Virus record (IMG/VR): IMGVR_UViG_3300037563_000027
Coordinates: 1 to 30,167 of that record
DNA: 30,167 bases
Source of the DNA: a virus
Reading direction: 5' to 3' (one strand)
This document shows positions 1-30,167 of this stretch, piece after piece. The notes beneath the pieces were generated by a model. That model was not told the origin of the DNA and made no database searches. It was given only the letters and a program-made list of their open reading frames with translations. How positions within the stretch are numbered: position 1 is the first letter of the stretch; the number at the start of each line of letters is the position of its first letter. A program made the position numbers and the translations under genes.

Positions 1-899
1 ATCGATCCTGGAATGATGACCTCAGCCTTCAGGACGTGCATATTGGCGGCGTGGAGATGGGCTTGCGCGCGTAGGGTGGCCTGCTGCGCGTTCTCTATCC
101 GCTCTCGGACTAGTAGAGTGTCCTGAATCCCCAAGTCGACGCCTTGGGTAGCCGTGGTTGCGGCGTTGGCCGTTGCCTGAAGCAGTTTCTTCGAGTTCGG
201 GTCGAAATACATCACCACAGCTTTCTTGTAGGTCTTATCGCCGTGGTGCTGCTGGTGAATGCGAAAGCGCGTGGAATCGGTCTTGTAGATGTACTGCGCA
301 TTCTTGTCTGTCAGGCTTGAAATCGTCTTTGCATCCAACTTCGGGCGGCTGTAGAAGACGAGTTGATTCCCGCGGATCGTGAATTCGTAGTTGTTCGCGT
401 TGGCGATGCGATGCAGGAAGCCGAGGTCGGTTTCGAGTCGTTGCGTCTGGCGCTGATAAGGGACATCGGGACTCACCTCTGTCGAATCCACGCTCATCCC
501 GTATTGTTTGGCGACGGTGTTCGCTATCGATACAAGAGATTGGCCCTCATAGGCGACTGATTTAGGAGTCCTGATGGCGTGAGTAACCCCGGCCTGGATC
601 GCCCGGATCAGGAACGTGTCTGGCGGTCCCTCTGCCTCCCACTCATCCACTTCGAAGTTCCCACAGGACACGAGAGATTGGCCTTGATAACCGATTGACA
701 AGCTAAGCGCGGTCCCGATGACCGGAGGGCTGTTCGCCCACGCGCGCGCCGAATCCTCTACCTGAATCTCCAGCACGTTCGCCTTGCCCCCCACAGCTTC
801 GTCGTAGTGGATGTGCTGGGAATGGGTCAGCAGGTTGCCAGCGACTTGAGTGCCGCCGATCTTGATTTGCCACGCCGGGATTTGAACGGATGCACTCAT
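1..899 (-). CDS. D: Baseplate hub / late control protein D (P2 gpD-like), 3' end cut by window
   Basis: Contractile-tail baseplate hub protein, the central spike platform at the tail tip. The frame opens at ATG 899, directly after the TAA of the tail X gene with no spacing, and stays open to base 1, giving about 299 residues with the C-terminus missing. The start reads MSASVQIPAWQIKIGGTQV and the body has the typical hub features: an early beta-rich domain, the segment QTQRLETDLGFLHRIANAN near residue 150, and the late stretch QATLRAQAHLHAANMHVLKA. The gene order U, X, D matches P2 and related phages. The family assignment is by recognition of these segments and context, not by a search. Known gpD homologues run to roughly 350-390 residues, so some 50-90 residues probably lie outside. 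Confidence 0.88.
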   Translation of the reverse strand, partial: MSASVQIPAWQIKIGGTQVAGNLLTHSQHIHYDEAVGGKANVLEIQVEDSARAWANSPPVIGTALSLSIGYQGQSLVSCGNFEVDEWEAEGPPDTFLIRAIQAGVTHAIRTPKSVAYEGQSLVSIANTVAKQYGMSVDSTEVSPDVPYQRQTQRLETDLGFLHRIANANNYEFTIRGNQLVFYSRPKLDAKTISSLTDKNAQYIYKTDSTRFRIHQQHHGDKTYKKAVVMYFDPNSKKLLQATANAATTATQGVDLGIQDTLLVRERIENAQQATLRAQAHLHAANMHVLKAEVIIPGS

Positions 900-1187
900 T
901 TAGTTCCACGGCGTGCTGCTGGTCGTGCTGGTTGCTGGTGTTATCAAAGGCACAAATACCTGAACTCCCTGCGCCACGTAGTCGCTGATCGGAATGCCAG
1001 GGTTGTTCTGGATCAGAGGCTCAATCTGCGTGCTGTCGCCATACATCTTATACGCAATCGCATCCCACCGTTCCCCTTTGGACACGTAGATGATGCCCGA
1101 CGAGGGCGCGGTCGGATTCACGTACTGGCTGATGAGCCCCGGCGTCAGGACTCCCAAACCACCGTTTGGAATGACGACATTCGGCAT
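900..1187 (-). CDS. X: Tail protein X (LysM-like), P2 gpX family
   Basis: Small tail protein of 95 residues that in P2-like phages is needed for tail assembly near the hub. The core GERWDAIAYKMYGD followed by IEPLIQNNPGI and a closing VFVPLI is the LysM-like fold of this family. The first 30 residues are a flexible Pro/Gly-rich lead. Stop of the upstream gene U and this ATG are directly adjacent, and this gene's TAA is directly followed by the ATG of D, so U-X-D is a translationally coupled set. Confidence 0.88.
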   Translation of the reverse strand: MPNVVIPNGGLGVLTPGLISQYVNPTAPSSGIIYVSKGERWDAIAYKMYGDSTQIEPLIQNNPGIPISDYVAQGVQVFVPLITPATSTTSSTPWN

Positions 1188-1766
1188 CTATGCAGCCCTC
1201 GCAATCGTACTCAACGGGACATTCGTATACGGCGTCTGTGCCGGTATGCCCGACGGGGAAGCCGTGGCAGGACTCACGACAAGCGTCGATCCGGCCGCCG
1301 CGCTCTGTGAAGTAGTAAGCCCTGGAGGATTGGTGTTGATTGTCGAGTTGCCAATCGTCCCGACCGTCATCGTGTTGCTTTGCAGTGTGCTCGGGGCGAC
1401 ATACTCGGTTAGCTCAAGGTCCATCTCGGCCGCGATTACAGAGCCGTCGTCTGCCATCCACCGCTGCTTGAGCCGGTAGTTCGAGATGACGAAGGTCCCG
1501 AGGTTGTTCTTGTTGCCAAAGACGAACTGCTGCGGAACGTGGAAGTCGGCAAGCTGTGTCAGGGCGTCAATGGCCGTCTGGGGCTTGCACCAGAAGTTGT
1601 GGAGGTAGATCGACAGTTCAACGTGCCGCAGGTTGTCGTAAATCCACTGCAACACAGGAGGCGCACCTATCACGTTGAGTGCTTCGTAGTGGTACTTTTT
1701 ATCGATCTCCAGCTTGGTAGGACTCGCGAGAGGTTGAAACGAGATGGAGCCGAAGGATGCAAACAT
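1188..1766 (-). CDS. U: Tail protein U (P2 gpU-like tail completion)
   Basis: 192 residues. The N-terminus (FASFGSISFQPLASPTKLE) and the segment NLRHVELSIYLHNFWCKP resemble gpU tail proteins, which cap or complete the tail in P2-like phages. Its ATG overlaps the tape measure stop by one base (TGATG). The last 60 residues are rich in Thr, Ser, Ala and Pro and look like a low-complexity extension beyond the usual gpU length of about 150 residues. Assignment rests on position between tape measure and X and on the N-terminal pattern. Confidence 0.78.
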   Translation of the reverse strand: MFASFGSISFQPLASPTKLEIDKKYHYEALNVIGAPPVLQWIYDNLRHVELSIYLHNFWCKPQTAIDALTQLADFHVPQQFVFGNKNNLGTFVISNYRLKQRWMADDGSVIAAEMDLELTEYVAPSTLQSNTMTVGTIGNSTINTNPPGLTTSQSAAAGSTLVVSPATASPSGIPAQTPYTNVPLSTIARAA

Positions 1767-3547
1767 CAGCGTGCCCCCTCAAGTGCTGGGTTGCCGAAAC
1801 TGCGGCGCGCATCATCGTGATGACTATCACGAAGAAATCGCATCAGGTCATCAGTATGCTGGCCAAGCGCTCCGCGAACCGCATTCCCCACTTGCTGCCC
1901 ATTCGCCCCAGTTCCGACTTGCACGGATACCGTAGCGCCCTCCATGTAGTGCAGATGTGTTTCTCCCTGAGACGACGGTCTAAGGATTTCTGAAACTCGC
2001 GCCTCATGCACCCGAGCTAATACATCAGGGGATGCTTGCGCCCAAACTGGAATTGGTCCTATCGGTCGTCCCATTGCGTCCATAGGCACAGGTTTAGCGT
2101 TTGGACCAGGACCCCCCATGTGGCCAGCACTCGGAATTATATTGTTCAATTCAGTTGTCAAGTATAGGAGCGATCCAAGTGCAGCCGCAAAGACTGCCAG
2201 AGGACCAGCCGCCGTAGCGCCAAGTATTTCTCCGAGCGCCCCAATACTCGCGCTTATAGCGGCGAATGCTGATGGAAGGTCTGATAGCGTTCCGATTAGC
2301 CAAGATGGAGCAAGAGCCTTCCATGCAACTCCGATGAGTTTCCAACCTCCAGCAATGGCGGCAAGAGCGGCTCCCCACCCTAATCCTTGAGCGATAAATC
2401 CTGTTGCTTCAGGGTGCTCCCCTGAAAGTGTATTAAGTTTATTTATTATATCCGTCACTTGGTCAAGGTCTTTGGTTAAATTAGGTAGTAGATGCTTTCC
2501 TAAAGATTCTTTCGTCTCTTGCCATGCGGTTTTCATTTTTTGCATCTGCGCATCGAAGGTGGCGGCACGGTCTTTCGCGTCCTGATCTAATTGCCCACTC
2601 GCATTGTCTATTTCGTTGTATGCCTCCTTCAAATCGTCCATATGCTTGATAAGCAGTGCTACATTGGCCCCTTGGCTTCCCATTGAAGACTCAAGGGAGC
2701 GCTTCTGCTTGTCAGACAGTTCGCTCATCTTCTCAAGAGTCTTGATAAGGTTGACGTGCCCATCGGTCGTCTTTACTACCTGGAGCCCGTACTTCTCCAT
2801 CTCGTAGCGACCATCTTTCATCTTGAGCAGCGAGTTGACGATTCCGGCGAGGATGGGGCCTGAACCGCGCGGGCCTCCGAGGTTGATTCTGTTACCCTCG
2901 GCCATCAGTGCAAGCATGGTTTTCTGCGCAACATTGTTGACCTGCGCCGCTGTGCCAAGCATCCGAAGCGCCATTGACATGCGCATCAGGCCACCGCTGC
3001 CCATCGGGAACCGGGCCTGAAGAACAGCTATTTCGTCGCCAAACTCCTTCATCTGGTCGATAACGGGGCGACTCGTGTCTCCGAGGTTCTGGACGGCGGA
3101 TGATAAGACTTTCGCCGCGAGTGGAGCCGTGTCTCCCATGACTACGGCTAATTTTGCTGCGGTCTCGGTCTGCTCTTTGATTGCCCCATCGTCACGGAAT
3201 GTCTTGTACAGTTCCGTCATGGCCTGCATGGCTTCTTCTGCACCGCCCTTCAGCGGCAAGGAAGCTCCAATCTCGTCTGCCTGATGCTTATACCGTTCCA
3301 ACGCGTCCGCATTGGCGAGAGTGGCCTCTTTCAGGCCTACCATCTGCTCTTGCATGGCGGCGGCTGGCTCAATGACTGTCTGCAGCGCCTCGTATCCGGC
3401 AAACACTTCGCCGGCCGCCATCCCAATGCTGGCGAAGTTCTCCGCCATCTCGCTGAATCGGTCATTGACCTGCTTTAGAGGGTCAGTAACCTCGTCGCGG
3501 AGTTGGACGAGTACCTTCAGGATGGATGTTTGATCGTCTTCTGCCAT
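1766..3547 (-). CDS. Tail tape measure protein
   Basis: 593 residues. Determines tail length and is threaded through the tube. The N-terminal two thirds are long alpha-helix with charged and coiled-coil-like stretches (residues about 1-340). A hydrophobic block at about 385-475, with several membrane-like segments rich in Ala, Gly and Trp, is followed by a Gly/Pro tail. This layout and the place directly before U, X and D identify it. It is short for a tape measure, predicting a tail of roughly 90 nm by the usual 1.5 Angstrom per residue rule (inference). Bases about 2100-2700 are clearly more AT-rich in codon choice (many TTA, AAT, ATA codons) than the flanking genes, and no GTCCTG hexamer occurs between about 2113 and 3578. 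Confidence 0.9.
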   Translation of the reverse strand: MAEDDQTSILKVLVQLRDEVTDPLKQVNDRFSEMAENFASIGMAAGEVFAGYEALQTVIEPAAAMQEQMVGLKEATLANADALERYKHQADEIGASLPLKGGAEEAMQAMTELYKTFRDDGAIKEQTETAAKLAVVMGDTAPLAAKVLSSAVQNLGDTSRPVIDQMKEFGDEIAVLQARFPMGSGGLMRMSMALRMLGTAAQVNNVAQKTMLALMAEGNRINLGGPRGSGPILAGIVNSLLKMKDGRYEMEKYGLQVVKTTDGHVNLIKTLEKMSELSDKQKRSLESSMGSQGANVALLIKHMDDLKEAYNEIDNASGQLDQDAKDRAATFDAQMQKMKTAWQETKESLGKHLLPNLTKDLDQVTDIINKLNTLSGEHPEATGFIAQGLGWGAALAAIAGGWKLIGVAWKALAPSWLIGTLSDLPSAFAAISASIGALGEILGATAAGPLAVFAAALGSLLYLTTELNNIIPSAGHMGGPGPNAKPVPMDAMGRPIGPIPVWAQASPDVLARVHEARVSEILRPSSQGETHLHYMEGATVSVQVGTGANGQQVGNAVRGALGQHTDDLMRFLRDSHHDDARRSFGNPALEGAR

Positions 3548-3550
3548 TGC

Positions 3551-3826
3551 TTAGACCCTCGGAGGCCAGTTCCAGTGTCCTGGCTTCGGTTGCTCTGAGT
3601 ACGGGACGTAGCGGTTGAAGAACTGCCCTGTGGGGTTCAGGACACAAAGACCTACCGTGGTCTGTGTTCCGGTCGCATCAACCACGAGATTCTCCGCTGA
3701 AGAGTCTCCCGGCTTGTAGAGTTCCGTGATAATGGCGGCGCGCGGCTGTGGCGTGTACTCGCCCCCCGGCGTCCCATATGACTGGTAGTGGACAATGCGT
3801 CCGACTGACGGCTTCTGTTCGTTCAC
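3551..3826 (-). CDS. Hypothetical phage protein, 91 aa
   Basis: Starts at GTG 3826, whose GTGA overlaps the stop of the chaperone extension gene. The sequence opens NEQKPSVGRIVHYQSYGTP, a pattern I associate with small hypothetical proteins found in many phages and prophages, and it is globular with no membrane segment or signal. It sits between the tail assembly chaperones and the tape measure. Function is unknown. Confidence 0.78.
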   Translation of the reverse strand: MNEQKPSVGRIVHYQSYGTPGGEYTPQPRAAIITELYKPGDSSAENLVVDATGTQTTVGLCVLNPTGQFFNRYVPYSEQPKPGHWNWPPRV

Positions 3827-3972
3827 TGTTTCCTCCTCTTTGGGATGCTCTTCTCAACTGCTTTCGAGTAGGAGTGCATAACTTGGTACCACCCTACTAA
3901 ATCGCCTATTGACATGGAATCGATGGATTCAGGGCTGACCCCTTCATGCACCATCGCTCCCAGTGCTTCCAT
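3823..3972 (-). CDS. Tail assembly chaperone, second part (gpE'-like)
   Basis: A 49-residue frame starting MEALGAMVHEGVSPESID and ending in a basic tail (KSIPKRRKQ). Its ATG lies two bases past the stop of the preceding chaperone gene and its reading frame is the -1 frame of that gene; the -1 frame is open well upstream. In P2, lambda and many other phages the two parts of this locus are joined by a -1 frameshift. I see no clear slippery heptamer in the overlap (GAAAACG near the end of the upstream gene is only weakly permissive), so re-initiation at this ATG is equally possible. Its TGA overlaps the next GTG start. Confidence 0.75.
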   Translation of the reverse strand: MEALGAMVHEGVSPESIDSMSIGDLVGWYQVMHSYSKAVEKSIPKRRKQ

Positions 3973-3974
3973 GC

Positions 3975-4358
3975 TTAGGACGACTGGTCTGTTTCCGCGT
4001 CCTGAGCGGGTTTCGGTGCATCCTGATCCGTTTTCAGGACACTCGAAATCCTCTGGAGCAAAGGGCGCAATACCTGAGAGACCTCGGCGCGAAACACCAT
4101 CGCATCGTCGAAGTCCATCTCGTCCACGTCTTCCATGCGGATGCGCTTGCCGTCCACAAGGGACAGCCGGGAAGCCAGGGCGTCCTGAATCTTGATGCTG
4201 TCGGCATTCTCGCCGGCGACCGTAGCGGCTAGGCGCTGGTCGCGGCCGGTCCCTTTGAGCAAGATAACGTGCTTGCCAGAGGGAAGATCGAACTCACGGC
4301 GAATCTGTTCGGGGGAAGGGGTTGTATCGGAAGTCAGTACGATGGGTCCTGTTGCCAT
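3975..4358 (-). CDS. Tail assembly chaperone, first part (gpE-like)
   Basis: 127 residues, acidic, with ATG 4358 preceded by a strong GAGGTGA site. The central DALASRLSLVDGKRIRMEDVDEMDF fits the small helical-acidic chaperones that keep the tape measure soluble while the tube assembles. The C-terminus is polar and disordered (Asp, Gln, Pro, Ala). Position between tail tube and tape measure and the out-of-frame partner immediately downstream support the call. Named by synteny with P2 E/E', not by strong sequence motif. Confidence 0.78.
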   Translation of the reverse strand: MATGPIVLTSDTTPSPEQIRREFDLPSGKHVILLKGTGRDQRLAATVAGENADSIKIQDALASRLSLVDGKRIRMEDVDEMDFDDAMVFRAEVSQVLRPLLQRISSVLKTDQDAPKPAQDAETDQSS

Positions 4359-4404
4359 TTAAATCACCTCACGCCAGTGCTTGGCTATGGTTGTGGTTCG
4401 GCCT

Positions 4405-4701
4405 CTACGTCCCTTGCGAGATGTTGAGCCGAACATTGAAAGTGTTGCCGTCAGTAACGAAGCCGATGAACCCGTTTGATACCGCCGTCAGAAACTCAGC
4501 AGGCGCGCCGGGCAAGATCGCGAGTCCCGTCTGGGGAGTGACCGCAACAGGACTCGATGCGCCCAGTGCGACATACACCGGCTCAGCTCCCACATTGGCA
4601 AGCCGCAGAGTTGCGCCGGTGCCTGGATTGGCGATTGTCTGTGCTATTCCGCTTGCTACGACTTGCTGAGAAGCGGATGGTGCATACCCGTTGGCTGCCA
4701 C
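4405..4701 (-). CDS. Small beta-rich virion-associated protein, 98 aa
   Basis: Starts at GTG 4701 with GGAGG seven bases ahead. The protein is Ala/Gly/Thr/Val rich with alternating hydrophobic residues (SGIAQTIANPGTGATLRLANVG), like small beta-sandwich fibres or cap proteins of phage particles. It lies between the tube gene and the chaperone. I do not recognise a named family; a structural or decoration role is an inference from composition and location. Confidence 0.7.
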   Translation of the reverse strand: MAANGYAPSASQQVVASGIAQTIANPGTGATLRLANVGAEPVYVALGASSPVAVTPQTGLAILPGAPAEFLTAVSNGFIGFVTDGNTFNVRLNISQGT

Positions 4702-4704
4702 TTA

Positions 4705-5226
4705 TCAACCTCCAATGCTCGCGCGATAGCCCGCCAACTGGTCAACGCCATTCACGACGTACTGATTCGAGAAAGCGTCGAAAAGGTAAATCTGGAAGCC
4801 TCCGACGCTCAGGTCGACGTGGTAAACATCGAAGCTGGACGTGAACTCCACCAGTTCCTGAGACTTGAAATCCACGTCTCCCACATCGAAAGGAATGCCA
4901 TTGAAGTTGTAGATAACGGGCGCCTCAAAGATCTCTCCCGATGCGGAGAGTGTCTGCAAGTTGCCGAGGCAACTGATAGAGCAGGTTTGGCTGGAGAGCG
5001 CCACTTGGCTGATGGTGCCAGGATCAAACGAAGACCACTTGATGGTGGACTCCATCATGTCCCAGCCAGTCGGGATCTTGATGCGCGCAGCCATGCCGAG
5101 GCCCTTGTAGTCAGTCCTGATGCGCTTGGGCTGGGGAATCTTCACTTCTGCGGCGCGCCCAAGGAGTTCAAAGCCATTCAAATAGACGTTGCAATTACTG
5201 AGGGAATTGATGACGAGATTTGCCAC
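4705..5226 (-). CDS. FII: Major tail tube protein (P2 FII-like)
   Basis: 173 residues, the subunit of the inner tube of the contractile tail. It begins ANLVINSLSNCNVYLNG and continues GRAAEVKIPQPK and YKGLGMAARIKIPTGWD, the characteristic P2 FII pattern, and its length matches the family (about 170). Start is GTG 5226 with AAAAGGAG about seven bases upstream. It follows the sheath gene with 12 bases between, the conserved FI-FII order. Confidence 0.93.
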   Translation of the reverse strand: MANLVINSLSNCNVYLNGFELLGRAAEVKIPQPKRIRTDYKGLGMAARIKIPTGWDMMESTIKWSSFDPGTISQVALSSQTCSISCLGNLQTLSASGEIFEAPVIYNFNGIPFDVGDVDFKSQELVEFTSSFDVYHVDLSVGGFQIYLFDAFSNQYVVNGVDQLAGYRASIGG

Positions 5227-5238
5227 GGTGCGCTCCTT

Positions 5239-7548
5239 TTATGCGGTCACGTTGACGTTGTTGGTTGTGCTGGTGCTCGTTACGGATGCCCCGAGGTTCG
5301 CAAGCAGGCTGGTGTTGATGGAGAAGTTGTAGATGATCTGCTCGGCCGGCGGCGGCGGCATCACGCTCACTTCGAAGGTGAGTTGGCCATTCGCGAGACT
5401 CGCAGGAGGATTGTCCACCGGGTTGTAGGTGACTGTGCTCCCAGCGATCAGCGCACCCTGCTGGATGAGCGAGTTCAAGAACGCATTCACGCTTTGCAGG
5501 ATGCTGTTGATGAGGCCGTTGGTGATGGGCTTGTCGGCGAAGGGGAGCGAACTGTACTGGATGCTCTGCTCCACAACGTCAAGAGTCCTGCGAACGGCAA
5601 TGAACGTGGTGACTGCGCCGCTCGACGGGAAGCTCGATGCTCGGTTACCCCACGTCCTGTAGCCGGTCCCGAAGCCGTTGAAGACTGTCATAATGCCGGC
5701 CGCATTCAGCGCGTTTGTGTCTGAAGTTGGATCGTAGGCGCTCATGTAGAGGCTGACGTCAGGACCCAGAATCCCGTTGATGATAGTGTTCGACGGCGAG
5801 AACCAGAAGCCGTTGGAAATGTCGCTGGCTGCCGTAGCACCCGCAACCCAAGTGCTGTACGGGGTGTCAACGGTCCCGGTCAGGGTTGTGTATCCGATGG
5901 TGCCCTGTGCGCTCACTACCACGCCGGTGGGGCTGATGGATGTAGGTGTCTTCAACTGCCATGGGAAGGTGAGGGCGAGCCGGTCGCTGGCCTGATTGAA
6001 TGCATTGCCGGCGGCTCCGCGGTTGGCGATGGCGGTTGCCACGGTCGTGTTCGGCGGCGCATCGGTGAACGAGATGGCCCGAAGCTTCGTCGCCATGGCC
6101 AGCAGGTTCGCGCTGGTCGACGCATCGTAGAAGGTTGGGGTGATGAGCAGTTTGGCGAACAGTCCCATCGTCTGGAAGGTGGTCTGCAAGGCTTGGATGC
6201 CGGTGTAGGTGCTTCCGGTCACGGTCCCGATGATGTCGGTATAGGCAACCTTGGACGGGTCGCAGTAGGCGCCGGAAACCTGCAATGCCTGCGCCGAGGT
6301 GATTGCGCCGCCGCTCTTGGTGTAGAGCAGACCGTTCACATAGTCAATGGTGTAGTCGGTTCCCTCGACGTAGGTCGTCGAGCCGGCCTGGTTCTTGACC
6401 ACAACGGTGGTAGGCGGTCCCGCGAAGGTGACGTTGAAGGTGGCACCGGTGCCGCTGCCCGAGGTGCTTGCCTGCGCTACAGGGTTCGCCGGGACAGCCG
6501 AGTAGCTGCCCGCAGTGGATACCGTGGCCGTCAGGACTCCAAAGACGCCAAGGTTAAAGGTTGCACCGGTTCCGAGTCCTGTTGAGCTTGCCTGCGTCAG
6601 CGCCGCGCTGTTCACGGTGAAACTGCCCGCGTTGACGATGTTGAAGGTGGCCACGCCCAGAGTGATGGCCAACTCCGCACCGGTCAGACCTGCACCCGTT
6701 ACCGGCTCAAGAGCGGGAGCCGTGGGGTTGACAGTATAGGAACCGGCCAGGGAGATGGACAGGACCGCAGTAATCGCGCCACCGGCCACAGTCACAGAAG
6801 CCTGGAAGCGTGTTCCGGTGCCAGTCGTGCCGGTAACAGTCTGAGTCCCGTTCGTGCCGCCGCTGCCACCGGCCGCCACCGTCGCGCCGGTAACCTGAGT
6901 GGAGGTAACGGTGAGTTGGGAAGCAACCGAAGCGGTTCCGCCTGCCAATGTAACGCTGTCGCCGGCCGCGTAGTTGTGCGATGTAGCGCCGCCGGGAGCG
7001 TTCACTGCCAGCGATACGAGTTTAGTAGTCGCGACGGTCAGGACTGCGGGAGTCGAAGCCGTTCCGCCCGCCAAGGTGATCGTGTCGCCTGTTGCATAGC
7101 TGTGGCTTGCCGCGCCGCCCGCCTGCGCCACGGTGTCAACCGAAGCGGTGGAGAGGGGAGTGTTGGGCAAGCCTGGACCAATTAGGCCCATGTGGCCGAG
7201 TGTCACCGGCACACTGTTGGATGCGGGTCCTGTCAGGGGATTGGTCGCAAAGGTGCTCTGATGCAGAAGCGGGTTGAACACGTCGATGACGATGACGGCC
7301 CCCGCGCCCTGGAGTTGAATGTCCACAAGGGCTTCAGGAATCGTGTACCCGGCAATCTGCTTGCCGAAGTTCGATCCCTGCGCGGCAGACTGGATGAGCG
7401 TCGGGACGTTGATTCCGGGTCCTGCTCCAGACGATGCCGACCACTGCGGAGCCGAGCCGATGAGGCCAATAACTGCCGAGTTGACCACCTGAATAGAGAC
7501 GCCGTTGGTGTTGACCTCGGTTACCGTGATGCCGTGGAAGAAAGCCAT
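5239..7548 (-). CDS. FI: Tail sheath protein (P2 FI-like) with large repetitive insertion
   Basis: 769 residues, the contractile sheath subunit. ATG 7548 is chosen because it has GGAGCGGAG just ahead and starts with the family sequence MAFFHGITVTEV; a longer upstream frame exists but crosses a hairpin. The N-terminal (1-130) and C-terminal (about 430-769) parts are canonical, with FIAVRRTLDVVEQSIQ and a closing EVSVMPPPPAEQIIYNFS. Between them, residues about 134-376 form a Gly/Thr/Ala-rich insertion with internal repeats: SH(S/N)YA(T/A)GD(T/S)(I/V)TLAGGTAS occurs twice (about 148 and 189), and a unit starting AGS(Y/F) and containing GTGATFN or a similar block occurs three times (about 268, 307, 346). 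P2-type sheaths are about 390-400 residues, so this one is nearly twice as long. Confidence 0.93.
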   Translation of the reverse strand: MAFFHGITVTEVNTNGVSIQVVNSAVIGLIGSAPQWSASSGAGPGINVPTLIQSAAQGSNFGKQIAGYTIPEALVDIQLQGAGAVIVIDVFNPLLHQSTFATNPLTGPASNSVPVTLGHMGLIGPGLPNTPLSTASVDTVAQAGGAASHSYATGDTITLAGGTASTPAVLTVATTKLVSLAVNAPGGATSHNYAAGDSVTLAGGTASVASQLTVTSTQVTGATVAAGGSGGTNGTQTVTGTTGTGTRFQASVTVAGGAITAVLSISLAGSYTVNPTAPALEPVTGAGLTGAELAITLGVATFNIVNAGSFTVNSAALTQASSTGLGTGATFNLGVFGVLTATVSTAGSYSAVPANPVAQASTSGSGTGATFNVTFAGPPTTVVVKNQAGSTTYVEGTDYTIDYVNGLLYTKSGGAITSAQALQVSGAYCDPSKVAYTDIIGTVTGSTYTGIQALQTTFQTMGLFAKLLITPTFYDASTSANLLAMATKLRAISFTDAPPNTTVATAIANRGAAGNAFNQASDRLALTFPWQLKTPTSISPTGVVVSAQGTIGYTTLTGTVDTPYSTWVAGATAASDISNGFWFSPSNTIINGILGPDVSLYMSAYDPTSDTNALNAAGIMTVFNGFGTGYRTWGNRASSFPSSGAVTTFIAVRRTLDVVEQSIQYSSLPFADKPITNGLINSILQSVNAFLNSLIQQGALIAGSTVTYNPVDNPPASLANGQLTFEVSVMPPPPAEQIIYNFSINTSLLANLGASVTSTSTTNNVNVTA

Positions 7549-7578
7549 TTTCTCCGCTCCTTTGCCGCCAAACGTGAA

Positions 7579-7626
7579 AAGGCCGGAGCAAATAGGGATT
7601 ATCAAACCCCCACTCACTCCGGCCTT
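7579..7626 (-). terminator. Hairpin terminator or attenuator upstream of tail sheath
   Basis: A perfect 10-bp stem (AAGGCCGGAG at 7579-7588 with CTCCGGCCTT at 7617-7626) encloses a 28-base loop. Read leftward, the stem is followed by a short T run (four T including the stem end). It separates the neck genes (stop at 7665) from the sheath start at 7548. The long loop and short T tract make it weaker than the other terminators here. Confidence 0.5.
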
Positions 7627-7664
7627 GGTGCTCAAGTACCGTCGATACAAAGTGTATCAGGTTG

Positions 7665-8273
7665 CTACTCCGATGGGACGATGATCTGATCTCCGCTCGG
7701 AGTAACGTTAAAAATCGCTTGCTGCAAGTTCGCCAGCGCGTAAGAAGGCAACAGCCGCGGGCGAATGGTGAGGACGTTGAAAGTCAGATCGTAAAGCCAT
7801 ACGCGCCCTTGTGGGTCCTGTTCCGAGAATCTTTCCTCGGTGAAGTAGGCGTGACGGCAGCCGGTGGGCTGGAATCCCCCCAACGCAGATTCGATCGCAT
7901 CGATGAGCGCGTAGACTGATCCGGTCCCGCTGAGGTTCCACGCTGTCTTGCGCGCCTCAACGTGGACCTTGAATTGAAGTGTCCGCTCCTGGACCATGCT
8001 CGACGTTGCAAGCGGTTTCGAGAGTCCTGTGTTGCTGTAGGAAATCAGGACGAAAGCAATCGCCGAACTAGCCCACCACGTATCAAGGTCAAAGGCTGGG
8101 TAGATGTAGACCGGAATTGCCAGCGATCCGGAAGCAAAGAACGCCACGAGTTGAGCGGCAATCTGATTCTGAATCGAGTCCACAGTGAGGGACGCGGGGG
8201 GCGTGTTGGTCCTGCCCCCCCATGCCGTAGGGTCCATCTGTACCGGGAGCGCGCCATATGTCGGATCGCTCAT
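7665..8273 (-). CDS. Gp37-like tail/neck protein (Mu gp37 family)
   Basis: 202 residues. The body (SIQNQIAAQLVAFF, then ALIDAIESALGGFQP, then QGRVWLYDLTFNVLTIRP) is the pattern of the phage Gp37 family, found just upstream of the tail sheath in Mu-like phages and thought to act in tail completion or joining. ATG 8273 directly follows the TAA of the upstream gene. The order Gp37, sheath, tube here is the same as in Mu relatives. Confidence 0.82.
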   Translation of the reverse strand: MSDPTYGALPVQMDPTAWGGRTNTPPASLTVDSIQNQIAAQLVAFFASGSLAIPVYIYPAFDLDTWWASSAIAFVLISYSNTGLSKPLATSSMVQERTLQFKVHVEARKTAWNLSGTGSVYALIDAIESALGGFQPTGCRHAYFTEERFSEQDPQGRVWLYDLTFNVLTIRPRLLPSYALANLQQAIFNVTPSGDQIIVPSE

Positions 8274-8717
8274 TTACGCGTTCGCCTTTGCGCTCAGCTT
8301 CTCGGCTCGCGCGGCCGCTTCCTCTGCCAACTTCTGATGCTCAGCCGCGCCCTTGGGCAGGTTGTCGCGGTAGGAGTTCGCAGCGGAACGGTAATGGTCA
8401 TGAGCTTGCCCGTGAGCGGCGGCGGCCTCCAGATGCTTGGCTTTCTGCTCGACAGTGAGTTCGGGCGGTGTCTGCCCATCCTGAACGCCTCCCCACCCGT
8501 AAGCCTTGCGTTGGTGCTCGTCTTTCATCTGAGAGTGGTGCAGGCCATGGGCGATGGCCAGGTGCATCTTCTCTTCGCTGGCACCCACGTCCCGCTTTGC
8601 CATTACCAGCCCGCGCGTCTGGCCGCATAGAACGCAAGGGCAGCCCACGCCGTGATTGTTGTAAGGGTTGGGGGTTGCCGACTTCGCCATTCCCATTCTG
8701 GAGTCTTCGTAGAACAT
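8274..8717 (-). CDS. Hypothetical helical protein with Cys motif, 147 aa
   Basis: Start ATG 8717 is preceded by GAGGTGACAA. Residues about 20-36 carry GVGCPCVLCGQTRG, a compact CxCxxC possible metal site. The second half is strongly helical and Ala/Glu/Lys/His rich (EQKAKHLEAAAAHGQAHDHY, then HQKLAEEAAARAEKLSAKA). I do not recognise a family. It lies in the neck gene cluster and may be a virion or assembly component. Confidence 0.72.
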   Translation of the reverse strand: MFYEDSRMGMAKSATPNPYNNHGVGCPCVLCGQTRGLVMAKRDVGASEEKMHLAIAHGLHHSQMKDEHQRKAYGWGGVQDGQTPPELTVEQKAKHLEAAAAHGQAHDHYRSAANSYRDNLPKGAAEHQKLAEEAAARAEKLSAKANA

Positions 8718-8755
8718 TTGTCACCTCGTTTCAATCCACGCTCAGTATGAGCGAC

Positions 8756-9226
8756 CTACCTCGAATGCGGCAACACGATTTCGATGCCGAAGTTTTGCTT
8801 GCTCTGACGTTGCGCCGATGAGCCGGTAATAGTCAAGGTGCGATGCGTGATCCAGCATTCTTGCACCAGTCCGCCCAGGGTCAAGTCCGCCGTTGGCCCG
8901 ACCGAATCCTGTATGGCGCTCTCAACCGCATCCGCAAGGTTGTTAAGATTTGAGACATTGGTCTCATCTGGAACTTCGCCTTGAAGGGAAACAACTGAAA
9001 TCGTGCAGAGTAGAGATACCCGCGCAGGCGCAAATAGAACGCTACGGTCATAGATTTCACCGGCCTCCATCATGAAGAATGCGGGGTACTGCTCCTCGGC
9101 TAGATCGGTATCAGGAACCGGACGACGGCCGGCATAGTTGAACAGGCTTGTCGGGGTAACGAGCGCCGCTTTCAACTGCGCGAAGAATGCCGAGTATATG
9201 GCCTCGCGTCCTAGTGGGTTTCCCAT
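8756..9226 (-). CDS. Neck or tail terminator-like protein, 156 aa
   Basis: Begins GNPLGREAIYSAFFAQLKAAL and contains YPAFFMMEAGEIYD and LNNLADAVESAIQD, a mixed alpha/beta layout common to tail-terminator and tail-completion proteins, which cap the tail or join it to the head. The ATG overlaps the stop of the gp10-like gene by one base (TAATG). Role is inferred from position in the neck module. Confidence 0.68.
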   Translation of the reverse strand: MGNPLGREAIYSAFFAQLKAALVTPTSLFNYAGRRPVPDTDLAEEQYPAFFMMEAGEIYDRSVLFAPARVSLLCTISVVSLQGEVPDETNVSNLNNLADAVESAIQDSVGPTADLTLGGLVQECWITHRTLTITGSSAQRQSKQNFGIEIVLPHSR

Positions 9227-9819
9227 TACTCTCCCGATTCCTTGATTCCTTCGTCTACCGCCATTTTAAGCCGTCCCTCAATCCATGCCCGATTGGCGTC
9301 GAGCGCAGGACCAGCAAACGGCCGCGCTGGGATTGAGACGTGATGCACGAGAACGAAAAGCAAGTGGACGATGCCATCCATGACGCCGAACATGTAGACC
9401 TGGTTGCCCACGTTTGAAAAGAAGATCCGATCATAACCGGCGTCTGCTGCGTCCCGTGGTGCGAACCTTGCCACCCCTGCTGGCGTGAGTGCGTCTTCCA
9501 TCGGGATAGCCAGCATGTGGCCGTTGGTTGCATCGATCTCCGCGCCGAACTCTTGAGCGGGACCGTACTTCAAGCCCTTCCCTGCCATCATGCCGCCGGT
9601 CAGGCCGTGTTCATCTTCCTCAACTGGCATTGCCGCCATAGATGCAGCAAGGTTTCCAGACCGTCTCTTGAGTCCTGATTCCTCGAAGTGTTGCTGTCCG
9701 TAGCTTGCCAGGTGTTCGCCGATGTTTGCCAGTTGGCGGCGCGCGGCCGTTCTGATGGCAGGACCCATATGATCCAACCGTGCAGAGAGCCGCTTGCCGC
9801 CTTCTAGGGTGATGTCCAT
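9226..9819 (-). CDS. HK97 gp10 / gpG-like minor neck protein, 197 aa
   Basis: Opens MDITLEGGKRLSARLDHM, continues with a helix over about 20-45 (AARRQLANIGEHLASYGQQHF), the segment KYGPAQEFGAE near residue 88 and the closing VSIPARPFAGPALDANR. The last motif (IPARPF followed by a helical tail) is typical of the virion morphogenesis and head-tail joining proteins of the HK97 gp10 / P2-like gpG type. It precedes the terminator-like gene, the usual order. Confidence 0.8.
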   Translation of the reverse strand: MDITLEGGKRLSARLDHMGPAIRTAARRQLANIGEHLASYGQQHFEESGLKRRSGNLAASMAAMPVEEDEHGLTGGMMAGKGLKYGPAQEFGAEIDATNGHMLAIPMEDALTPAGVARFAPRDAADAGYDRIFFSNVGNQVYMFGVMDGIVHLLFVLVHHVSIPARPFAGPALDANRAWIEGRLKMAVDEGIKESGE

Positions 9820-9821
9820 GC

Positions 9822-10622
9822 TTAGCTGGCGACTGCTGCGTTCACAGCGTTGGCGTAGTACCAGATGCCGCCGTGGGCCTCCAAAGAGAGCTGGCTGTTG
9901 GCCGTGGCAGCAAAGGTCAGAATGTGCTTGTTGCCATTGAAGACATTGGCCGGGGTTGTCACGGTGTGCTGGTTCGTGGTGGTAGTGATGAAGAGCAATT
10001 CGGCTCCATCCTGACCGCCCGCTGAAGCCGGGCCCGCTACCGGGGCTCCGAGGGTCATGGCCACTACGCCCGCGTAGGTTACGAGCACAGTGCCGGTGAT
10101 GATGCTGATAACCGCAGTAGCCGAGTTCACCACCTGATCGGGCGTCATTGCTCCATGCGCCAGCGTTCCGGTAGTGTTGAACGTCGGGGCCGCAGTTGAA
10201 TCGCCTGAGAGTCCAGCGTCAACCAAACTCAAACTGATCGGAGTGGCCTGTACTCCACCGTATGCATTCAGGGTGACGCCGGAGATGTTGGCCGCAATCT
10301 TGCCTTGGTTTGCGCCGCCCGTCACACGGTACACGTCATAGACGGCACCGGGGATCGTGTTCCACGAGATTGTGTTGGAGGCTGCAGCCGAGAGCGTGGC
10401 CGCGCCAGTCGTGATTGTGACAGTTGCGGGTACCGTTTGAGTGCCGAGCTTGGCAATCACGGCATATGTGTAGGTGGTCGAAGCGGGGGCCAGTGGTACG
10501 GCAATCACCACCGGAGGAGTTACGGGCACAGCCTGGACCGCCGTCACAAGAGCGTTGACGAGGTCTGTCTGCTGGGCGGCCGCAGTGTTGGGCGACGTGC
10601 TGATGATGTTGAGATTCGACAT
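9822..10622 (-). CDS. FN3-like structural/decoration protein, 266 aa
   Basis: Beta-rich protein with a fibronectin-III-like module around residues 45-130: YTYAVIAKLGTQTVPATVT, then TISWNTIPGAVYDVYRVTGG. The C-terminal third (TPANVFNGNKHILTFAATA) resembles the beta-sandwich ends of phage fibre or decoration proteins. Start ATG 10622 has AAAAGGAG nine bases ahead. Such modules are usually surface exposed and bind host polysaccharide; here the link to the capsid or neck is inferred from position between the connector and the gp10-like gene. Confidence 0.68.
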   Translation of the reverse strand: MSNLNIISTSPNTAAAQQTDLVNALVTAVQAVPVTPPVVIAVPLAPASTTYTYAVIAKLGTQTVPATVTITTGAATLSAAASNTISWNTIPGAVYDVYRVTGGANQGKIAANISGVTLNAYGGVQATPISLSLVDAGLSGDSTAAPTFNTTGTLAHGAMTPDQVVNSATAVISIITGTVLVTYAGVVAMTLGAPVAGPASAGGQDGAELLFITTTTNQHTVTTPANVFNGNKHILTFAATANSQLSLEAHGGIWYYANAVNAAVAS

Positions 10623-10645
10623 TGTTTTGTTTCTCCTTTTGGTGG

Positions 10646-11479
10646 CTAGACGGTTCCCATGCCGTCAGTTGGGAAAACTTCGCGGTGCTTGTCGAGCATC
10701 GAGATTGTGGACGGATGCGCGTCCTTCAGGAAGTAGTTGATCCGGTCAGGGCCTACGCCGCTTCCGGTGTCGCCTACTCGGGTCCTGTTCTTGAAGAGCA
10801 GCGCCGATTGCTGCATACAAGCCATCTGATAATCGTCAGGCACCATGTCTGCGTTGCTTGGCAGGACCGGAATAGCGCCCTCGCAACGCCAGAAGATGCC
10901 ATTGTCGTTCGTGAGCGAGTTGCGCGTCTGAAGCCATGTTCCTGGCGTCGTGGCACCCGTCGTGCCGCCGTTGACGGCCTCATAGTAGAAGCCGCCCACC
11001 TGAATCTGTGCGTTGGCCAGAACTACTGCAGCCGCCATCCATCCCGGCAAGGTCATGACCCCAAGCTGCCCCGGCGTCATAAACCCGCCAGAGTAGTTCA
11101 ATGTGATGTTCTGGCGACCTTCCCAGAAAACATTGTCCCGTAGGTTGATGAACCACTTATCCCACGAAAGATGTGATGCTGAGCCATTCGTAGACGGGAG
11201 AATTACGTGTCCTGTTTCCCCGTAGAATCCTGCCAGTACGACAGACGAGACGTTCAGGACCGGATAGATCAGCGCGCGCATTGAGCGCCGTCCATTCCCG
11301 TTCCGAACCTCGGCGAAGGTGCCCACGGCCAGGGTGCGCGACACGTAGCGGTTGATGCCGTCTGATACCGCGGTGATGATCTTTGCCAGGATGGAGTCTG
11401 ATGCGGTTGTTTGGCCCAAAGCGGGGCTTATGTAGTTCTTCAGGTCCGTCAATGTCGTCAAATCAACCGCATGAGGCAT
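10646..11479 (-). CDS. Head-tail connector (gp6-like), 277 aa
   Basis: The N-terminus DLTTLTDLKNYISPALGQTT followed by ILAKIITAVSDGINRYVSRTL is the DNA-packaging / gp6-like connector pattern (helix-loop-helix ring protein placed under the portal). The protein is longer than simple gp6 connectors (about 100 residues): residues about 165-235 carry a Gly/Thr-rich loop region (AVNGGTTGATTPGTWLQTRN). It lies a few genes after the capsid in the expected place. Confidence 0.72.
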   Translation of the reverse strand: MPHAVDLTTLTDLKNYISPALGQTTASDSILAKIITAVSDGINRYVSRTLAVGTFAEVRNGNGRRSMRALIYPVLNVSSVVLAGFYGETGHVILPSTNGSASHLSWDKWFINLRDNVFWEGRQNITLNYSGGFMTPGQLGVMTLPGWMAAAVVLANAQIQVGGFYYEAVNGGTTGATTPGTWLQTRNSLTNDNGIFWRCEGAIPVLPSNADMVPDDYQMACMQQSALLFKNRTRVGDTGSGVGPDRINYFLKDAHPSTISMLDKHREVFPTDGMGTV

Positions 11480-11484
11480 CTGCG

Positions 11485-11751
11485 TTACTCCACTTTGATG
11501 CGCGCGCTCTGCTTGCCGGCAACCTTGACTTCGCCCGGAACCGGCAAGTTCAAGTCCTTTGCGTTCGCGGCGATGGCGTCAAAGTCCTCTTGGCTAACCG
11601 TCATGCTGACCGGAGAAATCTTGAAGCCGATAGCCTGCAACTTCGGGACGCTCTCCTCTTGCACGGTCACGAAACCGGTATCGTCCGCTTGGTAGTTCCT
11701 GCCATCGACAGAAACCTGCGAATTCCCTTCAGGACACTGCAATCTGACCAT
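11485..11751 (-). CDS. Small hypothetical protein, 88 aa
   Basis: Starts at ATG 11751 after a strong GGAGGG site that directly follows the T tract of the capsid terminator. The sequence has an N-terminal beta part (VRLQCPEGNSQVSVDG) and a helical middle (SQEDFDAIAANAKDLNLP). Similar short proteins sit between capsid and connector genes in many phages; function is unknown. Confidence 0.72.
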   Translation of the reverse strand: MVRLQCPEGNSQVSVDGRNYQADDTGFVTVQEESVPKLQAIGFKISPVSMTVSQEDFDAIAANAKDLNLPVPGEVKVAGKQSARIKVE

Positions 11752-11763
11752 TTCATTCCCTCC

Positions 11764-11804
11764 AAAAAATAAGGCAGGAGGCGTTTGGTTGCCGCCGCCT
11801 GCCT
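11764..11804 (-). terminator. Rho-independent terminator after major capsid gene
   Basis: Leftward hairpin with arms at 11793-11804 and 11772-11783 (12 bp, one mismatch), a nine-base loop, then a run of six T (11764-11769 on the complement). It begins 22 bases past the capsid stop. It would lower readthrough from the very highly expressed capsid gene into the connector genes. Confidence 0.82.
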
Positions 11805-11825
11805 CATTGTAAATCCATCCGTAGG

Positions 11826-13418
11826 TTAGAACGTCTGCGTTCCCGTCGGCTGGTTGATGTTGGTCAGGATGGCGAAGGCCGGGGCGAAGTACAGAGCGAA
11901 CGTCTCATCGACATACACGCCGTACTCATTGCGCCGGGTGCGCAGCGGCCAGGACACTTGTACATAGTCCTGACGGACACGCGCTTCGAGGATGTTGGCC
12001 ACGCCGCTCAAGGGATACGGAGAGCGATCGGACCAGAAGATAATCGTGCCCGGAGGCAGGTTGGGGTGCGTTTCAATAGGCAGCGTGTTGCCGTAGATCT
12101 TGTTCTTGTAGGCGTTGACCGCGCGCCCGGCAACGATCTGAGAGCCGCTGCCCGAGTCCGCCTCAAACACCATGCGGAGGCTGTTGTTGGTGCTGGCCGT
12201 GTTCAAGAACTGAGCGATGTTCGAGTTCAGGTCGGTGGAGCTGACGAGAATCCGGTCAAACCCAATCTTGTACTGGTCGTAGGCGGCCTGGAAGACGGCG
12301 TCGAACTCGACGATGCTGGTACCGGCAATCGTCAGGCCGGTGTTGCCGCTGGCGCCTTGGAAGATCAGTGCGCCGGAGCCCGCATATCCGAGAGTCCCGC
12401 TGGCCACAACAGGCAGATTCGGATTGGTCGCCATGGCGGTCCCAGGGGCGGCACCGGACACGGAACCGTTGATCTGGCTGAGAATGCCGTCGGGCAGCAG
12501 GGTATTGGTCGAGTTGTCCTGATACGCGCCGTTGACCTGGAGAGCGGTGATCAGTTGATTGACGGTGGACGGGACCGAGCTGAACTTCGCCTGGTTCGTG
12601 GTGGTGATGCCCTGGAGCCGAGCCGAGCCGCTTACGGTCCCGAAGTACCACGCGTAGGCTACGGCGTTGACCACGGGGGTAACGGTGGCGGTGATGATCT
12701 GGCCGGCTGTCGGAGTGATGGTGGCTTGCGCAGAAGGCTGAGCCGATCCGCCGCCAACCTGCGTTATGGTTCCCGTGGTGCTGGTCAAAGTGACCTGACC
12801 GGGGATGCCGTTGGCCATGCTGCCAGTGCGCCATCCTGCGTGACTGAGGGCAACGCAGACGAGGTAGTAGGGGACGTTCGACAGCGCCGAGGTGGTTCCG
12901 GCAGCGGTCAGGGTGGGCGTGGGAGTGATACCCAGCGGGGTGGAGGCGTTTCCGCCGATGAGCGTCTGCTCTTCGCCCACCATGACACCTTGCAGCGTGG
13001 CCTGAATCGTCACGCCTTGAGCATCGGGCTTGAGGTTGAGAGCGGCCAGACGGGCTTCCCAAGACACGGAACCTTCGAGTCCCATCGTCTTGTAGCTCGC
13101 CAACTGGTCCTGAACCGTGATGGCGGAAGCGGCCGCGCGCTCGCCCTCGGGTACGCCGATGGAGACGTTGTTGACGTTGATGCCGGTGACCCTCTTCCAC
13201 CTGTGCGCTGTGCCGCCATCGGCGGGGACGCGGGGGAGGCTGGAGATCAGCGGAATCAACTGCTTGAACGGGTGCATTTCCTGAACGATGCGGCTCAGGT
13301 CGTACCACACCAGCCCTGTGTTCTGGTCAACAGTGTCGGCCTTTGCGAGAGTGCCAACACGCTCGTCAATGGCCTGCTTGAAAGTGTCGCTTTGCAGGAA
13401 CTTCTCAAATTCATTCAT
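11826..13418 (-). CDS. Major capsid protein (HK97-fold) with Ig-like insertion
   Basis: 530 residues. Start ATG 13418 has AGGAG eight to nine bases ahead. N-terminal helix (EFEKFLQSDTFKQAIDERV), a capsid E-loop-like region (HRWKRVTGINVNN), and the C-terminal P-domain run (NKIYGNTLPIETHPNLPPGTI and EYGVYVDETFALYFAPAFAIL) are typical of HK97-fold capsid proteins. Residues about 165-290 form a Thr/Ala/Gly-rich block (including YYLVCVALSHAGWRTG and AYAWYFGTVSGSARLQG) that reads like an Ig/FN3-type domain inserted into the capsid core. Flanked by the protease/scaffold gene and a terminator, as expected. Confidence 0.88.
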   Translation of the reverse strand: MNEFEKFLQSDTFKQAIDERVGTLAKADTVDQNTGLVWYDLSRIVQEMHPFKQLIPLISSLPRVPADGGTAHRWKRVTGINVNNVSIGVPEGERAAASAITVQDQLASYKTMGLEGSVSWEARLAALNLKPDAQGVTIQATLQGVMVGEEQTLIGGNASTPLGITPTPTLTAAGTTSALSNVPYYLVCVALSHAGWRTGSMANGIPGQVTLTSTTGTITQVGGGSAQPSAQATITPTAGQIITATVTPVVNAVAYAWYFGTVSGSARLQGITTTNQAKFSSVPSTVNQLITALQVNGAYQDNSTNTLLPDGILSQINGSVSGAAPGTAMATNPNLPVVASGTLGYAGSGALIFQGASGNTGLTIAGTSIVEFDAVFQAAYDQYKIGFDRILVSSTDLNSNIAQFLNTASTNNSLRMVFEADSGSGSQIVAGRAVNAYKNKIYGNTLPIETHPNLPPGTIIFWSDRSPYPLSGVANILEARVRQDYVQVSWPLRTRRNEYGVYVDETFALYFAPAFAILTNINQPTGTQTF

Positions 13419-13484
13419 CTCAGATTCTCCTATTGCCGAGTTGTTGACTACGAACTGAAACCGCTATGAACTGCGCTGACCGGT

Positions 13485-14234
13485 CTAGTTGCCGCCCAGG
13501 TCAATCTTGAAGTTGGGGTCGTTGATCGACTTCGCAAACCCGCTGCCCGGGGTGCACATCAGACCGAAAGCGCGGGCAGTTGCCTGCTCAGAGCTGCGCT
13601 GGTCGTTCGGGTCGGCTTCGGAGAGCGACTTGTTGATCATCCGATTGAAGTCGGCTTTGCCGTCGCTGGCCGGGAACACATCTCCGGTCGAACTGGCAAC
13701 GAACAGCTTCGGACGGCGGCCAGCAGAGGGCTGATTCTCAATCACAGACATCTGGCCCTTCAGGAAAGCGTTGTCGGCAATCAGTGGGGCGGTAGCTTCG
13801 GCCACAGCGGCCTTGACCATCGTCGCAATCGCAGCCGCCGAATAGGGCGAGTCGCCAGCGCCGCGGAAGGTGTTGCCCTCAACTTCTCCTTCAGTCATGC
13901 GCCGCGTGGAAAGCTCTTCGACGTTCTCCGAATCAGGCTTCTCGCCCAAGTCGGTTTCCGCCTTCTCGCCATCCCAGCCAGTCATAGCCTTGCCGAGCGC
14001 AGCGTGAGCCAGTTCGTGATGGTCGGCAATGTCGTTCATGTGTCCTGAAAGCGCCGTGAGGTGCTTCTTGAACTCATCCCCGCCGTCGGCAGCCTTGCCC
14101 ATGCACTTGTGGAGGGCCTCAATCTCATCGACCGCTTTGCCGTGGGAGGCCGAAGCCTTCTTGATGTGGTCATCGGCCTTCTTGATGGCCGCCTTTTTTC
14201 CTGCCGTGAAGCGCTTCTGGAGGTCAGTATCCAT
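13485..14234 (-). CDS. Nested scaffold protein from internal start (candidate)
   Basis: Inside the protease gene, ATG 14234 is preceded by AAAAAGGAG ending ten bases upstream, a stronger site than at many real starts in this window. The product would be 249 residues, starting MDTDLQKRFTAGKKAA, highly helical and charged to the C-terminus, without the protease domain. This is the arrangement of lambda C and Nu3, where the scaffold is made from an in-frame internal start of the protease gene. Expression from this start is an inference. Confidence 0.6.
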   Translation of the reverse strand: MDTDLQKRFTAGKKAAIKKADDHIKKASASHGKAVDEIEALHKCMGKAADGGDEFKKHLTALSGHMNDIADHHELAHAALGKAMTGWDGEKAETDLGEKPDSENVEELSTRRMTEGEVEGNTFRGAGDSPYSAAAIATMVKAAVAEATAPLIADNAFLKGQMSVIENQPSAGRRPKLFVASSTGDVFPASDGKADFNRMINKSLSEADPNDQRSSEQATARAFGLMCTPGSGFAKSINDPNFKIDLGGN

Positions 14235-15122
14235 GATGGTGCTCTCCTTTTTCTTGGTGCTGCCCGGCCAGTCGGTCGGCAGAAGGTGGGTTACGTTCAG
14301 CGCTTTCGCGCGTGCGACGATGTGAGACTTGGCTTTCTCGGGGTCCGATGCGCGGCCATGTGCTTGGATTGCATTCTCAAGATCCTTCACGGTCTGGATG
14401 GGGAAAGAACCGTCCGGGAGCGCAACCCCCGTGCTGCCGAGGTGCTTGCGTTCCTTTTCGCTGAACTCCCGCTTCTCAAGGTCAACGCCGTCCGCAAACT
14501 TGGCGGTCAGGGTGGCCATCTCATCGGCGGTCAGTTCCTCGGACTCAACAGGACTCGGATTCGGGTCCTGTGCGGCTTTGGCAAGGTCCGGGAGTGCAAT
14601 CTTGCCCATCCCGAGAATCGTCCGAAACGTGTCAAGCGCCTTTTCCATCAAAGTCTCGTTACTGGTTTGATTCTCCATCGACCCTCCAAAGGCAAGTCCA
14701 CCGGCAATCTTGCAAACGTCGATGCGGCAATCGGAGTTCGCCGGCCGGTCAACGAGGCTGATCTCTCGCAAGGAAAGCGCCTTGACCACATCGCCAACCT
14801 TCTCCAGTTTGGAACCGCCGATACTGAATCCCTTGTAGACGCCTTCCTTGCACAGCTTCCACGCAGCGGGATCAACGATCTTGGCTCCGATGTACAGCCC
14901 TTTGGTGTCAATGTGGGCCTCTTTGGTCACGCCAACGGCATTGTTGGTGTGCATGGTCCTGATGTTCGCCCACTTCATGTAGTCGGGGAGGGCGGCCTTG
15001 ATGGCGTCCAGCGGAACAATCTCCCCTTGCAGGTCCTTCGATGGCGTTGAGGCATAACCCCAGACCATTCCGCTCTGCGCGTCCACCTTCTCAATCGGGA
15101 GAAATACGCTGAAATCGTCCAT
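13485..15122 (-). CDS. Prohead protease fused to scaffold (XkdF/S78-like)
   Basis: 545 residues. Residues 1-148 are a prohead serine protease: GYASTPSKDLQGEIV, a His in MHTNNAVGV (H58) and Ser in YKGFSIGGSK (S100) are the likely catalytic pair, followed by LREISLVDRPAN. Residues about 225-280 (REFSEKERKHLGSTG, then FPIQTVKDLENAIQ) resemble the small DUF6582-like domain. The rest is helical and charged, as in scaffolds, ending in IDLGGN. Two internal starts have ribosome sites: ATG at residue 149 (GGAGGG) and ATG at residue 297 (AAAAAGGAG). Start ATG 15122 has AGGAG ahead. Protease plus scaffold directly before capsid is the standard maturation cassette. The stretch 14134-14159 is duplicated exactly at 26560-26585. 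Confidence 0.88.
   Translation of the reverse strand: MDDFSVFLPIEKVDAQSGMVWGYASTPSKDLQGEIVPLDAIKAALPDYMKWANIRTMHTNNAVGVTKEAHIDTKGLYIGAKIVDPAAWKLCKEGVYKGFSIGGSKLEKVGDVVKALSLREISLVDRPANSDCRIDVCKIAGGLAFGGSMENQTSNETLMEKALDTFRTILGMGKIALPDLAKAAQDPNPSPVESEELTADEMATLTAKFADGVDLEKREFSEKERKHLGSTGVALPDGSFPIQTVKDLENAIQAHGRASDPEKAKSHIVARAKALNVTHLLPTDWPGSTKKKESTIMDTDLQKRFTAGKKAAIKKADDHIKKASASHGKAVDEIEALHKCMGKAADGGDEFKKHLTALSGHMNDIADHHELAHAALGKAMTGWDGEKAETDLGEKPDSENVEELSTRRMTEGEVEGNTFRGAGDSPYSAAAIATMVKAAVAEATAPLIADNAFLKGQMSVIENQPSAGRRPKLFVASSTGDVFPASDGKADFNRMINKSLSEADPNDQRSSEQATARAFGLMCTPGSGFAKSINDPNFKIDLGGN
14134..14159. repeat. 26-bp duplicated segment, copy 1 (inverted to 26560)
   Basis: Exact reverse complement of 26560-26585. 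Here it lies in the scaffold part of the protease gene and encodes KASASHGKA. Beyond the exact core, similarity continues for about ten more bases on one side with three mismatches. Confidence 0.85.
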
Positions 15123-15139
15123 CTGGCTCCTGTAAACGC

Positions 15140-15186
15140 AAAAAGGCCCGGACGATTGAGCTTTGATAAGCCGTCACGTCCGAGCC
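15140..15186 (-). terminator. Rho-independent terminator before protease gene
   Basis: Leftward hairpin with arms 15177-15186 and 15145-15154 (10 bp, one mismatch), a 22-base loop, followed by five T (15140-15144 on the complement). It ends transcription from the single gene at 15236-15727 and lies 18 bases ahead of the protease start. Confidence 0.78.
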
Positions 15187-15235
15187 AGATTGTTTCTGTA
15201 CCCGTCGATTGAGATATTAACACAGCACCGAGGGG

Positions 15236-15727
15236 CTATGGTTCAGGGCATTCTGGCAGACGGTCGAGGTCATCGCCGAACCGTGACGTGGGACCGTAGT
15301 GGCTGAGATCAATATGCCAGGAGGGCCAGCCCTTTTCAATGCGCTCCAATGCTCCCAACCATGCGCCCTCCGCAGTATCGGAAAAGTTCTGGTTGGGACT
15401 CACGCATAGGTAGCTTCCGCCTTGAACGTTCGGATTGATGGGTTCTCCGAAGATCACATATCCAAGCTGGCCGATCTTGCCGGCGAAGGCTTGGGGGAAG
15501 TCAATCAGGACCCTGGACTGCGCGGAGAATCCCTTTCGGGTCCTGACAAGCGCCGGGTCGCATACGTGGGGGTGCCACTCTGTGTTTGGGTAGATGGGGC
15601 CTTCAGGATTGGTGAACCCTGTGCCGCCGAACTCTGTGCCCATCTTGACAATCAGGACACCGCAGTTGGGGCACTCGTGAGGGCCGTAGTAGACGATCTT
15701 CGAGTTGCGGAAGGTGATAGGACTCAT
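15236..15727 (-). CDS. Hypothetical protein with CPNC motif, 163 aa
   Basis: ATG 15727 is chosen for its AGGAG six bases upstream; a longer frame exists but would run through a terminator. The sequence starts SPITFRNSKIVYYGPHECPNCG, giving one CxxC pair with a later HPHVCDP as possible metal ligands, and is globular (about 18 kDa). It is bracketed by terminators on both sides, so it is probably its own transcript. A TATACT box at 15773-15778 on the complement could be its -10, but no good -35 is seen. Function unknown. Confidence 0.72.
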   Translation of the reverse strand: MSPITFRNSKIVYYGPHECPNCGVLIVKMGTEFGGTGFTNPEGPIYPNTEWHPHVCDPALVRTRKGFSAQSRVLIDFPQAFAGKIGQLGYVIFGEPINPNVQGGSYLCVSPNQNFSDTAEGAWLGALERIEKGWPSWHIDLSHYGPTSRFGDDLDRLPECPEP

Positions 15728-15782
15728 GATTTTCTCCTGCGTAGGTAAGTAGTCGATGGACTGACTGACAGGAGTATAGCGC

Positions 15783-15816
15783 AAAAAGAGCCCGACATCT
15801 TCGCAGGATGCCGGGC
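15783..15816 (-). terminator. Rho-independent terminator ending the leftward accessory operon
   Basis: Stem of ten bases with one mismatch (15807-15816 with 15790-15799), seven-base loop, then CTC and five T on the complement (15783-15787). It closes the transcript of genes 18452 to 15888. Confidence 0.85.
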
Positions 15817-15887
15817 AGGAGGACCATGTGTTCCAAGGAGGTCGCCGGTACCACCGGTCTAACGAGATTCTACGCGAGTCCTGATGC

Positions 15888-16100
15888 TCATCTGCAAGCA
15901 TCTGTGTACTGGTCGCTGATGGTGACGCCGGACTCCGTTGGTGAAGGGTGCCCGTTATCTGTGCAATCTGGATGCCCCTCAATTCCATCCCAAGTGTTTG
16001 GATGCTTGACAGTGTGAGCGGTTGTCGGTACTGGACGAATCATCATAGCGATAAACCACAGAGCACACGCGAGCGCCAAAAGTCCGATGACCTGTTTCAT
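15888..16100 (-). CDS. Small membrane-anchored or exported protein, 70 aa
   Basis: Start ATG 16100 overlaps the preceding stop as ATGA. The N-terminus MKQVIGLLALACALWFIAMM is a single hydrophobic segment behind a Lys, a signal anchor or signal peptide; the rest is polar with His, Pro and two Cys (HPDC, TDAC). No lipobox is obvious. Last gene before the terminator. Function unknown. Confidence 0.68.
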   Translation of the reverse strand: MKQVIGLLALACALWFIAMMIRPVPTTAHTVKHPNTWDGIEGHPDCTDNGHPSPTESGVTISDQYTDACR

Positions 16101-16393
16101 TGACCCACCTCCACCGTTGCCACTTCGCCCAGGTGCATCCCGCCGATCATTACCCTGTCGGCTACCTCTTCGAGCGTCTTCTTGCGGTCCCACACGAAGT
16201 TGAACGCCGCCGGGCCAACCTGCACCATTCGGAACTCGTCGTTGGGGAACTGCGTTTCGAGCGAGTCGGCCACGTTGGACAGGACATCGAACTCGCCGCC
16301 GGGTTTGAATACCTTGCCTTTGCCGGCTGCCAGGATGATGGTCTTGTGGGTCCTGTTGCCGGGTGCAAACATCTTGATGGTGAGTTTCTTCAT
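16097..16393 (-). CDS. Hypothetical protein, 98 aa
   Basis: Start ATG 16393 (MKKLTIKMFAPGNRTHK) with GCGAGG ahead; it overlaps the stop of the tiny basic gene as ATGA and its own TGA overlaps the next start in the same way. A beta-rich globular protein with KPGGEFDVLSNVADSLETQ in the centre. No family recognised. Confidence 0.7.
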   Translation of the reverse strand: MKKLTIKMFAPGNRTHKTIILAAGKGKVFKPGGEFDVLSNVADSLETQFPNDEFRMVQVGPAAFNFVWDRKKTLEEVADRVMIGGMHLGEVATVEVGQ

Positions 16394-16488
16394 TTCGACC
16401 TCGCTTTCTGTTTGTTGAGTGCGCGGCTCATGCGTCCCATCCACTTCAGGACACGCAAGACGTGACGAGGACCGCGCGCAAAGCGCAT
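16390..16488 (-). CDS. Tiny basic protein, 32 aa (candidate)
   Basis: A frame from ATG 16488, starting MRFARGPRHVLRVLKWMGR and ending LNKQKARSK, whose TGA overlaps the next ATG in the ATGA pattern used throughout this operon. It has ten or more Arg/Lys and no acidic residue. The ribosome site is weak. It fills the only gap between the two neighbours, which favours reality over chance. Confidence 0.42.
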   Translation of the reverse strand: MRFARGPRHVLRVLKWMGRMSRALNKQKARSK

Positions 16489-16521
16489 ACGGCCCCATAC
16501 GGCCCGGTAGACGTGGGATGC

Positions 16522-16890
16522 TCATAGCGGCTTCCAGTGATGCTCGATAGCTTCAGTCAGAGACGGGACGCGAGCGAATATCTTGCTGAGTTGCAATTCG
16601 ATGCGCTCACTGATCCTGTCAATACCGACACGAGCGTCTATGGCTTCTGCCGTCACTGTGGCTACAATCTCCTTGCGTTCAGGCTCGACGACGAGTTTCC
16701 ACTGACGAAGTAAATTGTCTGGAACCCATGCGAGGAAGTCGCTACGCAGGATAGTTGGAGACACGCCATCATCGACAAAGATGCCAGTGTGCGGGTCCCG
16801 TGAATTCTCCACGAGCGATACGCCGGTAGCGTGGAACTTGCCAGCAGGACCCGTATACCCGTCAAGTTCTATGTCGTGAATCTTTCTCAT
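16522..16890 (-). CDS. Hypothetical protein, 122 aa
   Basis: ATG 16890 overlaps the preceding stop (ATGA); a GTG at 16902 in the same frame is an alternative and would add four residues. The sequence starts MRKIHDIELDGYTGPAGKF, is mixed alpha/beta, and ends with a helical region (RISERIELQLSKIFARVP). No family recognised; coupled to its neighbours. Confidence 0.7.
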   Translation of the reverse strand: MRKIHDIELDGYTGPAGKFHATGVSLVENSRDPHTGIFVDDGVSPTILRSDFLAWVPDNLLRQWKLVVEPERKEIVATVTAEAIDARVGIDRISERIELQLSKIFARVPSLTEAIEHHWKPL

Positions 16891-17687
16891 CCCTCCACCC
16901 ACTTTCCCAGCCCCTTGGCCACAGCGATAGTCGCCAGGGTCATGCTGCGCACCGTGGCGATGGTGCCGAGGCTTACTGCGCGTCCCTGTGCCTCCAGTTC
17001 GCGGAGAATCTGTGCTTGGTTCCAGTCCTGATGCTGCATGACAACGGCGCGCACTGCATCGGTTGCGGTGCGCTTGGATTGCAGAGGTCCAGCGCCCGGC
17101 AAGTCATCATGCATGAGCAGCACCGCATTTTCAGGCATACGCTCATCGACGAGGATATTGGTGGGGTTCGGAGGCCAGCCAGCGAAGACTGATACGCTTA
17201 CGCCCTGCTCGGGAACAACGGGGCCAAACTCTTCAGGATGAACAACTTTGACATGCCCATCCGAGTATTCCAAAGCGTGCGGTGAGTCCTGATCTGCTGG
17301 GGCGACAAACTGTCCATCTTTGGCCGCCAGAGGAACATGCGCTGCCTCCGAAGGATTGAAGGTATGCTCACTCTCGACCGGCGAGTCAGACACGATGTGG
17401 ATGTCACCCTCTGGGCCTCGGTCTGGCCAGCCAGCATCAATGACGGCATCGACGATGGGACCGACGAAGCCGGGGCACTCTTCCGGGTCCTGATGCGCCT
17501 TCACTCGGATAGCCTGTGCGTTGTACCAGTTACGCGCTTTGGTGCTCAGCGCTTCCCAAGCCTCATCCGAGCACTTGGACACTGCCAGCACAAGGCGCCG
17601 CAGGTAGTGGCCGTCAGGCTCGCCCTCGGCCTGGGGTAGAAAATCTACGCATACGACTGCAATCAGTTCACTGTAAATGGTGCTCAA
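16887..17687 (-). CDS. Hypothetical protein with C-terminal HTH-like segment, 266 aa
   Basis: Largest gene of the leftward island. Residues about 30-60 (VLAVSKCSDEAWEALSTKA, then RNWYNAQAI) resemble a short N-terminal module seen in uncharacterised phage proteins where AW..LS..A..W is conserved. The centre is acidic and proline-rich, probably linker. The last 50 residues (DAVRAVVMQHQDWNQAQIL, then AVSLGTIATVRSMTLATI) look like a helix-turn-helix or winged-helix unit. A DNA-binding role is possible but unproven. ATG overlaps the upstream TGA. Confidence 0.7.
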   Translation of the reverse strand: MSTIYSELIAVVCVDFLPQAEGEPDGHYLRRLVLAVSKCSDEAWEALSTKARNWYNAQAIRVKAHQDPEECPGFVGPIVDAVIDAGWPDRGPEGDIHIVSDSPVESEHTFNPSEAAHVPLAAKDGQFVAPADQDSPHALEYSDGHVKVVHPEEFGPVVPEQGVSVSVFAGWPPNPTNILVDERMPENAVLLMHDDLPGAGPLQSKRTATDAVRAVVMQHQDWNQAQILRELEAQGRAVSLGTIATVRSMTLATIAVAKGLGKWVEG

Positions 17688-17854
17688 AGTTGCATCTCCT
17701 TCTTCTTTCGTTCAATCAGGCTTATCAAAAGATTTGCCTGTGTCATCGTGAATCGGTCATGTCCCGGCCAGTTTTCCCCCGCTAGCCGCAAAATCTCAAT
17801 CATCGGCCAGTGCGTCTTCTCGAAAACCTCGTCAATCATCTCGGGGAGCGTCAC
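17684..17854 (-). CDS. Small helical protein, 56 aa, GTG start
   Basis: GTG 17854 overlaps the stop of the zinc-motif gene (GTGA). Sequence VTLPEMIDEVFEKTHWPMIE and onward is a clean amphipathic helical protein ending in KKKEMQL. The same frame is also the end of a longer frame opening at 18205, but the middle of that frame does not look like protein, so this short gene is the better reading. Function unknown. Confidence 0.6.
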   Translation of the reverse strand: MTLPEMIDEVFEKTHWPMIEILRLAGENWPGHDRFTMTQANLLISLIERKKKEMQL

Positions 17855-18205
17855 GCGCGCCTCGGTTCTTTTGGCGGGTGAGTCCCGTACTTGGCTATGA
17901 ACTCGTCTGCCATTTGGAAAGGGCAGTTCTCCTCGTGGCCGTTGTCTTCCCGATTCAGGCATAGGAGGCAAATGCCAGCCTCGTAGTCCATGCGCTCTTT
18001 CGTCTGGTGAAGAATCCTCACGATTGCTTCGGCCTCTGCTTGTCTGTTGGTTGCGTACAATGTTTTTCTCCTTCTGGGTCCTGTTGAGGACGGTAATCAG
18101 AGGCAGGATGCCCAACCGGCTTGCACAGGCCGGGCACTGCTCTGGGGAATCGCCAATCGTGTCACAATCAGCGCATAGGTAGGCATTGCGGAGGTTAACG
18201 TGCAT
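17684..18205 (-). CDS. Zinc-ribbon protein (N-terminal 48 aa) with open readthrough to 173 aa
   Basis: ATG 18205 opens a double CxxC zinc ribbon, AYLCADCDTIGDSPEQCPAC, followed by LGILPLITVLNRTQKEKN. Small phage proteins with this pattern usually end about here. In this window the frame has no stop and runs on for 125 codons, through sequence that in another frame is the convincing 69-aa gene (17851-18060), and then merges with the frame of the 56-aa gene. Either the natural stop has been lost and a 173-aa fusion is made, or the overlap is real and dual coding. The N-terminal part is credible; the C-terminal boundary is not settled. Confidence 0.5.
   Translation of the reverse strand: MHVNLRNAYLCADCDTIGDSPEQCPACASRLGILPLITVLNRTQKEKNIVRNQQTSRGRSNREDSSPDERAHGLRGWHLPPMPESGRQRPRGELPFPNGRRVHSQVRDSPAKRTEARVTLPEMIDEVFEKTHWPMIEILRLAGENWPGHDRFTMTQANLLISLIERKKKEMQL
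17851..18060 (-). CDS. Small zinc-motif protein, 69 aa, TTG start
   Basis: TTG 18060 has AAGGAG with ideal seven-base spacing, so this rare start is well supported. After a helical lead (RQAEAEAIVRILHQTKERM) comes CLLCLNREDNGHEENC, a CxxC-x8-H-x3-C cluster that should bind zinc. Ends in basic PKEPRRA, overlapping the next GTG. No named family recognised. Confidence 0.68.
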   Translation of the reverse strand: MYATNRQAEAEAIVRILHQTKERMDYEAGICLLCLNREDNGHEENCPFQMADEFIAKYGTHPPKEPRRA

Positions 18206-18452
18206 GGCTCACCAGCCAGTGTGCCAGGAACATGATGGGGTGATGCAGCTCCCATAAGCCCCAGATTACGAGTCCTGCCAGGACTTCAATGGCCAGCGCA
18301 TTGCGGATGCCGGTGAAGAATGCAATGCCGTCGTCGTTCCGCAACTCGCTTACGTTCGGCCCTTCGCCGAGTATGTTGGCGTGGACATACTCGCCATCGC
18401 CGATTTGGTGCCGGTCCATCACTTCATTCGTGATCCGTTCTGTTTTGGTCAT
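18195..18452 (-). CDS. Small single-pass membrane protein, 85 aa
   Basis: First gene of the leftward accessory operon. ATG 18452 with AAGGGG ahead. A soluble N-terminal half (MTKTERITNEVMDRHQ) is followed by a hydrophobic segment at about 52-82 (ALAIEVLAGLVIWGLWELHH, then IMFLAHWLV), one or two membrane passes, and a short basic end. Overlaps the next ATG by 11 bases. Could be a superinfection or membrane-modifying protein; no evidence beyond topology. Confidence 0.68.
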   Translation of the reverse strand: MTKTERITNEVMDRHQIGDGEYVHANILGEGPNVSELRNDDGIAFFTGIRNALAIEVLAGLVIWGLWELHHPIMFLAHWLVSHAR

Positions 18453-18481
18453 CTCAAGACCCCTTTCTGTGAACTGGAATT

Positions 18482-18510
18482 ATTAAACCACCACTTGCGC
18501 GGTTTATCAA
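18482..18510 (-). promoter_or_regulatory. Sigma70-like leftward promoter of the accessory operon
   Basis: On the complement, TTGATA (18505-18510) is separated by 17 bases from TTTAAT (18482-18487). Each box matches the consensus at five of six positions. Transcription would start near 18475, 23 bases before ATG 18452. Confidence 0.7.
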
Positions 18511-18543
18511 GTGCTATTTTCGCGGGAATGAGCAATTGCGTAC

Positions 18544-18562
18544 GATTCCTGTTTTGGGAATC
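18544..18562. promoter_or_regulatory. Inverted repeat, possible operator between divergent promoters
   Basis: GATTCC, seven bases, GGAATC: a perfect six-base dyad midway between the leftward and rightward promoters. The place suggests a regulator site; the binding protein is unknown. Confidence 0.4.
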
Positions 18563-18586
18563 TTTCGCACTTATTAAACTTTTCTG

Positions 18587-18614
18587 TTGACACGCGCGCT
18601 AGGGGTGCTATTCT
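18587..18614 (+). promoter_or_regulatory. Sigma70-like rightward promoter of the accessory operon
   Basis: TTGACA (18587-18592), 16 bases, TATTCT (18609-18614). Transcription would start near 18621, giving a 47-base leader. The -10 is the same TATTCT seen in the promoter at 28100. Confidence 0.75.
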
Positions 18615-18630
18615 TGGTTTATCAACTAAA

Positions 18631-18650
18631 CGGTTGTTGTCAATCAACCG
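18631..18650 (+). promoter_or_regulatory. Leader hairpin or operator before 18668 gene
   Basis: CGGTTG, eight bases, CAACCG: a perfect six-base dyad in the leader, ending just before the AAGGAG ribosome site of the next gene. It could be an operator or an RNA hairpin affecting translation. Confidence 0.4.
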
Positions 18651-18667
18651 CATAAGGAGCAGCAAAA

Positions 18668-19027
18668 ATGTTCGCAATCCGTAAAGGCAACACAATCACA
18701 ATCGCGCCGCTGGAAGATGCTCTAGTTGGCTTGCAGTCCGGCTGGGCTATTCGTTTCTCCGATAAGCCTCAATTCCTCTTCCACGCGATACGGAATCAGA
18801 CCATGGATCAAGCAATTGCGCTCTGCGCTCGCATGGCCAGACGCGAAGGGCTTGATCTCCGCTCCAATGCTTGCACCGCGCAAGTCTTTGAATTGGCTCC
18901 CGATGGAGAGCATAAGGCGTGTGAACTTCTCGGCCTTTCGTATCCTCCTCCCGCATACACTCTCCCGGCTGTGAAGTTAGTTCAAGATCGCCTGGCCGCG
19001 CTGGTGAACCTGACCATTTACCGCTGA
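18668..19027 (+). CDS. Hypothetical protein, 119 aa
   Basis: First gene of the rightward operon, ATG 18668 with AAGGAG nine bases ahead. Starts MFAIRKGNTITIAPLEDAL; mixed alpha/beta, with a helical middle (QTMDQAIALCARMARREGL). No family recognised. The rightward operon runs against all neighbouring virion genes and has its own promoter, the layout of a moron (late-acquired accessory gene). Confidence 0.72.
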   Translation: MFAIRKGNTITIAPLEDALVGLQSGWAIRFSDKPQFLFHAIRNQTMDQAIALCARMARREGLDLRSNACTAQVFELAPDGEHKACELLGLSYPPPAYTLPAVKLVQDRLAALVNLTIYR

Positions 19028-19056
19028 AAACTCAACAAAAATGAGGACGGTGAACA

Positions 19057-19263
19057 ATGAAACCACCACCCGGCTTGGAGATTCGCTGGAACGCGCAGGT
19101 GAGAGCATTCTTTGTAGAGTATGGCAATGTGCGCTTTGCGGTGAGTAGGACCGGCGCACTCTTGCTCGCCGATGGACTGCATTATGCCGTACAGACTCTG
19201 ACCGTGGCCCAGTATACCGGCCATGAAGAGAACAATTTACTGACATATTCCGAGGAGGATTGA
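19057..19263 (+). CDS. Hypothetical protein, 68 aa
   Basis: ATG 19057 with GAGGACGGTGA ahead, 29 bases after the previous stop. A compact beta-rich small protein (EIRWNAQVRAFFVEYGNVRF). Stop TGA lies three bases before the next ATG. No family recognised. Confidence 0.65.
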   Translation: MKPPPGLEIRWNAQVRAFFVEYGNVRFAVSRTGALLLADGLHYAVQTLTVAQYTGHEENNLLTYSEED

Positions 19264-19265
19264 CA

Positions 19266-19472
19266 ATGGATTGCACATCAGCATTTCGGCAGTGGTGGGA
19301 CGATTTGACGCGAGAAGGCGACCCGATGCGCATCCCTAACCCTTGCTCTAAAGGATTCACGGCAGGCTGGTACGCTTGCGAACGGGAACATGAACGGCAG
19401 AGGGGAGAAACGCTCCGCCAGAGGGAATTTGTAGGGCGTCACACGGAGGATAGCGATGCGCATCAGCGATGA
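19266..19472 (+). CDS. Hypothetical protein, 68 aa
   Basis: ATG 19266 with GAGGAGG inside the end of the previous gene. Starts MDCTSAFRQWWDDLTREGD; the pattern of an aromatic N-terminal helix then GFTAGWYACEREHERQRGE is seen in short phage proteins of unknown role, where a GW..A...E helix recurs. Overlaps the next gene by 17 bases. Confidence 0.65.
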   Translation: MDCTSAFRQWWDDLTREGDPMRIPNPCSKGFTAGWYACEREHERQRGETLRQREFVGRHTEDSDAHQR

Positions 19473-19731
19473 AGAACTCGAACTATTCCGGGACTGGCAA
19501 CCTGGCGACTCGATCACGATGGACATGAACAGTGTGGGGATGCTGATTCAAGAAGTAATCCGCTCCCGCGTTGCGCTCCGAGCCTACAACAAGCTGGAGG
19601 ACATGCACTCCAACTGTCCGGAATGCGAAGGATTGATGCCACCAGAACTATGTGAGAAATGCTGGATTTGGGCAGACTTTGCTCGGCTCAGGATGCGAGA
19701 GATCATCGAACAGATTGGACCGACAGCTTAA
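19456..19731 (+). CDS. Small zinc-ribbon protein, 91 aa
   Basis: ATG 19456 with CGGAGG ahead. Helical N-terminus (ISDEELELFRDWQPGD), then NCPECEGLMPPELCEKC, two CxxC knuckles ten residues apart, then a basic helix. Zinc-binding small protein, function unknown. One of about a dozen Cys-knuckle proteins in the window. Confidence 0.7.
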   Translation: MRISDEELELFRDWQPGDSITMDMNSVGMLIQEVIRSRVALRAYNKLEDMHSNCPECEGLMPPELCEKCWIWADFARLRMREIIEQIGPTA

Positions 19732-19801
19732 CCTCCGCCGCGCGGTCATTGCCGTAAGCGGAACACGCCGGGCGGTATATCCCGGCAGAATCGAGGAAAC
19801 C

Positions 19802-19981
19802 ATGAACATTTACATCGCAATCGGCCTGGCGCTCCTGGCGCTGATCTGCTGGGCAATCTACCGGCTGGACCGCTCCGAGCGTGCGCGGCAATACTGGCTG
19901 ATGGTCGAAGCCGAAGCGTTGAGACGCGAGAAGCTGCGCGCCGAGCTCTACAACGAAGCTGTAAAAGATCGGAGAGACTGA
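19802..19981 (+). CDS. Small membrane protein, 59 aa
   Basis: ATG 19802 with GAGGAAACC ahead; a longer upstream frame lacks a ribosome site. Residues 3-20 (IYIAIGLALLALICWAIY) form one membrane helix, followed by a long charged helix (RARQYWLMVEAEALRREKL). The shape is that of an inner-membrane anchored coiled coil. A spanin role is conceivable but no lysis partner is seen. Confidence 0.65.
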   Translation: MNIYIAIGLALLALICWAIYRLDRSERARQYWLMVEAEALRREKLRAELYNEAVKDRRD

Positions 19982-19982
19982 C

Positions 19983-20246
19983 ATGACCGAACTAAATATC
20001 GCACTCGAAGTAGCCAAGAAACTCATCGCTGAAATGGAAGACGCCCCGGACAGGTCGCCGTGCGCCAAGAAGCACCGCGCACGTATCGCGCTGATCGACT
20101 ACCGGATGTTTCTGCTGGGCCGGAAGTCCTACGATGATCTCTGCCTAGTGCGCGCCAAGGCGATGCAGAGTGGAGTATCAGAACAGCAGTTGCTCGATGA
20201 GTCCTTCCGGATGCGGCAAATGTGGGCAGCGAGGAAACTGCGCTAG
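19983..20246 (+). CDS. Hypothetical helical protein, 87 aa
   Basis: Last gene of the rightward operon. ATG 19983, one base after the preceding stop region, with GGAGAG ahead. Starts MTELNIALEVAKKLIAEME; helical and basic. Its stop overlaps the stop of the convergent gene by four bases (20243-20246), so there is no room for a separate terminator. Confidence 0.65.
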   Translation: MTELNIALEVAKKLIAEMEDAPDRSPCAKKHRARIALIDYRMFLLGRKSYDDLCLVRAKAMQSGVSEQQLLDESFRMRQMWAARKLR

Positions 20247-20437
20247 AGCTTCCCGCTCTGAAGAGTCTCCCAACGAATCGGCCGGCCATCCTCGAAGATC
20301 AGGATGAACCGGCCGTAGAACCTTTCGGGGAGAATTGGCCTCAAGGCCATGGCGGCGCGCAGGATTGATTCAGCCGTAACCGGCATAGACTTCAGGGCTG
20401 ATTCCTCGTCAATTCTTATGCGTCCTGTTGCCGCCAT
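20243..20437 (-). CDS. Small hypothetical protein downstream of MuF gene, 64 aa
   Basis: ATG 20437 with GAGAGG ahead, nine bases after the MuF-like stop. Starts MAATGRIRIDEESALKSMP; ends in a beta-rich part (FYGRFILIFEDGRPIRWE). Converges on the rightward operon. Function unknown. Confidence 0.65.
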   Translation of the reverse strand: MAATGRIRIDEESALKSMPVTAESILRAAMALRPILPERFYGRFILIFEDGRPIRWETLQSGKL

Positions 20438-20446
20438 CTATTCCTC

Positions 20447-21100
20447 TCACTCTGATTCGCTGTCGTCGCCTTGAGATTCAGAATAGCCCACCCCGCATCG
20501 ATCATTCGGGTGAATCGGCGTGCAATCGTCACCCGAAGGGAACGGCTCGTCTATCGGTATCAAGCCAGCCTCGATATTTTCCATGCAATCCTCGCAAGCA
20601 TCCCCTGAGCCGATCTGCTGCTTGAACTTCTGCCCTGTACCTTTGGCGGCCTCGTGCTTTCCGTGGTTGTAGGCATACATGCTTTCGGTCCTGCTGATGG
20701 TTAGGGCGCGCGCGGCGCTAAAGTCCTCGCTCTGGAGGATGTTGTGCTGGAGTTCGGTCGTAGTCCACCCCTCATCGACGGACTTGCTTATCAACTCTCG
20801 TAGGTTGGCCCTGGTGGTATCCGTGATCGCCCACTTGGCGTTCGGATTATCAATGATCTCGCCCTTGTCTGTGATGCGCTTTCCCACCAGCTCCGCGCCA
20901 CGCTCCCGAGCCATCTGCCGCGCCTGCTCCAAGACTTTGGTCCACATGTCGCTGTCTTCGACAATGCCGCGGTCGGTCAGGAACTCTGTGGCGCCAGCTA
21001 CTGCATCGGTTTCAAGGTAGGGCGTCACCTCGGGGATCAGGTCGCCCCAGTCGATGACTACGTCAATTGTGTCCTGATTTTTCTTGGGATGATCCACCAT
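20447..21100 (-). CDS. MuF-like minor head (head morphogenesis) protein, 217 aa
   Basis: Contains the C-terminal MuF core: AARALTISRTESMYAYNHG (around residues 130-148) followed by GDACEDCMENIEAG and a closing CTPIHPNDRCGVGY. Such proteins bind near the portal and in Mu and SPP1 (gp7) are needed for head assembly or DNA ejection. It follows the portal gene, as usual. It lacks a long C-terminal extension, so no toxin domain is attached. Confidence 0.88.
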   Translation of the reverse strand: MVDHPKKNQDTIDVVIDWGDLIPEVTPYLETDAVAGATEFLTDRGIVEDSDMWTKVLEQARQMARERGAELVGKRITDKGEIIDNPNAKWAITDTTRANLRELISKSVDEGWTTTELQHNILQSEDFSAARALTISRTESMYAYNHGKHEAAKGTGQKFKQQIGSGDACEDCMENIEAGLIPIDEPFPSGDDCTPIHPNDRCGVGYSESQGDDSESE

Positions 21101-21115
21101 AGATGCAAGTATAGT

Positions 21116-21265
21116 TTATTGCCGGGTTGCGTACCGGCCCCGGCTACCTTCATCGTCGGCCTTCGCCAGCTTCTCAGTTGCGAGTCCTGCTGCCGCTTCT
21201 TTTCCCTTGCGCTTCAGGTAGGCCGCTAGTACCTGCTCCAGTGACTTCCCCGCTTTGCTAAAGGG
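21116..21265 (-). other. Possible -1 frameshift extension of portal protein
   Basis: The portal reading frame contains C CCT TTA (21265-21259), an X XXY YYZ slippery heptamer, 11 codons before its stop. A -1 slip there leads into a frame open for 47 more codons to TAA 21118-21116, starting SKAGKSLEQVLAAYLKRKG and ending GSRGRYATRQ, strongly helical and well composed. This frame has no ATG, GTG or TTG between the slip site and its end, and I found none in about 45 codons upstream. The extension fills the only sizeable gap between portal and MuF genes. The slipped product would be about 591 residues. Confidence 0.5.
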
Positions 21266-22890
21266 CGGTCGGCTTCCGTCCCGGCCTCCTTTTGCGTGGG
21301 AGTAGGCTTGCTGGAGTTCTTGCCTGGTCCTGATGCCCCGCCGGCTCCGCCCGGTGCGACTGGGGTAGGTAGCGCGGTCTGTGCTGCCAGGACACTGAGC
21401 GGCATAGCTCCTGTGCCCGTGTATATCATCGCCACGTCACCACCCTCAATCGCATCCAGACCGTCCCGGTCTCGTAGTTCGTTGATTGTTCTGGCCCCGA
21501 TCTTCACGTTGGTTTGGTCAATCGTGGCTTGGTCGGTTGCCGCTACTTCCTCGTTCTGGTCGAACGTATGGCCGATGTCGTCCCATCCCCAGCCGAGGAA
21601 TATCAGGCGCTCCATCAGGCTCGACCACCAGAGCATCTCTCCATTGAGCCCTTGAGCGCGCATCTGCTCCTGGAGCTGTTCAGAGTTCGCCCGCGGCTCA
21701 GGCTCTTTGAGGTAGGGCTTGGGATCGGTCCTGAAGGCGCGGCAAACGATGCGAGCCATCCACTCGTCATAATCGCTCTTGAGCAAGTCGCCGGCCGAGC
21801 CCTTCATCTCAAACGGCTTTCCACCGCCAGGTATGAACCGCATCTTGGACTTGAGCTTCAAGTTCCCGCTCATCAGCGCGTCAAACGTTCCCTGCCAGAG
21901 GGCAATCTGCTCGGCGGACCAGTTCTCCGGACAGCACACCATCACGTCGGGGCAGGTTCCCTCGTTCCAGAAGTTGAGCATGTACATCGTCTTGCGGACC
22001 TGCTGGGTAGCCTCCATCAGGATTTGCTCGACCTCGGAGTATCCGTAGATTGGATTCTGAGCCCACCGATGCCGCGGCATGTAGACAATCTCGCGCTCGG
22101 TAAAGTTGTCCATCGGGAGACCTTTGACGATCTGGACGTAGGCCAGGGACGGCCAGTCAGGGATGCGACCGCGGTCGTCAATCTTCGGCACGATGGTATT
22201 GCCGTCGATCACTTCCAGAGCGTAGGGCTTCGTCCCGGATCTGTTCTTCCATATGAACACGGTGGCAGCGTCGATGGTGTACCGCTCGCGGAAGATCATC
22301 TCCATCCACTGCGGATAGGGAATCTTCCGGTCCGGCATCTTGAAGAAGGCGTTGAGTTCCTTGATGCGCGGGTCATCTTCCGACTTCACACCTTTGGCTG
22401 GGTTCTTCAGGACGAACTTCCACGGGAGGCTCACCAGCTCGTCGACGCGCGCGCTCAGTTCATTGGCGATGATTCCCGAGCCGCGCACGATGCCCCGCAG
22501 CATCTCGCCAAGCATGATGTGCCGGTTGACGATCTCCAGGTTGTAGCCGGTGGGGTAGTCCCACTCGCGTACATCCAAGATCGACGGAGGGCCGAAAGGC
22601 TGGACGGGCTGGTAAGGGCTGAAGCGGTTGCGCTCTTCGTCTACGTCGGGGATGAAGTCGGAGGGGAGTTGGCGGTCATCAGGGCCAGGACGGTCATTTT
22701 CAGGGTCCCGAACTGGCAGAGTAGGCCGAACGCCGCCGCGATTCCTTGCATTCAAGAGTCCATGCCGCGAATTCAGGAGCGTCATTGAACCGCCGGCAGC
22801 GTCCGGCATCTTCTGCAATGCCTTGTCGTTCAGCCGTTTACCAAACACTGTATCGTCGTTGATCTCAGTCGGTTCATCCCACAAGGCCAT
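21226..22890 (-). CDS. Portal protein, 554 aa (591 if frameshifted)
   Basis: Dodecameric ring at the capsid vertex through which DNA passes. Recognisable by size, place between terminase and MuF, and internal pattern: LVSLPWKFVLKNP, then QWMEMIFRERYTIDAATVFIW (as two adjacent segments near 195-215), EIVYMPRHRWAQNPIYGYSE, then ANSEQLQEQMRAQGL and ATIDQTNVKIGARTINELRD. These fit the HK97/SPP1-type portal wing, stem and crown. The C-terminal 60 residues are Gly/Pro/Ser-rich. ATG 22890 with GGGAG ahead. A slippery CCCTTTA at codons 543-544 may extend the protein. Confidence 0.9.
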   Translation of the reverse strand: MALWDEPTEINDDTVFGKRLNDKALQKMPDAAGGSMTLLNSRHGLLNARNRGGVRPTLPVRDPENDRPGPDDRQLPSDFIPDVDEERNRFSPYQPVQPFGPPSILDVREWDYPTGYNLEIVNRHIMLGEMLRGIVRGSGIIANELSARVDELVSLPWKFVLKNPAKGVKSEDDPRIKELNAFFKMPDRKIPYPQWMEMIFRERYTIDAATVFIWKNRSGTKPYALEVIDGNTIVPKIDDRGRIPDWPSLAYVQIVKGLPMDNFTEREIVYMPRHRWAQNPIYGYSEVEQILMEATQQVRKTMYMLNFWNEGTCPDVMVCCPENWSAEQIALWQGTFDALMSGNLKLKSKMRFIPGGGKPFEMKGSAGDLLKSDYDEWMARIVCRAFRTDPKPYLKEPEPRANSEQLQEQMRAQGLNGEMLWWSSLMERLIFLGWGWDDIGHTFDQNEEVAATDQATIDQTNVKIGARTINELRDRDGLDAIEGGDVAMIYTGTGAMPLSVLAAQTALPTPVAPGGAGGASGPGKNSSKPTPTQKEAGTEADRPLAKRGSHWSRY

Positions 22891-22925
22891 GGTGTGTGCT
22901 CCCGTGGTCTAGTGTATCAACCGAA

Positions 22926-23249
22926 TCACTTTCCTTGGCACATCAGGCACTTGCAGCCCGGTGCGTGGGCTGGGCGGGCATCACGGTTGTCGGCAAGACT
23001 GAGGTTTTCTGGCGTCCTGCCAAGGGCGCGCTTGGCCTTGACTTGAGGCTTATGTGCGGGGAGCACCTGAGCGCCCCTGGACTTTCGCGTGTCAAGCGCT
23101 TCCTGAAAACCCGCTGTCTCAACAGGACACAGCGCCGCCCATAGCCCATTGACAATCACCGCCGTCTGGCTCATTGACTCTGCTTTGGCCCGTTCGTCGA
23201 TCCTTGCCGCCAGTTCGTCCGGTATGCGGATGTTGATGTGTACGCTCAC
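22926..23249 (-). CDS. Ribbon-helix-helix protein with Cys tail, 107 aa, GTG start
   Basis: Starts at GTG 23249 with GGAGG five bases ahead, overlapping the previous TGA. Residues 1-40 (VHINIRIPDELAARIDERA, then SMSQTAVIVNGL) match an Arc/CopG ribbon-helix-helix DNA-binding domain. A basic linker leads to a C-terminal CKCLMC knuckle. RHH proteins usually act as dimeric repressors, so this one could regulate the late operon it lies in. Confidence 0.75.
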   Translation of the reverse strand: MSVHINIRIPDELAARIDERAKAESMSQTAVIVNGLWAALCPVETAGFQEALDTRKSRGAQVLPAHKPQVKAKRALGRTPENLSLADNRDARPAHAPGCKCLMCQGK

Positions 23250-23401
23250 TTGGCCTCCGGTTCCGCTTCAAAATAGCACTTAGACCCGCGCACGGGCTTC
23301 CTGTCTTTCATGCACATAAACAACGCCGTCTTGATGTGGCGCCACGTATGCCCGTGGTAGACGATGGATTCGATTTCCTCTCCGCAGTTCTTACACTTCA
23401 T
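23246..23401 (-). CDS. Tiny zinc-ribbon protein, 51 aa
   Basis: ATG 23401 overlaps the previous stop (ATGA) and its TGA overlaps the next GTG. Starts MKCKNCGEEIESIVYHGHTW: a CxxC knuckle followed by His residues, with two more Cys near the middle and end (FMCMKD, SKCYF), enough for one zinc site. Function unknown. Confidence 0.72.
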   Translation of the reverse strand: MKCKNCGEEIESIVYHGHTWRHIKTALFMCMKDRKPVRGSKCYFEAEPEAK

Positions 23402-23571
23402 TTGTGTTTCCTCATTTCAGCCGCCAGCCGGTTCACATGCTCACGCCGGTAGTCAATTGTTCCGTCGTCCTGCCAAATCGTGCCGGCAAGCACCTTGGTC
23501 CGCTCGTGCGCCTGGGGCGAGTGGTCCCGCAGTTTGTCCAGTGTGCGCTCAATCATGCGGTGGAGTTTCAT
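23398..23571 (-). CDS. Tiny hypothetical protein, 57 aa
   Basis: ATG 23571 overlaps the previous stop (ATGA). Starts MKLHRMIERTLDKLRDHSP and continues TIWQDDGTIDYRREHVNRL; helical ends around a short beta hairpin. Member of a chain of four coupled short genes between TerL and portal. No family recognised. Confidence 0.68.
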   Translation of the reverse strand: MKLHRMIERTLDKLRDHSPQAHERTKVLAGTIWQDDGTIDYRREHVNRLAAEMRKHK

Positions 23572-23789
23572 TGCTGATCCTTTGCCAGCTCCGCTATCAA
23601 GCCGAGACGCGCGTAGTTAAGAACGTCGATCTGCTTCAACTCTTTGCCATCACGATAGAGCCGTTTCTCCCATTTGATAATGCCACCAACCGTATCGATT
23701 GCGACCGGCTCTATCTTTACCCGCTCTTCCAGTGTCTTCGGCTTGGCTTCGAGGTGGGAGCGGCGGTTGGCGAGTATCAGGACGCCCAA
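23568..23789 (-). CDS. Hypothetical protein, 73 aa, TTG start
   Basis: TTG 23789 inside the terminase end (13-base overlap), with AAGG six bases ahead. The core IDTVGGIIKWEKRLYRDGKE is beta-rich and basic. Similar short proteins follow large terminase genes in some phages. The exact start is uncertain. Confidence 0.62.
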   Translation of the reverse strand: MGVLILANRRSHLEAKPKTLEERVKIEPVAIDTVGGIIKWEKRLYRDGKELKQIDVLNYARLGLIAELAKDQQ

Positions 23790-25543
23790 GATGGCCTTGC
23801 ACAGTCAGGGTGCATCCTGCGTATGCCCTCTTCAACCACGGTATCGCCGAGAGGTTTGCCGCAATGATCGCAAAGGTCTTGGGGTGCAAGGGCAGCCATA
23901 GCGCGGTTGTAGGCGGTCATAGCTGGTGCTTTGACGGGTGTGGTCACGGTAGGTGCAGGTCTAAAGCCGGGAGTCTTGGGGTTCGGGTCCTGATCTCCAC
24001 CAGTTTGCACCGCCAGCGCACCCTGGTAATACTCGAGCAGCCCAGCCCCGTTCTTGGACACTTTGGCAAACGCCAGCATGATTGCCTCAGCCCGATCCGG
24101 GCTCTTGACGCCGCGCTTCCGCATCGCTTCCTTGGACTCAATCTCCGTTTGCCCACGGCTATTCGGCTTCCACCGGATGCTGGCAAGTTGGGAAATGGTC
24201 GTCTCGTCGTCGAGTCCTGCCAGGTCTCCGCTCTTGGCGCGCATCCGCAAACCCCAGTACAGTTCAGCTTTCAGGTTTACGAACTGCTCTTTGTCTGCCG
24301 GCGACTCGCCCACGTTGACCGCATTCGACGGGAATCCCAAGTCTTGCAGATGTTTGTGGAGGTAGTAGCCGATGCCGGCCGAGTCAACGTTCAGAGTCCC
24401 GATGCGGCCTTCATACCGCCTGAGTGCGCTCACCAGCTCGCCGCGGGGATCTGGATTGCCCCAGCCGATGATCTCAAGAATCCGGAACCCGCAGCGGGCC
24501 ACCATGACCGTCTCATCCTCGCCAGGACCCGCCACGTCGACCCCGATGTCCACCTTGCCCTCATATGTCCGCGTGTCCCGCTGCGCGCGCTCCAGCCACG
24601 CCAGGGAGAGCAGGGCATCAGGACTCTGAGAGGGGAAATCTCCCATCACGCGCGAATCCCAGCGGAAGTCTCCCGGCCCCCACTCCTCAAACCGTTCCTT
24701 GACCCACCGCCTGGTGGTCAGCCATGGCATCACGTTCTGGCCAAGTTCCTCTTCGCTCAGGTCCATCAGGTCGCGGCCGTTGGGATCACCGAGCGTTACG
24801 GTGATTGGAGCGCCTTCTGAGTCCTGAGCCTCATAGGAAAGCTTGATGCCTTCGAAGTTGGGTGTGTCGAACGCACTGATTGTGAATGGCTGGATGCTCG
24901 CCCGCTTGCTGTGAAACTCGTCGTAGAAAGCGCCAGAGGAGATGGTAGGGTTGCCCAGTTTCAAGATGCGCACGTCGCCGCCGGCACGGATGCCCTCAAT
25001 CGCTTCGATGATCTTCGGATCAACGCCGGGGGCTTCGTCGATGATGATGAGCACGTGGTCAGCGTGGAAGCCCTGGAACTTGACGCCCTCATCCTGCTGC
25101 TGGACTGTCGTCGTGAAGCCCAACGCGTAGCGCATCGGGTACTTGGTCTTATCAAACTCCAGCTTTGTGAGGTTGGCAGACGGGAAGGGATACTTGCTCT
25201 TGACGAGGGCCTTGTGGATTTCACCCCACATCAGGACCTCAACCTGCTTTTTCGTGGGAGCCGTGGTCACCACGATAGCGTTCTCGTACCGGGCCAGCCA
25301 CCAGAGCGTAATCTGCGCCGCGAGGAACGTCTTGCCGGAGGAGTGGCAAGCCTTGACGTTCACCTTCGCCTGGGGCTTGAGCAGCGCCTTGCAAATGTCC
25401 CACTGCACGCTCCACAGGTCAGAGCCGAGCCAGTGTAATACAAACTTGATCGGGTCCGTGAGTGTACTACGAATTTTGGCCTTCTGTACTACAGTGAGCG
25501 GCTTCATTCTCCCTTGATGATAGCCTTGTGTGTCCTGAAACAC
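23777..25543 (-). CDS. terL: Terminase large subunit, 588 aa
   Basis: ATP-driven DNA packaging motor and nuclease. Walker A is CHSSGKT at 66-72, Walker B is VLIIIDE at 164-170. The RNase H-like nuclease has D332/D336 in DIGVDVAG, D387 in LNVDSAG and D483 in SPDRAEA. The C-terminus carries an unusual zinc-ribbon-like tail: C558, C561, H578, C581, after a Pro-rich linker. The start is GTG 25543 because GGAGG lies five bases ahead; ATG 25507 also has a GGGAG but with one-base spacing. The ribosome site is inside a perfect hairpin at 25545-25568. Confidence 0.95.
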   Translation of the reverse strand: MFQDTQGYHQGRMKPLTVVQKAKIRSTLTDPIKFVLHWLGSDLWSVQWDICKALLKPQAKVNVKACHSSGKTFLAAQITLWWLARYENAIVVTTAPTKKQVEVLMWGEIHKALVKSKYPFPSANLTKLEFDKTKYPMRYALGFTTTVQQQDEGVKFQGFHADHVLIIIDEAPGVDPKIIEAIEGIRAGGDVRILKLGNPTISSGAFYDEFHSKRASIQPFTISAFDTPNFEGIKLSYEAQDSEGAPITVTLGDPNGRDLMDLSEEELGQNVMPWLTTRRWVKERFEEWGPGDFRWDSRVMGDFPSQSPDALLSLAWLERAQRDTRTYEGKVDIGVDVAGPGEDETVMVARCGFRILEIIGWGNPDPRGELVSALRRYEGRIGTLNVDSAGIGYYLHKHLQDLGFPSNAVNVGESPADKEQFVNLKAELYWGLRMRAKSGDLAGLDDETTISQLASIRWKPNSRGQTEIESKEAMRKRGVKSPDRAEAIMLAFAKVSKNGAGLLEYYQGALAVQTGGDQDPNPKTPGFRPAPTVTTPVKAPAMTAYNRAMAALAPQDLCDHCGKPLGDTVVEEGIRRMHPDCARPSWAS

Positions 25544-25544
25544 G

Positions 25545-25568
25545 AAAGCCTCCCCATAGGGAGGCTTT
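25545..25568 (-). promoter_or_regulatory. Hairpin sequestering the terL ribosome site
   Basis: Ten-base perfect stem (25559-25568 with 25545-25554) and four-base loop. On the transcript the GGAGG of terL lies in the 3' arm, ending five bases before GTG 25543. It could be a weak terminator (only three T at the stem end) or, more likely, a translational control element. Confidence 0.62.
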
Positions 25569-25586
25569 ATGCTGAATAGGGCTCAA

Positions 25587-25979
25587 TTACGCAAACAGGT
25601 ATGTGATCCGATACTTTGCCATCAATTCCCTTTTCTTGGCTTCCAGCGCATCGCACTCGCCCTTGACAAATGCGATAGCGGACCTCAGCTCCATGCGGGG
25701 TAGTGAGTTGCGTAGTTCAAACTTGGCGCGTTCAGCTCGATATTCGGGGGTTTGGCGAAGTTCCGCTGCGGCCAGAGCCATCTGCTCACGCTCATGTGCC
25801 TTAGCGGAGGATTCAGGATGCTTAATGCCAGTATTCCGGGTTACGCAAACGCTACCATAGTGGAGAATCTCGCCAGTCTCAATGATTTCTACCGCCCAAG
25901 TAGCCTTCAGGTCAGTCTTCCCACAGCAATCGCAAGTGTTGACTGAATCATCTGTTCCGAGGATGTTGAACTTCTTCAT
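25587..25979 (-). CDS. Zinc-knuckle protein between terS and terL, 130 aa
   Basis: ATG 25979 with GGGGAGAG ahead; a longer frame upstream lacks a ribosome site. Starts MKKFNILGTDDSVNTCDCCG: a CxCC-G knuckle, then a beta region with HYGSVCVTRNTG, then a long charged helix (EREQMALAAAELRQTPEYRA). Proteins with this front end are found among phage hypotheticals. Location between the two terminase subunits is unusual and suggests, without proof, a link to packaging. Confidence 0.72.
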   Translation of the reverse strand: MKKFNILGTDDSVNTCDCCGKTDLKATWAVEIIETGEILHYGSVCVTRNTGIKHPESSAKAHEREQMALAAAELRQTPEYRAERAKFELRNSLPRMELRSAIAFVKGECDALEAKKRELMAKYRITYLFA

Positions 25980-26002
25980 GTCTATCTCTCCCCAACAGAT
26001 AC

Positions 26003-26015
26003 AGTTTATCAAACT
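26003..26015. promoter_or_regulatory. AGTTTATCAAACT dyad ahead of 25979 gene
   Basis: Five-base arms AGTTT/AAACT around three bases, 24 bases upstream of ATG 25979. It resembles the GTTTATTAAAC dyad at 26474 and the GGTTTATCAA elements at 18501 and 18616. Confidence 0.4.
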
Positions 26016-26039
26016 CTGCGGGAATGTCAAGCAAAAAGT

Positions 26040-26471
26040 TTAGTCTCCCTTGAGGATACTATCGAGCACGCTCACCTGCACTGGATTGTCTTTGTCGCCG
26101 GCCAGAGTGGTGCGGTCGCCGTATTTCGCCTTGTTCGTGCCCTTGAGCAGGAAGATGAGCAGCGTGTCGCTGTACTCTTGGACATAGCCGACGCGCGCGC
26201 CGCCTTGGTATACCGGCTTCTTCACGCCCTCATAGGCCCGGCGCTTCGCCTCATCCTCAAGCAGCCCTTCGCCTTCCTTCAGAGCCTCATCCCAGTCCTG
26301 CTGAAACAGTTCATCCTCCCGGCGCCAATCATAAGCGGTACGCCGAGGAAGTCTGCTCAATTTGCAGGCTTTAGTGATGTTCCCTGTTGCTTTCAAGGCG
26401 TCAAGGAACCTCGCACGCGTTTTAGGGGCGCGATTTGTACGAGGCTTAGGGCCTTTTACGAGGTTTGCCAT
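26040..26471 (-). CDS. terS: Terminase small subunit, 143 aa
   Basis: DNA-recognition subunit of the packaging motor. ATG 26471 (MANLVKGPKPRTNRAPKT) is preferred to a longer frame; AAAGG lies upstream. Residues 17-50 (ARFLDALKATGNITKACKLS, then RLPRRTAYDWRR) form the helix-turn-helix of the TerS family, followed by the charged helical middle and YQGGARVGYVQEYSDTLLIF, a typical oligomerisation region, and KGTNKAKYGDR. Position two genes ahead of terL agrees. Confidence 0.85.
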   Translation of the reverse strand: MANLVKGPKPRTNRAPKTRARFLDALKATGNITKACKLSRLPRRTAYDWRREDELFQQDWDEALKEGEGLLEDEAKRRAYEGVKKPVYQGGARVGYVQEYSDTLLIFLLKGTNKAKYGDRTTLAGDKDNPVQVSVLDSILKGD

Positions 26472-26473
26472 GA

Positions 26474-26484
26474 GTTTATTAAAC
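26474..26484. promoter_or_regulatory. GTTTATTAAAC palindrome at the terS start
   Basis: A perfect five-base dyad around one base, two bases ahead of the terS ATG. It also contains TTTAAT on the complement, a -10-like box, without a matching -35. May be an operator. Confidence 0.4.
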
Positions 26485-26703
26485 CTTTGCTTTCTTGAAG
26501 TCGCAGTGGCATCTGCATGCCCAACGCGGATCTGGACCCATGAACACTTCCCACACGTCAAGGCTTCGGCCTCCCACGGCAAAGCAATCAATGAGCCAAT
26601 AGCGTTGACACCGGCAAGAGCATGTCTTCCCGTCGCATCGGTGATGGTTCACGTTCAGCGCGCGGATGTCTTCCGCAATCAAAGGCTTTTGTAGTACAGC
26701 CAT
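26479..26703 (-). CDS. Cysteine-rich small protein, 74 aa (candidate)
   Basis: ATG 26703, two bases after the stop of the preceding small frame. Six or more Cys: HHRCDGKTCSCRCQRYW in the middle and WACRCHCDFKKAK at the end. The ribosome site is weak. Its central part is the reverse complement of scaffold-gene DNA (26560-26585), so part of the protein is read from a duplicated antisense segment. A competing frame at 26472-26591 (with CGKC) is in frame with terS; which is used is not clear. Confidence 0.5.
   Translation of the reverse strand: MAVLQKPLIAEDIRALNVNHHRCDGKTCSCRCQRYWLIDCFAVGGRSLDVWEVFMGPDPRWACRCHCDFKKAKV
26560..26585. repeat. 26-bp duplicated segment, copy 2 (inverted to 14134)
   Basis: Exact reverse complement of 14134-14159. 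On the plus strand, the flanking triplets also keep similarity: the plus strand here reads KASASHGKAINE where the scaffold gene encodes KASASHGKAVDE, so this is a captured piece of about 40 bases. Confidence 0.85.
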
Positions 26704-26705
26704 GG

Positions 26706-26870
26706 CTACGCCGCCCGCTTCGCCGACGGTATCAGGACACGCTCCGAACGCAAGGCCGAGCCATGCTCACACACCAAGAGGTGTACGATGAGCTGTACTC
26801 GGGGCTTGGGGGGTGTCTTTTGGGTCCTGTCGGCCATTGGATTTACCACCATGACGGGATTATAAAACAT
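26706..26870 (-). CDS. Small hypothetical protein, 54 aa (candidate)
   Basis: A frame from ATG 26870, overlapping the end of the previous gene by 11 bases, to TAG two bases before the next ATG. It ends LVCEHGSALRSERVLIPSA. A later ATG at 26837 is an alternative start. The ribosome site is weak; an opposite-strand frame (26763-26885) also looks plausible. Included because it fits the tight packing. Confidence 0.4.
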   Translation of the reverse strand: MFYNPVMVVNPMADRTQKTPPKPRVQLIVHLLVCEHGSALRSERVLIPSAKRAA

Positions 26871-27075
26871 CTGAATTCGCTTTAGCTTTTACGCATCTAG
26901 CACACGTAACAGCCTCCCATCGGTCGGTCCACAAAGCCTTCTTGAGATTGATGCGCCGTGGAGTCTTTGCGCACCACGGGGATACTCCACCCGTAGATGA
27001 GATTAGCTTCGCCATATGCACAATCTTGACACTCGGCAGCGCGCCGATAGCGTTGAGAATGTCGGCAGCGTTCAT
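26860..27075 (-). CDS. Small Cys-containing protein, 71 aa
   Basis: ATG 27075 overlaps the Dps stop (ATGA). Starts MNAADILNAIGALPSVKIV; then SPWCAKTPRRINL and VTCARCVKAKAN, three Cys that could form a zinc site with a His. Coupled to dps. Function unknown. Confidence 0.65.
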   Translation of the reverse strand: MNAADILNAIGALPSVKIVHMAKLISSTGGVSPWCAKTPRRINLKKALWTDRWEAVTCARCVKAKANSDVL

Positions 27076-27578
27076 CGCGTGGCCTCGAAGAGAAACCACG
27101 CGCGCCGCTCCGCTTCGTCGATCCAAACCTCAATCATCGCGGTAGAGGCGTAGTCGTCCGCCAGGGCACAGACTGTATGGGCGCTGCGCAATTGGGTGAT
27201 AAGAGTCCTGTTGTCGGCCAGAAGCTCCTTGAGCATGTCTTCTGGTGCCGGGCCGGGCTCATCTGAGTCCTGAATTCGCTGCAACCTGGCAATCTGGCCA
27301 ATTGACCGGATAGTTGTCCCGCCGATCTTCCGCACGCGCTCCGCAATGTCGTCCGTGATGCCGTAGATTTGCGTGGCTTGCTCGTCGAGCATCAGGTGCC
27401 AGTCGCGGAAGTGCGGGCCGGTCATGTGCCAGTGGAAATTCTTTGTTTTCATATATAAAGCAAAGCAGTCGGCCAGCAGCGCGTTCAGCGATTCAGAGAG
27501 TTTATCAACGTTCGCAGGACTGAAACCGTCTTCAACGTCTGAGCCTTGATAATCTCCGGTGGAGAATGGGAATTCCAT
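27072..27578 (-). CDS. dps: Dps-like ferritin (DNA-protecting), 168 aa
   Basis: Dps proteins form 12-subunit shells that oxidise iron with peroxide, store it and often coat DNA. ATG 27578 is chosen for the GAGGTGA site ahead; an in-frame ATG at 27602 is not supported. The four-helix bundle reads LNALLADCFALYMKTKNFHW, then GPHFRDWHLMLDEQATQIYG and ITDDIAERVRKIGG. The inter-subunit ferroxidase set is complete with E. coli Dps spacing: H49, H61, D65, D76, E80. The length is normal for the family. A 20-residue acidic N-terminal tail replaces the Lys-rich DNA-binding tail of E. coli Dps, so direct DNA binding is doubtful. It is in the same leftward operon as terS. Confidence 0.92.
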   Translation of the reverse strand: MEFPFSTGDYQGSDVEDGFSPANVDKLSESLNALLADCFALYMKTKNFHWHMTGPHFRDWHLMLDEQATQIYGITDDIAERVRKIGGTTIRSIGQIARLQRIQDSDEPGPAPEDMLKELLADNRTLITQLRSAHTVCALADDYASTAMIEVWIDEAERRAWFLFEATR

Positions 27579-27612
27579 GGTGGTCACCTCGGGACTCATC
27601 ATAAACCCTCTA

Positions 27613-27834
27613 CTACACGTTTAAGTACACCCTTTGTGGCGTGATCTTTTTGATCGTGGGAAGTGAAATTTCATCGTCTTTCCCCTCAAAAAACGCCGCC
27701 TCTATGCCGTAGAATTCCAGTGCGCCGAGAATCGATAGAACAAGCACGCGCTTATCAATCCTGGATATTTTTTCAACATTGCTGATTCTCTCGACAATCA
27801 AACCTGCTACATGTTCATTGCTTATGGGCGTCAT
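27613..27834 (-). CDS. Small hypothetical protein, 73 aa
   Basis: First gene of the leftward operon that includes dps and terS. ATG 27834 with GAGGTGACC ahead, the same 13-base context as the dps start. Starts MTPISNEHVAGLIVERISN; helical N-terminus, beta C-terminus (SLPTIKKITPQRVYLNV). No family recognised. Confidence 0.68.
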   Translation of the reverse strand: MTPISNEHVAGLIVERISNVEKISRIDKRVLVLSILGALEFYGIEAAFFEGKDDEISLPTIKKITPQRVYLNV

Positions 27835-27855
27835 TTAGGTGGTCACCTCGCAGAC

Positions 27856-27885
27856 ATTGTAAGCCTTTTGGGTCCTGATGCCCAA
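27856..27885 (-). promoter_or_regulatory. Candidate leftward promoter for the dps-terS operon
   Basis: On the complement, TTGGGC (27880-27885), 18 bases, TACAAT (27856-27861). The -10 matches five of six; the -35 is weak (three or four of six), so an activator may be needed. It lies just past the terminator and 15 bases from the 27834 start. Confidence 0.45.
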
Positions 27886-27887
27886 CA

Positions 27888-27913
27888 GAAAACCCCGGCT
27901 GGTTGGCCGGGGT
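27888..27913 (-). terminator. Leftward terminator in the control region
   Basis: Eight-base perfect GC-rich stem (27906-27913 with 27892-27899), six-base loop, followed leftward by TTTTCTG. It would stop leftward transcripts coming from 27.9-28.5 kb before the dps operon promoter. Confidence 0.72.
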
Positions 27914-28099
27914 CCTGTGCTAGCGCTCGGAGTCTAGCTTCTTCGGGTTGTTCCCCTGAAAGAGGTGTGGGGGGTTGGTTACGCTTGCTGAGGGCGAGGA
28001 CCAGATGAAGGGAGTTGCGCCACTTCTCCCCCACGTCTGTAATCATACCACCATATGTTGTGCAACCGAGAACTTTATAACGCAATCCTGAAAAATAAT

Positions 28100-28129
28100 T
28101 TGACGTACTGAGCAAAATTGCTCTATTCT
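28100..28129 (+). promoter_or_regulatory. Rightward promoter of the control genes
   Basis: TTGACG (28100-28105), 18 bases, TATTCT (28124-28129). A good match to sigma70 with the same -10 as the 18587 promoter. It would give a leader of about 420 bases to the antirepressor gene. Confidence 0.62.
28110..28123. promoter_or_regulatory. Operator-like palindrome in the promoter spacer
   Basis: GAGCAA, two bases, TTGCTC: a perfect six-base dyad that fills the spacer between the -35 and -10 boxes. A repressor bound here would block the promoter directly. A related half (GAGCAATTGC) occurs near 18531 between the divergent accessory promoters. Confidence 0.58.
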
Positions 28130-28557
28130 GCAATCGCTGAGGGATTCAAGAATCAGATGAAAAAGACCCCGACAATTCGGCTTGTTCTTCTTCAATCGCA
28201 TTCTTGCGTCTCGGCATTCCTGTCGAAAGGCAGGCGGGGTGGGAAGAGCGGTGCGCTCAAGGGAACCCCGATAGCACTTTGGACCAGTCGCCTAAATCCG
28301 GAAGGATAAGCCGAGTGCGCTGGTTCCGCGGTGCGGGCCTGCGCGGTGGTTAAGGCGTCAGACCAATCCCCGGCAAACACCCGCCCGCAGTGGAGACACT
28401 GCCCCTCGCCTAGGCTCCGCCGACGCATGGGAAAAGGTGTTTGGCAATAGCCGAGCATTGTGGCTAACTTCAGGTGACTGGGGTTAACCACACCCTTACC
28501 CCCACCCTCACCACCTCTGCATAGGTTTAAGAACAAAAGACTTTAAGGGAGAATCAG

Positions 28558-29298
28558 ATGAACGAACTTATCAAGGTATCAAACAAACAATTCAGAGATG
28601 AGTCAATTCCGACGGTTGACGCGCGCGAACTCCACAGTTTTCTACAGGTCGGCAAAGACTTCTCGACGTGGATCAAGTCTCGCATCGACCAGTATGAATT
28701 CGTTGAAAACTCAGACTTTTTAGTTTTCACCAGTTCCGGGGAAAACCTCACCGGTGGGCGCCCGTCGAAAGAATACGCAATTTCGATCGATATGGCGAAG
28801 GAACTTTCCATGGTGGAGCGCAATGAGCGCGGGAAGCAGGCGAGGCAGTATTTCATCGAATGTGAGCATATCGCACTGGCAAAGCCCGCGCCGACGCTTC
28901 CCTCTACCTACCTGGACGCCCTCAAAGAGCTTGTGGCGACCGTGGAGGCGAAACAGGCACTCGAAGCGGAGAATGGAGTCCTGCGGCCCAAGGCTTTGAT
29001 CGTGGACCGCATCAACGACGCGGAAGGACTCCATACCATGAGCGAGGCTGCCAAGATACTCGGCACCGGCCGCAGTCGCCTATTTCGTTTCCTTCGCCAG
29101 CAGCACATCTTCGACTGCCACAACATGCCACTCCAGCAGTACATCCCCAATCGGTTCGTAGTCAAAGAACGGCCATTCATGCGGGGCGACGAGCGCAGTG
29201 TCTATGCCCAGGTGTACGTGACCGGGCGCGGGATAACGTGGTTGACTCCGAAGGTCGCCGGTTTGGGTCCTGATAGGCAAGGGGAGTTCTTCGAATGA
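28558..29298 (+). CDS. Phage antirepressor with AntA and KilAC domains, 246 aa
   Basis: Residues about 18-102 are the AntA/AntB N-terminal domain (TVDARELHSFLQVGKDFSTW, then NLTGGRPSKEYAISIDMAKE and NERGKQARQYFIECE). A coiled linker (EAKQALEAENGVLRPKALIV) leads to the KilAC/ANT domain at about 140-246 (LHTMSEAAKILGTGRSRLFR to VTGRGITWLTPKVAG). Such proteins bind or counter phage repressors and favour lytic growth. ATG 28558 with AAGGGAG eight bases ahead. Stop overlaps the next ATG (ATGA). Confidence 0.93.
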   Translation: MNELIKVSNKQFRDESIPTVDARELHSFLQVGKDFSTWIKSRIDQYEFVENSDFLVFTSSGENLTGGRPSKEYAISIDMAKELSMVERNERGKQARQYFIECEHIALAKPAPTLPSTYLDALKELVATVEAKQALEAENGVLRPKALIVDRINDAEGLHTMSEAAKILGTGRSRLFRFLRQQHIFDCHNMPLQQYIPNRFVVKERPFMRGDERSVYAQVYVTGRGITWLTPKVAGLGPDRQGEFFE

Positions 29299-29561
29299 GC
29301 AACATAACGGTCATTGATTTGCAGCGATATGTGATTGAGTGCGTCATTTGCGGTCGCACATCTGAACAGCCTCCATCCGCGCCGAGTTTTGGAGTCGCAA
29401 GGTATGAGGATGAAGTCGTACCTGACAACTACAAAGGCGAATGGGGCGGTGGTCCGGTATGCCCTACATGCTACTGGATTGAGCGCGGCATTCACTCCTC
29501 TGAATCTGATGCTTTCATTCCATTTAGCAGAATTAGGGATTTGAGTACGGCAACGCAGTAA
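29295..29561 (+). CDS. Small zinc-ribbon protein, 88 aa
   Basis: Translationally coupled to the antirepressor (ATGA). Residues 15-20 ECVICG and 54-60 PVCPTCYW make a four-Cys zinc ribbon separated by an acidic loop. Function unknown; possibly a small regulator or partner of the antirepressor. Confidence 0.72.
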   Translation: MSNITVIDLQRYVIECVICGRTSEQPPSAPSFGVARYEDEVVPDNYKGEWGGGPVCPTCYWIERGIHSSESDAFIPFSRIRDLSTATQ

Positions 29562-29570
29562 ACTTTCCGC

Positions 29571-29600
29571 TTGACACTCTCACAACCATTAGGTTACAGT
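29571..29600 (+). promoter_or_regulatory. Promoter of the HTH gene, possibly leaderless
   Basis: TTGACA (29571-29576, perfect -35), 18 bases, TACAGT (29595-29600). Transcription would start near 29606-29608, at the second ATG of the HTH gene. Confidence 0.65.
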
Positions 29601-29607
29601 TATGGCC

Positions 29608-29826
29608 ATGAGGAAATACGACAAAGACGACGTGATGCAGTCCCTTCGCGGGATGATTGCAAAGTCCAGCCAAAGCAAAGTGGCAGCAGGACTCGGATAC
29701 ACCCCGCAGTATCTATCTCAAGTCCTGATGGGCAAGAAGGCGCTGACTGCTGATCTTGCTCTGCGCGTGGGATTCATTCAACTGCCCGATGCTTACGTGC
29801 GGGCACCGAAAGGAAAGGTGAAGTAG
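29608..29826 (+). CDS. Cro/C1-type HTH regulator, 72 aa
   Basis: Small DNA-binding protein: MRKYDKDDVMQSLRGMIAKS, then SKVAAGLGYTPQYLSQVLMG, with the A-x3-G-x5-L-S-x-V helix-turn-helix signature of the XRE/Cro family. ATG 29608 is chosen because the promoter start point falls there; ATG 29602 two codons earlier is the other option and would lie upstream of the RNA start. No ribosome site is seen for either. Stop TAG overlaps the next GTG. Confidence 0.82.
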   Translation: MRKYDKDDVMQSLRGMIAKSSQSKVAAGLGYTPQYLSQVLMGKKALTADLALRVGFIQLPDAYVRAPKGKVK

Positions 29827-30167
29827 TGGAGACTCTGCGAATCACCAAAGCAGACTTGAATGAGCGTAACGAATACAAGCGCTCACGCGACCTTGAATTT
29901 GAAGGCCACATCGAAGTTGAGGCATCACTCGGGCGGGTAGTTGTGCTCGGCCTCATTCGCGCCGGCGGCCGCTTGGGCATCGAGGCTGGCTCGGGCATCG
30001 AGGCTGGCTCGGGCATCGAGACTAGCTTGGGCATCAAGGCTGGCTGGGGCATCAAGGCTGGCTGGGGCATCAAGGCTGGCTCGGGCATCAAGGCTGGCTG
30101 GGGCATCGAGGCTGGCTCGGGCATCGAGGCTGGCTGGGGCATCGAGGCTGGCTGGGGCATCAAGGCT
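29826..30167 (+). CDS. Hexapeptide-repeat protein (left-handed beta-helix-like), 3' end outside window
   Basis: GTG 29826 overlaps the HTH stop (TAGTG) and the frame is open to the window end (114 codons). The first 48 residues (ETLRITKADLNERNEYKRSR and onward) lead into tandem six-residue units of the form G-I-(E/K)-A-G-(S/W), about 10.7 copies visible. I-x-A-G-S-G type spacing agrees with the hexapeptide signature of left-handed beta-helix proteins. Similar GIKAG/GIEAG runs are known to me from other phage and prophage hypotheticals; function unknown. Missed if only ATG starts are considered. Confidence 0.72.
   Translation, partial: METLRITKADLNERNEYKRSRDLEFEGHIEVEASLGRVVVLGLIRAGGRLGIEAGSGIEAGSGIETSLGIKAGWGIKAGWGIKAGSGIKAGWGIEAGSGIEAGWGIEAGWGIKA
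29975..30167 (+). repeat. 18-bp tandem repeat, about 10.7 copies
   Basis: Unit GGGCATCGAGGCTGGCTC with two main variable positions: GAG or AAG (Glu or Lys) and TCG or TGG (Ser or Trp). One unit (30011) is more diverged. Runs off the right edge. The clean 18-base period keeps the reading frame. Confidence 0.95.

Follow-up and report, generated by a model that had tools for sequence, protein, structure and literature searches.

Where a phage portal gene ends just ahead of a MuF gene and carries a formal slippery sequence within its last codons, the question arises whether the two genes are merely neighbors or are at times joined by the ribosome into a single product. This question is posed by the virus record IMGVR_UViG_3300037563_000027, analyzed over positions 1 to 30,167 (the window, a stretch of 30,167 nucleotides), with the site under study on the minus strand. 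The portal gene (zero frame, 22890 to 21226; PF04860, PHROG 2662/12) encodes 554 aa and has the C-terminus DRPLAKRGSHWSRY (...DRP-L-AKRGSHWSRY), closed by TAG at 21226-21228. As had been proposed in a preliminary description made from the letters of the DNA, reading of the ORF places a -1 slippery heptamer, C CCT TTA (21265-21259), in the portal frame and in phase for a -1 slip, its TTA falling 11 codons before the stop. In E. coli measurements, heptamers of the form CCCUUU-N belong to the motifs prone to frameshifting (PMC4066793). It had further been stated that the -1 frame is open for 47 residues, lacks a start codon of its own and ends just ahead of the MuF gene, and these points hold as well: the tail (21119-21259, minus strand) translates as SKAGKSLEQVLAAYLKRKGKEAAAGLATEKLAKADDEGSRGRYATRQ, contains no ATG, GTG or TTG past the portal stop, and ends at a TAA (21118-21116), with the MuF ATG at 21100 lying 15 nt beyond. 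What went unnoticed is that tail and MuF share one frame in the window, with this TAA as their sole separator. The MuF head morphogenesis gene itself (20447-21100, minus strand; 217 aa, PF04233) is present as a single copy in the record.

Scanning IMG/VR with the window portal yielded 63 loci, with a readable junction in 47 first-round relatives; one of these (L034) ends too early for the -1 frame to be followed into MuF, leaving 46 for that count, and the close relatives are all metagenome contigs. At the junction CCCTTT[A/C] is present in 47/47, as are a portal TAG at an unchanged codon and a MuF read in the -1 frame; that frame is open and stop-free to the conserved MuF motif DWGDLI/DWASLI in all 46 that are long enough. 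A second, separate scan with the MuF N-terminus returned mostly the same contigs together with some new ones; in 40/40 readable loci the slip site and portal stop are present and the -1 frame is open. Heptamer (as CCCTTT[A/C/T]), portal stop and open -1 frame are retained in every relative examined, and the arrangement at the portal end, as judged from this retention, is more than chance. The preliminary description had suggested aligning portal homologues for a continuation past the slip site, and had named as damaging to its proposal a set of relatives with the same site and no conserved -1 frame; the opposite is found, in that all readable relatives continue, into MuF, in a conserved -1 frame that shows selection at the protein level. 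A portal domain followed by a MuF domain in one polypeptide is thus encoded in the relatives by way of the -1 frame, and the window alone has the intervening TAA.

In those relatives the tail is a continuous, N-terminal part of the MuF segment. The frame stays open in L009, L036, L284 and L302, which have an in-frame insertion of 144 codons (GSWITVNGAHVHLNASGDADKGPKG...) after the tail and before MuF; MuF is all that Pfam detects in the L009 product so extended. A structural model of the -1-frame product of L004 (pLDDT 84) renders the tail as a confident helix over equivalent residues 9-26, ahead of the MuF helices, and its best matches in a viral fold library are MuF-type or minor capsid proteins, including one portal protein of fused length; searches of the PDB by sequence and by fold with the -1-frame product gave no significant match. 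We also considered the tail as a separate small gene and rejected this, given that it has no start, lies in the frame of MuF and is open into it. Two other departures in gene length were observed. Portal ORFs of L033, L035 and L046 are extended in frame, after residue about 325, by insertions of some 1 kb or longer, probable inteins with LAGLIDADG_3 matches (and, in L046, a weak Hint match besides); in L034, L036, L037 and L041 the portal match is broken at the same place. In L050 and L052-L055, the MuF frame runs far past the domain, within an ORF of some 1.8 kb, as a C-terminal extension.

Both readings of the junction bear marks of constraint. Past the portal stop, the frequency of minor variants at positions 1, 2 and 3 of the -1-frame codons is 0.052, 0.036 and 0.198 among 24 distinct close relatives, a bias toward position 3 which argues that the tail is coding in the -1 frame. 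The portal TAG, read in the -1 frame, spans a Leu-Ala pair written CTA/TTA-GCN in 66/66 loci (30 distinct sequences, with both Leu codons occurring), and of all the Leu codons these genes contain, CTA and TTA together make up 8.2%. Since any other Leu codon would abolish the portal stop there, the short portal is apparently kept by selection. Portal and portal-tail-MuF hence both look to be selected products. When eleven records, several of them near 60 kb, were searched with PF04233, each contained one MuF, and inspection of the relatives' junctions revealed no plausible MuF start led by a Shine-Dalgarno (SD) sequence before the domain in this clade; L019 is without any ATG, GTG or TTG from the portal stop to the DWGDLI motif. 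By sequence comparison, then, the clade has a conserved site, a conserved portal stop and a conserved -1 frame fused to MuF, and has neither an alternative MuF gene nor a credible MuF start.

These features are very probably explained by programmed -1 ribosomal frameshifting at C CCT TTA, which would yield both a portal and a portal-MuF fusion from one start. Most ribosomes would terminate 11 codons past the TTA, giving the 554-aa portal, while a minority would slip into the -1 frame and continue through the helical tail into MuF, giving, in the family of this phage, a fusion approximately 800 aa long. Portal subunits are normally all alike and form a ring, which in well-studied phages is a dodecamer. 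The ring here is presumably dodecameric too, and the frameshift rate would set the ratio of plain to MuF-bearing subunits, such that a few MuF copies become tethered to it. Slippage itself is inferred here, as are how often it happens, the stoichiometry of the ring and what MuF does. The earlier suggestion of a minority of longer portal subunits is accordingly retained in part: a -1 frameshift is supported, and the product differs, being a portal-MuF fusion in the relatives, with an end after 47 residues confined to the window.

Candidate stimulators of the slip are less clear-cut. An SD-like element, AAAGGAGG (21285-21292, minus strand), lies 19 nt upstream of the slip site, and AAGGAGG is kept at this distance in all close relatives; more distant ones have AAGGGGG or CGGAGG in the same place, with amino acid changes. 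The spacing range used for such stimulators in E. coli is 6-17 nt upstream (PMC4066793), and as 19 nt falls beyond it, the role of AAGGAGG as a frameshift stimulator is uncertain. Downstream, folds of about -9 to -20 kcal/mol within 40 nt are present in most relatives. Despite these individual folds, the consensus fold is almost without covariation (1/15 pairs compensated, covariation term -0.18), and we do not claim a stem-loop stimulator. With an SD-like element at 19 nt and a stem-loop lacking real covariation, the rate of frameshifting could be low.

The alternative that survives best, improbable as we judge it, is that MuF translation begins on its own, at a start codon within the -1 frame or through translational coupling, and that the overlap with portal is incidental. 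A GTG or ATG does stand right before the DWGDLI motif in most relatives, some distant relatives (L217, L242, L257-L268) have ordinary ATGA/GTGA/TTGA coupling, and the window has an ATG for MuF; however, the GTG and ATG codons before the motif are without SD sequences, and L019 offers no start at all between portal stop and motif. Independent initiation also predicts an unselected tail upstream of the start, at odds with the variability by codon position, and it leaves unexplained both the conservation of the heptamer in 47/47 relatives and the choice of CTA/TTA-GCN codons. Still less likely is that the two products arise from transcriptional (polymerase) rather than ribosomal slippage, which is plausible for lineages with A9-A10 runs (L104, L110, L146, L197), but implausible at CCCTTT, where no run exceeds 3-4 and the slip site of the window clade is without such A tracts. 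That a single-base assembly or sequencing error has split one true portal-MuF gene has a negligible likelihood and is refuted for the CCCTTT clade, for although single-ORF fusions are common in the wider family, and homopolymer error is conceivable in lineages with A-runs (as in the single-base difference of L110 from L139 next to an A10 run), the same -1 offset recurs in dozens of independent assemblies across 55-98% identity, which excludes the simple one-base error foreseen in the preliminary description, CCCTTT is not an error-prone homopolymer, and the portal stop is maintained by codon choice.

Frameshifting, if it occurs as proposed in the family, would have a different outcome in the phage represented by the window, where the fusion is broken: a slip would yield portal plus 47 aa only, alongside the plain portal, and MuF would be translated from an ATG of its own, perhaps through re-initiation 15 nt past the TAA. 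Both the TAA and the MuF ATG are carried by a 51-nt insertion (21085-21135, minus strand, placement approximate) that is found in the window only. No second copy of it was found in the window or the tested loci, nor by an exact 26-mer search of viral contigs, and no match in the scan with the MuF N-terminus includes the MVDHPK start of the window. The portal sequence of the window is identical to L061 and L002 up to about 21253 (203 bases compared); the window then falls to 82-92% identity with them over a tract from about 21252 to 20878, and beyond it returns to 95-100%. This mosaic tract of low identity (20880-21252) coincides with the tail and the MuF N-terminus. The window may represent either a recombinant lineage with an uncoupled MuF or a chimeric contig. 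We lean toward regarding the site, in the window alone, as a relic, in which a private insertion made MuF a separate gene and left portal plus 47 aa useless, a reading compatible with frameshifting in the family; it is favored by the absence of the insertion from every other contig and by the mosaic tract. Against it, the heptamer, portal stop and tail frame remain intact in the window, and therefore the change would be recent, or the contig chimeric. At the right end of the contig (29826-30167), we observed low-complexity repeats (GIEAGSGIEAGWGIKA...) with several frames open.

The set grew to 275 loci through a profile search and through scans that used portals of greater divergence; L144 and L146 portals as queries retrieved no additional viral relatives. 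Among distinct junctions with both domains found, 72 are fused in one ORF and 54 have overlapping ORFs with MuF in the -1 frame; the remainder have a gap, that of the window being -1 and two others +1. Ordinary stop-start overlaps account for 14/54 of the -1 class (L217, L238, L242 and others among L257-L268, where some, not every one, were inspected by eye), and the other 40/54 fall into 13 lineages below 70% portal identity. An in-phase slippery heptamer lies near the portal end in 13/13 of these lineages, against 3.8 and 5.5 expected under two synonymous-codon nulls (0/200 shuffles reached 13), the shuffles controlling for amino acids and codon use, with shared ancestry uncontrolled. The heptamers are CCCTTTA/C/T in four lineages, A-runs (A AAA AAA, A AAA AAG, A AAA AAC) in eight and G GGA AAA in one. 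With the same controls, and the same exposure to shared ancestry, the linkers of fused genes contain a slippery heptamer in 38/56 cases, where 12-16 would be expected and no shuffle reached as many; no enrichment was found in the portal core or MuF of the fused genes, and we take the linker enrichment as a lead. A C CCT TTT occurs in the linker of L097, which is fused and sister to the clade of the window. In a quick portal tree, eight changes between the labels fused and -1 are counted, of which well-supported branches require at least six, with the outlying rows belonging to the fused class. The portals of L110 (-1) and L139 (fused) are 97% identical, with a one-base difference beside the A10 run, the pair representing a natural phase switch. 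Chances are about even that a slippery portal/MuF junction is general in this portal family, the zero frame encoding, according to lineage, either plain portal, with slipping to yield portal-MuF, or the fusion, with slipping to yield a short portal, and one-base indels flipping the phase.

Several components of this arrangement have precedents. The PHROG 2662 profile, 717 positions long, matches the window portal in its first part and the window MuF in its last, and so represents a natural portal-MuF fusion; fusions in a single ORF have been published for Microbacterium phage clusters EA3/EA5/EA8/EB (PMC7302621). These, like Arthrobacter phage Sonali gp3 and the protein of Brevundimonas phage Strzyga, have the same two domains in the same order, and the Sonali and Strzyga portals are homologous to that of the window (29-31% identity; Strzyga 46% to L197). 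In single-ORF fusions every subunit is fused, whereas here fusion would require a -1 slip, and plain portal would also be made. In phage Emery of Brevibacillus/Paenibacillus larvae, gp4/gp5 (KC595516) is annotated with a predicted ribosomal slippage; its authors assigned the product to the gp7 family of head morphogenesis proteins and did not recognize a portal-MuF fusion (PMC4168068). PF04233 (E 4e-12) identifies the Emery -1 extension as a MuF domain, the slip site T TTT TTA lies two codons before the stop and the gene adjoins that for terminase, but the first domain has only a weak match to T4 portal and none to the portal family of the window. In phage SPP1, a MuF-type protein, gp7, is encoded beside the portal, gp6, and acts with it. 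SPP1 gp7 exists in two forms, from an alternative start (PMC4168068), and unlike the portal-MuF here, gp6 and gp7 are separate genes without fusion.

Frameshifting in other assembly genes offers a second set of parallels. The lambda G/G-T tail chaperone and SPP1 17.5/17.5* (PMC6316719) likewise use a -1 slip to make a minor, C-terminally extended form at a fixed ratio, but these are different genes with a different function, tail assembly chaperones, and the present site lies in the portal gene directly before MuF rather than, as in the lambda type, between the genes for the major tail protein and the tape measure. Structural proteins with a minor, frameshift-extended form in the virion are also represented by the head protein of the phiEco32-like phage SU10, with an Ig domain (PMC4281155), and by that of Lactobacillus phage A2 (cited in PMC7260188); there it is the major capsid protein that is extended, as opposed to MuF on the portal. 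Full-text searches of open-licence literature turned up no account of frameshifting between portal and MuF as such. Single-ORF portal-MuF fusions, the classical frameshifts in tail-chaperone and capsid genes and the Emery slippage are already known; the frameshift proposed here, which would yield portal-MuF, is well supported by comparison of sequences.

Recoding has hardly been described in this structural gene. A minority of portal subunits carrying MuF would be a direct and testable answer to the problem of loading just a few copies of an accessory protein such as MuF at the portal vertex, and the portal rings of such phages may be hetero-oligomers. Annotations that present portal and MuF as "split" genes in such genomes would then be wrong. 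If the slippery junction proves general, frameshifting would set the ratio of MuF-tagged to plain portal subunits across many tailed phages.

Follow-up and report, generated by a model that had tools for sequence, protein, structure and literature searches.

Template-switch mutations and short templated insertions are an established kind of sequence change (PMC7954356; PMC8794818); as outlined in these sources, a short tract is copied from another template and the donor stays intact, and the switches treated in PMC7954356 use a nearby template at short range. Primer-template switching has been proposed for RecA-independent joining in E. coli (PMC5350276); in the model as outlined there, a polymerase extends a freed 3′ end that has annealed at another place, and the genomes of donor and recipient become joined during conjugation with the Rpn nucleases. 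Mosaicism among phages is ascribed, in the account of PMC2327257, to illegitimate or homeologous recombination, with exchange at little or imperfect homology.

Here we describe a 30-nt tract upstream of the terminase small subunit gene (terS) of a phage, which we regard, with a probability of roughly 80%, as a templated insertion copied from a head maturation protease/scaffold gene. Like the template-switch mutations, it is a short tract (here in reverse orientation) that matches another template whose donor is intact, but the donor in its own genome lies 12.4 kb off, unless another phage molecule served, and the switches of PMC7954356 are of short range. A freed 3′ end extended on a second template, as in the E. 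coli model, would have a counterpart here; conjugational joining of two genomes with Rpn nucleases is the part that belongs to that model. The terS region is mosaic in the manner summarized in PMC2327257; in contrast to module replacement, 30 nt appear to have been added by copying and no module was replaced. A narrow literature search found no paper on this insertion.

The stretch of DNA analysed (the window) is a virus record of 30,167 bases that carries on its minus strand the structural genes terS, terL, portal, head maturation protease/scaffold, tail sheath, and tape measure. Because a tail sheath gene is present, the phage probably has a contractile tail. Its close relatives are IMG/VR contigs; all terL matches in annotated phages (401/401 records) are below 60% identity, the DNA of 25500–27700 has no match in annotated phages, and a host search found no terL relative in GTDB genomes. 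The terS gene (26040–26471, minus strand, stop included; first base of the ATG at 26471) matches phrog_4044 (E 3e-31, with a query lacking the first two residues).

Bases 26560–26585 are the exact reverse complement of 14134–14159, so that 26 nt of the plus strand at the former match the minus strand at the latter, 12.4 kb away. Among exact inverted matches of the window with arms more than 1 kb apart this one is the longest, and no third copy exists in the 30,167-base record at up to three mismatches. No comparable match arose in 100 dinucleotide shuffles, and the longest inverted match in 200 order-3 Markov simulations was 20 nt; chance origin is therefore excluded. The sequence search thus recovered the inverted duplication reported in the preliminary description, which had also dismissed chance at this length, as both sets of randomized sequences do, and had noted weaker similarity beyond the 26 bases; with that similarity the arms (14124–14159 and 26560–26595) extend to 36 nt at 92% complementarity.

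The copy at 14134–14159 lies within a minus-strand gene (13485–15122) that matches phrog_21715 (unknown function, E 2e-32) and phrog_80 (head maturation protease, E 2e-16); its Pfam matches to Peptidase_S78_2 and Peptidase_S78 fall below their cut-offs. This gene had been called the scaffold gene. The head maturation protease PHROG matches bear out part of that assignment, while a scaffold role for the C-terminal part of the product is what we infer. On the minus strand the 26-mer codes for KASASHGKA, and the stretch is kept, with zero to three mismatches, at 29 of the 35 related scaffold-gene loci (0 mismatches at three loci, 1 at 21, 2 at three, and 3 at two); since so many related loci keep it, this copy is the native one. 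The remaining six relatives (L072–L077) are more distant, with 55–61% protein identity and no match within six mismatches, and three of them match only the N-terminal protease part. An exact scan of viral contigs for the 26-mer, which may pass over records very close to the window, returned three contigs, all with the match in the scaffold gene; GTDB species genomes contain no exact match. In one relative (L004) the protease/scaffold gene (L004:6078–8675, minus strand) contains an intein, whose match to Pfam Intein_splicing (E 1e-8) scores 35.5 bits where the cut-off is 35.8. Antisense across this intein runs a 334-aa open reading frame (ORF; L004:6489–7493) with a resolvase-type helix-turn-helix and a match to REase_MTES_1575 below its cut-off; it possibly encodes a homing nuclease on the strand opposite its intein.

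The other copy lies in a small cysteine-rich ORF (26479–26703, minus strand; 74 aa) whose stop is 7 nt before the ATG of terS, in agreement with the small Cys-rich frame placed there earlier. The ORF has no match in Pfam, PHROGs, or NCBIfam, and a structure prediction for its product was uninformative (mean pLDDT 44.1). Outside the insert it differs from the ORF of relative L014 at 12 of 192 sites (NG86 dN 0.040, dS 0.171); coding constraint is suggested, not proven. The region upstream of terS is a hot spot (26479–26860) in which five cassette types occur between common borders in the 31 readable relatives: 13 have the Cys-rich ORF, and 8, 4, 3, and 3 have other ORFs (the count covers 31 of 36 loci; L032, L034, L039, L040, and L041, cut short or divergent, are unclassified). 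The terS of the window is closest to those of L006–L009, which have another cassette, so the region recombines as modules. Upstream of the cassette is a ferritin-like protein gene (27072–27602, minus strand; Pfam Ferritin, E 3e-25), whose DNA matches 29 of the loci compared.

In all 13 relatives with the Cys-rich ORF the flanks align, the site is cleanly empty, and the ORF encodes 64 aa. Only the window has 30 extra nucleotides inside the ORF (26560–26589, minus strand; the placement can slide within 26558–26591), together with one extra C just 5′ of the start codon. Because the site is empty in 13/13 relatives, the copy at 26560 is new, an in-frame insertion of 30 nt or 10 codons. The reading frame is kept (WLI-DCFAVGGRSL-DVW), and one of the 10 added residues is a cysteine. 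A single TTGA at the empty site is duplicated at the filled one, where it reads TCAA on the plus strand at 26558–26561 and again at 26588–26591; the joints overlap the target by 2 nt each, with GA at the left joint and TT at the right one.

The 30 inserted bases match the scaffold allele of another phage contig, L003, with 0 mismatches; the alleles of L050 and L066 have 1, the window's own has 2, and others have 2–5. Adding 30 nt of the L003 allele to the empty site thus reproduces the filled site exactly, with TTGA duplicated, which argues for a templated insertion; as such an insertion entails, the donor is still intact elsewhere and the inserted tract matches it. One of the readings offered earlier for the 26-nt copy, a captured fragment, accords with the empty site in 13/13 relatives and with an L003 allele that accounts for all 30 inserted bases. 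The distinguishing difference is GATTGC in L003 against GACCGC in the window, and because the best allele, L003, differs from the window's own, the donor was probably the scaffold gene of another phage, or the event belongs to a different lineage, from which the cassette later reached this genome by recombination. The L003 fragment, 5.4 kb long, lacks the terS region and so cannot link donor with target. The inverted duplication is genuine, has an explanation, and falls into a known class, a modest case of a virus gaining a protein segment: a phage ORF lengthened by ten in-frame codons that would have been copied from the antisense strand of another phage's gene. It is cleanly resolved, with the empty site, the donor allele, and the in-frame product all visible.

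Template switching is the mechanism that we favour by a little over even odds. About 30 nt of a scaffold gene would have been copied, in reverse orientation, between CATT and GACGTG of the Cys-rich cassette ORF, giving 10 codons in frame and leaving the donor gene intact. While the phage replicated or recombined, a 3′ end in the cassette would have paired with a scaffold template, perhaps aided by the similar stretch GCTCATYGA, been extended on that template, and then returned four bases back. At the left joint, 8 of 9 bases are similar to the L003 allele. Overlaps of 2 nt at the joints say little in favour of one mechanism over another. The same product could have come from a 4-nt staggered break that was filled in and closed by end joining around a short scaffold fragment, a reading to which we give about one chance in four. 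It would account for the change from a single TTGA in the empty site to two in the filled site, one on either side of 26 further nucleotides, but a template switch with a 4-nt slip yields the identical sequence, and the data do not separate the two routes well. An assembly or amplification chimera, in which the insert would be absent from the real phage, is unlikely. The insert does rest on one contig, and its left joint occurs in no other viral contig (a search with a 24-base pattern allowing one free base, which may pass over records very close to the window); a chimera, however, would require two joints, both flanks are in normal order, the reading frame is kept, and two inserted bases are unlike the window's own scaffold allele.

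The preliminary description had also proposed that the copies might allow inversion of the 12.4 kb between them, and that the copy near terS lies where packaging sites are often found. The exact 26-bp inverted repeat speaks for an invertible segment, yet crossing over at the copies would part the N-terminal from the C-terminal portion of the scaffold ORF at 13485–15122, and all five related records (four of them 58–61 kb long), searched at up to three mismatches, hold a single copy, with one mismatch and inside the scaffold gene by coordinates. In the four long records, as in the window, a single strand codes for both terS and the scaffold gene; the spacing between the two genes is 9.4–11.2 kb in three of them and 11.3 kb in the window, and the fourth has the genes at opposite ends of the record. 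The suggestion that a packaging, regulatory, or protein-binding site was placed twice under selection draws on the closeness of the insert to terS, whose first base is 89 nt away. Against it, the native copy is coding sequence whose bases vary between alleles, and the insert, which sits in one of five interchangeable cassettes, is absent beside terS in all 31 readable relatives, 18 of which have another cassette at that position. A packaging site is disfavoured because the cassette position differs freely between phages. With single copies in relatives, a scaffold gene that inversion would cut, and an interchangeable cassette, neither proposal is supported; we consider a functional site highly improbable and an invertible segment slightly more so.

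Three further candidates fit poorly. A short-range template switch, with the donor within tens to hundreds of bases, does not fit copies 12.4 kb apart in the window. As for copying stalled at a hairpin, the donor is predicted to form the stem AGGC/GCCT, yet its folding energy is not unusual (z 0.16 and −0.11). A transposable element with target duplication was set aside on the single copy in 5/5 related records, the lack of an exact match in GTDB genomes, and the small size. The related record of L071 encodes proteins that match an exonuclease family (phrog_69, E 9e-6), an SbcC-like family (phrog_77, E 3e-24), and a DnaB helicase (phrog_19, E 8e-52); such proteins may have had a role in the insertion.

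A survey of insertions of 12–120 nt with good flanks, covering 75 sequences with 654,839 bases in total, among them pieces of one contig that overlap, gave 107 records and 50 distinct sequences, and only the insertion described here has a non-allelic exact match of at least 26 nt. Matches of 19–25 nt were found for insertions in L009, L024, L030, L031, and L004; these appear to lie in 18-bp tandem arrays or to be the same locus shifted. The templated insertion looks like an isolated accident.

Elsewhere in the window, at the junction of ORFs 8756–9226 and 8274–8717, is a 35-nt insertion (8723–8757, minus strand) that is bounded by a duplicated CGAGGT and holds GTCGCTCATACTGAGCGTGGATTGAAAC, shaped like a CRISPR repeat. 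Its sole Rfam hit at E ≤1 is CRISPR-DR9 (18.7 bits, E 0.12; gathering score 45), and it has no match in plasmids. The site is filled in three other contigs (L078, the same as L070; L079; and L080) and cleanly empty in eight (L004, L051, L060, L062, L065, L066, L069, and L071); L047 is not comparable. The element is a candidate solitary repeat unit or RNA anti-CRISPR of the kind described in PMC10651486, as far as that source sets it out, and may be more interesting than the 30-nt insert. That capture of about 30 nt from foreign templates recurs in these phages, with this element and the Cys-rich insert as two products of one process, is doubtful, and a common origin of the two is speculation; if true, it would explain the birth of solitary CRISPR repeats, candidate RNA anti-CRISPRs. 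The process that made the Cys-rich insert, should it deliver CRISPR-repeat-like units as well, would be relevant to the way in which RNA anti-CRISPRs come into phages.

An array of 18-bp tandem repeats (29935–30167) runs off the end of the window, and similar 18-bp arrays vary in length among L009, L024, and L035. A dispersed motif, AACAGGACCCASAAGR, the pattern of which was derived from the window itself, has 11 matches in the window at up to three mismatches against 0.68 expected. Ten of the 11 are on the minus (coding) strand, with examples at 7807, 16342, 18070, and 26816, and L071 has three exact copies; the motif is a candidate promoter or other shared site.
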